From Crassaminicella thermophila (GTDB lineage: Bacteria; Bacillota; Clostridia; Peptostreptococcales; Thermotaleaceae), in NCBI RefSeq assembly GCF_008152325.1, contig NZ_CP042243.1:439026-503025 (forward strand): a DNA stretch of 64,000 bases, written 5' to 3'. Below are positions 1 through 64,000 of the stretch, one piece after another. Position numbers and translations under genes: made by a program. Numbering within the stretch: the first letter of the stretch is position 1; every line of letters begins with the position of its first letter. The notes beneath the pieces are model-generated. The model was given only the letters and a program-made list of their open reading frames with translations. It made no database searches and had not been told where the DNA came from.

Positions 1-1
1 T

Positions 2-583
2 TTAGGGGAAAGTGGAAGTGGTAAAAGCACTATTTTAAGATTAATTTCAGGTTTGGAAGTGCCGAGTGGAGGAATGATTAAAATCAATCAGAAAGTTATG
101 GTAGATGATGATACTTTTATATTACCAGAAAATAGAGGGATTGGGATGGTTTTTCAAGATTACGCCTTATTTCCCCATATGACAGTAGCTCAAAATATTC
201 AGTTTGGTTTAAAGAATATGAGCAAAAAAGAAAAAAATAAAAGATTAGAAGAAGCTTTAGGGCTGGTAAATCTAGAAAAATTTCATGACAGATACCCCTA
301 TGAATTAAGTGGTGGACAGCAGCAAAGAGTCGCCTTAGCAAGGGCGTTAGCACCTAAACCCTCCTTATTATTATTAGATGAACCCTTTAGCAACTTAGAT
401 AAAGACTTGCAGTGTAAAATAAGAGAAGAATTAAAGAAAATCATAAAACAAACGGGGACAACATCCATTTTTGTTACCCATGATCGAGATGACACGAGAG
501 CCATAGCAGACCGGGTAGTGGTTTTAAAAAATGGACAAATGATTAAAGTAGGTAATCCCCAAAATATAATAGACAATGTGTAA
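2..583 (+). CDS. ABC transporter ATP-binding protein (5' end cut by window)
   Basis: The ATPase subunit of an ABC transporter; its frame is open from base 2, so the start lies outside the window. Visible motifs in order are the Walker A segment GESGSGKST at the very edge, a Q-loop (VFQDYALFPHMT), the signature LSGGQQQR, Walker B (LLLLDEP) and the switch His in VTHD. The Q-loop/signature style is that of the FbpC/PotA/ThiQ importer group for iron, polyamines or thiamine. It stops shortly after the H-loop region, so the usual C-terminal TOBE domain of FbpC or PotA is absent, favouring a short ThiQ/WtpC-like subunit. The permease genes must lie to the left. Substrate is not determinable. Confidence 0.9.
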   Translation, partial: LGESGSGKSTILRLISGLEVPSGGMIKINQKVMVDDDTFILPENRGIGMVFQDYALFPHMTVAQNIQFGLKNMSKKEKNKRLEEALGLVNLEKFHDRYPYELSGGQQQRVALARALAPKPSLLLLDEPFSNLDKDLQCKIREELKKIIKQTGTTSIFVTHDRDDTRAIADRVVVLKNGQMIKVGNPQNIIDNV

Positions 584-705
584 AAAATCACTGATTAATA
601 AAGAAATGATACGATAAGTAAACAGTTTTTTCTATTTTTTTAAGCATTAAGTAAAATTGAATGAGATATTGGTTTTAGAAGATAAATAAGGTTATAATGA
701 AATTA

Positions 706-727
706 AGGGGATGAAAATTCATCCCCT
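706..727. terminator. Hairpin between convergent genes
   Basis: AGGGGATG and CATCCCCT pair around a short A/T loop. It lies between the ABC ATPase and the convergent Pro-Arg-tailed gene and probably stops one or both transcripts. Flanking T-runs are weak on both strands. Nothing else is visible between 584 and 735. Confidence 0.5.
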
Positions 728-735
728 ATTAGATT

Positions 736-1194
736 TTAGAAGAATGGAAATGGTCTAGGTGGATATGGCCTAGGAGGAAATGGTCTAGGCGGATATGGCC
801 TAGGTGGATATGGTCTATGTGGACGGGGTTTATAGGAGTGTTTAGGCCATATAGCTACTAGTATTAAAAACCATAATAGTAAACTTGTAGCAAAAGATTG
901 ACTTTCAACATTTTGATGCTGCATTGAGAAAGAATTGTTTTCAGTTAATATTCTTTTTATTCTATCTATTTTATTTTTCTGCTCCTGTGTTAGAAATCCT
1001 TCTGTTTGAGCAATTAATTCAAGGTTTCTAATGTATTTTTGTATTACATTTTCTGAAACTTGATTCTTTAATTTATCTATTTCCTCAAAAATATACTTTT
1101 CAGATTTATCTCCATATTGTTGTAAAAAAATCTCAAATTTATCCATTTGATCGCTAGGAAATAGGATTGGACTTACCATATAATGATAATACAT
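736..1194 (-). CDS. Small protein with Pro-Arg-aromatic repeat tail, probable spore-surface protein
   Basis: 152 residues from the ATG at 1194, chosen because AAGGGGG sits just upstream; longer in-frame starts lack such a site. The first ~100 residues are charged and helical (Gln/Lys/Glu-rich). A hydrophobic stretch (LLLWFLILVAIW) follows, and the last ~30 residues are a repeat of PRPYPP / PRPFPP units ending in FPFF. No family is recognised. Pro-Arg-aromatic tails of this kind occur in coat or adhesive proteins, but that is analogy. It has its own sigma-K-like promoter and lies directly downstream of the DUF11 gene on the same strand, so a shared spore-surface role is inferred. Confidence 0.7.
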   Translation of the reverse strand: MYYHYMVSPILFPSDQMDKFEIFLQQYGDKSEKYIFEEIDKLKNQVSENVIQKYIRNLELIAQTEGFLTQEQKNKIDRIKRILTENNSFSMQHQNVESQSFATSLLLWFLILVAIWPKHSYKPRPHRPYPPRPYPPRPFPPRPYPPRPFPFF

Positions 1195-1249
1195 TACAAA
1201 TTCCCCCTTCATATTTTTAAGAATAGGCTTTTTTATTTCTCCTATAATA

Positions 1250-1276
1250 TAAAGTATGCAAAGGATAGACATGTGT
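1250..1276 (-). promoter_or_regulatory. Candidate sigma-K promoter of the Pro-Arg-tailed gene
   Basis: On the minus strand the sequence reads AC, 16 bases, then CATACTTTA. This fits the Bacillus subtilis sigma-K consensus AC-N16/17-CATANNNTA. Transcription would begin about 50 bases before the ATG at 1194. The spacing is identical to that of the promoter upstream of the DUF11 gene. The prediction rests on consensus match only. Confidence 0.55.
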
Positions 1277-1296
1277 TAATGAAATAATACTTATTT

Positions 1297-4200
1297 TTAA
1301 AATGTCATGTCAGTACATTTAGATTTAGGATTACTACAGTTTAAATGTTTACAAGTCCCATATGAAGGAATTAGTAAGTCAACAATTTTTTCCGTAGAGA
1401 TACGAGCATAAATACCAATAGTAAAAGTAGCATGACATTTGTTAGATAGTAGAATTGTAATGTTTGAAGGATTGCTTAAAAATCTATTTTCTTCTGTAGG
1501 TGTTATTGTAAAACTTCCTGTTGCATAGTTTAGAATATGCTTTTCAGTATTCAATACTTTAACAGAGAAAATAGCTGTTGCAGAATCTCCTGAATCTAGT
1601 GAAGAGATAGTCCATTTAACCAGTCCATCAGAAGCTTCTCCTGAATGAGTCAAATTGCCTATTGATACAAAGATTGATTGCACAAATTTTAATGCAGGTG
1701 ATAAAGTGTCTTTAATTGTTATATTATAGACTGTGTTAGGTCCGGTATTTTCTATTACTAATTTATATTCAATGATATTGTTTACAGAAGCTCTAAGTGG
1801 TTCATGGGTAAAATCCTTTTCTGTAGATGTATTTTTTTGAAGTTTCTTGATTTCAATGTTGCTATTTGTTACAAAAATATCATACAAAGAATTTACAGGT
1901 TGTGCAGGTGTTGTAGGATCTAAAAACCATTTACCTAGAGCTTCATTTGTTTGAGTGTCTACGAAGGTGACAGAATCTATATTAATATATTTAATTTTAG
2001 CTTGAAATTTATAGGTGAAGTTTACATCATTATCCTTTGCTTCAGCATATGGAACAACAGGAAAAGAAATTAGCTGTCCTTCAACTGTTGGTTTAATTGG
2101 ATTTCCATTCAAGCTTGCATTATTATCATATACTTGACCTATTGGTAAAGTATCTATAAATTGACCGTTGTATGCAACAGTACCCTTAGGAAGTGTGAAA
2201 TTAACGGTATAAGTGATTGTATTTCCAATAACTGTATACACAATATCAGCAGTTTTGGTGATTTTAATGTTTGGATATATGTGAACTACTTTATTGCTTG
2301 CAATTGGACCAATAGTAATAGGTGTTGTTGTATTGGTATCATAAAATGAGGTAGCAATGTTTGAATCTTTTCCACCTGCAGGGATTCCACCTAGAATTTC
2401 TACTTGAAATATAATTGTTTCAACCTGCATAGGAGCTAAAGTATCTATTATCCAGTGGATACTATTATTTGTTGAATCAAAGGTAGCTGTACCAGATGAA
2501 ATGGATACTATTTTTATATATTTATCAAATTGACCTAATATATCAGATATTTTAACATTATAAACAGAAGCTGCTCCAAAGTTATGAGCTGTGAGTCTAA
2601 ATTCTAATATATCTCCTACTTCAACGAATAATTCATTTGTATCAAAGGCTGTTTCTTTTGTAACATTTCTTTGCTCTTTTCCTATGAAGAAAAATGGGCT
2701 TTTTACTACTACATTTTTTGAAGCAGATACAGGTATTGCAGGAGTGCCAGATTGATCAATATCCCAATTTGTTGTAACATGATTTGTCTGTATTTGTGTA
2801 TATGGAAAAGATGAATTTCCTTCAAGAATTCTTGCTTTAAAGGTATAAATAATATTAGTATCTACCTGATTTTCTGTATCAAAAGTAATTTTTTGACCAT
2901 CAATAGTAGGAAATACTAAAGAACCGTTCTTTGTAGCCTCTCCAACATAAATTTGTTCTTGTGGTAATAAATCTTGAACAACAACGTTGTAAGCAATTGT
3001 ACCATCTGGAATGATTAGTTTTAGTGTATATGTTAGTATTTCTCCTATTTCTAGCGAATCTTTTGAAGCAGTTTTTTCTATCTCTAAAGATGGTAGTTTT
3101 ATTTCTACTGTATTAGAAACTTCAGGACCATATATTATAATAGGTGGAGTTTGAACTGCTGAAAAAGTAGCATATAATTTGTTCAAAATACTGCTTTGTG
3201 CAACAACACCGGACAATACTTTTACTGCAATTATTGCACTATATTTTGTTGAAGGTGGAATACTTTCAATAATCCAATTGACTTTTCCATTTTGAGCCTC
3301 TCCTGTATGAACAATAATACCTATAGGCAATGGTTCAACTGGACCTATATAATGTAAATTATTATCTAAAATATCAAATACATTTACATTATAGATTGTA
3401 TCTGTAGTACTAATATTTTCTACTGTAAGCTCATAGTGGATTATATCAGAAACAGAAGCTTGAATTGGATCTGTTGTAAAAGCAGTTGCTCCGTGTGTTG
3501 TGAAATTTCTTTGAGCTTTTGATACAGATATATTCATTTTTGTTACGTATACAGATTTGGTACTATTAATAGATTTATAAGGTTGTGAAGGATCTGTTTT
3601 CCATGTGAAAATAGCTTCATTTATTTGAATATCTTGAGGTGTTGTTACTAAAAAGTCAATTTTTGCTTGGAAAGTATAGGTTATAGTACCTTCTCCTAAA
3701 TCTTGAGGTGCTTCAAATATAAAAGGAGAAATAGAGTAAGGTGTTATTGCTATACCATTTTTTCTTAAAGTATTTGGTACATAGCTTTGTCCATTAGGCA
3801 AAACATCTGTTATTTTAGCATCATAAGCAGTAGATTGTTCTGGAATTGTGACCGTTATTGTATAGGTTACAATGTCTCCTAAAAATCTAGTATCATCATC
3901 TACAGATTTAAGAAGTGTAGGATATATAAATTCAAAACCTACTTGATTAGATAAAACAGGTCCTATAGTTACGGGATGAGCAGTCGATGTATCAAATTTT
4001 GTAGAAGCTTGATTTATTACGTTAGTACCTGATACAAAACTAGATATAGTATCTACTCGAATGATTAGTGAGGTAGAACTATTAGGTGCTAAAGTAGGTA
4101 CTGTCCATGTAATCGTACCATTAGGGGTTCCTGGTGGAGGATTAGGTGTTATTGTACCAATATAGCTTCCAATTGGACCTCGATAAATCAAATTGCTATC

Positions 4201-7200
4201 AAGTGTGTCAGTAGTTATAATGTTATAAGCTGGAGTTTCACCTGTATTTTCTAATGTTATTTTGTAATATACTGAATCGTTTGCTACCACGCCCTTTAAG
4301 AGGTCTTTTGTAAATGGACCTGTAGGGCTTTTGCTCTGTTCCTTTGTTACTACTATATTAGGATTTTTTACAGTAACGTTTGTAAAGGTAGAAACAGGTG
4401 GTGCTTGGGGACCTGATGGTGTTATGTCCCATACAACTTGAGCTTTATTTATTTGATTTTCTACTTTATTGCATAGGACTATTGTTTTAAAAGTGTATAT
4501 TTTTGTGCCTGTTAGTGGAGAAGTAGGTTCGTTGTATGTGATGTTTCTTAAAGAAGGTGATACAATAGGTGTTCCTGGTGTCCAGCTTGAAGCTTTGTAT
4601 TCTTGGCAAAATGGTATTTCATCTGTTATTACAACATTATAAGCATTAACTCCATTTGGAACGATAACTTTTAAGGTGTAAGTTATTTCATCACCAACTG
4701 CTGCAAGTGTCTTATCAGCAGTTTTTTCAAATTGTACTGGAGGAATATCGATTAGTACTGTATTGGACATAGTATTATAAGTTATAGGATTTACATCATT
4801 AGAATCATAAAATACTTCTACTTTATCCGGTATTTGTGCCCCTGCTCCTACACCGACCTTTACTTTTACTGCAAATTCAAGTATAAAAGTATCTCCATTA
4901 TGAATATTTCCTAAGTTCCATTCTAAGGTATTTCCAGAAATACTAGGAGAAGGGCCTGATATCATTCTGTCGTATTCCAAAAAGTTATCTAGAATATCCT
5001 TTATTTTGACATTAAATGCTGTTGTTGCACCATTTGAATTAATTGTGAGACGATAATGAATTTCATCACTTGGTAATGCTGATATATTATTAGTAGTGTA
5101 ATTTGGATCTAAAGCTTTTTTCTGCTCTTTAAGAACTTCTATATTTGGTGTTTTTGCTATGATATCTATATTAGAGCTTTTTTCCCTTCTAAAAGGACCT
5201 CCTGGTTGTATTGCCCATTTTACTGTAGAACTATTTTTTTGAACCTCTGTAAACGGAGGATTATGTGTTGCATCTATAATTCTTGCAACAAATTTGTATA
5301 TTATTACTTTTTCGTTAGATGTTGCATCTATATCAGAACTATTAAAGGTTATTGGATTTAATGAGCTTGGTGTAACAGGTACTGGAGGATTTGGTAGTTC
5401 TTGTCTTGTAGCTGGTCCTATATATGTTTGCCCTGATGGAAGGGTATCTATTATTCTAGGTTTGTATGCAATAGTTCCAACAGGAACGGTTAGTTTAATA
5501 CTATAGGTAATATCATCACCAATTTCTCCTTCTGATATAGAAGCTGTTTTCAATATAGAAACATAAGGGGCTCTAAGACGTACAGTATTCGTTTGATCAG
5601 GGCCATATTCTATACCTAAGCCATTGTTATTTGTATTATATATATACGAAGCACTGTCATATATATATCCACCTGCAGCAACTCCAGGTAGCGTTGTTAC
5701 AGAGAAAATGAGTGTCGCAGTTTCACCTACGTCAAGAACAGGGATTAACCATATAATGCTTCCACCAGACTCAGTAGCTGAACCTTTTGTTGTAGAAATT
5801 GAACCTGTATTAAAGGATAATAGCGGATCTAATACATCTGTGATAACAGAATTGAAGGCTTTTTCAGCTCCATCATTAGTTACAGAAATAAGATATTCAA
5901 TTACATCTCCAACATTATAATTTAATGTTCTTGTTATAAAGTGGCCACCAGTTGTGACATTTCGTTGCTGTTTTAAACCTCTTAGATGAGGTGTTCTTAC
6001 TTGAAGAGGTGTAGTTGTACTAACAGGAACAGCGGGTATTCCTTCTTCAAAGTCCCATGTGATTGTTGCTTCGTTTATTTGCTCTTCTATATAAGGTGGT
6101 ACATGGGTTCCTCCTGTGATTCTTACATCGAATGCATACGTAATCATTACTTCTTGTGTTGTAGCATCAACATAATCAATTTTAGGAAAAGTAACAACTC
6201 CTGAAGATACACTAGGCGTAACAGGAAAACCATCTATAGTAGCGCTTCCAAATATAAAAATTTGTGTAGAATTTGGGAAACTATCTATAAGTTGTACGTT
6301 ATAGGCATTTGTACCTAATGGTACTGTTGCTTGAATAATATAAGTTACTACATCACCTATTTTTGCAAAAGCAGGATTAGTAAGCTTTAAAAGTTTAATT
6401 CCTTCAGCTTTTAAAGTTGTTGAGGCTTCAAATGGTAATCCTTGATATTGATAGGATCTATCTGGTTGTGAATAAGGTCTCTGGAGAATTGCGTTATTTT
6501 TAAATGTCTCTCCACTAGCAATTGTACTGTCTACTGTTACTTGAAAACTAAAGGTAATACTTTCATCAGGTGCAAGTTTTTTTATAGTCATAGATACATT
6601 TTGTCCTGAAAAAATAGGGTTAGTATGTGAGCCTGTACCTGTGATACTGTAATTACCGTTATAGGTAAGGCCGTTTGGAATTGTATCCGTTAAATCCATT
6701 TCAAAAGCATCAACTACTGTTCCTTCTGCATTTTGAGGATTTGAAACAGTAATAGAATAGGTATATGTTTCTCCTGATTTTATAGCATCTACATTAGGAC
6801 CATTAACTGTTTTGTTAAATTCAATATTTGGTTCTCCAAATTTAACTTCCACTTGATCTCTATCACTGTATGAAAAATCTAATGTATTTTCACCAGATAA
6901 TTTTGCTAAATTATTTTTTTCACCAACGAATTCGATAGCCCTTACAGGTACTTTAAAAGTAGCAACCCATGTACTATTGCCAGGAACTGTTCCTAAAGAC
7001 CATCTTAGTCCATTAGGTGAAACTGTAAAAGGAGTAAATGGACCAGGAAAAGTACTGTTATAGGTAATAGGAAGACTAGCACTTAATGGTCCCATATTTA
7101 ATGGTGCATACTCATCTATTTCAATGTTTCGTTGAGAGGATGAAATACCATTAGAGCTATATGTTATTCTAAACTCTACTTGGTCATTAGGGGCAGCAAT

Positions 7201-8586
7201 ATTAATTGATTTTAATGTTCCATCCTTATAGTAATAATTTAATATTTCCTTTTTGATGCTTGGATTTTTTATTGACATACTTGCACTAGAGTTGTCAGGA
7301 GTTGGAGATGATATTGTTTGATTTATTCCATTGACGTTTACATTATTAGTTAGTGTATCTCCTGAAACTACTGGATTCATAGTTGAATAATTTGAGTTTA
7401 CGGTTGTACTAAAAGTGATTGTACCAGTTGTTCCTGTTACTAAAGTTCCTAAATTCCAAATAAGCGTTGTTGTTCCATCTGGGTTTATTGTGATGGTACT
7501 AGGTGTAATAGATGCAGAGCCTGTATTGTAACTTTGACCATCACTAATGGTATCTGTAATTATGAAGGATTCTACATTATCATATTGATTGATTTGATAA
7601 TGTAGCGTATAGGTATTGATTTGTCCTACATCGGTTATATTGTTATTAACACTTTTATTAATGGTAGCATCCATAGCATTCGTTCTAGAATGTCTTTGAA
7701 CAGGACCAGAGAGACCATCAATTGTAGCTACATTATCAAGAGCTGTTCCATGGAGAATTTTTCCACCACTATTTTCAACACCATTTACTGTATAATTATC
7801 CCAAATAGCAGAATAAAAGGTTATGATATTTACTGAATTAGGAGATAAGGTAATATTTCCCCAGTCTAAGGTTACAAAATCTTGACTTCCAGAACCACTA
7901 GGAGATATAATTGTTGGAGAAGATAAGGCTGCTGCATCAGGACCATTAACATTTAATCCTCCTAAATATCGAACACCATTAGGTAGATTGTCTATTAAAG
8001 TTACATTAGATGGTTCTCTGCTGTTATTAAGAATTGTCAAATTATACTCATAGGGCCATCTAGGATTTACAGATGGAGAAATAAGACCAGCGCCTTTTGG
8101 CATTTTTTTAGGAGCAGATTTTAATAAGTTATACCTTAAAGGAATAAAGTTTTCAGATATAGTTTTTGTTATTTTTACATTTGAAGGATCATAATCACCT
8201 CTAGGTGCTGTATCTAGGCTTGCTATTATATCAACACTAGAAAGAGGTATATCAAAGGGTACTATAAGTCCAGTAGCTCTAAAAGTTTCATCAGCCTTTA
8301 GCGTAAGATGGATTGTATAGTTCACTTCATTATGTGCTAAATCTTTTATGTTTATCCATTTTATGGTAATTGTTCCAGATGGATTTTCTGTTATTGAAGT
8401 AGGGACAATAGAGCTGTTTACAAATGATACCCCATCAGGAAGGGTAACTTCAACAGCTAAGTTATACCCTTTTTCTGTAGTACTTATATTTGAAAATAAT
8501 AGGTTAATAGTAGAATTCATACCTATTACAGCGCTAGGTGGATTTGGTGATAAATTTAAAATAAAATCAGAAGGGCCAATAGCCAT
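1297..8586 (-). CDS. Giant DUF11-repeat protein (2,429 aa), probable spore surface/appendage protein
   Basis: The start is the ATG at 8586, preceded by GAGGTGAT. The protein begins MAIGPSDF with no hydrophobic leader, and no LPXTG motif or membrane anchor is seen at the C-terminus, which instead is Cys-containing (five Cys in the last ~45 residues). The C-terminal ~1,700 residues hold about six tandem two-part units of roughly 275 residues. Each has an A module (K-T-A...GDxITYT...P.G..AYN...DxLP) and a B module opening with KEQ or KxQ (DxIxYxLTVEN...AYNVxIxDxL). The N-terminal ~700 residues carry more diverged DUF11-like beta domains. DUF11 proteins are usually exported; lack of a signal peptide plus a sigma-K-like promoter suggests mother-cell synthesis and assembly on the spore. 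From memory, DUF11 domains occur in the spore ribbon appendage proteins of Clostridium taeniosporum. Function is inferred. Confidence 0.85.
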   Translation of the reverse strand: MAIGPSDFILNLSPNPPSAVIGMNSTINLLFSNISTTEKGYNLAVEVTLPDGVSFVNSSIVPTSITENPSGTITIKWINIKDLAHNEVNYTIHLTLKADETFRATGLIVPFDIPLSSVDIIASLDTAPRGDYDPSNVKITKTISENFIPLRYNLLKSAPKKMPKGAGLISPSVNPRWPYEYNLTILNNSREPSNVTLIDNLPNGVRYLGGLNVNGPDAAALSSPTIISPSGSGSQDFVTLDWGNITLSPNSVNIITFYSAIWDNYTVNGVENSGGKILHGTALDNVATIDGLSGPVQRHSRTNAMDATINKSVNNNITDVGQINTYTLHYQINQYDNVESFIITDTISDGQSYNTGSASITPSTITINPDGTTTLIWNLGTLVTGTTGTITFSTTVNSNYSTMNPVVSGDTLTNNVNVNGINQTISSPTPDNSSASMSIKNPSIKKEILNYYYKDGTLKSINIAAPNDQVEFRITYSSNGISSSQRNIEIDEYAPLNMGPLSASLPITYNSTFPGPFTPFTVSPNGLRWSLGTVPGNSTWVATFKVPVRAIEFVGEKNNLAKLSGENTLDFSYSDRDQVEVKFGEPNIEFNKTVNGPNVDAIKSGETYTYSITVSNPQNAEGTVVDAFEMDLTDTIPNGLTYNGNYSITGTGSHTNPIFSGQNVSMTIKKLAPDESITFSFQVTVDSTIASGETFKNNAILQRPYSQPDRSYQYQGLPFEASTTLKAEGIKLLKLTNPAFAKIGDVVTYIIQATVPLGTNAYNVQLIDSFPNSTQIFIFGSATIDGFPVTPSVSSGVVTFPKIDYVDATTQEVMITYAFDVRITGGTHVPPYIEEQINEATITWDFEEGIPAVPVSTTTPLQVRTPHLRGLKQQRNVTTGGHFITRTLNYNVGDVIEYLISVTNDGAEKAFNSVITDVLDPLLSFNTGSISTTKGSATESGGSIIWLIPVLDVGETATLIFSVTTLPGVAAGGYIYDSASYIYNTNNNGLGIEYGPDQTNTVRLRAPYVSILKTASISEGEIGDDITYSIKLTVPVGTIAYKPRIIDTLPSGQTYIGPATRQELPNPPVPVTPSSLNPITFNSSDIDATSNEKVIIYKFVARIIDATHNPPFTEVQKNSSTVKWAIQPGGPFRREKSSNIDIIAKTPNIEVLKEQKKALDPNYTTNNISALPSDEIHYRLTINSNGATTAFNVKIKDILDNFLEYDRMISGPSPSISGNTLEWNLGNIHNGDTFILEFAVKVKVGVGAGAQIPDKVEVFYDSNDVNPITYNTMSNTVLIDIPPVQFEKTADKTLAAVGDEITYTLKVIVPNGVNAYNVVITDEIPFCQEYKASSWTPGTPIVSPSLRNITYNEPTSPLTGTKIYTFKTIVLCNKVENQINKAQVVWDITPSGPQAPPVSTFTNVTVKNPNIVVTKEQSKSPTGPFTKDLLKGVVANDSVYYKITLENTGETPAYNIITTDTLDSNLIYRGPIGSYIGTITPNPPPGTPNGTITWTVPTLAPNSSTSLIIRVDTISSFVSGTNVINQASTKFDTSTAHPVTIGPVLSNQVGFEFIYPTLLKSVDDDTRFLGDIVTYTITVTIPEQSTAYDAKITDVLPNGQSYVPNTLRKNGIAITPYSISPFIFEAPQDLGEGTITYTFQAKIDFLVTTPQDIQINEAIFTWKTDPSQPYKSINSTKSVYVTKMNISVSKAQRNFTTHGATAFTTDPIQASVSDIIHYELTVENISTTDTIYNVNVFDILDNNLHYIGPVEPLPIGIIVHTGEAQNGKVNWIIESIPPSTKYSAIIAVKVLSGVVAQSSILNKLYATFSAVQTPPIIIYGPEVSNTVEIKLPSLEIEKTASKDSLEIGEILTYTLKLIIPDGTIAYNVVVQDLLPQEQIYVGEATKNGSLVFPTIDGQKITFDTENQVDTNIIYTFKARILEGNSSFPYTQIQTNHVTTNWDIDQSGTPAIPVSASKNVVVKSPFFFIGKEQRNVTKETAFDTNELFVEVGDILEFRLTAHNFGAASVYNVKISDILGQFDKYIKIVSISSGTATFDSTNNSIHWIIDTLAPMQVETIIFQVEILGGIPAGGKDSNIATSFYDTNTTTPITIGPIASNKVVHIYPNIKITKTADIVYTVIGNTITYTVNFTLPKGTVAYNGQFIDTLPIGQVYDNNASLNGNPIKPTVEGQLISFPVVPYAEAKDNDVNFTYKFQAKIKYINIDSVTFVDTQTNEALGKWFLDPTTPAQPVNSLYDIFVTNSNIEIKKLQKNTSTEKDFTHEPLRASVNNIIEYKLVIENTGPNTVYNITIKDTLSPALKFVQSIFVSIGNLTHSGEASDGLVKWTISSLDSGDSATAIFSVKVLNTEKHILNYATGSFTITPTEENRFLSNPSNITILLSNKCHATFTIGIYARISTEKIVDLLIPSYGTCKHLNCSNPKSKCTDMTF

Positions 8587-8617
8587 AAGGATCACCTCAT
8601 ATTCTAAACTTTTATAC

Positions 8618-8644
8618 TAATATATGTTGTTTTGTTGTTTAAGT
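8618..8644 (-). promoter_or_regulatory. Candidate sigma-K promoter of the DUF11 giant gene
   Basis: The minus strand reads AC, 16 bases, CATATATTA, an exact match to AC-N16/17-CATANNNTA. The predicted transcript starts about 25 bases before the ATG at 8586, which places the ribosome site correctly. No sigma-A promoter of comparable quality is seen here. Confidence 0.6.
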
Positions 8645-8647
8645 GAA

Positions 8648-8679
8648 TAAAAAAAGGATGGAATATCCATCCTTTTTTA
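8648..8679 (-). terminator. Terminator downstream of the Crp-like gene
   Basis: AAAAAGGATGGA pairs with TCCATCCTTTTT around a 3-4 base loop, with a T-run on the minus strand. It separates the Crp-like gene from the promoter of the DUF11 gene. Confidence 0.85.
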
Positions 8680-8705
8680 AGTATTTTAATTTTGTGGTAA
8701 AAATG

Positions 8706-9395
8706 CTATATAAAATCATCTACTATTTCAATAAGTCTTTCGTATTGATTTTTGTTCACATAAATTTTCCCTTTTATAATGGTCAATAAATTATCTTCTT
8801 TTAATTTTTTTATAATTCTATGAACTGTTCTTAAACTAATTCCTAATTCATCAGCAATATATTGGCGTTTTTTATTAATTAACGCTGTTTTTCCTTCTTG
8901 TATATCCTTTTGAACGAATCGAATTAGAAAAGCAATAAAGGAATGTATAGATGAGTTCATAAAAACGGCTCCATTTCTATAAATGGTTGGATAAAGCTTT
9001 TTTGCTAGGAGTTTTGCAATGTTAGTAGAAAAAAATATATCCTTTTCAAACCATTCTAAAAAATCTTCTTTAGATATTCTTAATGCAACGCAATCTGTAA
9101 CTGCTTCAACTGTGCATGCTGTTTTAGATTCTTCGGCTAATATCTCTAAAGCTCCAACAAAATCAGTAGAATCAATATATGCAAAACCATATATATTGCC
9201 ATTAGCAAATTCGTTTATTACTCTTAAGGTACCAGAATAGATTATATAAACATATTTTACCTCTGAATCCTTTTTAAGCATTATAGTATTAGAAGGAAAA
9301 TGCTTTACAACAGATCTGTTTTTTATATCTTTTGGCATATTTTTTAATAGTTTTGCTAAATATGAATCATTTTTTAAAATCGTTTCTTTAGACAT
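8706..9395 (-). CDS. Crp/Fnr-family transcriptional regulator
   Basis: 229 residues with the classic Crp layout. An N-terminal cyclic-nucleotide-binding-like beta barrel covers residues ~20-130 (KHFPSNTIMLKKDSEVKYVYII, ending near FLEWFEKD); a long dimer helix follows, then a C-terminal helix-turn-helix around residues 180-215 (YIADELGISLRTVHRIIKKLKED). No Cys cluster of the Fnr type is seen, so oxygen sensing by an Fe-S cluster is unlikely; the ligand is unknown. GAGGGA precedes the ATG. It is divergent from the purine nucleoside phosphorylase gene, with a perfect 12-bp palindrome in the shared intergenic region that could be its operator. Confidence 0.85.
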   Translation of the reverse strand: MSKETILKNDSYLAKLLKNMPKDIKNRSVVKHFPSNTIMLKKDSEVKYVYIIYSGTLRVINEFANGNIYGFAYIDSTDFVGALEILAEESKTACTVEAVTDCVALRISKEDFLEWFEKDIFFSTNIAKLLAKKLYPTIYRNGAVFMNSSIHSFIAFLIRFVQKDIQEGKTALINKKRQYIADELGISLRTVHRIIKKLKEDNLLTIIKGKIYVNKNQYERLIEIVDDFI

Positions 9396-9533
9396 ATTAG
9401 ATCCCTCATTTTAAATATAAATTTTATGAAATAAGGAAAGTGTTCTCGAATGATTTGAAGTATATCAGAATTTTCGACGAATTTCAATGTTTAGTAAATA
9501 CTACTGATTGGTAAAAATTATATGATTAAAAGG

Positions 9534-9545
9534 TGACACGTGTCA
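9534..9545. promoter_or_regulatory. Perfect 12-bp palindrome in divergent intergenic region
   Basis: TGACACGTGTCA is fully self-complementary and lies between the divergent Crp-like gene and punA. It is a candidate site for the adjacent regulator. It resembles neither the Fnr site nor the standard E. coli Crp site closely. It is followed by a T-run, so a weak hairpin is the alternative. Confidence 0.35.
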
Positions 9546-9658
9546 TTTTTTTTTATCTTTTAATTTGCTATTCTTTAAATGTAAATATCGAATAATGTAG
9601 TTTATTTATATTGTTAGTAAATTTTCGAAGTTATATGCTGAAAATAAGGAGGAAGACA

Positions 9659-10477
9659 ATGAATATTCAACAAAAAATAAGTCAATCTGCAAAATATATT
9701 CTTGATAAAACTAAATTCCAACCTGAAATCGGTCTCATATTAGGGTCGGGATTAGGAGCAATTGGAGAGCAAATAGAAGATGCAGAGTACTATCCTTATG
9801 ATGAAATTCCAAATTTTCCAGTTTCAACAGTAGAAGGACATGCAGGGCGATTGGTTATAGGAACATTAGAAGGAAAAAAAGTAATTGCTATGCAGGGCAG
9901 ATTTCATTTTTATGAAGGATACCATATGCAAGAAGTTACTTTTCCTGTTCGTGTAATGAAATTATTAGGGGTAAAGACATTAATTGTTACCAATGCGGCA
10001 GGTGCAGTAAATGCATCCTATAATCCTGGAGATTTAATGCTTATTAATGATCATTTAAATATGGCTAATACTAATCCATTGATTGGAAAAAATTTAGATG
10101 AGTTCGGCACACGTTTTCCAGACATGTCTAATGCATATGACAAAGATTTAAGAGAAAAAGTAAAACAGATTGCTAAATCTTTAAATATAGAGCTTAAAGA
10201 AGGTGTATATGCTTGCATGAGTGGTCCATCATACGAAACACCTGCAGAGATAAGAATGTTAAAAACATTAGGGGCAGATGCTGTAGGAATGTCTACTGTA
10301 CCAGAAGTAATAGTAGCCATTCACAGTGGGCTTAAAGTGATAGGTGTTTCTTGTATGACTAATATGGCTGCTGGTATATTAGACCAACCATTAGATCATG
10401 TTGAAGTAATGGAAACTTCAGCAAAAGCGAGAGAAAAATTTATTATGTTAATGAAGCAAGTGATAAAAAATATATAA
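9659..10477 (+). CDS. punA: Purine nucleoside phosphorylase
   Basis: Phosphorolysis of purine (deoxy)ribonucleosides to free base and (deoxy)ribose-1-phosphate in cytosolic purine salvage. 272 residues, the usual length of the trimeric PNP class. Seen are the phosphate-binding segment LGSGLG near residue 30, EGHAGRLVIG, the TNAAGAVN motif and the purine-site segment GPSYETPAEI followed by VGMSTVPE. The start at 9659 is supported by AGGAGGA just upstream; a longer frame from 9611 lacks such a site. A small XapX protein gene follows after 15 bases, probably in the same transcript, and a terminator closes the pair. Confidence 0.95.
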   Translation: MNIQQKISQSAKYILDKTKFQPEIGLILGSGLGAIGEQIEDAEYYPYDEIPNFPVSTVEGHAGRLVIGTLEGKKVIAMQGRFHFYEGYHMQEVTFPVRVMKLLGVKTLIVTNAAGAVNASYNPGDLMLINDHLNMANTNPLIGKNLDEFGTRFPDMSNAYDKDLREKVKQIAKSLNIELKEGVYACMSGPSYETPAEIRMLKTLGADAVGMSTVPEVIVAIHSGLKVIGVSCMTNMAAGILDQPLDHVEVMETSAKAREKFIMLMKQVIKNI

Positions 10478-10492
10478 AAGGGAGGGAAAAAT

Positions 10493-10660
10493 ATGAAATT
10501 AGAAATAATAGCTTTATTGATAGGAATTATTACAGGTGGAATATTTACATTTGCTAAGCTTCCTCTCCCTGCACCACCAACGATAGCAGGGATATCAGGA
10601 ATTGTTGGGATATTTTTAGGAGCTAAAATTGTAGAATATGTAATGAAGATTTATGCATAA
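10493..10660 (+). CDS. XapX-domain small membrane protein
   Basis: 55 residues, preceded by GGGAGGG. Two hydrophobic segments (about residues 4-20 and 31-48) flank the LPLPAPPTIAG turn typical of XapX (DUF1427) proteins. The family is named after a gene near xanthosine phosphorylase, and here too it follows a purine nucleoside phosphorylase gene, supporting the assignment. A role in nucleoside or base transport has been suggested for the family but is not shown by the sequence. Confidence 0.8.
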   Translation: MKLEIIALLIGIITGGIFTFAKLPLPAPPTIAGISGIVGIFLGAKIVEYVMKIYA

Positions 10661-10690
10661 GCTAAGGATATTCCTTGGCTTATGTTTTTA
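10656..10690 (+). terminator. Terminator of punA-xapX
   Basis: CATAAGCTAAGGA pairs with TCCTTGGCTTATG around a 3-base loop and is followed by TTTTTA. The 5' arm overlaps the XapX stop codon. Confidence 0.85.
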
Positions 10691-10739
10691 CAAAAAACAG
10701 ATATATGATAAAAAATAAAGGTATAAGGTGGGATTTATT

Positions 10740-11597
10740 GTGATCGTAGCTGGAAGAGAAATACTAAAACATGCACATAAACATGGATATGCGGTAGGAG
10801 CATTTAATGTAAATAATATGGAGCAGGTTAAAGCAATTATAGAGGCTGCAGAGGAGACAAAATCGCCTGTGATTATTCAGGCAAGCCAAGGTGGATTAAA
10901 GTATGCAGGGGTAGAATACATAGCGGCTATGGTAAAGGAAGCAGCAAAAAATGCATCAGTTCCTGTTGCGCTTCATCTAGATCATGGTACGGATTTTAAG
11001 CAGATTATGATGTGTATAAGAAATGGTTTTACTTCTGTTATGATAGATGCGTCACATTATGAACTAGAAGAAAATATTAAAAAAACGAGAAAGATAGTAG
11101 AAATGGCTCATGCAGTAGGAGTATCTGTTGAAGCTGAGCTTGGGAAAATAGGTGGAGTAGAGGACGATATATCAGTAGATGAAAAGGATGCAACATTTAC
11201 AGATCCTGATGATGCAGAAAAGTTTGTAGCTGAAACCGGAGTAGATTCTTTAGCAATAGCAGTAGGAACGGCTCATGGACCATACAAAGGAGAACCTAAA
11301 TTAGATTTTGAAAGAATAAAAGTTATTAAAGAAAAACTTAACATGCCATTGGTTTTACATGGATCTTCAGGAGTTCCAGAAGAAAGTATTAAAGAAGCAG
11401 TTCGTCTAGGAATTAACAAGATTAACATAGATACAGATATTAGAATGGCATTTCATAGAGCAGTAAAAGAATTTGTGAAGAAAAATCCAGATGTTTATGA
11501 CCCAAGAAAGATTTTATCACCAGCAAAGGAAGAAATGAAGAATGTAATAGCTGATAAGATGAGGATTTTTGGTTCTGCTGGTATGGCCTTAAGGTAA
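10740..11597 (+). CDS. fba: Class II fructose-bisphosphate aldolase
   Basis: Zinc-dependent cleavage of fructose-1,6-bisphosphate to dihydroxyacetone phosphate and glyceraldehyde-3-phosphate. 285 residues. Metal and substrate motifs are present in order: HLDHGTD near residue 80, EAELGKIGG near 130, AVGTAHG with its metal-binding His, HGSSG and INKINIDTD. The GTG at 10740 is chosen because AAGGTGGG lies 8 bases upstream and the protein then begins like other clostridial aldolases; an in-frame GTG at 10728 falls inside that site. The pfkA gene follows after 18 bases, forming a two-gene glycolytic operon. Confidence 0.95.
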   Translation: MIVAGREILKHAHKHGYAVGAFNVNNMEQVKAIIEAAEETKSPVIIQASQGGLKYAGVEYIAAMVKEAAKNASVPVALHLDHGTDFKQIMMCIRNGFTSVMIDASHYELEENIKKTRKIVEMAHAVGVSVEAELGKIGGVEDDISVDEKDATFTDPDDAEKFVAETGVDSLAIAVGTAHGPYKGEPKLDFERIKVIKEKLNMPLVLHGSSGVPEESIKEAVRLGINKINIDTDIRMAFHRAVKEFVKKNPDVYDPRKILSPAKEEMKNVIADKMRIFGSAGMALR

Positions 11598-12575
<978 letters not shown>

Positions 12576-12579
12576 TATG

Positions 12580-12818
12580 AATAACTAATTTCCAAAAGAA
12601 ATATAAAAAACGTTCATTCCAGATAACTTTTGAAAAAACTAAACTTCATTCCATGAAAAATACTAAACCTTCAAAACTCACCTTTGTTCAAACATTGAAG
12701 GTTCTTAACGTATTTTTCATGTAATTTCAGTAAGTTTTTTAGATTTACAAAAGTTATCAAAGTCATTCACTTATTATATATATTTCTTTTTAAAATGTTG
12801 ATGCTGTTTATCTATAGA
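12580..12818 (+). repeat. Palindromic intergenic element, full copy A
   Basis: One of a family of ~240-bp elements in this window. Nested inverted arms are visible: GATAACTTTTG (left) with CAAAAGTTATC (right), CATGAAAAATAC with GTATTTTTCATG, and ACCTTCA with TGAAGGT at the tip; the ends carry AAAAGAAATATA and TATATTTCTTTT. The right edge ends TTTATCTATAG, matching the left edges (CTATAGATAA) of other copies. It lies between pfkA and cobT. The element has no convincing ORF. Confidence 0.85.
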
Positions 12819-12873
12819 TGAAATTTTAAAAATTTTCATTGACAATTTATAACTTTCAAAATATAATTCAATT

Positions 12874-12908
12874 GAAACATCCATGCCAGATTTTGGTGTG
12901 GATGTTTC
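12874..12908 (+). promoter_or_regulatory. Hairpin in the cobT leader
   Basis: GAAACATCCA pairs perfectly with TGGATGTTTC around a 15-base loop, 36 bases before the cobT ATG. It lacks a T-run and could be a leader structure or stabiliser. The conserved cores of a cobalamin riboswitch were looked for and not found. Confidence 0.4.
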
Positions 12909-12944
12909 TCGTTATAAAACTATATGATAAATGGGAGGGGTAAA

Positions 12945-13994
12945 ATGGAATTATTAAATCAAACATTAAAGAAGATTGAAGGGTTAAATGAAGGAGCTAT
13001 GCAAAAGACAAAAGAAAGAATAGATAATTTAATAAAGCCTCAAAGAAGTTTAGGAAAATTAGAAGATATAGCTATTCAATTATCTGGAATAACAGGGAAA
13101 CTTTATCCAAAAGTAGATCGTAAAGCAATTATTGTAATGGCTGCAGATCATGGAGTATGCGAAGAAGGAATATCAGCAGCACCCCAGATTGTAACAAAAA
13201 TGATGACTTCCTATATAGCAAAGGGGTTAAGCGGCGTATGTGCATTAGCCTCTCAGGCAAGAGCAGAGGTTATAACAGTAGATATAGGTATAGCATCACA
13301 GATAGATGATGAAAATGTAATCAATAAAAAAGTAAGATTAGGGACTAATAATATGACAAAGGGACCTGCAATGACCAAAGAAGAAGCAATAAAAGCTTTA
13401 GAGGTAGGAATAGAAATAGCAACTGATGCAATTAAAAATGGAATAAACTTACTTGGAACTGGAGAAATGGGGATAGGAAATACGACGCCAAGTACAGCAA
13501 TATTAGCAGTAATGGGAGAGTTTGATGCAGAAGAAATTACAGGTATTGGTGCAAATCTGCCAAAAGAGGAATTAACAAATAAAATAAATGTAATAAAAAA
13601 AGCTATAGAAGTAAATAAACCAAATAAAAAAGATGCAATAGATGTATTAGCTAAAATAGGAGGACTTGATATAGCAGGTATGGCTGGTGTAATGATTGCT
13701 GGGGCTGCTAATAAAGTAGCTGTAGTGGTTGATGGATACATATCTACAGCAGCTGCTATTATTGCAACGGCCATTGAGCCAAAAGTAAAAGATTATCTAA
13801 TCAGTTCTCATATGTCTAATGAAAAAGGAGCAAGTAAGGCATCAGAAATTTTAGGATTAAAACCTATGCTTGATATGGATATGAGACTAGGTGAAGGAAG
13901 TGGTGCAGCTCTTGCTTTTAATATTATTGAGGCAGCTACATTTATGAATGAAAAAATGATTACGTTTCAAGAAGCAGGAATAGGTGTAGTTTAA
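12945..13994 (+). CDS. cobT: Nicotinate-nucleotide-dimethylbenzimidazole phosphoribosyltransferase
   Basis: Makes alpha-ribazole phosphate for the lower ligand of cobalamin. 349 residues, typical length. Characteristic segments are PQRSLGKLE near residue 33, MAADHGVCEEGISAAP (base-binding), GEMGIGNTTP near 175, and the C-terminal LDMDMRLGEGSGAALA with the catalytic Glu just downstream of GEGSG in this family. Start at 12945 after GGGAGGGG. No other cobalamin-synthesis gene is adjacent, but a cobalamin-dependent mutase-like gene lies at 37.9 kb. The 3' end and terminator are duplicated 2.7 kb downstream. Confidence 0.95.
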   Translation: MELLNQTLKKIEGLNEGAMQKTKERIDNLIKPQRSLGKLEDIAIQLSGITGKLYPKVDRKAIIVMAADHGVCEEGISAAPQIVTKMMTSYIAKGLSGVCALASQARAEVITVDIGIASQIDDENVINKKVRLGTNNMTKGPAMTKEEAIKALEVGIEIATDAIKNGINLLGTGEMGIGNTTPSTAILAVMGEFDAEEITGIGANLPKEELTNKINVIKKAIEVNKPNKKDAIDVLAKIGGLDIAGMAGVMIAGAANKVAVVVDGYISTAAAIIATAIEPKVKDYLISSHMSNEKGASKASEILGLKPMLDMDMRLGEGSGAALAFNIIEAATFMNEKMITFQEAGIGVV

Positions 13995-14025
13995 AAGAGT
14001 AGCATTTTTTGCTACTCTCTTATTT
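13995..14025 (+). terminator. cobT terminator
   Basis: AGAGTAGC pairs with GCTACTCT around TTTTTT, followed by a T-rich stretch. The same structure recurs at 16799-16828 in the duplicated cobT 3' end. Confidence 0.8.
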
Positions 14026-14163
14026 ATGTATGTAACTTTACAGATATGATATAGATAAAATATTTATACTATAATAGCTTTGCTTTGTGACATTTTATTA
14101 TAATATAATTAGATAGTATAATGAGAAATATTTTTTACAAAATAAATTTTTATTAAATAAAAG

Positions 14164-14595
14164 TTATATATTCTTTTTTGGACGCCAATTTTCATCTAAT
14201 TTTCTACCAGTTAGAATATCTAAACTCCACTCGTATGTATAAGAATTAGAATTAAAATTTGTAACTATATCTGCTGTATTCCATACAATTTCGATATAGA
14301 GCATAATAAAAATATTGAATATTAGATTAGTATCATAATCAAATTCTCCTATATATTTGTCAGCTCCAAATTCCCTATAAACACTTCTATGAATGAGTCT
14401 AATTTGTTTCTCTTGGGAAAAAACAGAATACTTTTCGCCTTTTCTACCTCCACTATGATGAAATATTTCGTAGGTATTACCTAAAAAATTAGCTTTTATA
14501 TGTCCTTGTTTGAAATTCACAATGGTTTTTATTTTGCCACAATACTCTTGATTAAAACTAATTACATAAGAAGGTAAATCTAAAAAATAATTCAA
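14164..14595 (-). CDS. Hypothetical protein, 143 aa
   Basis: No family is recognised. The protein is rich in aromatic residues and beta-type patterns (YVISFNQEY, FLGNTYEIFHHSG), with a hydrophobic helix near residues 85-100 (LIFNIFIMLYIEIVW) and a basic end (GRKLDENWRPKKNI). The pattern loosely resembles tubby/LURP-like lipid-scramblase-related folds, but this is weak. No strong ribosome binding site is seen before the ATG. It lies in the accessory patch bracketed by cobT duplicates and may have been acquired with it. Confidence 0.5.
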   Translation of the reverse strand: MNYFLDLPSYVISFNQEYCGKIKTIVNFKQGHIKANFLGNTYEIFHHSGGRKGEKYSVFSQEKQIRLIHRSVYREFGADKYIGEFDYDTNLIFNIFIMLYIEIVWNTADIVTNFNSNSYTYEWSLDILTGRKLDENWRPKKNI

Positions 14596-14765
14596 AATAG
14601 GGATTAGATTTAATATTTTTAGTAAAAAATTAGTTTCTTTTAAAAAACCTATATTATTTCATAATAGAAATTCCATAGTTTCTAAATATGTTTACTACTT
14701 TATATTTGAAAAAGATGTTACTTAGTTAGAAATTGTAAAGTGGTGATTAATATATCAATTTAGGA

Positions 14766-15023
14766 TTATTTCCAATTAAAAATTTTAGATAACAATTTAT
14801 ATACCAATCTAAAACAAAAAACAAAAACAGGAAAAGATAAAATTATATTTCGTAAACCTATAAGTGATTCATTATATGTGTGAGAAATTAAAAAACCTTC
14901 CAAAATATTTATAAGAATTAAACTATACAAAACCAATATAACGCCTACATAAAACCAGTAAAGAAAACTAGCTAGTTTAGATTCATATTTAGGACCAAAT
15001 ACTTTAAATATAAATTTATTCAT
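14766..15023 (-). CDS. Small membrane protein, 85 aa
   Basis: Starts at the ATG at 15023 behind GAGGGGG. Two hydrophobic segments are visible, about residues 20-42 (FLYWFYVGVILVLYSLILINIL) in part and 60-80 (IILSFPVFVFCFRLVYKLL), with a basic N-terminus and C-terminus. No family is recognised. Its position between an unknown gene and a decayed IS in the cobT-bracketed patch suggests accessory cargo. Confidence 0.55.
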   Translation of the reverse strand: MNKFIFKVFGPKYESKLASFLYWFYVGVILVLYSLILINILEGFLISHTYNESLIGLRNIILSFPVFVFCFRLVYKLLSKIFNWK

Positions 15024-15105
15024 AAAACAAACCCCCTCATAATAACAATAATCCATATAATTTCTTTATTATATGAACTAAAATCTTGGATTTAAGTCAA
15101 TAACC

Positions 15106-15647
15106 TGGACACAAAAAAGTTAAGTTTAAGCTGCTTTTTTGATAGATTCTTCGAAACCTTGAGGAGTCAGATATCCTATGCTACTGTGGATACGTTTTCT
15201 ATTGTACCAGCCCTCAATGTACTCAAATAAAGTCTTGTTTGCATTTTCAAAGCTTTGATATCTGGCATGGTTTACTTCTTCTTTCTTGAGGATTGCATGA
15301 AATGATTCAATACAAGCATTGTCATACGGATAGCCCCTTTGGCTAAACGAGTGTATCATTCCATATTTTCTAATAGTTTCTTGACCTTTTGTAGTTTTTG
15401 CAGGTCGGCTTGAGTAACGACTTTATCATCAATTTCTCCAACAGGAGAGAATTTTTTAATCCACTTATATATGGTAACTTCAGAAACACCATATTCGCTG
15501 CTTAAGCTTCTAACTACTTCTCCAGATTTATATAGGTTAACTACCATTTTTTTTAAAATCTTCATTGTATTTTGAAGTAGCTTCTTGTCTCATGGGGACA
15601 CATCCTTCCTTTTCTTTTATTTTAAAGACTTAACTAGAATGTGTCCA
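15106..15647 (-). mobile_element. Internally deleted IS3-family insertion sequence (IS150-like)
   Basis: The 542-bp block is bounded by imperfect inverted repeats: TGGACACA...AGTTAAGTTT on the left and, reverse-complemented, TGGACACA...AGTTAAGTCTT on the right. Inside are the start of orfA and the end of orfB joined by a deletion; an intact element would be ~1.2-1.4 kb. No clear target duplication remains. It cannot encode its own transposase. Confidence 0.85.
15126..15593 (-). pseudogene. IS3-family transposase remnant (orfA start fused to orfB end)
   Basis: The upstream part (from an ATG at 15593) is an IS3 OrfA helix-turn-helix region: VVRSLSSEYGVSEVTIYKWIKK. It is frameshifted early by an A8 run where seven A would keep the frame. 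The downstream part (15126-15359) is the OrfB integrase tail, with SFSQRGYPYDNACIESFHA, the catalytic Glu region, and YNRKRIHSSIGYLTPQ. The middle of the rve integrase domain, with its first two Asp residues, is deleted. Confidence 0.85.
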
Positions 15648-15705
15648 TAGAAATATATTAACATCATCTTTTTATATATTCTTTGTAATAGTCAGTTAAG
15701 TTTTT

Positions 15706-16125
15706 TAATATGTGAAATATATTACTTGTGCAATGTTTTTCTTTAATATTTTTTCAGCGCCTGAAGAACTTATATATTTAGATATATTTATTATATATTC
15801 TTCTAATCTTTTAGTCTTTTTTGCCTTGAAATCTATAAAATTAAATTTTTCTGCAAAAGTTTTATATTTACACTTTGGATTATTACAAAAAAATTTTCTG
15901 TTTTTAAGAACTATAATTACTTTTTACCTAAGATAGGTAAGTCCTGGAATGTTCTAATATAGGATGAATGAATCTTATTAGAACTAGTATTGCAATATAG
16001 ACAGACTAACTATATTCTTATTTGATTTAACATAGACATATATTTCATCATTTATTATTTCATATTTATTTAATTCTAAATTTTTGTCTAATAACGTTAT
16101 TAATTCTTCTATGTTAGCTTTACCC
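15706..16125 (-). pseudogene. ISL3-family transposase remnant
   Basis: The minus strand, read across at least one frameshift, gives pieces characteristic of ISL3 transposases: an N-terminal IEELITLLDKNLEL segment (~16090-16125), then KIHSSYIRTFQDLPILGK (~15930-15990), then RKFFCNNPKCKYKTFAE (the zinc-ribbon, ~15855-15905) and KKTKRLEEYI. The catalytic domain is missing. One frameshift lies at a short A run near 15930. The plus-strand frame over this stretch is an antisense artefact. Confidence 0.75.
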
Positions 16126-16129
16126 CTTT

Positions 16130-16673
16130 ATAAAATAATTGTTTGAATTTTAATATATTTTAATATTTCTCAACCTAAGTATGGAAAGAAGCGCAGTTAT
16201 ATTATCAATTACACCACTTTACAAGAAATAAAGCAATAGCTTATAGAGTGAAACGGTGGATTTGAATTTATTCTCTTCCACTATCTCCTTATCAAATTTG
16301 TACGTGAAGTAATGACTTCCAGATGTTTTTTCCATCAGCATTACAAGTTTTGAGCAACGTATTTTAAAACATTATCATTAAAGAAACTTACTATTTTTAA
16401 AACTCCTTTTTCTTTAGCACTTGTCTTTTGTTGTTAAACCAAAGGACTAAGCGTATTCTAATATACTTATCAACCTTTAAAAACTTTTCACATAAGATAA
16501 GCTTTAAATTTTTATATTTTGACTTGATTATATGTCGTTTCTTTCAGAATTCTAGTATTTCAATGTAACTTAAATAAACTTACATCATTTCTGAAATAAA
16601 ATTTACTTGTTATTTCAGAAATTTAAGTTGATTTAAAACATATTTATCTTAGAATGGATGCCTTTTTACTAAG
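16130..16673. other. Decayed AT-rich stretch without a credible gene
   Basis: No frame longer than ~60 codons with a plausible start. The minus strand around 16180-16370 yields a short fragment (LMEKTSGSHYFTYKFDKE) that looks like old coding sequence but is not recognised. The stretch connects the ISL3 remnant with the duplicated cobT end and is probably mobile-element debris. Confidence 0.5.
16587..16622. repeat. Perfect 13-bp inverted repeat
   Basis: ATTTCTGAAATAA and TTATTTCAGAAAT are exact reverse complements separated by 10 bases. It could be a mobile-element end or a hairpin. It lies just upstream of the duplicated cobT fragment. Confidence 0.6.
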
Positions 16674-16830
16674 CCAAAAGTAGATCGTAAAGCAATTATT
16701 GTAATGGCTGCAGCTCTTGCTTTTAATATTATTGAGGCAGCTACATTTATGAATGAAAAAATGATTACGTTTCAAGAAGCAGGAATAGGTGTAGTTTAAA
16801 AGAGTAGTATTTTTTGCTACTCTTTTAATT
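16674..16830 (+). pseudogene. Internally deleted duplicate of cobT 3' region
   Basis: Bases 16674-16713 match cobT 13107-13146 and 16709-16830 match 13904-14025, including the stop codon and terminator. The two blocks are joined at a shared TGCAG, so ~760 bp were lost between short direct repeats after duplication. The match is nearly identical, implying a recent event. The duplicate brackets the accessory patch at 14.0-16.7 kb. Confidence 0.9.
16799..16828 (+). terminator. Duplicated cobT terminator
   Basis: AGAGTAG and CTACTCT pair around a T-rich loop followed by TTTT. It is a near copy of the one at 13995-14025 and would insulate the downstream envelope genes. Confidence 0.75.
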
Positions 16831-17057
16831 TATGTTTACTTTTATTGATAAATTAATACAGGTAATGAATCATACAAAAAATATCTAATGTAATAATTTC
16901 CTGGGAAATAATATTGAAATAAATAGAAAAATATAAGAATTTGTCTTATACTTATTGAGAGCTTTTAAATAAAGCTTTGTAAATTTATTCTTCTTGATAA
17001 ATTTTTACATATGCGATAATCTTATTTTATAGGAATAAGGTTAGAAAGGATGAGATT

Positions 17058-17477
17058 ATGGAAAAGGATGTTGTTTTGTCACAAGAAGAAGAAAAAGTTA
17101 AAGGGCGTTCAAGGAAAGAAGAAAAGAAAAAAAATAAAATATTGATAAATGTGTTGGTTTTCTTGGTAAGTGCAAGTGTTTGGGGCTTTGTAGTGTATTA
17201 TGGATATACATATTCTAAGAATTATATTGATGTAGCTATAAAAAATGTACAACAAGAAAACGCAGTAAATATTCAAGAATTAAGTGAAAAAATTGAACTA
17301 TTGAGTAAAGAAATAAAAAATTTAAAGAATAGCATTGAAAATACAGATGATACAATTTCTGATTCTGCAGCTGTTCAAGAAAGAATCGATAAAAAGCTAA
17401 AAGATTTAGATGATCAATTAAAAACATTAGAAAAAAGCTTAAGAATATTACAGGAGGCACCAAATGAGCAAAATTAA
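17058..17477 (+). CDS. Membrane-anchored coiled-coil protein, 139 aa
   Basis: A charged N-terminus (~30 residues, Lys/Glu-rich) is followed by one membrane segment at ~30-50 (ILINVLVFLVSASVWGFVVYYGY) in part, then a long heptad-like coiled coil to the end (LSEKIELLSKEIKNLKN...). No enzymatic domain. GAAAGGA precedes the ATG. Its stop overlaps the start of the phosphodiester glycosidase gene by 14 bases, so the two are translationally coupled and probably act together at the cell surface. Function unknown. Confidence 0.75.
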   Translation: MEKDVVLSQEEEKVKGRSRKEEKKKNKILINVLVFLVSASVWGFVVYYGYTYSKNYIDVAIKNVQQENAVNIQELSEKIELLSKEIKNLKNSIENTDDTISDSAAVQERIDKKLKDLDDQLKTLEKSLRILQEAPNEQN

Positions 17478-18510
17478 CATATTTATGTTTTTTCTGATTG
17501 CTCCATTCATTGGTTTCTTTTTTATTGGTTCAGATTTTAAAGCTACTAGTCAACACATAAAATTTCCTGTAGAAGTGTTAGAAGAAAAAGTAGATGAATT
17601 ATATGATGAAGTTACTGATTTAGAAGAAAGTATTGTGGGTATGGGCTTTGCTTTAGAAAACCAAAAGGAAGTTTTTGCTGTTCAAGCTGAACAAATTACC
17701 GAGTTATCAAAACTTAGTGATTCACAAATAGAGCTATCTGATGATATTTATGAACAAAAAATATTAAAAATGCTAGGGTCACCAATAAAAACTCATATTA
17801 GTGATCGTACAGAGATAAAAATATTTAAATTAGCAGAGCTAGGATATAGAGGATATATTGCTAAAATAAAATTATTTGATCCTACTGCATTCAAAGTAGT
17901 ATTGGCTAAAGATAAACTTGGGGCATCAGAAACCACATCACAAGCGGCAAAAAGAACAAATGCTATTCTTGCTATTAATGGTGGAGGCTTTTATAGGGAG
18001 AAAAAAAATGGCAAGGTTTATACACATTTGATAGGAAATACAGTAATAGATGGGAAATTAGTAGAACCCTTTAATCCTTATCCAGGAGACTTATTTTTCG
18101 CTGGGATCAATAAAAAAGGACAAGTTATTGGAACTGTTCCTCATAAAGAAGAAGATTTAATGGAGCTTGATCCATACCAAGGAGTAAGTTTTTTACCTGT
18201 ATTATTAAAAGATGGAAAAAAGCTAGAGCTTCCACCTGAATGGAAAAAAACAAGACATCCTAGAACGATTATAGGAAAATATGCAAATGATGATTTAATT
18301 GTGATTGTAATAGATGGAAGACAAGGAAATTGGAGCATTGGAATTACTTTAGAAAGGCTACAGGACAAATTGTTAGAATTAGGTGTAAAAGAGGCGTATA
18401 ACCTAGATGGAGGCGGTTCTAGTGCTATGTATTATGATGGAAAAATTTTGAATAAACCCTCAGATGGAAGGGAAAGACCTGTAGTAAACAATATTGTTAT
18501 AATGCCTTAG
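17464..18510 (+). CDS. Phosphodiester glycosidase family protein (NAGPA domain), exported
   Basis: 348 residues. A hydrophobic signal or anchor is at residues ~6-22; residues ~30-95 form a helical/coiled region, and the C-terminal ~220 residues form the NAGPA (DUF2233) domain. Hallmarks are AINGGGFYR near residue 175, RHPRTIIGK, VIDGRQ and the near-terminal NLDGGGSSAMYY. The family removes GlcNAc-1-phosphodiester caps in eukaryotes and is linked to exopolysaccharide or sporulation-related surface sugars in bacteria; the substrate here is unknown. The 14-base overlap with the upstream coiled-coil gene suggests a partner. A strong terminator follows. Confidence 0.88.
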   Translation: MSKINIFMFFLIAPFIGFFFIGSDFKATSQHIKFPVEVLEEKVDELYDEVTDLEESIVGMGFALENQKEVFAVQAEQITELSKLSDSQIELSDDIYEQKILKMLGSPIKTHISDRTEIKIFKLAELGYRGYIAKIKLFDPTAFKVVLAKDKLGASETTSQAAKRTNAILAINGGGFYREKKNGKVYTHLIGNTVIDGKLVEPFNPYPGDLFFAGINKKGQVIGTVPHKEEDLMELDPYQGVSFLPVLLKDGKKLELPPEWKKTRHPRTIIGKYANDDLIVIVIDGRQGNWSIGITLERLQDKLLELGVKEAYNLDGGGSSAMYYDGKILNKPSDGRERPVVNNIVIMP

Positions 18511-18516
18511 TTAATT

Positions 18517-18545
18517 ACCTCCGTGATCAACGACGGAGGTTTTTA
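18517..18545 (+). terminator. Terminator
   Basis: ACCTCCGT pairs with ACGGAGGT around GATCAACG and is followed by TTTTT. Ends the two-gene envelope operon. Confidence 0.9.
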
Positions 18546-18626
18546 AATTATATTTTTCTATTTTTATCCTCTAAACCCAAGGAATAGACATACATTCTTA
18601 TAGCATATAATGAACTATGCAGGGGA

Positions 18627-19394
18627 GTGGTCGTGTTGAAAAGATGGGCAGTATGGATTGCAATCTGTATTTTATGTATAAGTATTTTATTTTGCTTAGA
18701 TATATTTTGGAAACATATGGGTAAAAAATTAAGTGTACATGTAAAAGTACATAAAGAAGATGAATATGTAGGTTGGGAAGAAAAAAAGATTCAGGACAAT
18801 CCTGATTATAAAAATCTTTGGATTTTTATAGATATCAATGAAAAAAGATTAGAGCTTATTGACTTAGATAGAAATGAAATTTTAAAAAAATATGTAATTG
18901 CTAGTGGAAAACCGAATACGCCATCTCCAATTGGAAACTGGAAAATTATTGGGAAGGGAAGATGGGGAAAAGGCTTTGGTACTAGATGGATGGCACTAAA
19001 TGTACCGTGGGGAAGATATGGTATTCATGGAACAAATAAACCAAATTCTATTGGGTGGGCAGCTTCTCATGGTTGTATAAGAATGAGAAATCAAGATATA
19101 GAGGAGTTATATAAAATTGTGAAGGTAGGTACACCTGTAACCATATGGGGAGGTCCATTTGGAGCGTTTGGAAATGGATTTCGTGTATTAAAACCGGGAT
19201 ATAGGGGTTCGGATGTATATGAAGTACAAAGATATATGAAAAAGTTAGGGTACTATCCAGGGTGGGTAGATGGAATATATGGAGAAGGAATGAAGGTTTA
19301 TGTAATTAGGTTTCGAAAAAAACATAATTTAAAAATAACACATGATATTGATCGAGAATTTTATAAGGCATTAGGAATAGAGTTGTTTGAGTGA
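18627..19394 (+). CDS. L,D-transpeptidase (YkuD) with peptidoglycan-binding domain
   Basis: About 255 residues. Start is uncertain: GTG at 18627, GTG at 18633 or TTG at 18636 share the AGGGGAG site; the later ones fit spacing better. An N-terminal membrane segment (~8-26) is followed by the YkuD catalytic domain (~60-175) with HGTNKPNSIG and the catalytic SHGCIRMRNQD, then a PG_binding_1 domain (~190-255; YEVQRYMKKLGYYPGWVDG, IYGEGM). It forms 3-3 cross-links or links proteins to murein outside the membrane. The last ~68 bases are duplicated at 21116-21183, and a further, more diverged copy of the binding-domain end lies at 24.8 kb. Confidence 0.9.
   Translation: MVVLKRWAVWIAICILCISILFCLDIFWKHMGKKLSVHVKVHKEDEYVGWEEKKIQDNPDYKNLWIFIDINEKRLELIDLDRNEILKKYVIASGKPNTPSPIGNWKIIGKGRWGKGFGTRWMALNVPWGRYGIHGTNKPNSIGWAASHGCIRMRNQDIEELYKIVKVGTPVTIWGGPFGAFGNGFRVLKPGYRGSDVYEVQRYMKKLGYYPGWVDGIYGEGMKVYVIRFRKKHNLKITHDIDREFYKALGIELFE
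19326..19393 (+). repeat. Direct repeat, 3' end of L,D-transpeptidase gene (copy 1)
   Basis: This end (ITHDIDREFYKALGIELFE in translation) recurs at 21116-21183 with a few substitutions. The two copies bracket the DUF5673-like and HEPN/MNT genes. The native terminator lies after the second copy, so the cargo appears inserted at the gene's 3' end. Confidence 0.8.
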
Positions 19395-19444
19395 TTAGAT
19401 ATCAATAAGTTTTATACTAATGAGAAATTATTGGGGGATTTTAT

Positions 19445-20128
19445 ATGAATGAAATTCTTTTTTACGTTATTGTAATTTTGTTGATATTGTACATAATAAT
19501 GCAGCAAGTGAAAAGATTAAAAATAAAAGATAAAGTTATTGTTAAATCATTAAATGTGAGCTACTCAAATTTATTTTTAGGAGCTATGTTTTTAGTGTTA
19601 GTAATTTTAAATTTTAAGACTGGCCTTAGCTATTTTAATGATGCATATTCTTTGCTTATACCAAAATATTTAAACAGTTGGCACTGTTTATTTAACTACA
19701 CAGATTTGACTAACTTAGAAAAAAAATTTTTAGCAAATAAAATGAGAGATGAATATTGGACTGTACATATGTATATAAGATTTGTCTATTATAAAATATT
19801 TATAGTAGTTACTCAATTATTATTGGGCATTGCTCATTTATTAAAAGGAATAGAAAATGATATTATATATCAAGATGGTATTTATACGAAAAGAGGAAGA
19901 TATACATGGGATAGGATTATATCCTATAGATGGGGTGAAGCACAAAGTAATAAAATAAAAAAGAGAAATATTGAATATTGTAATTTAATATTTAGTCTAA
20001 ATAATACTAATGCTAATAAGTGGTTTTATTGGGAAGGAGATAGAGAAATAAGTATAGAAATAAATGTAGAAGATAGAGGAAAACTCGAAGAGTTTTTGAA
20101 ACAAGCGATAAAGAATATTGACTACTAA
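19445..20128 (+). CDS. Membrane protein with DUF5673-like C-terminal domain
   Basis: 227 residues. Membrane segments lie at ~4-20 (FYVIVILLILYIIM), ~42-60 (LFLGAMFLVLVILNF) and ~117-135 (IFIVVTQLLLGIAHLL). The soluble end (~140-227) has the pattern GIYTKRGRYTWDRIISYRW...EDRGKLEEFLKQ, which resembles DUF5673. GGGGGATT precedes the ATG by a few bases. Its last codons run into the 72-bp duplicated segment 20123-20194, so its natural C-terminus may have been altered by the rearrangement. Function unknown; part of the cargo bracketed by duplicated transpeptidase ends. Confidence 0.65.
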   Translation: MNEILFYVIVILLILYIIMQQVKRLKIKDKVIVKSLNVSYSNLFLGAMFLVLVILNFKTGLSYFNDAYSLLIPKYLNSWHCLFNYTDLTNLEKKFLANKMRDEYWTVHMYIRFVYYKIFIVVTQLLLGIAHLLKGIENDIIYQDGIYTKRGRYTWDRIISYRWGEAQSNKIKKRNIEYCNLIFSLNNTNANKWFYWEGDREISIEINVEDRGKLEEFLKQAIKNIDY

Positions 20129-20194
20129 ATGAAGAGCGAAAAGTAATTTTAGAGAATATAAAAAGGGAAGTGAAACGATGAGTGATGTAATATA
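20123..20194 (+). repeat. 72-bp direct repeat, copy 1 (MNT 3' end plus HEPN start)
   Basis: Nearly identical to 21000-21071. It contains what would be the last codons of the MNT gene (LNEERKVILENIKRE) followed by the HEPN start codon and first codons. The order MNT-end then HEPN-start in both copies shows that an MNT-HEPN unit was once tandemly repeated. Confidence 0.9.
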
Positions 20195-20585
20195 TAATAA
20201 ATCGCAAATTATAGAAAGATGCATAAAGAGAATTCATGAAGAATATGAAGGAAAAAAAGAAAACTTAAAAAATTATACAAAACAAGATTCAATCATATTA
20301 AATATTCAAAGGGCATGTGAAGCTTGTATTGATTTAGCCATGCATGTTGTATCTATTTCAAAAATGGGAATTCCGCAAAGTAGTAGAGATGCGTTTGAAC
20401 TTTTAAATAAAAATGAAATCATAGATGATACGTTAACAAAGAATTTAAAGGCAATGATAGGATTTAGAAATATTGCGGTACATAATTATCAAGCAGTTAA
20501 TTTGGATATCATTGAAAAAATAATAAAGTATCATTTAGATGATATGGTTAAATTTAAGGACAAAATTATATATGAATATTGTTAG
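20178..20585 (+). CDS. HEPN-domain toxin (HepT-like, DUF86)
   Basis: 135 residues, all-helical, typical HepT size. The diagnostic RX4HXY motif is present as R97-NIAV-H102-N-Y104. HEPN toxins of this group are RNases or, in the HepT/MntA type VII system, are silenced by antitoxin-mediated AMPylation of the motif Tyr. GGGAAGTG precedes the ATG. The MNT antitoxin gene starts 71 bases downstream on the same strand. The start of this gene is duplicated at 21055-21071, where the copy ends after five codons. Confidence 0.9.
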   Translation: MSDVIYNKSQIIERCIKRIHEEYEGKKENLKNYTKQDSIILNIQRACEACIDLAMHVVSISKMGIPQSSRDAFELLNKNEIIDDTLTKNLKAMIGFRNIAVHNYQAVNLDIIEKIIKYHLDDMVKFKDKIIYEYC

Positions 20586-20656
20586 TATACAATAGAATAA
20601 AGCTAGAAAATTATCAAGACATAGAGGTTTGATTTTAAATATTAAGGGGTGAGATT

Positions 20657-21058
20657 TTGAATATAGACAAGCAAACAGTAAAAATTATTAAAAACTTTCT
20701 AGTGAAAAATATAGACCCTATTTTTATATATATTTTTGGTTCAGCTGCTCAAGGATATTTTAGGGAAGACAGTGATATAGATATAGGATTCATTACGGAT
20801 AAAAAATTCAATGCGTATGATCTTTTTATGTTAAAGGAAGAACTAGCAGATATTTTAAAAAGAGATATAGATTTAGTAGATTTGAAAGAAGCTAGTACAG
20901 TATTTAAAGCACAAGTAGTAGGAACGGGAGAGGTTATATACTTTAAAGATGAAAATAAGCTATCAGATTTTAGAATAAGGAGTTTTAAAGAATATGGATT
21001 ACTAAATGAAGAGCGAAAAGTAATTTTAGAGAATATAAAAAGGGAATTAAAACAATGA
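20657..21058 (+). CDS. MNT-domain nucleotidyltransferase antitoxin (MntA-like)
   Basis: 133 residues from a TTG start with AAGGGGTGA upstream. The nucleotidyltransferase signature GSX10DXD is intact: G28-S29, D40, D42 (GSAAQGYFREDSDID), with a third Asp likely in RDIDLVD. In the type VII system MntA AMPylates the HepT toxin to neutralise it. The C-terminal ~18 residues are also encoded, as a remnant, just upstream of the HEPN gene. Pairing with the adjacent HEPN gene makes the module call firm. Confidence 0.9.
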   Translation: MNIDKQTVKIIKNFLVKNIDPIFIYIFGSAAQGYFREDSDIDIGFITDKKFNAYDLFMLKEELADILKRDIDLVDLKEASTVFKAQVVGTGEVIYFKDENKLSDFRIRSFKEYGLLNEERKVILENIKRELKQ

Positions 21059-21071
21059 GTGATGTAATATA
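21000..21071 (+). repeat. 72-bp direct repeat, copy 2
   Basis: Second copy of the segment at 20123-20194. It covers the true 3' end of the MNT gene and a five-codon stub of a second HEPN gene (MSDVI then stop). Confidence 0.9.
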
Positions 21072-21115
21072 AAGATTAAAAAAAGAAGAATAGAAATTAC
21101 CTGTGATTATAAGCA

Positions 21116-21183
21116 ATATTAAAATGACTCATGATGCGGATCGAGAATTTTATAAGGCATTAGGAATAGAGTTATTTGAATAA
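21116..21183 (+). pseudogene. L,D-transpeptidase 3'-end remnant
   Basis: Matches 19326-19393; the frame reads THDADREFYKALGIELFE and stop. No upstream coding sequence connects to it. It sits immediately before a strong terminator that was probably the original terminator of the transpeptidase gene. Confidence 0.85.
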
Positions 21184-21219
21184 AAAGTTTCTGTTAAGAT
21201 AAACAGGAACTTTTTATTT
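21183..21219 (+). terminator. Terminator after the transpeptidase remnant
   Basis: AAAAAGTTTCTGTT pairs with AACAGGAACTTTTT around a 6-base loop, followed by ATTTT. Confidence 0.85.
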
Positions 21220-21247
21220 TGAATATAAGTTAAGATTTGGAAATATG

Positions 21248-21700
21248 TCATTTGTGTTTGGACCACAAAAAGGAGCAACAGAAGAAATGATAAAAATTTT
21301 AGATAAAAATCTAACACATTATGGACAAAAAATAAAGGAATATCTAGGAAAAGATATCGTAGATGTACCTGGAGCAGGAGCTGCTGGCGGATTGGGTGCA
21401 GGATTGATGGCTTTTTTAGATGGTAAATTAAAAAATGGGATTCAAATGGTAATATCCTATACGAAATTAGAAGAAAAAGTAAAAAGTGCGCATATGGTTT
21501 GGACTGGAGAAGGCAGTATAGACCAACAAACAATATATGGGAAAACGCCTTTTGGGGTAGCACAAGTAGCAAATAAGCTGAATATTCATAGAAATACTTT
21601 GAATTACCGTTTAGAAAAAATATACGAATTAACAGGAAAACATCCTAAAAAATTATTAGATTTGATGGAGTTAGTTGTAGGGATTGTGTGGAAACCATAA
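21248..21700 (+). pseudogene. Chimeric remnant: glycerate kinase fragment fused to CdaR-type HTH
   Basis: The first ~110 codons match the C-terminal half of GlxK-type glycerate kinase: VFGPQKGAT, VPGAGAAGGLGAGLMAF, WTGEGSIDQQTIYGKTP. At about residue 113 it switches to the C-terminal helix-turn-helix of a CdaR/PucR regulator (NIHRNTLNYRLEKIYELTGK). Neither gene's other half is present. These two genes are commonly neighbours in Firmicutes, so a deletion fusing them is the simplest explanation. No ribosome binding site is seen. It is unlikely to be functional. Confidence 0.75.
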
Positions 21701-21800
21701 AAAATGATTTGTTGTCTAGCTATAATCATAAGAAGGAACTTTAGTGGAATAAGAGATTGATGATATAATAACATAATAGAGGAAATAGAGGAGGGGTTAT

Positions 21801-22328
21801 ATGTATACTTATAGGAATACTAAAATGATTATATTACAGGGGGATATTACAAAATTAAAAGTAGATGCTATAGTAAATGCAGCAAATAATCGGCTTTTAG
21901 GTGGTGGAGGTGTAGATGGTGCTATACATAAAGCAGGAGGAATAGAAATTTTAGAACAATGTAGAAAGATAGGGGGGTGCCCTACTGGAGAGGCAAGAAT
22001 TACTACAGCAGGGAAAATGCAAAGTAAATATGTTATTCATACGGTAGGTCCTATTTATAGAGGTGGACATAATAATGAAAGGGAATTTTTATATAGGGCA
22101 TATTATAATTCATTAAAATTAGCTGTTGATTATGATATTAAGACAATCGCTTTTCCATCTATTTCTACAGGGGCATATGGCTATCCTATAGAAGAAGCTT
22201 CTGAAATTGCAATAAAGGCTGTTATGGACTTTATTGATAAAAATGATAAAATTATTCAAATCATTTTTGTTCTATTTAAAGAAAATGATTTTAAAATTTA
22301 CAAAAGGAAATTAGATGAAATTTTATGA
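21801..22328 (+). CDS. Macrodomain protein (O-acetyl-ADP-ribose deacetylase type)
   Basis: 175 residues forming a single macrodomain. Visible are QGDITKLKVDAIVNAANN near residues 13-30, the glycine-rich GGGGVDGAIHKAGG loop, CPTGEARIT and the phosphate-binding ISTGAYGYP. Bacterial homologues (YmdB/MacroD type) hydrolyse O-acetyl-ADP-ribose or remove ADP-ribose from proteins. GAGGAGGGG precedes the ATG. It is next to lrgAB-like genes, but no functional link is evident. Confidence 0.92.
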   Translation: MYTYRNTKMIILQGDITKLKVDAIVNAANNRLLGGGGVDGAIHKAGGIEILEQCRKIGGCPTGEARITTAGKMQSKYVIHTVGPIYRGGHNNEREFLYRAYYNSLKLAVDYDIKTIAFPSISTGAYGYPIEEASEIAIKAVMDFIDKNDKIIQIIFVLFKENDFKIYKRKLDEIL

Positions 22329-22368
22329 TGTGAAAGGTAAAAAGTTAATAATAGAGAGGAGATAATCC

Positions 22369-22731
22369 ATGCACTTACTAAAACAATTTTTTATTGTAAT
22401 GTTTATGCTATTTTTAGGGACAATCCTATCAGATTTTTTGCATATACCTATACCAGGAAATGTAATTGGCATGGCTTTATTATGTATTAGTTTAATTACT
22501 GGTACTGTAAAACTAAAAGATGTAGAAGAAATAGCGAATCTTTTTCTAAATAACTTAGCAATATTTTTTATATGTCCATCAGTAGGAATTATGTTATATT
22601 TTGATATTATTAAAGTAAAATTTATTGCGATTGTTATTCCAACGATTTTAAGTATTTTTATAGGATTAGGAATAACCGGTAAAATAGTAGAAATTATTGT
22701 AAATAGAAAGGGTGTAGATACAGATGGATAA
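22369..22731 (+). CDS. lrgA: LrgA/CidA family holin-like protein
   Basis: 120 residues with four predicted membrane segments (for example FFIVMFMLFLGTILSDF, VIGMALLCISLITGT). The segment HIPIPGNVIGMALL is the family hallmark. LrgA/CidA proteins influence murein hydrolase activity and, in some species, act in pyruvate or glycolate uptake. The stop overlaps the lrgB start by 8 bases, so translation is coupled. No LytSR regulator gene is in the window. The choice between the Lrg and Cid names is arbitrary here. Confidence 0.9.
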   Translation: MHLLKQFFIVMFMLFLGTILSDFLHIPIPGNVIGMALLCISLITGTVKLKDVEEIANLFLNNLAIFFICPSVGIMLYFDIIKVKFIAIVIPTILSIFIGLGITGKIVEIIVNRKGVDTDG

Positions 22732-23434
22732 GATCATTATACAAAACCCTTATTTTGGACTATGTTTGAGTCTTATTGCTTTTTTAATAGGTATTAAAAT
22801 CAATAAAAAATTAAAGCACCCTGTGTTCAATCCTTTGCTTATTGGGGTAATTATTGTTATATGCTTTTTAAAAATAACAAAGATTGATTATAAAATTTAT
22901 TATGAACAAAATAAGATGTTAAATTTTTTGTTGGGACCTGCAACAGTTGTATTAGCTGTACCCCTTTATAAAAATATGGAAGTATTAAAGAAAAATCTAA
23001 AAGCTGTATTGGTTGGCGTATTGGTAGGATCGATTACATCTATTTTTTCGGTATTAAGTATAGGAGTATTCTTAGGAGCTAATGATGAAGTATTGCTTTC
23101 TATGGCGCCTAAAGCTATAACGACTCCAATCGCTATGGAAGTGTCTCATGTACTAGGTGGGATTCCTCCTCTTACTGCAGGATTAGTAGCAATCACAGGG
23201 ATATTTGGAGCTTGTTTTGCACCTGAGATTTTAAATTTTTTTAGAGTGAAAAATAAGGTTGCTGTTGGGATTGCTATTGGAACAACAACCCATGCCCTAG
23301 GAACAACAAGGGCTTTTCAAGAAGGAGAAGTACAAGGAGCAATGAGCAGTTTATCAATTGGTCTTGCAGGGTTGATTACTGCTTTCATAGCACCATATAT
23401 TATATTCATAATGCAAAAATATCAAATCATTTAA
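22724..23434 (+). CDS. lrgB: LrgB/CidB family membrane protein
   Basis: 236 residues, normal length, with about seven membrane segments. Hallmarks are GPATVVLAVPLYKN, PKAITTPIAMEVS near residue 130 and GIAIGTTTHALGTTRA. It forms a complex or transporter with the upstream LrgA. It is followed by a bidirectional terminator shared with the convergent L,D-transpeptidase gene. Confidence 0.92.
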   Translation: MDKIIIQNPYFGLCLSLIAFLIGIKINKKLKHPVFNPLLIGVIIVICFLKITKIDYKIYYEQNKMLNFLLGPATVVLAVPLYKNMEVLKKNLKAVLVGVLVGSITSIFSVLSIGVFLGANDEVLLSMAPKAITTPIAMEVSHVLGGIPPLTAGLVAITGIFGACFAPEILNFFRVKNKVAVGIAIGTTTHALGTTRAFQEGEVQGAMSSLSIGLAGLITAFIAPYIIFIMQKYQII

Positions 23435-23460
23435 TGCAAAAAATTTGTTTATACACTTGC

Positions 23461-23500
23461 TATAAGCCTATTTTTTTACAAAGAAAAAAATAGGCTTATT
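23461..23500. terminator. Bidirectional terminator
   Basis: ATAAGCCTATTTTTTT pairs with AAAAAAATAGGCTTAT. It stops lrgB on the plus strand and the L,D-transpeptidase gene on the minus strand. Confidence 0.9.
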
Positions 23501-23519
23501 AGGAACTTTTCTAATCTTT

Positions 23520-24680
23520 TTAACTTATATACACGCCTGTGCCATCTTGAATATTATCATATATCCACTTTGCATCTTCTACACTTAATCGAACGCAGCC
23601 ATGTGAAAGAGATTGGCCTAGTCTTGAATCTACAATATTTTTTCCGGTAGAATCGAATAAAATTGAATGGAAATAATAATTTCCAAAGAATCTAACCTTG
23701 TATTTCGCTTTTAGTTTTCCATTATATGAAGTAAGCCATGGTGCTCTTCCATCAATTATAAAATTCCCTTTTACAGTTGGCGTTGATGCTTTTCCATCTG
23801 TACAGAGCATTGTTTTAATAAGATGCCAATTTTTATTACTTCCTTCAAAAACATAAGTAAGATTTTTATCTGTATCAATCCATATATAATGATTTGTTTT
23901 ACTGCTAAAATCTTTTGCATTTATAATAGCTTCTAATTTTTCTTTTTCTGAAAGAACATTTTCATATATTATAATCTCCTCTGAATATGCACTTATGCAT
24001 TTTTCAAATTTATCCTTAACATATACAATAGCTTTATATACCCCTGGCTCATTTGGCGTATAATGAATACTATTATTTGGGCTTAGTAATCCATCATATA
24101 CGATATTGGAATCCCTAAATATATACCAATGATAAACTAAATCATCTCCTTCTGCTGAAACAGAAAAGGTAAGAGGCGTATTGACAAGCTGTTTACCATT
24201 TTTATCTACCCAAACAGAATGTATTTTAATAGGACGAATAATATTAATTTCTTCTGACAACTTACTTATAGTAATTCCATTTTCATCTTTAATTCTTACA
24301 ACAGCCTGATATCTTCCCAATTTATTCATGGTAAAATCTAAAAAGTTTTCTTCACTATATTCTTTTTTATACACTTCATCAAAGTCTTTAAATATAGTCC
24401 ATTCATAATTTAAATTTTTTCCTTCAGAAACAGCTGTAAATCTAAATACAGTTCCAATTACCTCCACATTACTTTTATCAACTGTTATAGAATATATTAT
24501 TGGTGAAGTTTCATTTGTTACTTTTATATCCTCATTTGAATGATCTATTTCAACTTCTTTAGTAATAGGTAATTGTTTATTTTGTGCATGAATCTCATGA
24601 AAAGATAAAATCTGTACTTGAAGAAAAGTGAAAAGAAAAACTAGTAAAAAATAAATAAGTGTTCTAAGCTTTCTCAACAT
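23520..24680 (-). CDS. Secreted L,D-transpeptidase with two Ig-like/triple-Tyr-type domains
   Basis: 386 residues from the ATG at 24680 (GAGAGG just upstream; an in-frame GTG at 24686 overlaps that site). A signal peptide covers ~1-30 (LIYFLLVFLFTFLQVQIL). Two homologous ~90-residue beta domains follow, each with a LNYEW or LVYHW strand and a GRYQAVVRIKDE or GVYKAIVYVKDK strand. The C-terminal YkuD domain has HSILFDSTG and the catalytic SHGCVRLSVEDA. It cross-links peptidoglycan or attaches proteins outside the cell. It is the second YkuD enzyme within 6 kb, but with different accessory domains. Confidence 0.9.
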   Translation of the reverse strand: MLRKLRTLIYFLLVFLFTFLQVQILSFHEIHAQNKQLPITKEVEIDHSNEDIKVTNETSPIIYSITVDKSNVEVIGTVFRFTAVSEGKNLNYEWTIFKDFDEVYKKEYSEENFLDFTMNKLGRYQAVVRIKDENGITISKLSEEINIIRPIKIHSVWVDKNGKQLVNTPLTFSVSAEGDDLVYHWYIFRDSNIVYDGLLSPNNSIHYTPNEPGVYKAIVYVKDKFEKCISAYSEEIIIYENVLSEKEKLEAIINAKDFSSKTNHYIWIDTDKNLTYVFEGSNKNWHLIKTMLCTDGKASTPTVKGNFIIDGRAPWLTSYNGKLKAKYKVRFFGNYYFHSILFDSTGKNIVDSRLGQSLSHGCVRLSVEDAKWIYDNIQDGTGVYIS

Positions 24681-24816
24681 ATTCACCTCTCTATATTCTG
24701 ATGATTTACCTTATAAAGTAAATATATGTATTATCTATAGGTGTTATGAGGGAATAAATTTGCTATAAAAAAGGAATAAAAGGTGAAATCAGTTTAGATA
24801 TTCTAAAGAAGCTATA

Positions 24817-24942
24817 GGATGAATAGAGGGTATTTATGGGGAAGGAATGAAGGCTTATACGATTAAATTCAGAAAGGATCACAGTCTGAAAATGAACTAT
24901 GATGTGGATAGAAAATTCTATAAGGCGTTGGGAATTGAATAA
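24817..24942 (+). pseudogene. Second L,D-transpeptidase C-terminal remnant
   Basis: The frame reads IEGIYGEGMKAYTIKFRKDH...RKFYKALGIE then stop, homologous to the peptidoglycan-binding tail of the 18.6-kb transpeptidase but clearly diverged. The codon before it is TGA where Trp is expected. No catalytic domain remains. It is directly upstream of the PglX-like gene; the rest of 24681-25010 shows nothing else. Confidence 0.8.
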
Positions 24943-25010
24943 TTTAAAAGGGAAGGTGGAAAACTTGTAGAAATATTACAAAAGAACAAAAGTTGTTCAG
25001 GGGGATTGGG

Positions 25011-28000
25011 ATGAATAAAAAGAATATAAAGCATTTTGCTATCCATGTACGAGAAAGAATCATGGAAAAAGCTAGCTGTATAGAGAGTAAGAAAATAGAA
25101 GATATAGCCTACCAATCTTTTTTTTACTTACTTACTTTAAGGTATATGGAAGTAAATGATTATCTGCCAAAGGATTTATGTGTTTTTTCTTGTATAGGTC
25201 AATATAAAACCAATGAAGCTTTGAAAAATAAACTATTAAAAACGTATGATGCATTAAGTGAAATGCTTCCATTTATCTTTGAGCCTACTTCAAGAGATGT
25301 ACGAATATTGGCTTTTGATTTATTAAATGATTCTTTGATAAAGGATTTTTTAAGTCATGAGATAATCTTTTATGAGGATTGGAAAGAAGTTGAAAACATT
25401 GGATGGTTTTATCAATATTATATGGAAGAAAAACATAAAGAAGTGGTGAGGCTTAATAATAGTAGGATAAAAAAAGAAGATATACCTGCAGCTACTCAAT
25501 TATTTACCCCAAAATGGATTGTAAAATACATGGTAGAAAATACATTAGGGAAATATTGGATAGAAGCAACAAAGGATCAATTATTAGAAAAACGATTAGC
25601 ATTTTATATAAAGCAAAAAGAAATGAAAGGAGATCTTCAAAAAAAAATTGATCCCAAAAGTATAAAAGTACTAGACCCTGCTTGTGGAGCAGGACATATT
25701 TTGGTATATGCCTTTGATTTATTGTATGAGATCTATCTGAATGCAGGGTATGATAAAAAAGATATTCCAAAATGCATACTAAAAAATAATTTGTATGGAT
25801 TGGATATAGATAAAAAAGCTGTCAGATTAGCTTTATTTTCACTAGTTATGAAAGGGCGAGAAAAAGATGATAAATTTCTTCATAAAATAAAAGAAGAAAA
25901 TATTATACCAAGTATATGCTGTATCGAGGAAAGCAATGAACTTACAAAGCATAAGACATTATTATTTGAGGGAATAAACGAAAATGATATGGAGTATGCT
26001 AAAAATCAGATAAATAGATTGATAGAAACTTTTTATGATGGGAAAGAATATGGATCGATTATCAGCATAAAAGGTTTTGATGAAAAATTTTGGAATGAGC
26101 GATTAGCTTATTTACAACAAGAAAAAATAAAGGGGATTGTTGAAAATATTATAAGACAGGTAAAAATAATAAATCAGAAATATGAGGTTGTTATTGCAAA
26201 TCCTCCTTATTTATCTAATAAGATGATGAGCTTGAAACTAAAGAAATATGTGGATCAACATTTTAAACTCTATAATGGAGACTTATTTTCTGTATTTATG
26301 AAAAGAAGCTTAGATTATACAAGTGAAAATGGCTATACAGCTTTTATGACACCCTTTGTCTGGATGTTTATCAAAAGATATGAAAATTTAAGAAAATATG
26401 TACTTCAGAAAAAAAGTATTGAAAGTCTTATACAGCTTGAATATTCTTCTTTTGAAGAAGCTATTGTACCGATTTGTACATTTGTTTTAAGAAACCAACC
26501 CAATAAAGGTTTAGGGGATTTTATAAAATTATCAGATTTTAAGGGAGCGAAAAATCAACCTATAAAGGTTTTAGAAGCCATAAAAAATGAGAAAGTTTCT
26601 TATAGATATAGACGATTAATGAAAAGCTTTGAAAAAATTCAGGGTATGCCTATTGCTTACTGGGCAAATCATGAGCTTATAAAAGTATTTCAAAGAGGTA
26701 TACCTTTAAAAAACATTGCAGATACGAGAGTAGGACTTCAGACAAGTGATAACAAGAGATTTGTACGATTATGGCATGAAGTTGATATCAATAAGATTGG
26801 ATTTAAATTTAAAGATAGACAAAGTGCAAAAAACAGTGGTTATAAATGGTTTCCATACAATAAGGGAGGAGAATTTAGAAAATGGTATGGCAATTTAAAC
26901 CATATTGTAAACTGGCAGGATGATGGGAAAGAAATTCGTGAATATAATGCTTATTTGAATCGTTCTAGAAATTCTAATATAGGGATTGCTAATGCAGATT
27001 ATTACTTTAAACAGGGAATTACCTGGTCATTTGTAAGTTCATCAAACTTTGGCGTAAGAATTATGGAGGAAGGATTTATATTTGATACAGCAGGATCATC
27101 AGCTTTTCCAAGACAAGATCTATTGTATTTTCTTATTGCTCTTTTGTGTTCAAAAATTACTTATATGAATCTAATGATTATAAATCCAACTCTAAATTTT
27201 CAGCCTGGAAACATTGCAATGCTTCCCGTCATATTTCCTGATCGTAAAGAAATAAAAGAGAATATAGATAACTTAGCAAAGGAATGTATAAAAATTTCTA
27301 AAATGGATTGGAACGATTACGAGACTTCATGGGATTTTAAAAGACATCCTTTCTTGATTTATAAAAATGGAGGGGCTACTTTAAAAGAAGCCTTTGACAA
27401 TTGGAAAAGCTTTAAAGAAAAACAATTTAATAAACTAAAGGAAAAAGAGGAAAAGCTCAATAAAATGTTCATGGAAATATACAATATTGAAGAAAAAATG
27501 ATTCATAGCGTAGAAGAAAATGATATTACAATAAAAAAAGCAGATTTTAAAAAAGATGTACGCTTGTTTATATCTTATGCTGTTGGGTGTATGTTTGGAA
27601 GATATTCATTAGATGAAGAAGGGTTGGTTTTTGCTGGGGGAAGTTTTAATAAAGAAAGATATAAAACTTATCCAGCAGAAGAGGATGGAATTATACCTAT
27701 TGATGATATGGCTTTAAGATTCATACGATTTTTAAAGATAACATTTGGACAAAACACCTTAGATGAAAATTTAAGCTTTATTGCAGCTGCTTTATGTAAA
27801 AGAAAAAGTGAAAAGCCAATAGATTGTATTAAACGGTATTTTCAGTATGAATTTTATAAAGATCATATAAAAACATACCAAAAACGCCCAATTTACTGGT
27901 TGTTTACATCAGGAAAAAATAAGGCTTTTCAAGCACTTTTTTATGTACATCGTTATGATAAAAAAGTTGTTTATAAAATAAGGAAGAAATACTTACATAG

Positions 28001-28190
28001 GAAACAAAAGCTATTGCAAGATAAAATCATGAGTGTTGGAGAAAATGAAAAAATATTTATTCAAAAGCAAATACAAGAGTTGAGAAAATATGATGAAGAA
28101 CTTAAGGAAGTAGAAGGTATTGATATGGATTTAGATGATGGAGTTTATTATAACTATGAAAAGTTCAAAAAAGTGTTGTCTAAGATATGA
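25011..28190 (+). CDS. PglX-type adenine-specific DNA methyltransferase, solitary (no other BREX genes)
   Basis: 1,059 residues. Start at 25011, following GGGGGATTGGG; earlier in-frame starts are weaker. Motifs of N6-adenine methyltransferases are present: AATQLFTPKWIVKYMVE near residue 165, LDPACGAGHILVYAF (motif I) near 220, and the catalytic ANPPY (motif IV) near 400. The layout, including LYNGDLFSVFMKR and a long C-terminal helical part, fits BREX type 1 PglX. No PD-(D/E)XK nuclease motif was seen at the N-terminus, arguing against a type IIG enzyme. None of brxA, brxB, brxC, pglZ or brxL is present. It may be an orphan methyltransferase or BREX relic. A transpeptidase remnant precedes it, suggesting insertion at a gene end. 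Confidence 0.85.
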   Translation: MNKKNIKHFAIHVRERIMEKASCIESKKIEDIAYQSFFYLLTLRYMEVNDYLPKDLCVFSCIGQYKTNEALKNKLLKTYDALSEMLPFIFEPTSRDVRILAFDLLNDSLIKDFLSHEIIFYEDWKEVENIGWFYQYYMEEKHKEVVRLNNSRIKKEDIPAATQLFTPKWIVKYMVENTLGKYWIEATKDQLLEKRLAFYIKQKEMKGDLQKKIDPKSIKVLDPACGAGHILVYAFDLLYEIYLNAGYDKKDIPKCILKNNLYGLDIDKKAVRLALFSLVMKGREKDDKFLHKIKEENIIPSICCIEESNELTKHKTLLFEGINENDMEYAKNQINRLIETFYDGKEYGSIISIKGFDEKFWNERLAYLQQEKIKGIVENIIRQVKIINQKYEVVIANPPYLSNKMMSLKLKKYVDQHFKLYNGDLFSVFMKRSLDYTSENGYTAFMTPFVWMFIKRYENLRKYVLQKKSIESLIQLEYSSFEEAIVPICTFVLRNQPNKGLGDFIKLSDFKGAKNQPIKVLEAIKNEKVSYRYRRLMKSFEKIQGMPIAYWANHELIKVFQRGIPLKNIADTRVGLQTSDNKRFVRLWHEVDINKIGFKFKDRQSAKNSGYKWFPYNKGGEFRKWYGNLNHIVNWQDDGKEIREYNAYLNRSRNSNIGIANADYYFKQGITWSFVSSSNFGVRIMEEGFIFDTAGSSAFPRQDLLYFLIALLCSKITYMNLMIINPTLNFQPGNIAMLPVIFPDRKEIKENIDNLAKECIKISKMDWNDYETSWDFKRHPFLIYKNGGATLKEAFDNWKSFKEKQFNKLKEKEEKLNKMFMEIYNIEEKMIHSVEENDITIKKADFKKDVRLFISYAVGCMFGRYSLDEEGLVFAGGSFNKERYKTYPAEEDGIIPIDDMALRFIRFLKITFGQNTLDENLSFIAAALCKRKSEKPIDCIKRYFQYEFYKDHIKTYQKRPIYWLFTSGKNKAFQALFYVHRYDKKVVYKIRKKYLHRKQKLLQDKIMSVGENEKIFIQKQIQELRKYDEELKEVEGIDMDLDDGVYYNYEKFKKVLSKI

Positions 28191-28194
28191 GAAT

Positions 28195-28242
28195 AAAAAA
28201 GTAGGAAATTTATAAATTTATCATCCTACTTTTTTATTTTTT
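28195..28242 (+). terminator. Terminator of the PglX-like gene
   Basis: AAAAAGTAGGA pairs with TCCTACTTTTTT around a 17-base AT-rich loop, followed by a T-rich tail. Confidence 0.85.
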
Positions 28243-28282
28243 TTCATATAATCTTATGAGTAGCTTTTAAGGAGGGAGTGTT

Positions 28283-29386
28283 GTGTTTGTATTTATTACT
28301 ATAAAGAAAAAGCAATTGTTCATCATATTAGGAGTTGTAATTATTTGCATAGTATTGATGTTTTTTTTACATTTTACTCCTATAGCTTCTACTGTTTTTA
28401 TAGATAAAAAAATTTCACAAGAAATTCAAAAAATTTTTGATATAAGAAGCCAAGCAATTTTAGATAAAGATATAAAAACATTAGAAAGTTTGTATGATGT
28501 ATCAAGAAAATATGGTGCATGGGCATATGAGCATGAGTTGAAAAAAATGAAGTATTTACATGGATGGTCTGATAAACAAGGAATAAAATTTACTAATATA
28601 ATATCTAAGACAATGGTAAAATGGGTCAAGGAAAAGGGAGAAAAATTTACTGTCAATTTAACAGTTTGTACAGAATATAAATATGTATATGAAGATGATA
28701 CTAAAAAAGTAAATTCTTTTAGAATAGGAACTTATCATTCTTTAGATCTTAAGGAATATGATGATAAATGGATCATTATGAGGGAATGGTATACTGATCC
28801 ATTTGCAGATTCAATGCATCTAGACCAAATAAAAACAGAAAAAATAAAGGAGTATATTATATCTCAAAATAGTAGAGACTTATCAAATATAGGAGAAAGA
28901 AGAAAAAGTGCTTTAGAATATGCAGATAGATATTGTGGTGCAGCAGGGGACAAAGAATTTATTTATAATAAAAAATACAAAAATTATAATCCAAATGGAG
29001 GAGATTGTGCAAATTTTGCTTCGCAAATTTTATATGAAGGAGGAAAATTTAGAAAAACTTACTCATGGAACTATGATAAGGGTGGTAGTAAAGCATGGGT
29101 AAATGCCCATGCATTTAAAGGATATATGGTATATAGTGGCAGAGCTTCTGTAGTGGCTTATGGAACTTATGAAAAAGTATACAAGGCAGCTTATAAGCTA
29201 ATGCCTGGGGATTTTGTTGCTTATGAAAAAAAGGGAGAAGTTACACATATATCTGTTGTGACAGGTGCAGATTCAAAGGGGTATACCCTTGTAAATTCAC
29301 ATAATACAGATAGGTATAGAGTACCTTGGGATCTAGGATGGAGTGATAAAGGAATAAAATTTTGGCTGATTCATGTACATTTTTAA
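28283..29386 (+). CDS. Membrane-anchored protein with C-terminal amidase domain (Amidase_6)
   Basis: 367 residues from a GTG behind GGAGGGAG. Residues ~8-30 are a membrane anchor (LFIILGVVIICIVLMFFL). Residues ~40-185 form an NTF2-like or stalk region. The C-terminal ~165 residues match the Amidase_6 pattern of clostridial wall-associated proteins: AGDKEFIYNKKYKNYNPNGG, then DCANFASQ with the nucleophile Cys, GDFVAYE and the THISVVTG His. This is a papain-like fold, probably acting on peptidoglycan or peptides outside the membrane. Substrate unknown. Confidence 0.85.
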   Translation: MFVFITIKKKQLFIILGVVIICIVLMFFLHFTPIASTVFIDKKISQEIQKIFDIRSQAILDKDIKTLESLYDVSRKYGAWAYEHELKKMKYLHGWSDKQGIKFTNIISKTMVKWVKEKGEKFTVNLTVCTEYKYVYEDDTKKVNSFRIGTYHSLDLKEYDDKWIIMREWYTDPFADSMHLDQIKTEKIKEYIISQNSRDLSNIGERRKSALEYADRYCGAAGDKEFIYNKKYKNYNPNGGDCANFASQILYEGGKFRKTYSWNYDKGGSKAWVNAHAFKGYMVYSGRASVVAYGTYEKVYKAAYKLMPGDFVAYEKKGEVTHISVVTGADSKGYTLVNSHNTDRYRVPWDLGWSDKGIKFWLIHVHF

Positions 29387-29396
29387 AAATTCTTGT

Positions 29397-29709
29397 TATA
29401 GATAAACAATTTTAAGAAGAAAAATAAAAAAACGTTCATTCCAGATAACTTTTGAAAAAACTAAACTTCATTCCATGAAAAAATACTAAACCTTCAAAAC
29501 TCACGTTCGTTCAAACAATGAAGGTTTTTAACGTATTTTTTCATGTAATTTCAGTAAGTTTTTTTAGCAACGGAAATCTCGAATGAAATAAAGAGATTTC
29601 GTTATAGATATGAGCAGTTGCAAAAGCAACATGCGAATTTAAAACAAAAGTTATCAGAGTCATTCACTTACTTTTTTATATTTCTCTTTTAATATTGATA
29701 TTGTTTATA
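29397..29709 (+). repeat. Palindromic intergenic element, copy B with internal insert
   Basis: Carries all features of copy A plus ~75 extra bases in the right arm (about 29568-29642). The insert itself folds: GAAATCTC pairs with GAGATTTC, and GTTGC pairs with GCAAC. The outer arms GATAACTTTTG and CAAAAGTTATC are preserved. It fills the gap between the amidase and reductase genes; no gene is seen there. Confidence 0.85.
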
Positions 29710-29799
29710 TTTAAAAATAGCAGGAATTTTTAAAAATTATAAGTAAAAATATATTTTTGAGTAATACTAATAGTGAATTTCTATAAGGAGGAGTATATT

Positions 29800-30465
29800 A
29801 TGGCAACAAAAGATTTACTAGATAAGGGTGCAGTTTTACAAAGAGATAAAGAAACTTACGCTATTGCACCGCATATACCAGGAGGTATTGTTTCAGTAGA
29901 TACATTAAGAAAGATTGCAAATGTGGCAGAAAAATATAATGCACAAGCATTAAAGATCACATCTTCCCAAAGAATTGCAATTGTAGGCTTGAAAGAGGAA
30001 GATATTGATCAGGCATGGAAGGATTTGGATATGAAGCCAGGAGCAGCTATTGGATTATGTGTAAGAAGTGTCAAAATCTGTCCAGGAACTACTTTTTGCA
30101 AGAGAGGCCAGCAAGATGCAGTAGGTGTTGGAATGAAATTAGATGAGCTGTATCATGGTATGAATTTGCCTAACAAATTGAAAATTGGTGTAAGTGGATG
30201 CCCAAATTCTTGTGCAGAGAATCACTTTAGAGATATTGGAATTATGGGAACGCCAAAGGGATTCAACATACAAGTAGGAGGAAAAGGAGGCGTTAAGCCA
30301 AGGATTGCTGATACATTATTTGAAAATGTAGCTGAAGAAGAATTATTTTCAATTATTAATAAGATTGTAAAGGTTTATGCAAAAAATGGGCAAAAACATG
30401 AGAGGTTAGGAGCGTATATTGACCGAATTGGTCTTGAGGAGTTTAAAAAGCTTGTAGAAGATTAA
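29800..30465 (+). CDS. Siroheme/4Fe-4S reductase-domain protein (nitrite/sulfite reductase-like)
   Basis: 221 residues, start at 29800 after AAGGAGGA. The first ~65 residues form the ferredoxin-like half-domain (RKIANVAEKYNAQALKITSSQR). The cluster-binding Cys are in CPGTTFCKRG (~residues 88-96) and GCPNSCAENHFRDIG (~128-142), the pattern that ligates a siroheme-coupled 4Fe-4S cluster. At 221 residues it is a stand-alone single module, shorter than NirB or Sir. Such small clostridial proteins are often annotated as NirB-like; the physiological substrate is not known. It is upstream of a flavin reductase and the double-cubane reductase cluster. Confidence 0.85.
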   Translation: MATKDLLDKGAVLQRDKETYAIAPHIPGGIVSVDTLRKIANVAEKYNAQALKITSSQRIAIVGLKEEDIDQAWKDLDMKPGAAIGLCVRSVKICPGTTFCKRGQQDAVGVGMKLDELYHGMNLPNKLKIGVSGCPNSCAENHFRDIGIMGTPKGFNIQVGGKGGVKPRIADTLFENVAEEELFSIINKIVKVYAKNGQKHERLGAYIDRIGLEEFKKLVED

Positions 30466-30472
30466 TCATTAA

Positions 30473-30515
30473 AAAGCACATTGTTCATATGAAATATGGG
30501 CAATGTGTTTTTTAT
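30473..30515 (+). terminator. Terminator of the reductase gene
   Basis: AAAGCACATTG pairs with CAATGTG and the flanking T-run (stem CACATTG/CAATGTG) and ends in TTTTTTAT. Confidence 0.85.
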
Positions 30516-30566
30516 GAAAACAATAAGGTGATATAAGTACAGATATGCTGTATAATAAAAATAAAC

Positions 30567-30622
30567 TAAATTATCAGAGTCATTTACTTATCTTTTTATA
30601 TTTCTTTTTTCAAATGTTTATA
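30567..30622 (+). repeat. Palindromic element, right-half fragment C
   Basis: Only the right arm is present: TTATCAGAGTCATTTACTTA, then TATATTTCTTTT and a TTGTTTA-like tail. It lacks the left arm, so it cannot form the family hairpin. Confidence 0.7.
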
Positions 30623-30654
30623 AGAAAATAAATAATAGAAAAGGGTGAGGATAT

Positions 30655-31188
30655 ATGGAAAAGAAAAAAATAGAATTTCCACAATATGCTACAGAAATGT
30701 TAGAGGTTTTAAAAGAAGGACGTGTATTATTAGTTGCAGAAGGAAAAGATAAAGTGCCAAATCCTATGACTATCGCGTGGGGAAGTATTATGTTTGCTTG
30801 GAATAAACCAATTTTTGTTGCGATGGTTAGACCTTCAAGATATACATATAAGCTAATGGAAGAAAGTGATACGTTTACTGTAAATTTCTTCAGTAAAGAA
30901 TATGCTGATGCTATGAAATTTTGTGGAAGCAAATCTGGAAGAGAATATGATAAATGGAAAGAAACAAATCTTACGCCAACAAAAGCAAAAAAAGTTGAGA
31001 CAAGCATAATTGAGGAAGCTTTTTTAAATATTGAGTGCAAAACAGTATATAAAGATGTAATGGACTTAGAATTTCTTGAAAAATCAATTGTTCAACAGAA
31101 GTATGATACAGATAAAGTTCCAGAGAATACGCCACATAAATTCTATTTTGGAGAAATTGTTGATATGTATGGGGATTTACCGTTATAA
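30655..31188 (+). CDS. Flavin reductase family protein (FMN-binding)
   Basis: 177 residues matching the flavin-reductase-like (flavoredoxin type) domain over the whole length. Visible are NPMTIAWGSIMFAWNKP near residue 36, VRPSRYTYKLMEE, FTVNFF and the GRE/KWKETNLTPTKAK region. It binds FMN and passes electrons to a partner. A TetR regulator gene begins 12 bases downstream and probably controls this unit. The double-cubane reductase cluster follows. Confidence 0.9.
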   Translation: MEKKKIEFPQYATEMLEVLKEGRVLLVAEGKDKVPNPMTIAWGSIMFAWNKPIFVAMVRPSRYTYKLMEESDTFTVNFFSKEYADAMKFCGSKSGREYDKWKETNLTPTKAKKVETSIIEEAFLNIECKTVYKDVMDLEFLEKSIVQQKYDTDKVPENTPHKFYFGEIVDMYGDLPL

Positions 31189-31200
31189 AGGATGATATAA

Positions 31201-31785
31201 ATGGCAAGAAAAACAGATCCAAATAAAATAGAAAAAGTAAAAAAGGCTGCAATAGAAATGACTATTGAATATGGATATAGAGGGGCATCTATTGCAAGCA
31301 TTGCTAAAAGAGCAGGGGTTTCAACAGGGTACTTATATAGGCACTATAGAAGCAAGGAAGAATTAGTAGAAGAATTAGTGGATACATATTTAAAGGAGTT
31401 AAAAGAAAATTTTATAAAAAATTTTAGCCAAGATAAAGGTCTCTATGAAATGATTATTGATATTGTATTTAACCTATTTCAGTTGGCAAAGAAAGACATA
31501 CTTGGGGCTAAATTTATTATTGCTCTTGTTTTTGATATTAGTTTTGATAAAGAATCTAAAAAGAAAAGCTGTGAACAACTTGAAATAGCACAAAGAATTA
31601 GAAACTTAGGATTAAAGACAAAAGAATTAAATCCCAAAACTACAGTAGAGGAAGTATCTGTAGTGATATTTACAATTCCATTTATGTATTTAGCTGAAAT
31701 CATAAAAAAAGATAATTATGAAGAACTTTTAAATGAAAAATTTGTAAGAAGAGTAGCAGAAATGTGCATTAATGCATTACAGTAG
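31201..31785 (+). CDS. TetR/AcrR-family transcriptional regulator
   Basis: 194 residues. The N-terminal helix-turn-helix is clear (AIEMTIEYGYRGASIASIAKRAGVSTGYLYRHY at ~15-47, described in parts: GASIASIAKRAGVS then GYLYRHYRSKEEL). The C-terminal part is an all-helical ligand domain of unknown specificity. It is co-transcribed with the flavin reductase gene (12-base gap) and followed by a terminator, so it likely regulates its own operon and perhaps the neighbouring reductase cluster. Confidence 0.92.
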   Translation: MARKTDPNKIEKVKKAAIEMTIEYGYRGASIASIAKRAGVSTGYLYRHYRSKEELVEELVDTYLKELKENFIKNFSQDKGLYEMIIDIVFNLFQLAKKDILGAKFIIALVFDISFDKESKKKSCEQLEIAQRIRNLGLKTKELNPKTTVEEVSVVIFTIPFMYLAEIIKKDNYEELLNEKFVRRVAEMCINALQ

Positions 31786-31815
31786 CTTCAGACATTAATA
31801 GTCTGAAGTTTTTGT
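31786..31815 (+). terminator. Terminator of the TetR gene
   Basis: CTTCAGAC pairs with GTCTGAAG around ATTAATA and is followed by TTTTTG. Confidence 0.9.
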
Positions 31816-31948
31816 TTTATTTAGAAAAGATATTATACAATATAAAAATTCTGAATAGAAAGATAAATAGCTATAATATTTTTCTATTATAACTTATTTA
31901 AGCGATATAATATAATCTAATTAAACTAATGAGTAAGGGGGATATGTT

Positions 31949-33256
31949 ATGGCTGATTACAGAGATTTATGGAAATCATTAGATATGGATTTAGAAAAAC
32001 ATGATCAACTATGTGCGGTACTACCAGAGTTTTATGGAGACATTTATTTATCTCAGGAAAATCGTCCTGAAGGAATGAATTATTATAACTTTGTTGTTTC
32101 AGAAATACATGGATTAAGAATAAAAGAATTAGCAGAGCATAAAGAAAAGGGTGGAAAGGTATTTGGAAGCTTTTGTGTATTTGTACCAGATGAAATAATA
32201 TTTGCTGCAGATGCTATTGGTGTCGGATTGTGCGGAGGATCTGATTTTTGGATTCCTGATGGAGAAAAGGTATTGCCAAGAAATATGTGTCCCCTTATAA
32301 AAGCATCTGTAGGAGCAAAGCTTAGTGGAACCTGCCCATATTTTCAATCTGCAGATTTATTAGTGGGAGAGACAACATGTGATGGTAAGAAGAAAGCATG
32401 GGAAATTCTTGATGAATATACTCCTATACATGTAATGGATTTACCACAAATGAAAAGAGAAAAAGATAAAATACACTGGATAGATGAAATAAAAATATTT
32501 AAAGATAAAGTAGAAGAATTAACAGGCAATAAAATTACAAAAGAAAAACTAGAAGAAGCTATTAAGCTTATTAATAAAAAGAGAGCTGTTCTTCAAAGAT
32601 TATATAATACAAGAAAAGCAGAAAATTTACCTATCAGCGGAAAAGATGCACTTCTTATTACACAAATTGCTTTTTATGATGATCCAAATAGATTCATAGA
32701 AAAGACCACAGAATTATGTGAAGAATTAGAGGCGCGTATAGAAAAGGGAGAAAGTGTATTTAAAGAAGGAACAAAAAGAATCTTAGTAACAGGAACGCCT
32801 ATGGCTATACCAAATTGGAAATTACATCATCTAATTGAAACAAGTGGTGGAGCTGTTGTTTGTGAAGAAACCTGTACGGGATCAAGGTATTTTGAAAATC
32901 TAGCAAATGAAGAAGCAGAAAATATTGATGAACAAATAAAAGGATTAGCAAATCGATATTTAGGAATAAATTGTGCATGCTTTACACCAAATGAAGGAAG
33001 AATCGATGATATTATAAGACTTTATAAAGAATATAAAGCAGATGGAGTAATTTACTATAGTTTACCATTCTGTCATACATATGCATTAGAATATAAAAAG
33101 GTAAAAGAGGCTTTAGACAAGGAAGGAATTCCTGTTATGATGATCGAAAGCGATTATAGTCTACAAGATGCAGGACAAATAAAAACAAGATTAGAAGCTT
33201 TCTTTGAAATGCTTGATAGTTCTAAAAATGAAAAGGAAGTAGCTGCTACAAAATAA
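31949..33256 (+). CDS. Double-cubane-cluster anaerobic reductase (2-hydroxyacyl-CoA dehydratase family)
   Basis: 435 residues in the HgdB/BcrB superfamily of ATP-driven low-potential reductases. Conserved Cys segments lie in NMCPLIKASVG (~112), GETTCDGKKK (~148), CEETCTGSRYF (~308), NCACFTPNEGR (~344) and LPFCHTYALE (~377), the pattern described for double-cubane-cluster proteins, which bind an 8Fe cluster. Known members reduce small molecules such as acetylene or azide in vitro; the natural substrate is unknown. GGGGG precedes the ATG. It is followed without terminators by a carrier-like small protein and the ATP-dependent activase, forming a three-gene operon. Confidence 0.9.
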   Translation: MADYRDLWKSLDMDLEKHDQLCAVLPEFYGDIYLSQENRPEGMNYYNFVVSEIHGLRIKELAEHKEKGGKVFGSFCVFVPDEIIFAADAIGVGLCGGSDFWIPDGEKVLPRNMCPLIKASVGAKLSGTCPYFQSADLLVGETTCDGKKKAWEILDEYTPIHVMDLPQMKREKDKIHWIDEIKIFKDKVEELTGNKITKEKLEEAIKLINKKRAVLQRLYNTRKAENLPISGKDALLITQIAFYDDPNRFIEKTTELCEELEARIEKGESVFKEGTKRILVTGTPMAIPNWKLHHLIETSGGAVVCEETCTGSRYFENLANEEAENIDEQIKGLANRYLGINCACFTPNEGRIDDIIRLYKEYKADGVIYYSLPFCHTYALEYKKVKEALDKEGIPVMMIESDYSLQDAGQIKTRLEAFFEMLDSSKNEKEVAATK

Positions 33257-33265
33257 GGTGATAAA

Positions 33266-33523
33266 ATGAAAAGAACCTTTCAAACCTATGTATTGTTTCC
33301 ATCTCATACTGATGGATTAGCACTAGAAAAAGTATTAAAGTCAAATAATATGAAATATACGATTGTTCCTACTCCAAGGGACTTGAGTAAATGTTGTGGT
33401 ATATCTATTTTGATTAATCCTGATGATACAAAACAAGTTGAACAATTGCTTAAAAAACATTCTGACATTAAGACAGAAGGAATATATACGATAGAAAAAA
33501 AGAAAAGAAACTGGTTTGGATAA
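33266..33523 (+). CDS. DUF3343 protein (putative Se/S carrier-like)
   Basis: 85 residues, the usual size. The domain (YVLFPSHTDGLALEKVLKSN...TIVPTPRDLSKCCGISILI) carries the typical Cys in a K-C-C-G-I motif near residue 43. The Pfam family has been described as Se/S-carrier-like and often accompanies double-cubane reductases. It starts 9 bases after the reductase gene and ends 6 bases before the activase gene. A role in persulfide or selenide delivery to the reductase system is inference only. Confidence 0.85.
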   Translation: MKRTFQTYVLFPSHTDGLALEKVLKSNNMKYTIVPTPRDLSKCCGISILINPDDTKQVEQLLKKHSDIKTEGIYTIEKKKRNWFG

Positions 33524-33529
33524 GGGGGA

Positions 33530-34300
33530 ATGGGTTTGTTTTCAGTAGGCATTGATTCAGGATCTGTGGCAACTAAAGGAATTTTATTTAATGGCAAAAT
33601 TGTTGAAAAAATCACCATTCCTACAGGGTGGAGTCCAAGGAAAGCATCAGAAGAAGCCTTTAAAATTTTATTGGAGAAAGCTGGAATAGAAAGAAAAGAT
33701 GTAAAAAAAATAATAGGGACAGGTTATGGAAGAATTTCTATGGATTTTGTTGATAAAACCGTTACGGAAATTACTTGCCATGCTAAGGGAGTCCATTTTC
33801 TAAACAATGATATACGAACCGTTATTGACATCGGTGGTCAAGATAGCAAGGTAATCAGCTTGGACGAAAATGGAAATGTATTGGATTTTTTAATGAATGA
33901 TAAATGTGCTGCAGGAACAGGTAGGTTTTTGCAGGTTATGATTAATCTGTTAGGAGAGGAAATAGAAAAGTTAGATAAATTAGCAAGCAATGCTAAACCA
34001 GAGTCAATAACTAGTATGTGTACCGTATTTGCTGAATCTGAGGTAGTAAGTTTACTTGCAAATGGTACTAGTAAAGAATCTATTGCAGCAGGAATAATTC
34101 AGTCTATTGCAAATAGAGCAACAGCACTTCTTGATAAGATTAATATTTCCAATGAAATTGCTTTTACAGGAGGGGTTGCAAAAAGCAAAGCAATAAAAAA
34201 AGCGATTGAAGAAAAAATAAAGAAGCCTATCTATATAGCTGATGACACACAGATTGTTGGTGCTTTAGGTGCTGCTGTATTAGGTTGGAATATAAAATAG
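33530..34300 (+). CDS. Acyl-CoA dehydratase activase (ATP-dependent electron donor)
   Basis: 256 residues, ASKHA-fold ATPase with a homodimer-bridging 4Fe-4S cluster. Motifs are GIDSGSVATKG at the N-terminus, GTGYGRISM, TVIDIGGQDSK near residue 100, the cluster Cys in NDKCAAGTGRFLQ (~126) and SMCTVFAESE (~163), and AFTGGVAKS. It uses ATP hydrolysis to drive electrons into the double-cubane reductase encoded two genes upstream. Confidence 0.95.
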   Translation: MGLFSVGIDSGSVATKGILFNGKIVEKITIPTGWSPRKASEEAFKILLEKAGIERKDVKKIIGTGYGRISMDFVDKTVTEITCHAKGVHFLNNDIRTVIDIGGQDSKVISLDENGNVLDFLMNDKCAAGTGRFLQVMINLLGEEIEKLDKLASNAKPESITSMCTVFAESEVVSLLANGTSKESIAAGIIQSIANRATALLDKINISNEIAFTGGVAKSKAIKKAIEEKIKKPIYIADDTQIVGALGAAVLGWNIK

Positions 34301-34303
34301 ATA

Positions 34304-34342
34304 AAAGCAGAAGGTAGATAATAATGATCTACCTTCTGCTTT
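34304..34342. terminator. Bidirectional terminator
   Basis: AAAGCAGAAGGTAGAT pairs perfectly with ATCTACCTTCTGCTTT around 7 bases. It closes the activase gene and the convergent sspH gene. Confidence 0.9.
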
Positions 34343-34343
34343 A

Positions 34344-34517
34344 TTAATGAACCTCTTGAAGTTCACTTACAGGGATAGTTTTTTCTCCAGATAAAGTTCT
34401 TACGTAAGCTGTTTGAGTATTAGGGTCTAATCGTTCAATCCAAATAGATTCTCCTTTGTGAAACACGGTAATACTTTTAGTAGAGTTAAATATTTGTTGT
34501 GCTCTTTGAAAATCCAT
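34344..34517 (-). CDS. sspH: H-type small acid-soluble spore protein
   Basis: 57 residues, the length of SspH. MDFQRAQQIFNS at the start, ESIWIERLDP in the middle and PVSELQEVH at the end are family hallmarks. ATG at 34517 follows GGAGAGG. It is packaged in the forespore, where expression is normally sigma-G dependent. Its presence marks the organism as a spore former. No confident sigma-G promoter could be pinned down upstream. Confidence 0.92.
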   Translation of the reverse strand: MDFQRAQQIFNSTKSITVFHKGESIWIERLDPNTQTAYVRTLSGEKTIPVSELQEVH

Positions 34518-34669
34518 AGTATACCTCTCCTTTATAAACATAGTGTATATCTTTTTATAGTTTTTCAATGGTATTAGGGGAATATACATTTTTAAAAGAT
34601 TTTTTTGAAAATGAAATTTATATAAATGTGGTATAATATCTTTTAGTTTAAAGGAAAGGGAGAAAAAGA

Positions 34670-36262
34670 ATGATTCGTGTGAACGAAGTAAAGCTATCAC
34701 TAGATGAAGATATAAGTCTTTTAAAAGAAAAGATTGCTAAAAAAATTAAAATACACCCAAAAGAAATTATCAGTTATAAAATCTTTAGAGAGTCTATAGA
34801 TGCTAGAAGAAATAATATATCTTTTGTATATTCTGTTGATGTAGAATTAAAAAATGAAGAAAAAGTATTAAGAAAAAACAAGCAAGTAAAAGAGAGTCCA
34901 AAGCTTTCATATGAAGATGTAATAGAGGGAAATGAAAAGCTTATACATAGGCCAGTAATTATTGGAACGGGGCCAGCTGGAATGTTTGCAGGTTTAATAT
35001 TAGCTCAAAGAGGGTATAGGCCTATATTATTAGAACGAGGGCAAGATGTAGATACTAGAAGTAAAGATGTAGAAAACTTTTGGAAAATGGGAAAATTAAA
35101 TTTAGAATCTAATGTACAGTTTGGTGAAGGTGGAGCAGGAACTTTTTCCGATGGAAAACTAACTACAAGAATAAAAGATATAAGATGTAGAAAAGTATTA
35201 AATGAGTTTGTAAATTTCGGTGCGCCGGAAGAAATTCTTTATGCACAAAAACCTCATATTGGTACTGATATTTTAAAAATTGTTGTAAAAAATATGAGAA
35301 AAGCTATAGAAGATTTGGGAGGAGAAGTTCATTTTGGAAGTAAGGTGACTGATTTTTGTATAGAAAATGGAAAGATAAAAGCATTAGAAGTGAATAAAAA
35401 CACTAAAATAGAAGCTACAGAAGTTATATTGGCTATAGGCCATAGTGCGAGAGATACTTATGAAGTATTACATGAAAAAGGGATACAGATTAGACAAAAG
35501 CCTTTTTCAATTGGTGTTAGGATTGAACATCCTCAAAAAATTATTAATAAATCTCAATATAAACAATTTGCAGAGCATCCACGTTTAGGGGCAGCTGATT
35601 ATAGACTAACATATCAAAGTAAGAATCAAAGGGCTATATATACTTTTTGCATGTGTCCTGGAGGAGTGGTTGTTGCGGCTGCTTCAGAAGAAAATATGGT
35701 TGTAACTAATGGTATGAGTGAGTATGCACGAAATAAGGAAAATGCTAATAGTGCTTTACTGGTACAAGTAAATACAGAGGATTTTGGGGATGATCATCCT
35801 TTAGCAGGTGTGAGATTTCAAAGAAAATGGGAAAGTCTTGCGTTTAAATTGGGAGGGAATAACTATTTTGCTCCTGCACAGCTTGTGGGAGATTTTTTAA
35901 AGGATAGACCATCAAAAGAGTTAGGAAGTGTAAAGCCATCTTATTTACCAGGTGTTAAGCTTACAAGATTAAAAGAATGTCTTCCTGATTTTGTAGTAGA
36001 GACAATGAAGGAAGGCCTTATAGAAATGGATAAAAAGCTTAAAGGATTTGCTATGAAAGATGCAGTTATGATAGGTGTAGAAACAAGAAGTTCAGCACCT
36101 ATTAGAATCGAAAGGGATCAAAATACAATGGAAAGTGTGAATGTGAAAGGATTATATCCTATTGGAGAAGGAGCGGGCTATGCAGGAGGAATTATATCTG
36201 CTGCAGTAGATGGTATAAAAGCAGGAGAGAGAATTATAAAGAAATATATGCCTTTATTATAA
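34670..36262 (+). CDS. NAD(P)/FAD-dependent oxidoreductase (COG2509 type)
   Basis: 530 residues. Residues ~1-95 form a small N-terminal domain; the FAD Rossmann motif GTGPAGMFAGLILAQRGYRP starts near residue 103; FGEGGAGTFSDGKLTTR near 152; GVRIEHPQ near 285; CMCPGGVVV near 325; and a C-terminal GEGAGYAGGI near 505 completes the FAD site. This is the widespread clostridial FAD dehydrogenase of unknown substrate. AAAGGGAG precedes the ATG. It is monocistronic, with a terminator just downstream. Confidence 0.9.
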   Translation: MIRVNEVKLSLDEDISLLKEKIAKKIKIHPKEIISYKIFRESIDARRNNISFVYSVDVELKNEEKVLRKNKQVKESPKLSYEDVIEGNEKLIHRPVIIGTGPAGMFAGLILAQRGYRPILLERGQDVDTRSKDVENFWKMGKLNLESNVQFGEGGAGTFSDGKLTTRIKDIRCRKVLNEFVNFGAPEEILYAQKPHIGTDILKIVVKNMRKAIEDLGGEVHFGSKVTDFCIENGKIKALEVNKNTKIEATEVILAIGHSARDTYEVLHEKGIQIRQKPFSIGVRIEHPQKIINKSQYKQFAEHPRLGAADYRLTYQSKNQRAIYTFCMCPGGVVVAAASEENMVVTNGMSEYARNKENANSALLVQVNTEDFGDDHPLAGVRFQRKWESLAFKLGGNNYFAPAQLVGDFLKDRPSKELGSVKPSYLPGVKLTRLKECLPDFVVETMKEGLIEMDKKLKGFAMKDAVMIGVETRSSAPIRIERDQNTMESVNVKGLYPIGEGAGYAGGIISAAVDGIKAGERIIKKYMPLL

Positions 36263-36264
36263 GA

Positions 36265-36293
36265 ATAACCAGCATTTTGCTGGTTATTTTCGT
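36265..36293 (+). terminator. Terminator of the FAD oxidoreductase gene
   Basis: AATAACCAGCA pairs with TGCTGGTTATT around TTT. Confidence 0.85.
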
Positions 36294-36299
36294 ACAATT

Positions 36300-36771
36300 A
36301 CATTTTTAAGATAAAATGGAGAAAAAATACAACATTTGCAACTTTACAATAGAAAATATATATGATATAATCAAATTGAGAAAATTGCACTTAAAATTCA
36401 ATTCCATTAAATATACTCTCAAAACCATAGAAGGAAGCAATTTAAAAAAGACTCTCCTTCATACTTTTCTTAAAAGGTCTTTCTGAATATTTATTCAATA
36501 TATAAGTATTGTTATATATGTATAGTCAACTTAAAAATGAAATATAAAGATTGTTCATTCCAGATAATTTTTGAAAAAACTAAACTAATCATTTTTTGTC
36601 ATGCTTAAAAATTAAAAAAGCATGTTAGAAAATGCTAGTTTTTTGCGCCTTAAAAACTGTAAAAAAATCTCAAAAATGTAATAAATTAAGATGAATATAA
36701 AACGCGTGGGAGCGTTGATAACAAATGACAGTAAAACAGGACGTGAATAAAAATAGATAGGAGGGGATTGC
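36300..36771. other. 472-base gap without a gene
   Basis: AT-rich. Contains half-element D of the palindromic family (36530-36590) and a hairpin at ~36600-36624 (CATGCTT with AAGCATG). A GGAGGGG site at ~36762 serves the next gene. No riboswitch motif was recognised, although the downstream pair includes a cobalamin-binding protein. Confidence 0.6.
36530..36590 (+). repeat. Palindromic element, left-half fragment D
   Basis: Left arm only: AAATATAAAGATTGTTCATT, CCAGATAATTTTTGAAAAAA and CTAAACTAATC. The right arm is absent, and one arm base differs from the family core. Confidence 0.7.
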
Positions 36772-37902
36772 GTGAAAGAAAAGCTGTTTAAAAAACTTAA
36801 GTTTGCTGTCATAGGTGCTGGTCACGGAGGACAAGGAATTGCAGGTTATTTAGCTTATAAGGGGTATGAGGTAAATCTTTATAATCGTAGTATTGAAAAA
36901 ATTAAAAAGATAAAACAAAGAGGAACTATTGAACTAGTAGGCAGTATTGTTGGTTTTGGAAGACTTAATTTAGTTACTAATAGCATTGAACAAGCTATTA
37001 AAAATGTTGATGTTATTATGGTTGTACTTCCTGCTAGTGCACATAAATTTATTGCTAAGCATATAGCTCCTTTTGTAACACCTGAACAATATATTGTCTT
37101 AAATCCTGGAAGAACAGGAGGGGCATTAGAATTTAAAAGTATTATTGCAAGACATAATCCATTAAAGGAAGTTTGTATTGTTGAAGCTCAAACTATGTTA
37201 TTTGCATGCAGAGCTTTAGAGCAAGGAAAGGTAAAGATATTTAGCAAAAAAGAAGAAGTAAAAGTGGCAGCATTGCCAGCTATACGAAATAATGAATTTA
37301 TTAATATGATTCATGAAGTGTTTCCAGAATTCATGCCTGCTACAAGTGTATTGGAAACAAGTTTCAATAATGTAGGTGCATTGTTGCATCCTATTCCAAC
37401 TATATTAAACTGCGGAAGAATTGAAAATACAAAAGGAAATTTTAAGTATTATATAGAGGGTGTTACACCATCAGTTGCAAAAATTATTGAACAGGTTGAT
37501 TATGAAAGAATGTTGGTGGCAAAAGCTTTAGGGGTTAAAACCATGTCTTTAAAGGAATGGCTGGCATATACATATAATGCCTATGGAAATACCCTTTGTG
37601 AAGCTTTAAAAAATACGAAAGGCTATTGGGGGATTATGGCTCCAACAAATTTGGATACTAGATATATTTATGAAGATGTACCCCAAAGTCTAGTACCTAT
37701 TTGGGATATGGCTATGCATTTAGGTATTCAAACTCCAACAATTGATTCGATTATTCATTTAGCATCAATCCTTCATAATGCGGATTATTATAAAAGTGGT
37801 AGAAAGGTAATAGACATGGGATTAGAAGGATTATCTGTTGAAGAAATAAGAAGATTTGTAATAAATGGTCAAGTATCAGATTCAAGAGGAGTGGTAGCTT
37901 AA
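36772..37902 (+). CDS. Opine (octopine/nopaline) dehydrogenase-like NAD(P)-binding protein
   Basis: 376 residues from a GTG behind AGGAGGGG. The N-terminal Rossmann motif (VIGAGHGGQGIAGYL, residues ~15-30) and VVLPASAHKF fit the NAD(P)-binding domain. The C-terminal half matches the octopine/nopaline dehydrogenase domain (ETSFNNVGALLHPIPTILNCGRIE near 195, described in parts: FNNVGALLHP; the His is the proposed catalytic residue). Such enzymes reductively join an amino acid to a 2-oxo acid or catalyse the reverse. Its last base is the first base of the next gene's ATG, giving tight coupling to a cobalamin mutase-like protein. Substrate unknown. Confidence 0.85.
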   Translation: MKEKLFKKLKFAVIGAGHGGQGIAGYLAYKGYEVNLYNRSIEKIKKIKQRGTIELVGSIVGFGRLNLVTNSIEQAIKNVDVIMVVLPASAHKFIAKHIAPFVTPEQYIVLNPGRTGGALEFKSIIARHNPLKEVCIVEAQTMLFACRALEQGKVKIFSKKEEVKVAALPAIRNNEFINMIHEVFPEFMPATSVLETSFNNVGALLHPIPTILNCGRIENTKGNFKYYIEGVTPSVAKIIEQVDYERMLVAKALGVKTMSLKEWLAYTYNAYGNTLCEALKNTKGYWGIMAPTNLDTRYIYEDVPQSLVPIWDMAMHLGIQTPTIDSIIHLASILHNADYYKSGRKVIDMGLEGLSVEEIRRFVINGQVSDSRGVVA

Positions 37903-39554
37903 TGAAAAAATTTTTAGGAGCAGCTATAGGAAATTGTGTTCATGTAGGTGGTGTTGTAAATTTTTTAAGACTTGCTGAAGAAGAAGGAAACGATGTAGAA
38001 TTTTTAGGAGCGGCAGTTAGTATAGAAAAATTAATTGATAATATCATTTATAAAAAACCTGATGTGGTTACTATTGGGTTTAGATTAACACCAGGATCAG
38101 TAGTACCTTTATTAAATGAATTAAAGGAATTTATTGATAAAAAGAAGTTATATCATATTGAGTGGATATTTGGAGGTACAAAACCTGTTGCAGAGATTGC
38201 AAAAGAATATAAATTCTTTTCAAAAATATTTGATGGAACAGAGGATTTAGATGATGTAATTAATTATTTAAGAGGAAAAAATTTAAAAGAAGTTGCAATA
38301 AACTATCCGCAAAATATTATTGAAAGAATCAATAGCAAGTATCCTTACCCTGTTATAAGACACCATTTTGGTCTTCCATCTCTTAAAGAAACTTATGAAG
38401 GGATAAAAAAGATTGCTCAAGCAAAAGTTCTTGATGTAATTTCTATAGGACCAGATCAAAATGCACAAGAAAATTTTTTCACACCAGAGAATATGAACCA
38501 TGATTTAGATGGTGCTGGCGGTGTTCCGTTAAGAAAAGTAGAAGATTTTGAAAAATTATATGAAGCTTCTAGAAGGGGAAATTATCCACTTTTAAGATGT
38601 TATAGTGGAACAGCAGAAATTTTTAGATTTGCAGAGCTTCTAAAAAATACAATAAACAATGCATGGTGTGCAGTACCTTTGTGCTGGTATAATGTACTAG
38701 ACAAAAGAGGGCCAAGAGATGTTCTTACTTCTATTACAGAAGGACAAAAACTTATGAAATGGCATGCACAAAGAAATATTCCTGTAGAAGTAAATGAAGC
38801 TCATCACTGGAGTTTAAGAGATGCCCATGATACTATTGGTGTTGTTATGGCATTTTTAGCAGCCTATAATGCAAAAAAAATGGGAGTTAAGCACTATATT
38901 GCCCAATATATGTTTAATGTACCTCCAGCTATATATCATCGAATGGATTTAGCAAAGATGCTTGCGAAAATTCAATTGATTGAATCATTAGAAGATGAAA
39001 ACTTTAAAACTTACAGACAAGTAAGAGCAGGACTTGCTAGTTTGAGTGCAGATTTAGATGTTGCAAAGGGGCAACTTTCTGCTTCAACATATTTGGCAAT
39101 GAGTATAAAACCGCATATAATACATGTTGTAGGGTTTAGTGAAGCAGATCATGCAGCAAAGCCTGAAGATGTAATTGAAAGCTGTAAAATTGTAAGAGGA
39201 GTCATTCGATCAACTCTGCATGGTATGGTAGATATGACACAGGATAAAGCTGTACAAGATAGAAAAAATGAATTGGTAGAGGAAGCAAAAATTCTACTAA
39301 ACACAATAAAATCCCTATATCCTGAAAGCAAGGATCCATGGAGTGATCCTTCCGTACTTGCTGATATCATTAAGAGAGGAATAATTGATGCTCCTCATTT
39401 AAGAGGAAATAAGCATGCGAATGGAACTTTAGAAACGCGAATAGTAGATGGAAAATGCATGGCTTATTCAAAAAAATTAGGAAGAGTAGTTAGTGAAAGA
39501 GAAAGACTGATAGAATTATTGAATATGGAAACAGATAAAAGCTTTTCTGCATAA
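37902..39554 (+). CDS. Cobalamin-binding, glutamate-mutase-like protein
   Basis: 550 residues. Residues ~1-130 are a B12-binding Rossmann domain: GNCVHVGG at 10-17 aligns with the DXHXXG motif, keeping the cobalt-ligand His14 but with Cys12 in place of Asp, and WIFGGTKPV near 90 supplies the GG motif. Residues ~150-480 resemble the TIM barrel of the glutamate mutase large subunit (FEGG-like DGAGGVPLRKVEDF, VPVEVNEAHHWSLRDAH-like region, GVKHYIAQY). This fuses both subunits in one chain. It is translationally coupled to the opine dehydrogenase-like gene. A carbon-skeleton or amino-acid mutase is inferred; the reaction is unknown. Confidence 0.75.
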   Translation: MKKFLGAAIGNCVHVGGVVNFLRLAEEEGNDVEFLGAAVSIEKLIDNIIYKKPDVVTIGFRLTPGSVVPLLNELKEFIDKKKLYHIEWIFGGTKPVAEIAKEYKFFSKIFDGTEDLDDVINYLRGKNLKEVAINYPQNIIERINSKYPYPVIRHHFGLPSLKETYEGIKKIAQAKVLDVISIGPDQNAQENFFTPENMNHDLDGAGGVPLRKVEDFEKLYEASRRGNYPLLRCYSGTAEIFRFAELLKNTINNAWCAVPLCWYNVLDKRGPRDVLTSITEGQKLMKWHAQRNIPVEVNEAHHWSLRDAHDTIGVVMAFLAAYNAKKMGVKHYIAQYMFNVPPAIYHRMDLAKMLAKIQLIESLEDENFKTYRQVRAGLASLSADLDVAKGQLSASTYLAMSIKPHIIHVVGFSEADHAAKPEDVIESCKIVRGVIRSTLHGMVDMTQDKAVQDRKNELVEEAKILLNTIKSLYPESKDPWSDPSVLADIIKRGIIDAPHLRGNKHANGTLETRIVDGKCMAYSKKLGRVVSERERLIELLNMETDKSFSA

Positions 39555-39586
39555 AAGGTAGCCAATGTGCTACCTTTTGTTTTTGA
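39553..39586 (+). terminator. Terminator of the cobalamin/opine pair
   Basis: AAAAGGTAGC pairs with GCTACCTTTT around CAATGT, followed by GTTTTTG. Confidence 0.9.
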
Positions 39587-39690
39587 AACAATATTTTTCC
39601 TTTTACTTTTACACCATAACATGACTAACAGCATATTATGTAATGAAATAACAAAAATGACGGTACGAGCTTTTAGAAGGAGGGAGGTTA

Positions 39691-40269
39691 ATGGAAGAAA
39701 TTAATAGGGAAGAATTAAATCTTGAAACTACAGATATTGAAGTGTTAGATATAAAAGATTTAGAACAGCTAAAAGATAAGGAAAAATCTAGTCGTGCTTT
39801 ATCAGATATGATTTCTAGCTTACTAAGTAATGATAAAATACTTTCGATTATATTATTTACTTTGTTAAGGAGAGAAGAAGAAAAAGCTGTTAAACCTTAT
39901 TGGGGAGATAAATTAAAAGAAGTAATAGTAAAAGCAGAGAATATTTTAGATATTATGTATGCATTAAATAATTATGCAAAAAATCAAGCTGAATTTGGCA
40001 GCCAGCTAGCGGCAAAAAATAAGACAATGGAATTATTAGAGGTTATAAGACCACATGTACATGGGAGAGGAAGACAAAAAATAGATCAAGCACTTGCAGT
40101 AAATGACAGAATCAATAGACTAAAAGAAAATTCTAAAAAAAATAGAAATGTAATACAAGATTTTGAGAATATAGCAGATATTTTAGAAATACTCGAATTG
40201 AATGAAGGCTATGAAATGAAAAGATTTTTAGATAAAGCTAAGAGGATTATGGAAATTTTAAGAAAATAA
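39691..40269 (+). CDS. Hypothetical helical protein, 192 aa
   Basis: No family recognised. Highly charged and predicted all-helical. The N-terminus is acidic (EEINREELNLETTDIEVLD), residues ~35-65 contain a hydrophobic helix (MISSLLSNDKILSIILFTLL), and the C-terminus is Lys/Arg-rich with leucine spacing suggesting coiled coil. A central MELLEVIRPHVHGRGRQKID segment is distinctive. It has a strong AGGAGGGAGG site. No membrane span or signal peptide is evident. It is monocistronic by context. Confidence 0.6.
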   Translation: MEEINREELNLETTDIEVLDIKDLEQLKDKEKSSRALSDMISSLLSNDKILSIILFTLLRREEEKAVKPYWGDKLKEVIVKAENILDIMYALNNYAKNQAEFGSQLAAKNKTMELLEVIRPHVHGRGRQKIDQALAVNDRINRLKENSKKNRNVIQDFENIADILEILELNEGYEMKRFLDKAKRIMEILRK

Positions 40270-40301
40270 GAGTTTCTGCAGGAAGCAGGAACTTTTTTCT
40301 T
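40270..40301 (+). terminator. Terminator
   Basis: AGTTTCTGC pairs (with one G-T pair) with GCAGGAACT around AGGAA, followed by TTTTTTCTTTTTT. Confidence 0.75.
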
Positions 40302-40333
40302 TTTTAAATTTCTTATTTAAGGGAAAAATATAT

Positions 40334-40470
40334 AATAAGTAATTTAAAAGAAAATATAAAAGATAGTTCATTCCAGATAGCTTTTGGAAAAACTAAACTT
40401 CATTACATTCAGTAAGTTTTTTTACAAAAGCTATCAAAGTCATTCGCTTATCTTTTTATATTTTTATGTT
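40334..40470 (+). repeat. Palindromic element, short inner-deleted copy E with compensated arm
   Basis: Lacks the central CATGAAAAAATAC...GTATTTTTTCATG hairpin and the ACCTTCA/TGAAGGT tip of the long copies. The arms read GATAGCTTTTG on the left and CAAAAGCTATC on the right, whereas other copies have GATAACTTTTG and CAAAAGTTATC. The substitution is matched on both sides, keeping perfect pairing. Confidence 0.85.
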
Positions 40471-40516
40471 ACTTATTTATTAAGTTAAAATGAAATATTT
40501 TGTCGATAAAAAACTG

Positions 40517-40545
40517 TTGACATAGATAGAAAAATATACTAAAAT
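40517..40545 (+). promoter_or_regulatory. Sigma-A promoter of the selenoprotein gene
   Basis: TTGACA, a 17-base spacer and TAAAAT. It is near-consensus. The candidate operator begins six bases after the -10 box, where a bound repressor would block initiation. Confidence 0.8.
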
Positions 40546-40550
40546 ATAAT

Positions 40551-40575
40551 TACCAACCCCCTATGGGGAGGGGTA
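40551..40575. promoter_or_regulatory. Candidate CsoR/CstR-family operator
   Basis: Symmetric around base 40563: outer TACC...GGTA and inner CCCC-TAT-GGGG. This G/C-tract dyad in an AT-rich background resembles operators of the CsoR/RcnR/CstR family, which sense copper, nickel, formaldehyde or persulfide. No such regulator is encoded in the window. Similar but weaker dyad ATACC...GGTAT lies upstream of the glutaredoxin gene. Confidence 0.5.
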
Positions 40576-40594
40576 CAAAAAAGGAGGTAAGAAT

Positions 40595-40900
40595 ATGCTT
40601 ATAAATATTTCTCAAAAAGCTGAGGAAATGATAAAAAGTCAACTAAAAGATAAAAATAATGAGAATGCTTTCTTAAGAATCTTTATCAAAGGCTTTGGAT
40701 GAGGTGGTCCAACATTTGGAATAGCCCTGGAAGGGTCTAAAGATGATGAAAAAGATTACTATGAAGAAATAAATGGATTGAAAGTAATAGTAGAAAAAGA
40801 TATTCTTAATCAGTTTAAGAGTTTTAGTATTGATTATACTAATAGTTGGTTTTCTAAAGGGTTTAGAATTATACCAGGTGAGGGAGGCTCATCCTGTTAA
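40595..40900 (+). CDS. HesB-like selenoprotein (in-frame UGA read as selenocysteine)
   Basis: 101 residues when TGA at 40700-40702 is read through as Sec36, in the motif KGFG-U-GGPTFG. Both sides are one continuous reading frame, with AAGGAGG before the ATG and a normal TAA after the C-terminal GGSSC. The fold is HesB/IscA-like (ISQKAEEMIK at the start, FRIIPGEGGSSC at the end), where Cys residues bind Fe-S or metal; a HesB-like Sec family is known from surveys of prokaryotic selenoproteins. Short hairpins directly after the UGA (TCCAA/TTGGA at 40708-40720; GCCCT/AGGGT at 40724-40736) could be part of a bacterial SECIS, not verified. It is the first gene of a unit with a membrane Fe-S protein and a glutaredoxin. 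Confidence 0.85.
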
Positions 40901-40909
40901 ACAAAAGAA

Positions 40910-40945
40910 AACATCCAAGTGCAATTTGTGCTTGGATGTTAAAAT
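40910..40945 (+). terminator. Hairpin after the selenoprotein gene
   Basis: AACATCCAAG pairs with CTTGGATGTT around 11 bases. The T-run is weak (the tail is AAAATG), so partial read-through into the Fe-S membrane protein gene is possible. Confidence 0.65.
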
Positions 40946-40978
40946 GTTATAAAGTTTTATAGGAAAGGAGAGGAGAAT

Positions 40979-41497
40979 ATGGCTGCAAAAAAGTCACATC
41001 AATCATGGTCATGGATATTAATGGTTTTGTTTTTTATATTAGCTATTGTTGATGTAAGATTTGGATTATTGGGATTTGTTTGTATGGCTGCTCCTATTTA
41101 TCATGCGTTAAGAGGGAGAGGAAAAATTCACTGCTCAAAATATTGTCCTAGGGGATCAATACTAGGAAATTTTCTTAAATATGTAAGTTTAGATAAAAAT
41201 TTACCAAAAGCTTTAAGAGGGAAATCAGCTAAAAATATATTGTTGACATTGATGATGATTATGTTTAGTATATCATTATATCATGCTTTTCAAGCACCAA
41301 ATGTTATTAAAGCTGTAGGTTTTGCTATTTTTAGATTAATGGTAGCATCATCTATACTAGCTTTTATAATGGGAGTTATATTTAAGCCAAGAAGCTGGTG
41401 TCAAGTATGCCCTATGGGTCATACAACAGCATTAATAAAACAAAGTCAAGATAGAAAGAAAATGATTAATAAAAAAGCAGCAACAATTTGTGAATAA
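40979..41497 (+). CDS. Membrane 4Fe-4S-binding protein (NapH/YccM-like)
   Basis: 172 residues with membrane segments at ~12-45, ~82-100 and ~112-130. Two Cys motifs, CSKYCPRGS near residue 45 and CQVCPMGH near 141, match half-clusters of NapH/CcoG-type polytopic Fe-S proteins, here without the C-terminal ferredoxin domain. It probably moves electrons between quinone or cytosolic donors and a membrane or extracytoplasmic partner. GAAAGGAGAGG precedes the ATG. Its position between a selenoprotein and a glutaredoxin suggests a shared redox task. Confidence 0.8.
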   Translation: MAAKKSHQSWSWILMVLFFILAIVDVRFGLLGFVCMAAPIYHALRGRGKIHCSKYCPRGSILGNFLKYVSLDKNLPKALRGKSAKNILLTLMMIMFSISLYHAFQAPNVIKAVGFAIFRLMVASSILAFIMGVIFKPRSWCQVCPMGHTTALIKQSQDRKKMINKKAATICE

Positions 41498-41501
41498 ATT
41501 G

Positions 41502-41517
41502 ATACCTTATTGGGTAT
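41502..41517. promoter_or_regulatory. Second candidate dyad operator upstream of the glutaredoxin gene
   Basis: ATACC and GGTAT face each other across six bases (the right side reads GGGTAT). The half-site resembles the outer part of the dyad at 40551-40575. It lies 36 bases before the glutaredoxin ATG. Could be chance. Confidence 0.35.
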
Positions 41518-41552
41518 ATCATAATTATATGAAATAAAAGGAGGAATTTTAT

Positions 41553-41783
41553 ATGAGTAAAAATGTAGTAGTATATTCAAGTGATACTTGTATATATTGT
41601 AAAGATGCAAAGGAATATTTAAAATCTTTAGGTGTTGAGTACATTGAAAAAAATGTTTCAAAGGATATGGCTGCACGTAAAGAATTAATAAAAAAAGGGT
41701 TTATGGGAGTACCTGTTATTATGGTAGGAGATGAAACCATTCAAGGCTTTGATAAAGATAGGTTAGATGCATTATTAAAATAA
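41553..41783 (+). CDS. Glutaredoxin-like thiol oxidoreductase
   Basis: 76 residues, single thioredoxin-fold domain. The redox motif is C13-IY-C16 after VVYSSDT, and the cis-Pro loop is GVPVIMVGDE near residue 53, followed by GFDKDRLD. NrdH or clostridial glutaredoxin-family proteins of this size reduce disulfides or handle persulfides. AAAGGAGGA precedes the ATG. It is probably functionally linked with the selenoprotein and Fe-S membrane protein, and a strong terminator follows. Confidence 0.92.
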   Translation: MSKNVVVYSSDTCIYCKDAKEYLKSLGVEYIEKNVSKDMAARKELIKKGFMGVPVIMVGDETIQGFDKDRLDALLK

Positions 41784-41796
41784 GAAAGTCTTTTAT

Positions 41797-41836
41797 AAAA
41801 AAACCGTGTTACGATTTTCGTAACACGGTTTTTTAA
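41797..41836 (+). terminator. Terminator of the glutaredoxin gene
   Basis: AAAAAACCGTGTTACG pairs with CGTAACACGGTTTTTT around ATTTT. Very strong. Confidence 0.95.
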
Positions 41837-41919
41837 AATTCTTCTGTTTAAAATTTATATAAATTGTAAACAATGATATAGAAGATAGAGGAATTGCAAA
41901 TAGAAAGGATAGGATAAGT

Positions 41920-42924
41920 ATGAAAATTGGCATACCTAGGGGACTTTTATATTACTACTACTATCCGCTTTGGACAAAGTTTTTTGAGACGCTTGAAGCA
42001 GAGGTGGTGGTATCTGAAAAAACAAATAAACAGATTATAGATTATGGAGTTAAAAATACAGTAGATGAAGCTTGCTTGCCTGTGAAAGTATATCATGGTC
42101 ATGTGATTGCTTTAAAGGATAAGGTTGATTATATTTTTGTACCAAAGATTATGAGCATTTATAAAAATGAATATATTTGTCCAAAGTTTTGTGGACTACC
42201 AGAAATGATTAAAAGTGCAGTAAAAGATTTACCGCCAATTATAGATACAACAATAGATTTTCACAAATCAAAGAAAAATTTACCAAAAACTGTTCATGAG
42301 ATCGGAAAAATTATTACAACAGATAAAAAGAAAATAGATTTTGCTTTTAGAGAAGCAATAAAACAGCATGAGAGCTATAAGGCAAAAATAAAGGATGGAA
42401 TATTACCGGTTGATATAGAAGGGAATAAGGTTTTTAAATATATAAATCCATATAAATATAGACAAAAAATTGTTCTTTTAGGACATCCTTATAATATTTA
42501 TGATAAATATCTTAGTATGAACATTATAGAAAAATTAAGAAAGTATGGACTTGAAGTTTTAACGCAAGATAGCTTCGATCGAAATATTATTAATAAGAAG
42601 GCAGCAACTATGGATAAGAAGATGTTTTGGAGTTTTGGAAGAAAAGTACTTGGAGCTGCTTTTCATGCAATGGAGAGAGAAGATATTCAAGGGATAATTT
42701 ACTTATCAAGCTTTGGCTGTGGATTAGATTCTGTTATAGCAGATATTGCAGAACGCCGTACGCGAAGGAGTTCAGAAAAGCCTTTTATTTTACTTACTTT
42801 AGATGAGCATACAGGAGAAGCAGGAATAGATACAAGGATAGAGGCCTTTGTAGACATGATTAAATGGAGGGGAAAAAATGAAAATAACTTTTCCACATAT
42901 GGGGAATACATATCTACCCGTTAA
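41920..42924 (+). CDS. 2-hydroxyacyl-CoA dehydratase-like/activase-related protein (first of pair)
   Basis: 334 residues. The N-terminal MKIGIPRGLLYYYYYP, VDEACLPVKVYHGH and FCGLPEM, and the C-terminal SFGCGLDSV and DEHTGEAGIDTRIEAFVDM, are the hallmarks of the COG3581-type activase-related proteins. Conserved Cys in EACLP, YICPKFCG and FGCG probably bind a 4Fe-4S cluster. In many clostridia this domain is part of a ~1,400-residue single protein; here it is a separate gene. It overlaps the next gene by 47 bases, so the three genes form a coupled operon. The physiological role is unknown. Confidence 0.85.
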   Translation: MKIGIPRGLLYYYYYPLWTKFFETLEAEVVVSEKTNKQIIDYGVKNTVDEACLPVKVYHGHVIALKDKVDYIFVPKIMSIYKNEYICPKFCGLPEMIKSAVKDLPPIIDTTIDFHKSKKNLPKTVHEIGKIITTDKKKIDFAFREAIKQHESYKAKIKDGILPVDIEGNKVFKYINPYKYRQKIVLLGHPYNIYDKYLSMNIIEKLRKYGLEVLTQDSFDRNIINKKAATMDKKMFWSFGRKVLGAAFHAMEREDIQGIIYLSSFGCGLDSVIADIAERRTRRSSEKPFILLTLDEHTGEAGIDTRIEAFVDMIKWRGKNENNFSTYGEYISTR

Positions 42925-43987
42925 AGCTATGTTTGATGACTTGGGGGTAGAAGTTGTACTTCCTCCAAAAAATAGTAAAAAAACTTTAGAAATAGGTACA
43001 AAATATTCACCAGAACTAATATGCTTACCTATGAAAATAAATTTAGGAAATTACATACAAAGCATTGAAAAAGGTGCGGATACAATTCTTGTGACAGGAA
43101 GCTGTGGCCCTTGTAGATATGGATATTTTGCAGAGGTAGAAAAGGAAATTTTAAAAGATTTAGGTTACGATGTAGAATTCGTTATATTAGAAGCACCAGA
43201 TGGAGATCTGAAAGAATTTTATAATCGGGTAAGTAGAGTTGCCAATACAAAGAACATGATAAAGATTGGAAAAAGTTTAAAAAATGGGATTCAAGTATTG
43301 AGAAAATTAGATAAGTTTGAAGCAAGCGTATTAAAGCTTAGACCTTATGAAAAAAATAAAGGAGAGATTGATACTTTATATAAAGAGCTTATAAAGAACC
43401 TAGAAAAAAGTACAGGCTCTTCTCAAATGATCAAATATATCCATCAAGCACAAGAAGCAATAAAAGATATAGATCTTCAAAAAGATAGAGATGTTCTAAA
43501 AGTTGGGATTGTAGGTGAAATCTATACAATAATAGAAGATTTTGCAAATATAGACATTGGCAAAAAATTAAATGAGCTTGGAGCTGAGGTTCATAAATCG
43601 CATACTACATCAGGATGGGTACTAGAGCATTTATTTTACAATAGTATCGGTAGCACGAGAGAGAAGCAAGTAAGAAAAGCTGCAAAACCTTATATGAAGA
43701 CGATGGTAGGAGGGCATGGAAGGGAAACCATAGGAAATACTATATTGTATACGAAAGAAGGGTATGATGGTGTCATACAGATAATGCCTTTTACTTGTAT
43801 GCCTGAAATTGTTGCTATGAGTATATTACCAAAGCTACAGCAGGAGTATGGTATTCCTATTTTAACTCTGATTATTGATGAAATGACAGGTGAAGCAGGA
43901 TACGTTACTAGACTTGAAGCATATATTGATCTGCTAAGAAATAGGAGGGAAAAATATAAAAATGAGAAAATGTTATCTTGGCGTTGA
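42878..43987 (+). CDS. 2-hydroxyacyl-CoA dehydratase-like/activase-related protein (second of pair)
   Basis: 369 residues from the ATG at 42878 (GGAGGGG just before), starting inside the previous gene. KITFPHMGNTYLPVKA, the PELICLPMKINLGNY Cys, TGSCGPCRYGYF, MPFTCMPEIVA and DEMTGEAGYVTRLEAYID correspond motif by motif to its upstream neighbour, so the pair likely forms a heterodimer analogous to dehydratase alpha/beta subunits. The end overlaps the activase start by 26 bases. Confidence 0.85.
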   Translation: MKITFPHMGNTYLPVKAMFDDLGVEVVLPPKNSKKTLEIGTKYSPELICLPMKINLGNYIQSIEKGADTILVTGSCGPCRYGYFAEVEKEILKDLGYDVEFVILEAPDGDLKEFYNRVSRVANTKNMIKIGKSLKNGIQVLRKLDKFEASVLKLRPYEKNKGEIDTLYKELIKNLEKSTGSSQMIKYIHQAQEAIKDIDLQKDRDVLKVGIVGEIYTIIEDFANIDIGKKLNELGAEVHKSHTTSGWVLEHLFYNSIGSTREKQVRKAAKPYMKTMVGGHGRETIGNTILYTKEGYDGVIQIMPFTCMPEIVAMSILPKLQQEYGIPILTLIIDEMTGEAGYVTRLEAYIDLLRNRREKYKNEKMLSWR

Positions 43988-44945
43988 TATTGGCTCTGTA
44001 AGTACGAATATCATTGTGATGGATGAAGATGAAAATATACTAGATACATTGTATATAAGAACACAGGGCAAACCTATTGAGACTATTAAAAAAGGATTAT
44101 CTAAAATAAAAAATAGATTAGATGAAGATGTTAAGATTCTAGGGGTAGGTACTACTGGAAGCGGTAGGCAGCTCGGAGGAATTATGATAGGGGCTGATGT
44201 TATAAAAAATGAAATAACAGCCCATGGGATTGCTGCTTTAAACTTTGTGCCAGATGTTAAAACTATTATTGAAATTGGAGGACAAGATTCTAAGATTATT
44301 CTTTTAAGAGATGGTGTTTTATATGATTTTGCAATGAATACAGTTTGTGCTGCAGGGACAGGCTCATTTTTAGATAGACAAGCTGAAAGATTGGGTATTC
44401 CTATAGAAGAATTTGGGAAATTTGCTTTGAAATCAAAATTGCCTGTACGAATTGCTGGAAGATGTGCTGTTTTTGCAGAATCAGATATGATACATAAACA
44501 GCAATTAGGTCATAATCAAGAGGATATTATTAATGGTTTATGTGAAGCTTTGGTAAGAAATTATCTAAATAATCTAGGAAAGGGAAAAGAAATAAAACCA
44601 CCTATTGTATTTCAGGGAGGCGTTGCTGCAAATGTAGGGATTCGAAAAGCATTTGAAAAAATATTAGGCTGTGAAGTAATAGTTCCACCATATGCAAATG
44701 TAATGGGGGCAATAGGAGTAGCTTTATTAGCAAAAGAAGAAGTAGAAAGAGTAGGAAAAACAAATTTTAAAGGCTTTGAAGTTGCTGATAGTAGCTATAC
44801 TGTAAAAAGCTTTGAATGTGAATATTGTCCAAACATGTGTGAGGTAGTAGAATTTTTTAGAGACGAAAAAATGGTTGCTAGATGGGGAGATAAGTGTGGT
44901 CGTTGGAACAACATTGTAAGCATAAAAAACGAGAAACTAGCATAA
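43962..44945 (+). CDS. Acyl-CoA dehydratase activase family ATPase
   Basis: 327 residues. ASKHA motifs GVDIGSVSTN at the N-terminus, GTTGSGRQLGG, IIEIGGQDSK near residue 105 and FQGGVAAN near 225 are intact, and cluster Cys are in NTVCAAGTGSFLD (~130) and GRCAVFAESD (~168). A ~45-residue C-terminal extension adds a further Cys cluster (CEYCPNMCEVV and WGDKCGRW), absent from the 33.5-kb activase; this may bind an additional Fe-S cluster or zinc. It presumably energises the two upstream dehydratase-like proteins. Confidence 0.92.
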   Translation: MRKCYLGVDIGSVSTNIIVMDEDENILDTLYIRTQGKPIETIKKGLSKIKNRLDEDVKILGVGTTGSGRQLGGIMIGADVIKNEITAHGIAALNFVPDVKTIIEIGGQDSKIILLRDGVLYDFAMNTVCAAGTGSFLDRQAERLGIPIEEFGKFALKSKLPVRIAGRCAVFAESDMIHKQQLGHNQEDIINGLCEALVRNYLNNLGKGKEIKPPIVFQGGVAANVGIRKAFEKILGCEVIVPPYANVMGAIGVALLAKEEVERVGKTNFKGFEVADSSYTVKSFECEYCPNMCEVVEFFRDEKMVARWGDKCGRWNNIVSIKNEKLA

Positions 44946-44972
44946 AAGCTATGGAATTTTTTCCATAGCTTA
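44945..44972. terminator. Bidirectional terminator
   Basis: AAGCTATGGAA pairs with TTCCATAGCTT around TTTT. It closes the activase operon and the convergent pyrBI operon. Confidence 0.9.
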
Positions 44973-45404
44973 AATTTTGTATTCTGTAATTTCTTCACAA
45001 AAATCACATTGATAAGCTAATCTAGATGGAGATACTAACTCAAAGCTAGGCTTTACATAATTATCAAAATTTGTTATGCATCTTGGATTATGGCAAGGGA
45101 ATATCCCCTTTACTCTTTTTGGAATTGATACTTTCTTTTTAAGAATAACTTTGCCATCTTCAATTATATTTACTGATATATTATGATCAATAAGTCCTAA
45201 AAAATCTAAATCAATATCTATGTTGTTTTCTATTTTAATAATATCTTTTTTTCCCATAGCTTTACTTGGTACGTTCATTAATAGTACTACAGGATAATCT
45301 ACCTTATCCAGCATTAATTTATTAAATATTTTTAAGCCGTTTTCAACAGTTATATGGTCTAATACAATTCCTTTTTTTATACTATTAACTTCTAGCATTC
45401 GCAT
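44970..45404 (-). CDS. pyrI: Aspartate carbamoyltransferase regulatory subunit
   Basis: 144 residues, typical length. The N-terminal allosteric domain has KKGIVLDHI and the C-terminal zinc domain shows the four Cys in CHNPRC and CDFC (~residues 107-140). It binds nucleotides and modulates PyrB in the ATCase holoenzyme. Its ATG lies inside the 3' end of pyrB (13-base overlap), with GGGGGTGG upstream. If pyrB is truly broken, PyrI would lack its partner. Confidence 0.95.
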
Positions 45405-46329
45405 TCCACCCCCAATAATTTTGTAATGAGTGCCATTCGAATATACACGCCAAGCTTTGCTTGTTCAAAGTAGACTGCTCTTTTGTCATCATCTACTTCG
45501 TAGGCGATTTCATTTACTCTAGGAAGTGGATGCATAATAATCATATCTTCCTTTGCATCTTTTATTTTTTGTAAATTTAATATATAAGAATCTTTCAATC
45601 TGTTATAGTCTGCTTCATTGAAAAAAATCTTTCTTTTTGTATTCTTGTCATGTATAATATATCAATTTCTTCAATGACTTCTTCTAAATTACTAACCTCT
45701 TTTAACACAACTGAGTACTCTTCAATAAGTTTTCTTTTTAATGAATCAGGTAGGCCTAATTCTTTAGGAGATATTAATATGAATTTTTTATTGCCATATC
45801 TAGCGAGTGTACGGATTAATGAGTGTACTGTTCTACCAAATTTTAAATCTCCACAAAATGCAATGACTTGATTCTCTATAGACCCTTTATATATGTTTAT
45901 TGTTAATAAATCTGTAAGGGTTTGTGTTGGATGCTGATGCCCACCATCTCCTCCATTGATTATAGGAATATCTGAGTATAGGGAAGCAAGCTTTGGAGCA
46001 CCTTCTTTTGGATGTCGCATAACAGCGATATCTGCATAACCAGATATTACCCTTATAGTGTCTGCGATGCTCTCTCCCTTTGATACAGAGCTTGTGTTTG
46101 CATCACTAAAACCTAATATGTTTCCTCCTAATCTTAGCATTGCTGATTCAAAACTTAGCCTTGTTCTTGTACTAGGTTCATAAAAAAGGGTAGCTAATAT
46201 TTTTCCTTTGCATACTTGGTTGTATTTTTCAGGAAAAGAATACATTTTTTTTGCAAGTTCTATTAGTTCGTTAATTTCTTTTGGTGTAAAATCTTCTAGA
46301 TCAATAAGATGTCTTACACATTCATTCAT
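45392..46329 (-). pseudogene. pyrB: Aspartate carbamoyltransferase catalytic subunit, frameshifted at a T7 run
   Basis: Start at 46329 (ATG, GGAGG upstream). The N-terminal frame (to 45595) has [28 protein letters not shown] and TRIQKERFF, then reads into a stop. The C-terminal frame (45598-45392) carries [19 protein letters not shown] and the usual end. The switch falls at the T7 run on the minus strand (A7 at 45621-45627); a one-base backward slip at TTT-TTT, or one added or two removed bases, restores an intact protein. It may be a genuine mutation, a sequencing error in a homopolymer, or productive slippage. The intact pyrI and regulatory leader argue that the gene is, or recently was, functional. 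Confidence 0.85.
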
Positions 46330-46346
46330 TCTTTTTTCCTCCTTTT

Positions 46347-46362
46347 TGGTCTCACAGGACCA
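46347..46362 (-). promoter_or_regulatory. PyrR-type binding loop next to the pyrB ribosome site
   Basis: On the minus strand TGGTCCTGTGAGACCA forms a short stem whose loop reads TCCTGTGAGA, close to the PyrR consensus UCCNGNGAG. It lies immediately before AAAAAGGAGG, so a bound PyrR could also affect translation. Confidence 0.55.
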
Positions 46363-46379
46363 GTTTAAAGGTAATAAAA

Positions 46380-46409
46380 ATGCCTTTTTGTCCAGAGGCA
46401 AAAAGGCAT
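46380..46409 (-). terminator. Attenuator terminator in the pyrB leader
   Basis: On the minus strand ATGCCTTTTTG pairs with CAAAAAGGCAT and is followed by TTTTTATT. It precedes pyrB and would stop transcription when pyrimidines are plentiful. Confidence 0.8.
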
Positions 46410-46450
46410 AAAAATACATAATATGATACATAAGTGTTTTTAGCCTTTTT

Positions 46451-46466
46451 AACCTCACGGGGTTAA
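46451..46466 (-). promoter_or_regulatory. PyrR binding loop in the pyrB leader
   Basis: The minus strand reads TTAACCCCGTGAGGTTAA, with a CCCCGTGAGG loop close to the PyrR anti-antiterminator consensus. With the terminator at 46380-46409 it forms the classic PyrR-UMP attenuation system. pyrR itself is not in the window. Confidence 0.7.
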
Positions 46467-46586
46467 TTTAAAGGTACATTATTTATATTAGACTATCATA
46501 TAAAGGGTTGAATGTCAATAAAAAGGAAAATGATGTTTAATGTAGAATATTACTTTTGATTACTCTATGTTATGAGGGGGATAGAG

Positions 46587-47102
46587 ATGAATAGGGAAGA
46601 ATTTAATCTTTTAGAAATAGAAAAACAAGTTGAAGTTTTTAATAAGATGCTAAAAAACAGTAGCATCAGAAAGGTTTGCAGTGAGTTGAAGATAAGTAAG
46701 ACAACAATAAGAAATCGTTTTAAAAAAAGAGGCTATATTTTTAATAGTGAAAAAAACATATACATAAAAGAGAAAGAAATAAAAAGAAATTATGATCCTA
46801 CAATAAAAGAAGAAAAAGTAAGTAATATAAATCTTACAAAAGAAATCTATTTTGATTTATTAGAGTTAATTGAAATAAAAGACGATTTGAAGGATATAGT
46901 AAATAATTGGAAAGAAAGAACTGTGGCAAGTAAACAAGGGCTATGTATCAATGCTTTTGAAGGAGAATTATGTGTAAAAAGTATTAAAGTATATAAAGAG
47001 GTTTTAGATAAATTCAATGAATTTGTTAAAAAGCATAGAGAACTGAAGCAGCAGGATATTATTAATCAAGCATTGTGGGAGTTTTTGCAAAAGTATATGT
47101 GA
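46587..47102 (+). CDS. Putative DNA-binding protein, 171 aa
   Basis: Start at 46587 behind GAGGGGG. A helix-turn-helix is likely at residues ~24-50 (SIRKVCSELKISKTTIRNRFKKRG), the middle is charged and linker-like, and the last ~40 residues (VYKEVLDKFNEFVKKHR...IINQALWEFLQKYM) resemble a ribbon-helix-helix or dimerisation helix. Similar proteins appear in clostridial accessory regions, but no specific family is recognised. Its targets are unknown. Confidence 0.7.
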   Translation: MNREEFNLLEIEKQVEVFNKMLKNSSIRKVCSELKISKTTIRNRFKKRGYIFNSEKNIYIKEKEIKRNYDPTIKEEKVSNINLTKEIYFDLLELIEIKDDLKDIVNNWKERTVASKQGLCINAFEGELCVKSIKVYKEVLDKFNEFVKKHRELKQQDIINQALWEFLQKYM

Positions 47103-47105
47103 ATG

Positions 47106-47195
47106 CTATAGATAACTAATTTTAAAAAAAATATAAAAAGAATGTTCATTCCAAGATAACTTTTGAAAAAACTAAACTTCATTACATGAAAAAAT
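47106..47195 (+). repeat. Palindromic element, left-half copy F
   Basis: Has the left terminal CTATAGATAACTA, the AAATATAAAAA run, GTTCATTCCAAGATAACTTT and the CATTACATGAAAAAAT segment, then diverges before the inner hairpin. It lies just upstream of galU. Confidence 0.8.
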
Positions 47196-47232
47196 AATGT
47201 AAAATATATTAAAAGAGAGGAGACAAAACATT

Positions 47233-48102
47233 ATGAAGGTACGTAAAGCGATTATACCAGCAGCAGGACTGGGTACTAGATTTTTGCCAGCAACGAAGGC
47301 ACAGCCTAAAGAAATGCTTCCGATTGTTGATAAACCTACTTTACAATACATTATTGAAGAAGCTGTAGCGTCAGGGATTGAAGAAATACTTATTATTACT
47401 GGAAGGAACAAAAAGTCTATTGAAGACCATTTCGATAAGAGTATAGAGTTAGAATTAGAACTAGAAAAAAAAGGAAAAACAGATCTATTAGAAGAAGTAA
47501 GAAAGATATCTAATATGGTGAATATCCATTATATACGTCAAAAAGAGCCTAAGGGATTGGGTCATGCTATTTATTGTGCAAAGAGTTTTATTGGAAATGA
47601 ACCCTTTGCTGTACTATTAGGAGATGATATTGTTGATGCAGAAAAACCCTGCTTAAAGCAGATGATTGATGTATATGATGAATACAAGACGACTGTTTTA
47701 GGTGTACAAGAGGTGCCAAGAGAAGATGTATATAAATATGGGATTGTAAAAGGAAAATATATTGAAGATCGCGTATATAAAGTAAAAGATCTCATAGAGA
47801 AACCTAAAGTAGAAGATGCACCTTCTAATATAGCAATCTTAGGAAGATATATTATTACTTCTAGAATATTTGAAATTTTAGAACATACACAACCTGGAAA
47901 AGGTGGAGAAATACAGCTTACAGATGCATTAAGAGAATTAGCAAACTTAGAAGCCATGTATGCTTATAACTTTGAAGGAAAGAGATATGATGTAGGTGAT
48001 AAACTAGGTTTTTTGCAAGCTACAGTAGAATTTGCATTAAAGAGAGAAGATTTAAAGGATCAATTTATTGAGTATTTAATAAATATTATAAATAAACGAT
48101 AA
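47233..48102 (+). CDS. galU: UTP-glucose-1-phosphate uridylyltransferase
   Basis: 289 residues. AIIPAAGLGTRFLPATKAQPKEMLPIVDKP, described here as GLGTRFLPATKAQPKEM, is the nucleotide-binding signature; KEPKGLGHAI, LLGDD and LIEKPK complete the active site. It makes UDP-glucose for cell-wall polymers, glycolipids and surface sugars. GAGAGGAG precedes the ATG. It is expressed alone or with the downstream transporter, with no terminator between them. Confidence 0.97.
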   Translation: MKVRKAIIPAAGLGTRFLPATKAQPKEMLPIVDKPTLQYIIEEAVASGIEEILIITGRNKKSIEDHFDKSIELELELEKKGKTDLLEEVRKISNMVNIHYIRQKEPKGLGHAIYCAKSFIGNEPFAVLLGDDIVDAEKPCLKQMIDVYDEYKTTVLGVQEVPREDVYKYGIVKGKYIEDRVYKVKDLIEKPKVEDAPSNIAILGRYIITSRIFEILEHTQPGKGGEIQLTDALRELANLEAMYAYNFEGKRYDVGDKLGFLQATVEFALKREDLKDQFIEYLINIINKR

Positions 48103-48139
48103 AGCCAAGCTATTGGCATGATAAGAGAGGAAGATAAAT

Positions 48140-49078
48140 GTGCAGACCCTAACTCAAGTATTTATTTTATTTTTACTATTAATGACTGGATATATATCTA
48201 AAAGACTTCGTGTAATCAGTAATGATTTAAACCATGATTTAAGCAATTTAATTCTTTATGTTGCATTACCTGCTTTGGTACTATCTTCTTTAAGCAATTA
48301 TGCTTTCTCAAAGCAAATGATGATAAAAAGCGGTTCATTATTAATGATTTCTTTATGTGTATATGCTTTATCAATAATAATATCTTATATAACTGTAAAG
48401 CTGTTTAAAATGAAAGGGATGACTAGAGATGTTCTTCAGTATGGTATTATATTTTCAAATGTGGGTTTTATGGGTTATCCAATGGTAAATGCTATCTTTG
48501 GAAAAGAAGGAATATTCTATGCTGCTATATATAACCTTCCTTTTAATGTATTAACTTGGACTCTTGGAATAATGATTATGAGTAGGACTCATAGAGAGAA
48601 GATAAAGCAAAGGGAACATAGTAAAGGAGGTCCTAAATTAAAGGGGTTACTGAATCCTGGAATTATTTCTGTTTTTATAGGATTTACTATGTTTCTTACT
48701 TCTACAAAATTTCCTTATCCTATTTTTAAAGCATTAAATATTATAGGAAGTACAACTACTCCTTTATCTATGATTTTTATTGGATCTATTTTAGCAGATA
48801 TGAATGTAAAGAAAATATTTACAAATGGTAGTGTTTTTTTATGCAGTATTATTCGATTAATTTTTTTGCCTATGATTGTATTATGTATATTAAAATTGTT
48901 TAATTTTGATCAAATTACAAAAGGAATCCCTGTTATAATTACAGCAATGCCAGTTGCAGCCAATTGTGCAATGTTTGCTGCAAAATATGATAGTGACTAT
49001 AGGCTAGCTTCGCAGCTTATATTTATTTCAACATTGTCTTCTATGTTAACAATACCTTTTATTGTTGAATTGTTGTAG
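48140..49078 (+). CDS. AEC-family (auxin efflux carrier-like) transporter
   Basis: 312 residues with about ten membrane segments. Typical features are LFLLLMTGYISKRL at the start, NPGIISVFIGFTMFL in the middle (the start of the second repeat) and ITAMPVAANCAMFAAKYD near the end. Bacterial members export or import organic acids such as malate; substrate not predictable. It starts with a GTG behind AGAGGAAG, 38 bases after galU, but functional relation is not obvious. Confidence 0.9.
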   Translation: MQTLTQVFILFLLLMTGYISKRLRVISNDLNHDLSNLILYVALPALVLSSLSNYAFSKQMMIKSGSLLMISLCVYALSIIISYITVKLFKMKGMTRDVLQYGIIFSNVGFMGYPMVNAIFGKEGIFYAAIYNLPFNVLTWTLGIMIMSRTHREKIKQREHSKGGPKLKGLLNPGIISVFIGFTMFLTSTKFPYPIFKALNIIGSTTTPLSMIFIGSILADMNVKKIFTNGSVFLCSIIRLIFLPMIVLCILKLFNFDQITKGIPVIITAMPVAANCAMFAAKYDSDYRLASQLIFISTLSSMLTIPFIVELL

Positions 49079-49101
49079 GTAAATAAAGAATTTACCTACA
49101 A
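49070..49101. terminator. Hairpin between convergent genes
   Basis: GTTGTAGGTAAAT pairs with AATTTACCTACAAC around AAAG. It overlaps the transporter stop codon and faces the yyaC gene end. No T-run, so termination efficiency is uncertain. Confidence 0.6.
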
Positions 49102-49107
49102 CATTGA

Positions 49108-49650
49108 TTATGATAAATAAGTTGCGAGTACAAAAGCATCTACTATTATTTTAGCCATTTTCATGACTAAGCTTAACCGGATATTATGCATAGAAAAACA
49201 ATCATCATGATTAATTTTATCAACAATACCAACTATAGAAATATGACCAACACCAGGTAACCTTTTTCCTACTCCTTTTCCAGGAAAGATAGGACCTTTT
49301 TTTATATGAATATTTCCAATCATTTCTTCATTCCCCAAACAAGCATCTACTGCAATAAAGAACCCGTCAGGATGTTGTTTTTTTATTGTTTTTATAGATT
49401 CTTTTAAATTTACTGCATGAATAGGATCATCTAAGGTACCATAAACAGGAAATCTAAAGTTTTTGTCTTCTAGCATAGTACCTACAAGAGGACCTAAGGT
49501 ATCACCAATGCAACGATCTGTACCGATACAGATTACAACAACACGATCAGAGAGGTTATCTTTAATTGCTTGTGATAATATTTCTACAGCATTTTCATTG
49601 ACACAGTTTACTTGAATCCTATATGGATATTTACGATAATTTACATTCAA
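49108..49650 (-). CDS. yyaC: YyaC-family spore protein (GPR-like protease fold)
   Basis: 180 residues. VVVICIGTDRCIGDTLGPLVG near residue 37 (shown in parts: CIGTDRCIGDTLGP), AVDACLGNEEMIG and PGKGVGKRLPGVG are typical. The family is related to the GPR germination protease and is sporulation-associated in Bacillus. GGGGGTG precedes the ATG. It is encoded head-to-tail with the ttcA-like gene and is monocistronic by spacing. Confidence 0.88.
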   Translation of the reverse strand: MNVNYRKYPYRIQVNCVNENAVEILSQAIKDNLSDRVVVICIGTDRCIGDTLGPLVGTMLEDKNFRFPVYGTLDDPIHAVNLKESIKTIKKQHPDGFFIAVDACLGNEEMIGNIHIKKGPIFPGKGVGKRLPGVGHISIVGIVDKINHDDCFSMHNIRLSLVMKMAKIIVDAFVLATYLS

Positions 49651-49700
49651 AGAGAAAACACCCCCTTATATGATATATATATAAGGAGGTGAAAAATATG

Positions 49701-50417
49701 CTAATTTTTGATCCATATATTTAGCTGATCTTTGTTCTTTAATGCTGTGATCACTCTATCTCTTGCGTTTGGAATATCTTTATTAATTTGCTTTAATAAA
49801 TTTTTCATATATTGTCTTTTAGTTTTTCCATTAGCAGGACAAGGACTCTTTACAATGGGTAGGTTATGTTTAGATACAGCAGAAATAATGTCATCTTCTG
49901 ATGCGTATATCAAAGGCCTGATCATAGTTAAATTTTTTCGATCTAAAAAAGTTACAGGGTCAAAAGTACTTATTCTGCTTTCATAAAACATACTTAAAAA
50001 CAATGTTTCTACTGCATCGTCTGCATGATGGCCTAAGGCAAGCTTTGTAATGCCATGCTCTTTACAAAGCGTATGAAGTCTTCCTCGTCTCATCCTGGCA
50101 CACATGGCACAAGGATTTTTATCCTTTCTCTCTTCAAAAACTACTTTCCCAATTTTTGTTGGCTGTATAATATAGGGAATTTCTAATTTTTCACAGAAAT
50201 TTTTTAAAGGTGTAATATCAAAATTATCAAAGCCTAAAGTTAGGGTTAAAGCTTTTAATTCATATTTTACAGGCGAAAAATTTTGAAATAATTTTAAGGC
50301 ATATAAAAGGGTTGTGCTGTCCTTTCCTCCTGAAACACCAACGCCTACTACATCTCCATCTTGAATCATATCAAAATCAGCAACTGCTTTTTTTATACAT
50401 CCTAATACTTTTTTCAT
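49701..50417 (-). CDS. TtcA-family tRNA thiolation protein
   Basis: 238 residues. The PP-loop ATP pyrophosphatase motif GVSGGKDSTTLL is near residue 29; CAMCARMRRG near 98 and the third Cys in SPCPANGKTKRQ near 197 match the Cys ligands of the 4Fe-4S cluster in TtcA; GHHADDAVETLF lies between. TtcA converts cytidine 32 to 2-thiocytidine in tRNA. Clostridial members form a distinct branch, so the exact modified base is not certain. AGAAAGGAA precedes the ATG. Confidence 0.88.
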   Translation of the reverse strand: MKKVLGCIKKAVADFDMIQDGDVVGVGVSGGKDSTTLLYALKLFQNFSPVKYELKALTLTLGFDNFDITPLKNFCEKLEIPYIIQPTKIGKVVFEERKDKNPCAMCARMRRGRLHTLCKEHGITKLALGHHADDAVETLFLSMFYESRISTFDPVTFLDRKNLTMIRPLIYASEDDIISAVSKHNLPIVKSPCPANGKTKRQYMKNLLKQINKDIPNARDRVITALKNKDQLNIWIKN

Positions 50418-50468
50418 ATAGAAATTCCTTTCTCTATAAATTTACAGGATACATTATATATGAATATT

Positions 50469-50710
50469 ATATAGATATCCAATTTTAAAAGGAAATATAA
50501 AAGGTAAGTTCATTCCAGATAACTTTTGAAAAAACTAAACTTCATTACATGAAAAAATACTAAACCTTCAAAACTCACATTTGTTCAAACAATGAAGGTT
50601 CTTAACGTATTTTTTCATGTAATTTCAGTAAGTTTTGAACAAAAGTTATCAAAGTCATTCACTTATCTTTATATATTTCTTTTTTGAATATTGATATTTC
50701 ATATCTCTAG
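50469..50710 (+). repeat. Palindromic intergenic element, full copy G
   Basis: Full-length, with TATAGATATCCAATTTTAAA at the left edge, all nested arms (GATAACTTTTG/CAAAAGTTATC, CATGAAAAAATAC/GTATTTTTTCATG, ACCTTCA/TGAAGGT) and TATATTTCTTTTTT toward the right. It lies in the 405-base divergent gap between the ttcA-like gene and the next gene, so it is not merely a downstream terminator. Confidence 0.9.
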
Positions 50711-50822
50711 TAGAAATAAATGTTAAAAACCTATTACAATTAATAAAATACTTCTTCATAAAAATGTATAATTACTATATAATGAGTTTAGGGAATAGAA
50801 ATAATAAAGAATAAGGGAGAGT

Positions 50823-51293
50823 ATGATGAATCAAATACTTGATTTTTTTTCTAAGGAAATAATGGTTTTACTAGTGGCAGCGATGCCTGTAATGGAATTA
50901 AGGGGTGCTATTCCAATAGGGGTATCCTTAGGACTTAGCCCGATTCATGCAGCAATTTTAGGATTACTGGGGAGTATGATACCAGTTCCTTTTTTATTGT
51001 TATTATTAAAGCCTGTTTTTGAAAAGCTTAGAAAAAATCCTCATTGGAGAAAATCTATTGACTGGATTACAAAGAGAACTTTAAGAAAAACAAAACAGGT
51101 GCATAAATATAAAAGCTTAGGATTATTATTGTTTGTAGCTGTACCTTTGCCAAGTACAGGCGTATGGACAGGTTCTATTGCAGCTTCGTTATTAAATATA
51201 CGATTTAAACATGCATTTTTAGCTATATTTATTGGAAATTGCATTGCAGCATTTATTATTATGATGATTAGTCATGTTGCGGTAAATTTTTAA
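50823..51293 (+). CDS. Small multidrug-export-type membrane protein (COG2426)
   Basis: 156 residues with four or five membrane segments. VVAAMPVMELRGAIPIGVSLG-like start (seen as VMELRGAIPIGVSLGL), FVAVPLPSTGVWTGSIAASLL and FLAIFIGNCIAAFII are family hallmarks. Transport function is assumed from annotation of relatives; the substrate is unknown. ATG at 50823 (or 50826) follows AGGGAGA. Confidence 0.9.
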   Translation: MMNQILDFFSKEIMVLLVAAMPVMELRGAIPIGVSLGLSPIHAAILGLLGSMIPVPFLLLLLKPVFEKLRKNPHWRKSIDWITKRTLRKTKQVHKYKSLGLLLFVAVPLPSTGVWTGSIAASLLNIRFKHAFLAIFIGNCIAAFIIMMISHVAVNF

Positions 51294-51300
51294 AAAGTCG

Positions 51301-51329
51301 TTGACTTTTATTTATGTCTATGATAAAAT
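51301..51329 (+). promoter_or_regulatory. Sigma-A promoter of the metK leader
   Basis: TTGACT, 17 bases, TAAAAT. The riboswitch begins about 30 bases downstream. Confidence 0.8.
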
Positions 51330-51362
51330 AATTTTCGACAAAATTCAATATAAATCTTGATG

Positions 51363-51507
51363 CCTTATCAAGAGTGGTAGAGGGACTAGGCCCTATGAAG
51401 CCCGGCAACCGGTATGTTTACACGGTGCTAAATCCTACAGAATGTATTTCTGAAAGATGAGGACAGAATCACAACAACCTCTTCTTGTAATGAAGAGGTT
51501 TTTTTAA
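51363..51507 (+). promoter_or_regulatory. SAM-I (S-box) riboswitch with terminator
   Basis: Conserved SAM-I sequence is clear: CTTATCAAGAGTGGTAGAGG, GACTAGGCCC, TGAAGCCCGGCAACC, GGTGCTAAATCC and GAAAGATGAGG, with P1 formed by CCTTATC (51363-51369) and GATGAGG (51456-51462). A terminator follows (AACCTCTTC with GAAGAGGTT then T7, ~51477-51507). High S-adenosylmethionine should end transcription before metK. Confidence 0.95.
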
Positions 51508-51562
51508 GTTTATTTTGGGCAAAATACAATACAAAATATATAAATACTAAGGAGGGAAATCA

Positions 51563-52753
51563 ATGGCAAGAAGATTATTCACTTCAGAGTCAGTTACAGA
51601 AGGTCATCCAGATAAAATATGTGATCAAATTTCAGATGCTATACTAGATGCAATTTTTGAAAAAGATCCACAGGCACGTGTTGCAGCTGAAACATCTGTT
51701 ACAACAGGGTTAGTACTTGTAGCAGGAGAAATTACGACAAAATGTTATGTAGACATTCCAAAGATTGTAAGAAAAACGATAGAAGAAATTGGCTATACTA
51801 GAGCAAAATATGGTTTTGACTGTGATACATGTGCAGTACTTACTTCTATAGATGAGCAGTCACCAGATATTGCTATGGGTGTAGATGAAGCCCTAGAACA
51901 TAAAAAAGGCGAAATGAAAGATGAAATAGAAGCGATTGGAGCAGGGGACCAAGGAATTATGTTTGGTTTTGCATGTAATGAAACACCAGAGCTTATGCCT
52001 ATGCCTATCGCACTTGCACATAAATTAGCTAGAAGATTATCAGAAGTTAGAAAAAATGGAACATTAGAATATCTTCGTCCAGATGGAAAAACACAGGTTA
52101 CAATAGAATATGTAGATGATAAACCTGTAAGAGTAGATACAATAGTTATTTCTACACAACATAGTCCAGAAGTATCACGTGAACAAATCGAAAAAGATTT
52201 AATCGAGCATGTAATTCGTGAAATTGTTCCAGCAAATCTATTAGATGAAAAAACAAAATATTACATCAATCCTACAGGAAGATTCGTTATTGGAGGACCA
52301 CAAGGAGATGCTGGTTTAACAGGTAGAAAAATTATCGTAGATACTTATGGTGGTTATTCAAGACATGGCGGTGGTGCATTCTCAGGAAAAGACCCAACAA
52401 AGGTTGACCGTTCTGCAGCATATGCAGCAAGATATGTTGCTAAAAATATCGTAGCAGCAGGACTTGCTGACAAGTGTGAAATAGAGCTTGCTTATGCAAT
52501 CGGTGTTGCACAACCTGTATCTGTACTTGTTGAGACCTTTGGAACAGGTAAAGTATCAGAAGAAAAATTAGAAGAACTAGTAAGAAAGCACTTTGATTTA
52601 AGACCAGCAGCAATCATTAGAGATTTAGATTTAAGAAGACCAATCTACAGACAAGTAGCAGCTTATGGTCACTTTGGAAGAACAGATATAGATCTTCCAT
52701 GGGAAAAAACAGATAAAGCTGAAATTTTAAGAAAAGAAGCGTTAGGAGAATAA
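51563..52753 (+). CDS. metK: S-adenosylmethionine synthetase
   Basis: 396 residues. [17 protein letters not shown] near the N-terminus, [33 protein letters not shown]-type segment ([13 protein letters not shown]) and [19 protein letters not shown]-type segment ([14 protein letters not shown]) are the ATP/Met-binding hallmarks. It makes S-adenosylmethionine and is controlled by the riboswitch upstream. AAGGAGGG precedes the ATG; a strong terminator follows. Confidence 0.98.
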
Positions 52754-52757
52754 TAAA

Positions 52758-52799
52758 TAAAACCATTGAAGGAGTTTTGATCCTTCAATGGTTTTTTAT
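52758..52799 (+). terminator. metK terminator
   Basis: AAAACCATTGAAGGA pairs with TCCTTCAATGGTTTT around a 6-base loop, followed by TTTATTT. Confidence 0.95.
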
Positions 52800-52852
52800 T
52801 TTGGGAATTTAAGCAAAGTCTAAGAGGAGTAGAGAATAGTTGAATAAATCTT

Positions 52853-53089
52853 CTATAGATAGCTAAATTCAAAAGGAAATATAAAAAACGTTCATTCCAG
52901 ATAACTTTTGAAAAAACTAAACTTCATTCCATGAAAAAATACTAAACCTTCAAAACTCACCTTTGTTCAAACAGTGAAGGTTTTTAACGTATTTTTTCAT
53001 GTAATTTCAGTAAGTTTTGAACAAAAGTTATCAAAGTCATTCACTTATTTTTTTATATTTTTTTCAAATATTAATGTTGTTTGTCTATA
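52853..53089 (+). repeat. Palindromic intergenic element, full copy H
   Basis: Starts CTATAGATAGCTAAATTC and ends GTTGTTTGTCTATA, so the ends form short terminal inverted repeats. All nested arms are intact and nearly identical to copies A and G. Located between metK and the sigma factor gene. Confidence 0.9.
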
Positions 53090-53113
53090 ATTCTATTTTG
53101 TCTACAGTCTAAG

Positions 53114-53145
53114 TCAACTAAGATATAGTTGATTTTTCTTTTTTT
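53114..53145 (+). terminator. Hairpin with T-run upstream of the sigma factor gene
   Basis: TCAACTA pairs with TAGTTGA around AGATA, followed by TTTTTCTTTTTTTT. It may terminate read-through or attenuate the sigma factor transcript. Confidence 0.65.
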
Positions 53146-53185
53146 TGACTATAAATACTACAATAACCATAAACCATGGTTATGA

Positions 53186-53212
53186 GAGGACCGGTCCTCC
53201 TAAAAAGGAGGA
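53186..53212 (+). promoter_or_regulatory. Mutually exclusive hairpins at the sigma factor ribosome site
   Basis: GGTCCTCC can pair either upstream with GAGGACC (a perfect 14-bp palindrome, 53186-53199) or downstream with the ribosome site AGGAGGA (TCCTCC with GGAGGA, 53195-53212). Only the second pairing hides the ribosome site. This suggests control of translation, but no ligand or trigger is evident. Confidence 0.5.
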
Positions 53213-53218
53213 TTGAAT

Positions 53219-53791
53219 ATGGAATATAAGATGAAGGATTTAGTAAATAGGTGCAAAGATGGAGATAGATTAGCAAAAGAAGAACTACTTAAAAGCTTGA
53301 TGCCTTTAATTATTACATCTATTAAGAAGTATTATTTTGGAGATGAAGAATTTTCAGATTTGATTCAAGAAGGGGGAATGAAAATTTTAAGAGAAGTAGA
53401 GATTTTTGATGAGGAGAGAGGAGTACCATTTTTAGGCTATATAAAGCTTAAGCTTAAGTTTTTATATATGGAAAAAAGAAAAAAAGTAAGAAATGAACTT
53501 TCTTTACAAAACAAAATCAATATGGATGATGATGAAATATCATTTATAGATATGCTTGTAGATGAAAGGGAAAATGTAGAAGAACATTTATTAAAAGAAG
53601 AAAGGTATCATGCTTTAGAAGAAGCTATAAAAAGATTAACGGATAAGCAAAAAATAGTGTTAAAGCTTTGCTATATGGATTTTTTGAATATGAAGCAGAT
53701 TGCAGAAAGATTAGGTGTACATTATCAGACAGTTGTTAAAACAAAAGCACGAGCTTTAGATAAAATGAGAAAAGATATCATTGGCTGTTAA
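53219..53791 (+). CDS. Sigma-70-family RNA polymerase sigma factor (alternative)
   Basis: 190 residues; ATG at 53219 preferred (TTG at 53213 sits too near the AGGAGGA). Region 2 at ~15-75 includes DLIQEGGMKILREVEIFDEERGVPFLGYI-type core-binding and melting residues (DLIQEGGMK, FLGYIKLKLKF). Region 4 at ~130-185 has LTDKQKIVLKLCYMD and the helix-turn-helix MKQIAERLGVHYQTVVKTKARAL. No region 3 is apparent. Its regulon is unknown. A YvrJ-family gene follows at once and a ComK-like gene is next, suggesting a role in competence-like or stress development. Confidence 0.88.
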   Translation: MEYKMKDLVNRCKDGDRLAKEELLKSLMPLIITSIKKYYFGDEEFSDLIQEGGMKILREVEIFDEERGVPFLGYIKLKLKFLYMEKRKKVRNELSLQNKINMDDDEISFIDMLVDERENVEEHLLKEERYHALEEAIKRLTDKQKIVLKLCYMDFLNMKQIAERLGVHYQTVVKTKARALDKMRKDIIGC

Positions 53792-53805
53792 GAAAGGAGG
53801 TAAAA

Positions 53806-53949
53806 ATGGAAGAGATATATACTTATATTGCAAATCTAGGATTTCCTATTGCTGTGTCTATATATTTATTAGTTAGGATTGAAGGAAAGCTAGAGAATCT
53901 TAGTATGAGTATTCAAGAGTTGGCAAAAGTGATTGCTAGACTTAAATAG
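53806..53949 (+). CDS. YvrJ-family small membrane protein
   Basis: 47 residues behind GAAAGGAGG. A single membrane helix (IANLGFPIAVSIYLLVRIEGKLE as IANLGFPIAVSIYLLV then RIEGKLE) and an amphipathic tail match the YvrJ family. In Bacillus yvrJ neighbours the split sigma factor genes sigO/rsoA; here it follows a sigma gene by 14 bases. It may be an anti-sigma-linked or envelope-sensing partner, but this is inference. Confidence 0.85.
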   Translation: MEEIYTYIANLGFPIAVSIYLLVRIEGKLENLSMSIQELAKVIARLK

Positions 53950-53954
53950 GTATA

Positions 53955-53996
53955 AAAAATGCATCTTATTATGTTGAAAATAAGATGCATTTTGGC
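53955..53996 (+). terminator. Terminator of the sigma-YvrJ unit
   Basis: AAAATGCATCTTAT pairs with ATAAGATGCATTTT around ~9 bases. Confidence 0.9.
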
Positions 53997-54083
53997 TTGT
54001 TTGTTTACTAGACTTTTTTTAGGACAAACTATATAATGAAAATAGAACATACGTTCCATTTTGGGTTCTTAAGGGGTGATAGA

Positions 54084-54689
54084 ATGAGAGATATTGAAGA
54101 AATATTAGATAAAGGAATTTGTTGTATTATACCTATTTACAAAACTGGTATTGGAAATTCTACAAAATTAATTATAGATGATGGAACTGTCATTATAGAT
54201 AAACGAATGGTAAAAACCATTTTAAGCATTATTGCAAAATATTATACCATTCATATTCAAGCTTGTAGAGCAAAATACGGAAAGATGCTTCATCAACGCT
54301 TATGTGTGCCTATTTTTATCCACAACAAATTATTATTAATTCCCTTTAAAATGAGAAAACCAAAATTTCCAAAGGATGGAGCACATGGATATATTAATTT
54401 TTACTCTATAGAAGAAATAAAGGAAACTAATAAGTATACTATTGTACGCTTGAAAAATGGAATAGAAGTTACATGTTTGCATAGGATGAGAACAGTATTA
54501 CAGCACATAAACAAGGCAAAGCTTATAGAAAGGGAAGCATATGCTAATGGAAGGTATGATGAGCAAAAATTTCATGAATTTTATATTCAATATAATAGTC
54601 CAGCTACAAAAGGGGATATTGCAAGATTACAAAAAGAAATTTTAGAATTAAGGGAAATATTAAAAAAGATGATAAAAAAAGAGACCTAA
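54084..54689 (+). CDS. ComK-like protein, 201 aa
   Basis: Start at 54084 behind AAGGGGTGA. The central ~110 residues align in pattern with ComK-type competence regulators: STKLIIDDGTVI, CRAKYGKMLHQ, then KLLLIPFKMRKPK followed by AHGYINFYSI, and MRTVLQHINKAK near residue 155. The last ~35 residues form a coiled coil. In Bacillus ComK drives expression of DNA-uptake genes; here the similarity is distant, and DNA-binding residues cannot be checked by eye. Neighbours include a sigma factor, recD2 and comF. Confidence 0.5.
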   Translation: MRDIEEILDKGICCIIPIYKTGIGNSTKLIIDDGTVIIDKRMVKTILSIIAKYYTIHIQACRAKYGKMLHQRLCVPIFIHNKLLLIPFKMRKPKFPKDGAHGYINFYSIEEIKETNKYTIVRLKNGIEVTCLHRMRTVLQHINKAKLIEREAYANGRYDEQKFHEFYIQYNSPATKGDIARLQKEILELREILKKMIKKET

Positions 54690-54751
54690 CGACAAAAGAT
54701 TAACTGTGGTAATATATATGTATAAACGATTATGCCCTATGGGAGGAGATT

Positions 54752-56974
54752 ATGTCCGTAGAAATAAAAGGAGTTTTATCAGAAATTATTTTTAAAAACG
54801 ATTCAAATGGATATACCGTTGCCACTGTTGAGACGGAGGATGAAGTTGTGACGGTTGTAGGATATATGCCTATTTTAAATACAGGAGAAACCTTTGCTTT
54901 TTCAGGGAAGTGGATTGTCCATCCTACATATGGAGAACAACTAGAAGTTGCATCCTACAGACAAGTAATGCCTAATACTCTAGAAGGAATAGAAAAATAT
55001 TTATCTTCAGGAATTATTAAAGGAATCGGGCCAAAGCTTGCAAAAAAGATTGTGGAAAGCTTCGGAAAAGAAACACTTGATATTATGCAGTACAGACCTC
55101 ATTTATTAACCCAAGTAAATGGCATAGGAGAGTCTAAAGCAAGAAAAATTGTAGAAGCTTTTAAAGAGCAAAGAGAGCTTAGTGAAGTTATGCTTTTTTT
55201 AGGGGAATATGGAATTTCTCCAAACTATGCAATAAAAATATACAAACAGTATAAAGATAAGACTATCCAGTTTATACAAGAAAATCCATATAGATTAGCA
55301 GATGATATATTTGGTATCGGTTTTAAAATTGCAGATGCTATTGCAAAAAGAATGGGAATTGATCCAAGATCCCCTTATCGAGTTATGTGTGGTACAAAAT
55401 ATCTACTTACCCAATATAATCTTGAAGGGCATACCTATACGCCAAGAGAAGAGTTGATTAAACAAACAGCTAAAATATTAGATGTTGGGGAAGAACTTGT
55501 AGAAGATGCATTAGTGAAGTTAGCATTAAACAATGAAATCCATTTAGAAAATCTAGAAGGAGAAATAGTTGTATTTGCTATGCCATATTTTTATGCAGAA
55601 TCATATGTGTGTAAAAAATTGATTGAAATGGCACAAGTAAGCTTAAAGCCCCTTTCAGAGGATTTAGACAAAGAAATTCAAGAGATTGAAGAAATAGAAG
55701 AAATTGTTTTAGCTAACAATCAAAGACAGGCTATTAAAGAAGCAGCAAATAATGGTGTTTTAGTCATTACAGGGGGACCTGGTACAGGAAAAACTACAAC
55801 AATTAACAGTATAATCAAAATGTTTGAAAATCATAATTTAAGCATTGCATTAGCAGCACCTACAGGAAGAGCTGCAAAAAGAATGAGTGAAGCGACAGGC
55901 AAAGAAGCAAAAACTATTCATAGATTATTAGAATATGCTTATATAGAAGAAGCAGGCATGGATTTTGGGAAAAACGAGGAAGATCCATTGCCTTCAGATG
56001 TTGTTATTATTGATGAAATGTCTATGGTTGATATTCGTTTAATGAAAGGGCTTATGAAAGCATTATTACCAGGGACAAGATTGATTTTGGTAGGAGATGT
56101 TGATCAGCTTCCATCAGTAGGAGCTGGAAATGTTTTAAGAGATATTATTGATAGCAATGTTATAAAGGTTGTAAAGCTAGATAAAATTTTTAGACAAGCC
56201 CAAGAAAGCATGATTATAGTAAACGCGCACAGAATCAATAAAGGAGAGTATCCTTATATAAATAAAAAGGAAAAAGACTTTTATTTTATTAAGAAAAAAA
56301 ATCAAGAGCATATTGTTCAAACAATAAAAGAATTATGCAAGGAAAGATTGCCAAACTTTAGTGATTGTGATCCTATTAAAAGTATCCAAGTACTAACACC
56401 TATAAAAAAAGGACAAGCAGGAATGTATCAATTAAATAATCATCTGCAGGCTATTTTAAATCCGCCTAGTCCTTACAAGCAAGAAAAGGAAATGAAGGAC
56501 AAGATTTTCCGTGTAGGAGATAAAGTAATGCAGATGAAAAACAATTATAATTTAAAGTGGAAAACTATAGATGAAGAAGATGAAGGAGAAGGTATTTTTA
56601 ATGGTGACCTTGGCTACATCTATAAAATTGATCATGAAGAAAAAGAGATGATTGTGCAATTTGATGAGGACAAATTAGTTACATATGATTTCTCACAACT
56701 TGATGAATTAGAATTAGCTTATTGCATTACAATCCATAAAAGTCAAGGAAGTGAATTTCCTATTGTAGTTATGCCAATCTTTTGGGGACCACCAATGCTT
56801 TTAACGAGAAATTTATTATATACAGCTGTAACAAGAGCAAAGGAATTAGTAGTAATGGTTGGATTAGAAGCAAGCCTAAAAAGTATGGTTGATAACCATA
56901 GGATCATTCAAAGAAATTCAGGATTAGGGATACGATTAAAAAGGTTTTTAGATGAGAACTTATTAGAGTTTTAA
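54752..56974 (+). CDS. recD2: RecD2-type SF1B DNA helicase
   Basis: 740 residues. N-terminal OB-like and helix-hairpin-helix region (IKGIGPKLAKKIVE near 85, NGIGESKARKI near 125) is typical of RecD2, not of RecBCD RecD. Walker A GGPGTGKTTT is at ~341, motif II DEMSMVD near 420, motif III GDVDQLPSVG, and the C-terminal THKSQGSEFP and YTAVTRAKE (motif VI) near 670-705. It unwinds DNA 5' to 3' and acts in repair or replication fork maintenance. GGGAGGAG precedes the ATG. Confidence 0.95.
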   Translation: MSVEIKGVLSEIIFKNDSNGYTVATVETEDEVVTVVGYMPILNTGETFAFSGKWIVHPTYGEQLEVASYRQVMPNTLEGIEKYLSSGIIKGIGPKLAKKIVESFGKETLDIMQYRPHLLTQVNGIGESKARKIVEAFKEQRELSEVMLFLGEYGISPNYAIKIYKQYKDKTIQFIQENPYRLADDIFGIGFKIADAIAKRMGIDPRSPYRVMCGTKYLLTQYNLEGHTYTPREELIKQTAKILDVGEELVEDALVKLALNNEIHLENLEGEIVVFAMPYFYAESYVCKKLIEMAQVSLKPLSEDLDKEIQEIEEIEEIVLANNQRQAIKEAANNGVLVITGGPGTGKTTTINSIIKMFENHNLSIALAAPTGRAAKRMSEATGKEAKTIHRLLEYAYIEEAGMDFGKNEEDPLPSDVVIIDEMSMVDIRLMKGLMKALLPGTRLILVGDVDQLPSVGAGNVLRDIIDSNVIKVVKLDKIFRQAQESMIIVNAHRINKGEYPYINKKEKDFYFIKKKNQEHIVQTIKELCKERLPNFSDCDPIKSIQVLTPIKKGQAGMYQLNNHLQAILNPPSPYKQEKEMKDKIFRVGDKVMQMKNNYNLKWKTIDEEDEGEGIFNGDLGYIYKIDHEEKEMIVQFDEDKLVTYDFSQLDELELAYCITIHKSQGSEFPIVVMPIFWGPPMLLTRNLLYTAVTRAKELVVMVGLEASLKSMVDNHRIIQRNSGLGIRLKRFLDENLLEF

Positions 56975-56999
56975 AAAGAGAATAAAACATACAAAAATT

Positions 57000-57031
57000 T
57001 TGCAGAATAAATAAATAAATTTATTCTGCAA
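57000..57031 (+). terminator. Hairpin between recD2 and comF
   Basis: TTGCAGAATAAAT pairs with ATTTATTCTGCAA. No T-run follows, so it may be a processing site rather than a terminator. Confidence 0.5.
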
Positions 57032-57069
57032 GGTAAAACCCCTTGCTGTCTTTAGTGAGGAATTTTATA

Positions 57070-57813
57070 ATGAAATATAAAACAGCAAGTTTATACATAG
57101 ATACATTACTTGACTTTTTATATCCAAGAAATATTTACTGCATTGTATGTAAAAAAGGGATTAAAAAGACGCAAAAATACTCATTATGTAAATCTTGTTA
57201 TGAAAAAATAAAGTTTATTGACTTATGTGCCTGTGAAAAATGCGGAAAACCATTAGAAAAACTATACCTTCCTACTAAATGTCCAGATTGCTTAAAAACA
57301 GAGCATATATTTACAAAAGCTTTTTCTTGTGTAGTATATGATGATAATATGAAACAACTAGTACATAGGTTAAAATATGGTAAAGAAAGGTATATAGCTT
57401 ATCACATGGCAGAAATAATGGTAGATAAGCTTAAAAAAGAAGGCTTATCTGAAATCGATTTTGTTATTCCTGTGCCACTTCACAAAAGAAAAGAAAGAGA
57501 ACGTGGATTTAATCAAGCTTATCTTTTAGCAAAGTATATAGGAAAAGCTATGGACTGGAATGCAGATAGGAAAAATTTAGTAAAAATAAAAGAAACTCTA
57601 TCTCAAAATCAGCTATCAAAGGATGAAAGAAAGAAAAATCTAAAAAATGTTTTTTCTGTTGTTTCAAAGGATATATATAAAGGCAAAACAATATTAATGG
57701 TTGATGATGTATACACCACAGGAAATACTATTGATGCCTGTAGCAAAGAAATACTTAAAGCAAGCCCTAAAAATATTTTTGTAATTTCTTTTGCTACAGG
57801 TAAAAATACATAG
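57070..57813 (+). CDS. ComF-family phosphoribosyltransferase-like protein
   Basis: 247 residues; ATG at 57070 after GTGAGGAA. N-terminal zinc-ribbon Cys (CIVCKKG, CKSCYEK, CEKCGKP, CPDCLK) at ~25-80 precede the phosphoribosyltransferase fold: PVPLHKRKERERGFNQA near 145 and the PRPP loop MVDDVYTTGNT near 215. ComF proteins are needed for DNA uptake in competent Gram-positives. It is located just before the flagellar operon, as in many Firmicutes. Confidence 0.92.
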   Translation: MKYKTASLYIDTLLDFLYPRNIYCIVCKKGIKKTQKYSLCKSCYEKIKFIDLCACEKCGKPLEKLYLPTKCPDCLKTEHIFTKAFSCVVYDDNMKQLVHRLKYGKERYIAYHMAEIMVDKLKKEGLSEIDFVIPVPLHKRKERERGFNQAYLLAKYIGKAMDWNADRKNLVKIKETLSQNQLSKDERKKNLKNVFSVVSKDIYKGKTILMVDDVYTTGNTIDACSKEILKASPKNIFVISFATGKNT

Positions 57814-57836
57814 ATATATTTAAAGGGGGAGAAAAA

Positions 57837-58250
57837 ATGGCAGAAATCAGAAACTGCAAAGAATGCGGGCGAATTTTTCAGTATACAGGAATAAGTAAAA
57901 TATGTCCTAAATGTAGAAGAGAAGATGAAAAAAACTTTAAAATTGTAAAAGAATATATTTATGAAAATCAAGGAGCAACCCTTACAGAGGTATCTGAAGA
58001 AACTGGTGTACCTGAAGATAAGATTCTCAGATATTTAAGGGAAGGGAAACTAGAAATTGTAGGAGAGAATTCAGCCCTTTTATTATCCTGTGAACGATGT
58101 GGAAAAGGAATAAGAACAGGAAGATTTTGTGATGCTTGTGCACAGGAACTAAAAAGAGAGCTAACTAGTGGATTTAAACAACCTAATAAAACAAAGCAAA
58201 CACAGAAAGAGAAAATGTATACAGCAGAAAGAAAAAAAAGAAAGTGGTAA
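57837..58250 (+). CDS. YvyF-like flagellar-operon protein (TIGR03826)
   Basis: 137 residues behind GGGGG. A Cys pair in NCKECGRIFQYTG and CPKCRRED at the N-terminus and a second pair in CERCGKG and CDACAQEL near residues 85-105 form zinc ribbons; between them is a helix-turn-helix-like segment (TEVSEETGVPEDKILRYL). Members are always found before flgM in late-flagellar operons. Function unknown; possible regulator of flagellar genes. Confidence 0.88.
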   Translation: MAEIRNCKECGRIFQYTGISKICPKCRREDEKNFKIVKEYIYENQGATLTEVSEETGVPEDKILRYLREGKLEIVGENSALLLSCERCGKGIRTGRFCDACAQELKRELTSGFKQPNKTKQTQKEKMYTAERKKRKW

Positions 58251-58265
58251 ATTTAATAAAAAGCA

Positions 58266-58322
58266 TAAACAAATGCCCCACATTTGCCGATACTAAGTGT
58301 AGATATATCGGAAAAAGTGGGG
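58266..58322 (+). promoter_or_regulatory. Sigma-28 promoter nested in a hairpin before flgM
   Basis: TAAA, 16 bases, GCCGATAC matches the sigma-28/sigma-D promoter (58266-58293). The same bases form the 5' arm of a hairpin: CCCCAC (58276-58281) with GTGGGG (58317-58322) and CCGATA (58287-58292) with TATCGG (58306-58311), followed by TGTTTTTATG. The 3' arm is the flgM ribosome site. A transcript from the internal promoter would lack the 5' arm. Confidence 0.6.
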
Positions 58323-58329
58323 TGTTTTT

Positions 58330-58605
58330 ATGAAAATAAATAATAATCCTAATATACAAAAAATATTAGGAGCATATAACAAAAATATAAAAGGTTCAAA
58401 TAAGCTAGAAAAACCTAAAATGCAAAAGGATAAGATTGAGATATCAGAAAGTGCAAAAGAATTTCAAATAGCACTAAATGCTTATAAAAAACTTCCAGAG
58501 GTTAGAAAGGAAAAGGTTGAAGAAATAAAAAAACAAATAGCTTCAGGAAATTATAACCCTTCTGCAGAAGAGATAGTTAATAGCATGTTTGATAAAAAGG
58601 TGTAA
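58330..58605 (+). CDS. flgM: Anti-sigma-28 factor FlgM
   Basis: 91 residues, typical length. The C-terminal half shows the family's sigma-binding helices (DKIEISESAKEFQIALNAYKKLPEVR in part and VEEIKKQIASGNYN with PSAEEIVNSMF). It holds the flagellar sigma factor inactive until the hook is complete and FlgM is exported. Its upstream region combines a sigma-28 promoter and a hairpin covering the ribosome site. The stop overlaps an upstream frame of flgN. Confidence 0.92.
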   Translation: MKINNNPNIQKILGAYNKNIKGSNKLEKPKMQKDKIEISESAKEFQIALNAYKKLPEVRKEKVEEIKKQIASGNYNPSAEEIVNSMFDKKV

Positions 58606-58640
58606 TGAATTTATGTGAATTCTCTGAAGGGGGCTTGGAA

Positions 58641-59138
58641 ATGTCAAAATCTGTTGACCAATTGATTCTTGCATTAAATAAAGAATATGAAATATATAAG
58701 GATTATTATACATTAGCAAAAAATAAAAATGAAATCCTTATAGAGGGAAATGTAAAAGAACTTGAGAGAATTACAAAAAAAGAGCAGGATGTGATAGCGG
58801 TTATGGGAAAGATTGATCAAATAAGAACAGCCATTATTGGAAATATCTTATTTGAGAAAAAAATCGATTGGGTTGAGAGTCTTACAGAGTTAGCTAGTCA
58901 TATTGAGGCTTCAAAACGAGCAGAAATAATAGCTTTAAAGGATAAGCTTAGAATTTTATTAGAAGAAATAAAAAATTTGAATGATTTAAACGGCAAATTG
59001 ATTAGGCAGTCTTTAGACTACATTGAATTTAATGTGAACTTACTAACAAATGTTGAATTAAAAGGAAATACTTATGGTAGCAGAGCTGATGAACAGGATT
59101 TAAAACATAGACCAAATCTATTTGATGCAAAAGTATAA
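58641..59138 (+). CDS. flgN: Flagellar chaperone FlgN
   Basis: 165 residues starting at 58641 behind GAAGGGGG. All-helical, coiled-coil FlgN pattern (LALNKEYEIYKDYYTLAKNKNEIL, in part, and ITKKEQDVIAVMGKIDQIR). It escorts FlgK and FlgL, whose genes follow at once, to the export apparatus. The order flgM-flgN-flgK-flgL matches Firmicutes operons. Confidence 0.88.
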   Translation: MSKSVDQLILALNKEYEIYKDYYTLAKNKNEILIEGNVKELERITKKEQDVIAVMGKIDQIRTAIIGNILFEKKIDWVESLTELASHIEASKRAEIIALKDKLRILLEEIKNLNDLNGKLIRQSLDYIEFNVNLLTNVELKGNTYGSRADEQDLKHRPNLFDAKV

Positions 59139-59150
59139 GGTGGGATTAGG

Positions 59151-60863
59151 ATGAGCGGAAGCTTTTTTGGGTTAAATATAGCAAGATCAGGACTATTTGC
59201 AAGTCAAAGAGCACTTCAAATTACAGGACACAACATTGCAAATGCAGGAACTCCAGGCTACAGCAGACAAAGATTAAACGTTAATCAGTCTAATCCAATA
59301 TCATTGCCTGGTGGAGAAGGAATGCTCGGAACAGGAGTGGATACAGACAATATCCAGCAAATTAGAGATGAATTTTTAGATTTTAAGATTAGACAAGAAT
59401 TTGTAACAAAGGGAGAATGGGAAGCAAGATCAGAATCTTTGCAGCAGATAGAAGCTATCTTTAATGAACCTTCTGATAGTGGAGTAAGAAAGGTAATGGA
59501 TGAATTTTTTTCTGCATTACATGAATTAAATAAAAATCCTGACAACCTTACTGCAAGAGCACAGGTAAGAGAACGGGGAATTGCACTAACTAAAACAATA
59601 AACTATATGTATAATCAACTAGAGGACATGCAAGAAAATACAGATTTTGCAATAGAAACTACCGTCAATCAAATAAATGGCTACGCAAAAGAAATTGCAG
59701 CATTAAATGAACAAATTATAAGATATGAACTAGATGGAAGCAATGCAAATGATTTAAGAGATCAAAGAAATCTGTTAATCGACAAGCTTTCTCAATTAGT
59801 AGATATTGAGGTTCAAGAGATACCAATAAGCGGAAGTAAAGATGGAGCAAGTACATTAAAAATTATGATAAATGGAAGTACATTGGTATTTCAGGAAAAG
59901 TACAACAAATTAGAACTAAGACCAAGAGAAATAACAAAAAACTATCTGGACAGGCCAAACCTTTTAGAGGTTTCATGGGAAACAGGAACATCCTTTAGCT
60001 GTGTATCTGGAAAGTTAAAAGGACTTTTAGATATTAGAGACAATATGACAGGAAAGGAAAAAGGGATTCCTTACTATATGAACCAGCTAAATAGATTCAG
60101 TACAACCTTTGCAGCTCATTTTAATATGCAGCATGGAGCAGGATATGGTTTATCTGATTCAGGAACAGGAATTCCATTTTTTAATGGTCCTTATTTGATG
60201 AAAGTAGCTAGTGGATATACATTATCAGCTGATGAAAAAGCTAGTGGCTATAAAATTATTACAGATGCAAGTGGAAATGAATATAAAACAAAGGATTTAA
60301 ATAATAGTGGAGTAGAATTTGCACTACCTACAGATGTAGTTGGATCAAAGGATGAAGAAATTATTAGAAATTTTGAAGATAAAAACAAAGGGTTTACACT
60401 TATCAAAATAGATGGAAATTGGTTTAAAACAAAAACCATAAATGCTGGAAATATGGATATTTCAAAGGAAATTCATGACAGCCTAAACAACATTGCAGCA
60501 GCATCAAATGCAGATAGCTTGGGAGAGGGGTTAGCAGGAGATGGCAACAATGCTTTAAAGCTAAATGAACTACGACATGATGTGGATATGTTTGAATGGG
60601 GAAGTCCTGATGATTTCTTCAAATCAGTGATTTCAAACCTAGGGGTTGATGGTCAGGAAGCAATCAGAATGGTAGATAATCAGCAGGTTTTGATTAATGA
60701 TATAGATAATAAGCGGCAATCAATATCTGGAGTATCATTAGATGAAGAAATGTCTAATATGATAAAGTTTCAGCATGCATACAATGCTTGTGCAAGAATG
60801 ATTACTACTGTTGATGAAATGTTGGATAAGATTATAAACGGAATGGGTACAGTAGGAAGATAA
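59151..60863 (+). CDS. flgK: Flagellar hook-associated protein 1
   Basis: 570 residues. The N-terminal rod domain has GLNIARSGLFASQRALQITGHNIANAGTPGYSRQ (in parts: ALQITGHNIANAGTPGYSRQ). The C-terminal FQHAYNACARMITTVDEMLDKIINGMG-type helix (HAYNACARMITTVDEML) is the family's end. It joins hook to filament. A 12-base gap from flgN and GGTGGGATTAGG as ribosome site. Confidence 0.97.
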   Translation: MSGSFFGLNIARSGLFASQRALQITGHNIANAGTPGYSRQRLNVNQSNPISLPGGEGMLGTGVDTDNIQQIRDEFLDFKIRQEFVTKGEWEARSESLQQIEAIFNEPSDSGVRKVMDEFFSALHELNKNPDNLTARAQVRERGIALTKTINYMYNQLEDMQENTDFAIETTVNQINGYAKEIAALNEQIIRYELDGSNANDLRDQRNLLIDKLSQLVDIEVQEIPISGSKDGASTLKIMINGSTLVFQEKYNKLELRPREITKNYLDRPNLLEVSWETGTSFSCVSGKLKGLLDIRDNMTGKEKGIPYYMNQLNRFSTTFAAHFNMQHGAGYGLSDSGTGIPFFNGPYLMKVASGYTLSADEKASGYKIITDASGNEYKTKDLNNSGVEFALPTDVVGSKDEEIIRNFEDKNKGFTLIKIDGNWFKTKTINAGNMDISKEIHDSLNNIAAASNADSLGEGLAGDGNNALKLNELRHDVDMFEWGSPDDFFKSVISNLGVDGQEAIRMVDNQQVLINDIDNKRQSISGVSLDEEMSNMIKFQHAYNACARMITTVDEMLDKIINGMGTVGR

Positions 60864-60887
60864 AGGTAAATAAGTGAGGGGAACAAT

Positions 60888-61841
60888 ATGCGAATCACAA
60901 ATTCAATGATGACAAATACAATGCTTTTAAATTTAAATAATAATTTAAGAAGGTTAGATCAATGGAATAAACAAATGTCAACAGGAAAGAAGTTTTCTAT
61001 GCCTTCTGATAATCCTATTGGTGTATCAAAGAGTTTAGAACTAAATACAGCAGTAGCAGAATTAGAACAACACAAAAGGAATGCACAAGATGCTCTATCG
61101 TGGCTTGAAATAACAGAATCAGCAGTAGAAGATGTAGGAAATTTATTGCAAAGGGCAAGAGAGTTAGCAGTAAGTGCAGATGGAACAGAAACAAAAGAAG
61201 ATAAAGAAAAAATACAAGTAGAAATAGACCAGCTAAAAGAACAGATAATAAAGGTAGCAAATACTACATATGCTGGAAAACATATTTTTTCAGGCTATAA
61301 GACAGATAAAGATTTGTTAGATAGTGATGGAAAATACAATATTGATATTAAAAATAATGAAAAAATGAACTATGAAGTAGGTATCAGTGACAAAATAGAT
61401 GTAAACACCTTAGGTAATAAGCTATTTGGGGTTATAGACCCTGCATCTTTATCCTATGATACAGACTTAGATAAAGTTAATGATATGGAAGCATCAAAAG
61501 CTCAAGAAGCACAATTAATAGCAGTTTTAAATGATTTTAGCAAGGCTTTAAAAAATGATGATCAAGACGGTATACAAAAGGCAATTGCAAGAATAGACAG
61601 TCATCTTGATAATGTACTTAGTATAAGAGGGGAAATAGGAGCAAAAACTAATAGGGTAGAAATGACTATAAAGCGTATAGATAGAGATATAATTAATTTT
61701 ACAGGGCTTCTTTCTAAAAATGAAGATGCAGATATGGCAGAAGTTATTATGAAGTTTAAAAATGATGAAAATGTATACAGAGCATCTTTATCGGTAGGAG
61801 CAAAAGCTATACAGCCAAGCTTAGTTGATTTTATTAGGTAA
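60888..61841 (+). CDS. flgL: Flagellar hook-associated protein 3
   Basis: 317 residues. N-terminal flagellin-like helix (RITNSMMTNTMLLNLNNN, RLDQWNKQMSTGKKFSMPSDNP) and C-terminal helix (VYRASLSVGAKAIQPSLVDFIR) as ALSVGAK-type end identify FlgL. It forms the hook-filament junction with FlgK. GTGAGGGG precedes the ATG. Confidence 0.96.
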   Translation: MRITNSMMTNTMLLNLNNNLRRLDQWNKQMSTGKKFSMPSDNPIGVSKSLELNTAVAELEQHKRNAQDALSWLEITESAVEDVGNLLQRARELAVSADGTETKEDKEKIQVEIDQLKEQIIKVANTTYAGKHIFSGYKTDKDLLDSDGKYNIDIKNNEKMNYEVGISDKIDVNTLGNKLFGVIDPASLSYDTDLDKVNDMEASKAQEAQLIAVLNDFSKALKNDDQDGIQKAIARIDSHLDNVLSIRGEIGAKTNRVEMTIKRIDRDIINFTGLLSKNEDADMAEVIMKFKNDENVYRASLSVGAKAIQPSLVDFIR

Positions 61842-61859
61842 TTTACTGGAGATGATACT

Positions 61860-62426
61860 ATGGACCTTCAGATAACTACAACCAAAGCATTAATTGGCAT
61901 AAATAGAGTGCCTGGTAAAATGGAAATAAAGCAGCCTAAGGCAGATGTAACTTTAAACATAGAGCATCCAAAATTAGAAATTCATTCAGAACAGGTGAAG
62001 GTGCAGATAGATCAATATCCTTGTAGAGCAGAAGAAGGACTAAAAAACTATATTGATCTTACAAAGGACAATGCAGCCTTTGCAAAACAGAAGGCAATGG
62101 AAGGTATTGCAAGAATAGTAAGTCAAGGAAACCAACTAGCAGCCATTCAGAATGGAGGAAATCCTATAGCTGATCAAGCAGAGGAAAATGCATATAATCT
62201 ATTTGATAAAGAGTTTAATTTTGACTTAATTCCAAAAAGTAGACCAAAAATTGATTTTATAGGTGGAAAAGTAGATATAAAGTTTATTGAAGGAAAGGTA
62301 AAGCCTCAAGTAAAAGTGAACAAGCCTATAATAAATTATACAGTAGGGAAATTTGAAATCTATTTGAGACAAAAAAACAGCATAAACATTGAATATGTAG
62401 GAAAAAAGTTCAACCAGCTTGGTTGA
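61860..62426 (+). CDS. DUF6470-family flagellar-locus protein
   Basis: 188 residues. Low-complexity beta-like repeats of the type QITTTKALIGINRVPGKMEI, KADVTLNIEHPKLEI and PKIDFIGGKVDIKFIEGKV are the family pattern; location between flgL and fliW is characteristic. Function unknown. Its stop lies within a hairpin (62406-62430) just before fliW. Confidence 0.85.
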   Translation: MDLQITTTKALIGINRVPGKMEIKQPKADVTLNIEHPKLEIHSEQVKVQIDQYPCRAEEGLKNYIDLTKDNAAFAKQKAMEGIARIVSQGNQLAAIQNGGNPIADQAEENAYNLFDKEFNFDLIPKSRPKIDFIGGKVDIKFIEGKVKPQVKVNKPIINYTVGKFEIYLRQKNSINIEYVGKKFNQLG

Positions 62427-62430
62427 ACTT
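62406..62430 (+). promoter_or_regulatory. Hairpin between DUF6470 and fliW
   Basis: AAGTTCAACC pairs with GGTTGAACTT around AGCTT. It overlaps the DUF6470 stop codon and lies upstream of the fliW GTG. No T-run follows, so it may tune expression of fliW-csrA rather than terminate. Confidence 0.5.
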
Positions 62431-62452
62431 TAAGATTAAAGGGGGTATTTTT

Positions 62453-62887
62453 GTGATTTTAAATACTAAGCATTTTGGAAAAATTGAAATCGATGAAGAA
62501 AAAATTATTACATTTGAAGAAGGCTTGCTTGGCTTTGAAGCTATAAAAAAATATACAGTTATTATGAATCCAGATAAAGAAGTTCCTTTTCATTGGTTAC
62601 AAGCTGTAGAGGAACCAGATTTGGCATTTGTCATTACAAATCCATTCTTGTTTAAAAAGGATTATGATTTTTATATTCCGGAAAGAATTGTAGATGAATT
62701 AGAGATTCAAAAGGAAGAAGATGTGATGATATTTAGCATTGCAGTAGTTCCAAAGGAATTAAAGAATATGACAATAAATTTAAGAGGACCTTTGATTATT
62801 AATACAAACAATAAAAAGGGGAAACAAATTGTATTAGACACTGATAAGTATCCTTTAAAATACTACATATTTGAGGAAAATAGATAG
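62453..62887 (+). CDS. fliW: Flagellar assembly factor FliW
   Basis: 144 residues from a GTG with AAAGGGGG upstream; an in-frame TTG at 62423 is less likely. Typical strands [17 protein letters not shown] and [20 protein letters not shown] are present. FliW binds CsrA or flagellin and so couples flagellin level to its translation. csrA follows after 11 bases and the flagellin gene is next. Confidence 0.96.
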
Positions 62888-62898
62888 GAGGGAGCAGC

Positions 62899-63123
62899 AT
62901 GTTAATACTCAGCAGGAAAAAAGATGAAAGCATTATAATAGATAAAAAAATAGAAATAAAGATTATTGCTATTGAAGAAGGAAAAGTAAGATTAGGTATA
63001 TCTGCTCCTAAGGATATTGAGATTCATAGAAAAGAAGTGTATTTGGAAGTACAAAGAGAGAATAAAGAGGCTGCAGGGGGAAGTCTAAATCTTGAAGCAC
63101 TAGGGGATTTGTTAAAAAAATAG
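62899..63123 (+). CDS. csrA: Carbon storage regulator CsrA (flagellin translation repressor)
   Basis: 74 residues. [30 protein letters not shown] and [13 protein letters not shown] are diagnostic of the RNA-binding dimer. It blocks ribosome access to GGA-containing leader sites; candidate sites lie in the flagellin leader 300 bases downstream. Confidence 0.97.
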
Positions 63124-63140
63124 GGAAATATTTATCGAGG

Positions 63141-63173
63141 GTAATTAATTTTTAAAAGAAATATAAAAAGAAC
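63141..63173 (+). repeat. Possible left-end trace of the palindromic element (I)
   Basis: GTAATTAATTTTTAAAAGAA followed by ATATAAAAAGAACG resembles the left edge of the family, but the GTTCATTCC core is absent. The remaining gap to 63266 holds only a 23-codon frame at 63187, with no ribosome site of note. Confidence 0.35.
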
Positions 63174-63266
63174 GGATATTCGCTTTATGGAGAAAAAAGA
63201 ATATGAAAATGAGAAGGAATTATTTAAATTAAAAGAAAGCTTAAGATTTGCAAGATAATAACTTTT

Positions 63267-63296
63267 GTAGTAGAGAAAAACTCTACTATTTTTTTT
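63267..63296 (+). terminator. Terminator upstream of the flagellin gene
   Basis: AGTAGAG pairs with CTCTACT around AAAAA, followed by ATTTTTTTT. Ends the flgM-csrA operon. Confidence 0.85.
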
Positions 63297-63325
63297 ACAA
63301 AAACAGAAAAAATTATAAAAAAAAC

Positions 63326-63352
63326 TAAAGTAGAAAAAATACATGCCGATAA
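63326..63352 (+). promoter_or_regulatory. Sigma-28 promoter of the flagellin gene
   Basis: TAAA, 15 bases, GCCGATAA: an exact match to the sigma-D consensus. Located about 105 bases before the flagellin ATG, leaving a structured leader. Confidence 0.9.
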
Positions 63353-63377
63353 TAATAGTACAAGCAAGTATTTATTC

Positions 63378-63450
63378 CTTACACAAGGGCCCAGTGTAAG
63401 ATAAAAAATTAAAAACTGGACAGGATGTCCACAAAAACATTCAGGGAGGA
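63378..63450 (+). promoter_or_regulatory. Flagellin leader with two candidate CsrA sites
   Basis: Hairpin 63378-63400 (CTTACAC/GTGTAAG) is followed by hairpin 63417-63431 (TGGACA/TGTCCA) whose loop presents ACAGGATGT, almost the CsrA consensus. The ribosome site CAGGGAGGA (63442-63450) has a second GGA. The two-site arrangement matches the CsrA-controlled hag leader of B. subtilis. Confidence 0.75.
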
Positions 63451-63456
63451 ATGAAT

Positions 63457-64000
63457 ATGAGAATTAATCACAACTTAATGGCAATGAATACTCATCGTCA
63501 ATTGGGAATTGGTCAATTTAATGCAGCTAGATCAATGGAAAAATTATCATCAGGTTATAGAATTAATAGAGCTGGTGACGATGCAGCTGGTTTATCTATT
63601 AGTGAGAAAATGAGAGCACAAATAAGAGGACTTAATCAAGCTTCTAGAAATGCTCAGGATGGTATTTCTATGATCCAAACAGCAGAAGGTGCACTTCAAG
63701 AAACACATTCAATACTTCAAAGAATGAGAGAACTTGCAGTACAAGCAGCGAATGATACAAATGTAGAAATTGATAGAGAATCTATTCAGGGTGAAATTGA
63801 ACAATTAAAGAGTGAAATCGATAGAATAGCAGGTTCCACAGAATTCAATAAACAAACTTTATTAAAAGGTGATGGAAAAGTTAACTTAGATAGAACAACT
63901 TTAGTTACAAATTCTAAATTATCAGGTGGAAATACTGTATATACACAAGCTAAGCAGGTAAGTACAATGTCAGGTGGAGCTTCTGGTATTGCTGCGTCAG
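63457..64000 (+). CDS. hag: Flagellin (3' end cut by window)
   Basis: The first 181 codons are present and the frame is open to the window edge. It begins [17 protein letters not shown]; the D0/D1 domain motifs [20 protein letters not shown] and [19 protein letters not shown] are diagnostic. ATG at 63457 is preferred to the in-frame ATG at 63451 because GGAGGA abuts the latter. Sigma-28 promoter and CsrA sites upstream. Confidence 0.97.

Follow-up and report, generated by a model that had tools for sequence, protein, structure and literature searches.

A HesB-like selenoprotein gene behind a CsoR-family-type operator and its possible place in a CstR-type reactive-sulfur regulon

Of the bacterial selenoprotein families, the HesB-like proteins are one of the commoner, and PMC5029168 tabulates 86 organisms for them. 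In the excerpted text of PMC11097638 the role of these proteins is called not clear, and a member of the TIGR01911 family is recorded from Methanococcus maripaludis, where mutagenesis and 75Se labelling brought it to light. Fold, UGA-encoded selenocysteine (Sec) and the UxGP motif (listed in a table of PMC13188914) are shared between the TIGR01911 family and the protein described here. The closest described regulators belong to the CsoR family. In the excerpts of PMC5480029, CstR of Staphylococcus aureus is a dithiol repressor of sulfurtransferase genes (cstA, cstB and sqr), with probably a single operon under direct control. TTHA1953 of Thermus thermophilus, likewise a CsoR-family regulator of sulfur genes, binds DNA most strongly when reduced and has targets that include genes far from its own locus; as excerpted, PMC10318464 differs from the present case in that Sox genes are controlled, the binding sequence is without long G tracts and a selenoprotein is absent. 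The system proposed here would share a CsoR-family dithiol repressor with S. aureus, but the neighbours of the repressor gene are CoA-disulfide reductase/rhodanese, TusA and DsrE genes, and the regulon would add a selenoprotein at another locus. The fold of the selenoprotein is shared with the A-type iron–sulfur carriers IscA and SufA. IscA has three conserved cysteine ligands, whereas a Sec and a single Cys in the tail are found here. Allochromatium vinosum DsrR has the same IscA-like fold without Sec; we take its gene to lie among sulfur-oxidation genes and the protein to be without conserved cysteines.

The window analysed is the whole stretch of 64,000 nucleotides from Crassaminicella thermophila (contig NZ_CP042243.1, positions 439,026 to 503,025). 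An initial annotation of its sequence had pointed to a reading frame that runs through an in-frame TGA within KGFG-U-GGP to a normal stop, preceded by a near-consensus promoter, a ribosome-binding site and, just after the −10 box, a 25-base dyad, and each of these was confirmed (Table 1). The TGA (base 40700, U36) is the sole internal in-frame stop in 40595–40900. With TGA as U, the translation (MLINIS...KGFGUGGPTFG...GGSSC) has 101 residues, ends at TAA and carries the UxGP motif as U-G-G-P at residues 36–39. A promoter scan of positions 40250–41900 gave 15 promoter-like sites compared with 10.1 in shuffled sequences, so only the top score, the 11/12 match, is informative. The 150-nt repeat at the left edge of the module has inverted arms at 40333–40361 and 40454–40482, and has at least 61 matches in the genome including itself, a count for which scoring covered 40 of 217 candidates.

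Table 1. Features of the HesB-Sec locus, in positions of the window
Feature	Position	Strand	Remarks
Palindromic dispersed repeat, 150 nt	40333..40482	.	Just 5' of the promoter, outside the module and its left edge
Sigma-70-type promoter TTGACA-17-TAAAAT	40517..40545	+	11/12 consensus positions; upstream TTGAC..TANNNT in 46/50 HesB-Sec loci, own included
CsoR/CstR-family operator-like dyad TACCAACCCCCTATGGGGAGGGGTA, 25 bases	40551..40575	.	5 nt behind the −10 box
Ribosome-binding site AGGAGG	40582..40587	+	Read from the sequence
HesB-like selenoprotein (HesB-Sec) gene	40595..40900	+	101 residues, Sec36, lone Cys at the C terminus; profile matches, IscA-like model
In-frame UGA read as selenocysteine	40700..40702	+	Same codon is UGA in all 50 top-ranked matches (counting the own)
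Bacterial SECIS-like hairpin GCCCUGGAAGGGU, apical GGA	40724..40736	+	At least 4/5 pairs in 46/50 loci, GGA loop in 49/50
Membrane protein with Fer4_5 match	40979..41497	+	PF12801 25.5 bits, cut-off 22; 'membrane' read from hydrophobic sequence
Weak dyad ATACC..GGTAT before the glutaredoxin gene	41502..41517	.	Probably chance
Glutaredoxin-like protein, CIYC active site, YruB type	41553..41783	+	PF00462 64.7 bits, cut-off 22.9

The selenoprotein of the window is of an already known kind. The HesB-Sec protein matches PF01521 at 32.3 bits (Pfam cut-off 26.3), and its best NCBIfam match is TIGR01911 (HesB_rel_seleno) at 64.9 bits, obtained with C in place of U in the query; the shortfall of 1.45 bits relative to the curated cut-off (66.35) is the only deviation from the family. 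The match to NF038090 (63.5 bits) is below the cut-off of 85. The expectation that standard gene callers would split or miss the gene held for a mechanical list of open reading frames with a minimum of 60 residues, from which the frame is absent, but NCBIfam does hold models for the family. A search for relatives with the Cys-substituted protein, as a back-translated pattern run against genome contigs, returned none, probably because it encoded C and not UGA, and a second scan was carried out with a DNA pattern containing UGA. Among 393 genomes of the order, own genome included, 167 have a match to HesB-Sec. Conservation was assessed on the 50 best-ranked matches (49 genomes, own among them), which were picked by rank and not by the presence of a stop.

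The two genes that follow encode a protein with a Fer4_5 match and a glutaredoxin-like protein, which scores 86.2 bits against TIGR02196 (cut-off 88.55). Among the 30 best loci, 18 have a Fer4_5 protein close to HesB-Sec and 25 a glutaredoxin, and for the 20 loci ranked next the counts are 0 and 2; the full three-gene set is thus a feature of the nearer relatives. The weak dyad in front of the glutaredoxin gene had been put forward as a second operator and is indeed in the sequence, but TACC..GGTA precedes the glutaredoxin gene in 1 of 25 loci, namely the window's own, and it was rejected.

An AlphaFold2 model of HesB-Sec built from 13 sequences has a mean pLDDT of 84, with values below 50 for residues 99–101. 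The best fold matches are of the IscA/SufA type (1r94, 1x0g and 2d2a; E 4.1e-06 and TMq 0.72 for IscA, 1r94), and DsrR (2k4z) is the tenth (E 1.9e-03, TMq 0.75). A Cys lies within the last 8 residues of all 50 HesB-Sec proteins and is the only Cys in 47, so that 47 of the 50 have one Sec and one Cys in place of the three Cys ligands of an A-type scaffold. Judged from these sequences, the multi-cysteine cluster site of IscA is lost in HesB-Sec. Since the Sec and the tail Cys are the sole such residues in these 47 proteins, HesB-Sec is more likely to work as a Sec/Cys redox pair than as an iron–sulfur scaffold, and the combination of an IscA fold with one Sec and a mobile tail Cys would fit a pair for redox chemistry or sulfur transfer that is recycled by glutaredoxin. 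The strongest competing explanation, which we nevertheless regard as unlikely, is that HesB-Sec is an ordinary iron–sulfur carrier and that sulfur stress merely raises the demand for cluster repair. The PF01521 score above cut-off, the IscA/SufA-type fold matches, of which one (1x0g) has a [2Fe-2S] cluster, and the neighbouring Fer4_5 protein are all consistent with such a carrier, and two subunits could jointly still supply four ligands; what argues against it is the reduction of the ligand set to one Sec and one Cys.

The dyad in front of HesB-Sec lies just behind the −10 box, so a bound repressor would cover the transcription start. The pattern TACC-NN-CCCC-NNN-GGGG-NN-GGTA is matched once in the window, at 3 mismatches, where 0.01 matches would be expected when up to 3 mismatches are allowed. 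Conservation of this dyad, on which the initial annotation had staked its reading, is borne out: 44 of the 50 HesB-Sec loci have a CCC...GGG dyad no more than 90 nt from the start codon, and in 42 of the 50 it begins 0–25 nt behind a TTGAC..TANNNT promoter; the dyad resembles that of the CstR-linked reductase operon described below. Beyond the 44, a compact dyad is seen by eye in L045 and L097; the dyad is missing in L047, L108, L110 (a second copy in G116) and L114 (G174). In the same loci the pattern is found upstream of 3 of 92 other mechanical open reading frames of at least 100 residues, which were unvetted as genes. Among dinucleotide-shuffled HesB upstream regions, 30% still have the loose pattern, and since this shuffle keeps runs of C and G, the reading-frame control was given more weight. 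In the loci from named records the loose test was positive in 73 of 112 scored gene copies among the matches listed (6 more copies in the 117 loci were not scorable), a control-free count that includes chance matches. It was positive in 1 of 10 from Desulfosporosinus (1 of the 10 not scorable) and in 2 of 4 from delta-proteobacteria among the matches listed. By these counts the HesB dyad is not confined to one family. Genome-wide, the simple pattern CCCC-N-GGGG has 32 forward matches and a control pattern 61. Many of the 32 are recurrent CCCCGGGG and CCCCGGGAGGGG copies, which we take to be rRNA genes; the remainder includes the promoters of HesB and of the reductase operon together with five other single sites, and the pattern defines no regulon. 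In the excerpts of PMC3902906, type 2 CsoR-family operators consist of two short G/C tracts parted by 2–4 bases and flanked by TAC/GTA repeats about 9–11 bases apart. The tracts of the window dyad (CCCCC-TAT-GGGG, 40557–40568) have this separation, but its TAC and GTA (40551–40575) are 19 bases apart, and for this reason the element is termed operator-like rather than a proven type 2 site. Taken together, the comparisons make control of the HesB-Sec promoter by a CsoR-family protein a well supported prediction.

The genome encodes two proteins of the CsoR family (PF02583), so that the CsoR/CstR homologue called for by the initial annotation is present, one of the two being CstR-like. The first is encoded behind copA and copZ, and the copA promoter carries ATACCCTAGGGGGGTAT. 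The second (L051:5040-5330; G000:C1, 2.852 Mb) lies behind genes for a CoA-disulfide reductase/rhodanese, TusA and DsrE, whose promoter has a dyad, AAACCCCGCCATGGGGGGCGGGG, just behind the −10 box. CoA-disulfide reductase/rhodanese enzymes reduce persulfides. The CstR-like protein scores 85.8 bits against PF02583 (cut-off 22.8) and has, by count, Cys42 and Cys71; none of the NCBIfam models matched it at cut-off. Position 67 is His in this protein and N, Y or H in its relatives. In CstR the His of the copper triad is absent; the CstR-like protein of C. thermophila has the Cys-His-Cys set found in copper CsoR, which speaks against the CstR reading. Where such a reductase operon lies beside HesB-Sec in other genomes, its promoter carries the dyad in all 8 examined cases (L104, L106 and L116–L121), a count that leaves out 5 further loci with a reductase-like match. 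One such locus (L119) has the order HesB-Sec, glutaredoxin, Crp/Fnr-type regulator, ferredoxin-like protein, hybrid cluster protein, reductase-TusA-DsrE fusion and CstR-like gene, the regulator and the ferredoxin-like protein being named by eye.

Across the 393 genomes a CstR-like gene (at least 74 bits) is present in 69, HesB-Sec with TGA (at least 50 bits) in 75 and both in 52, compared with 13.2 expected (Fisher P 7e-32, a value that ignores phylogeny and rests on thresholds chosen after the scores had been seen). The CstR-like scores around the threshold (76.9, 74.1 and 71.9) show no clear break. The two genes lie no more than 12 kb apart in 19 of the 52 genomes, from 657 bases (G085, with the glutaredoxin gene between them) to 9.4 kb. 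In C. thermophila they are not neighbours, HesB-Sec lying at 0.480 Mb and the CstR-like gene at 2.852 Mb. No CstR-like match at 74 bits was found in 23 of the 75 HesB-Sec genomes. G112 has neither a CsoR-family match nor a dyad before its HesB gene (L047), as expected. G012 has a dyad before HesB, yet no CsoR-family match; the contig with its reductase operon, which also has a dyad, stops about 1.1 kb behind dsrE, and the gap may hide a gene. G052 has the dyad and the reductase fusion and no CstR-like match, and in G174 (L114) a CstR-like gene lies 2.9 kb away, yet there is no dyad before HesB.

To assess the operator type, each operator was aligned locally with those of other genomes; the comparison took in all 14 HesB operators of the window's family (f1), 3 of the 4 of family f6 (all but G057), 13 copA operators and 11 reductase operators. 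The reductase (11/11) and copA (13/13) operators sort with their own kind. Every one of the 14 f1 HesB operators lies closer on average to the reductase-operon set than to the copA set, by a narrow margin in G096 and G084. With expressions that were written after the sequences had been viewed, the compact TACC-GGGGTA form is found in 13/13 copA, 0/11 reductase and 1/17 HesB operators, and a split second G tract in 0/13, 9/11 and 14/17, respectively. Within the 6 genomes that have all three operators, the HesB operator is nearer to the reductase type in 4 and to copA in 2, namely the own genome (30 against copA, 25 against reductase) and G096 (26 and 24). Copper damages iron–sulfur clusters, and the operator might instead belong to the copper CsoR or to a third CsoR-family paralogue, with HesB-Sec protecting or repairing iron–sulfur proteins under copper stress. 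The own-genome scores point in this direction, as do the HesB operators of f6, of which 3/3 tested are nearer to the copA type. So does a further CsoR-family paralogue in genomes of f4, f6 and f12, encoded behind a gene read as aspS; in L067, L069 and L082 the paralogue's promoter itself has, by eye, a compact dyad. Against it stand the average placement of the f1 operators and the distribution of the compact form; copA was detected in none of the 50 HesB loci, whose flanks are mostly 0.6–2.6 kb, and the CstR-like set, the sole set counted, accounts for the 19 close linkages. We consider this alternative distinctly unlikely, and CstR rather than CsoR is moderately favoured by these alignments as the repressor of HesB-Sec. 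It is possible that the repressor partner changes between lineages.

A dyad placed between the −10 box and the ribosome-binding site is probably transcribed in large part, and its arms can pair, so that it could be an RNA hairpin of the 5' leader, an attenuator or a stability element, rather than a repressor site. This is very unlikely given that copA and reductase promoters carry similar dyads at the corresponding position, that Rfam has no RNA family here at gathering threshold and that the form fits CsoR-family operators as excerpted in PMC3902906.

The selA, selB, selC and selD genes for which the initial annotation had asked are represented in the genome by selB (409.6 bits, cut-off 242.25), selA (636.9, cut-off 267.9), selD (375.5, cut-off 125) and tRNA-Sec (76.9 bits, gathering threshold 47). 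The selD, selA and selB genes form one run, with the tRNA-Sec gene about 5 kb behind selB. The selD gene itself has an in-frame SG-stop-AAKIGPETLAQVL, which we take to be the Sec site of a selenoprotein SelD. Homologues at position 36 also agree with the initial annotation, with one TGA at the same codon in all 50 best matches and a frame that is intact behind it, free of truncation; its context is GUGGP in 48, GUAGP in 1 and TUGGP in 1. Stop-less matches occur lower in the ranked list of HesB-Sec relatives. The hairpin anticipated behind 40700 fared less evenly: it is kept in 46 of the 50 loci, but its energy as the single window sequence is not unusual, being no lower than in shuffled sequences (z −0.01, −0.70 and −0.40). 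Over the 50 loci, 206 of 250 cells are paired compared with 184.1 (sd 2.5, maximum 193 in 1000) when partners are shuffled, a procedure that ignores relatedness. The fifth pair is formed in 15 of the 50 loci only, and none of the other hairpin registers tested exceeds 27 of 50. The conserved peptide ALDE/ALEG may contribute part of the hairpin signal. Decoding of UGA at 40700 as Sec by the cell's own SelA, SelB, SelD and tRNA-Sec is supported by these genomic comparisons. That the UGA is a real stop in a decayed or truncated hesB, for which the unremarkable single-sequence hairpin might be cited, is hardly credible in view of the UGA codon and the intact frame kept in all 50 best matches and the Sec machinery in the genome.

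We propose, as somewhat the more probable account of the locus, that the selenoprotein, the membrane iron–sulfur protein and the glutaredoxin form a module within a CstR-type reactive-sulfur regulon, in which HesB-Sec would serve as a Sec/Cys redox pair for sulfane sulfur. The HesB-like selenoprotein, with its A-type fold, would be translated through the UGA by the cell's own Sec machinery. A CsoR-family repressor, most likely the CstR-like paralogue, would sit over the HesB-Sec transcription start and repress it. Persulfide or polysulfide, or perhaps an equivalent chemical form of selenium, would modify the two cysteines of the repressor and release it. The HesB-Sec, membrane iron–sulfur protein and glutaredoxin genes, presumably co-transcribed, would then be turned on together with the reductase-TusA-DsrE operon. 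HesB-Sec would accept or reduce sulfane sulfur and be recycled by the glutaredoxin. A more specific scheme, offered tentatively for the family at large, is that HesB-like selenoproteins are dedicated acceptor-reductases for persulfide or hydroselenide. In such proteins Sec36 may take the sulfane sulfur, the tail Cys may resolve it and a YruB-type glutaredoxin may recycle the pair, under induction, along with the persulfide-reductase operon, by a persulfide-sensing CstR-type repressor.

In the limited collection of literature searched, no report was found of a HesB-like selenoprotein linked to CsoR or CstR, and the new part appears to be the CsoR-family-type operator together with the linkage to a CstR-like reactive-sulfur operon. 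This operator and linkage provide a clue to HesB-Sec function that can be tested through repressor binding, induction by polysulfide and reduction of persulfide. If the proposal is correct, a selenoprotein would be under the control of a sulfur sensor, a function would be assigned to a family whose role is called unclear, and cells would spend selenium on reactive-sulfur chemistry.

The AT-rich palindromic element upstream of the HesB-like selenoprotein (HesB-Sec) promoter looks like a small dispersed, MITE-like repeat, with at least 61 matches in its own genome, itself included (40 of 217 candidates scored), many of them as two halves. A related copy also lies upstream of the gene for the CstR-like repressor (L051). 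The 192-residue ORF preceding HesB-Sec gave no match in Pfam or NCBIfam at E 0.001. On the downstream side, 2-hydroxyacyl-CoA dehydratase activator-type genes adjoin the glutaredoxin gene. The SAM riboswitch and the PyrR-binding leader of the window are ordinary.

Features in the window and at the selD locus (L049)
Feature	Position	Strand	Basis or remark
192-residue ORF	39691-40269		Pfam and NCBIfam searches
AT-rich palindromic element, 150 nt	40333-40482		repeat matches in own genome
2-hydroxyacyl-CoA dehydratase activator-type genes	41920-44945		DUF2229 by Pfam match, others by eye from mechanical ORF list
PyrR-binding leader	46374-46478	-	Rfam match
SAM riboswitch	51362-51463	+	Rfam match
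selD	L049:1100-2144 (G000:C1 ~1.362 Mb)		listed start TTG

The organism's selD itself appears to encode a selenoprotein; SG-UGA-AAKIGPETLAQVL was found in frame upstream of the listed start.

An additional CsoR-family paralogue, flanked by genes for AspS (aspS) and an RseC-like protein (both identified by eye), occurs at L067-L069, L071 (f6), L082 (f12), L070, L073 and L074 (f4). In L067, L069 and L082 the promoter of this paralogue carries a compact dyad, likewise recognised by eye. Since AACCCCCCTGCGTAGGGG immediately precedes the CstR-like gene in genome G090 (L125), self-regulation of this gene is suggested there.

Genes for a hybrid cluster protein (hydroxylamine reductase) and a Crp/Fnr-type regulator separate HesB-Sec/glutaredoxin from the CoA-disulfide reductase genes in L116, L119, L120 and L121, as does a ferredoxin-like protein gene in L119-L121. 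The presence of the hybrid cluster protein and regulator within these four clusters hints at a link to nitrosative stress.
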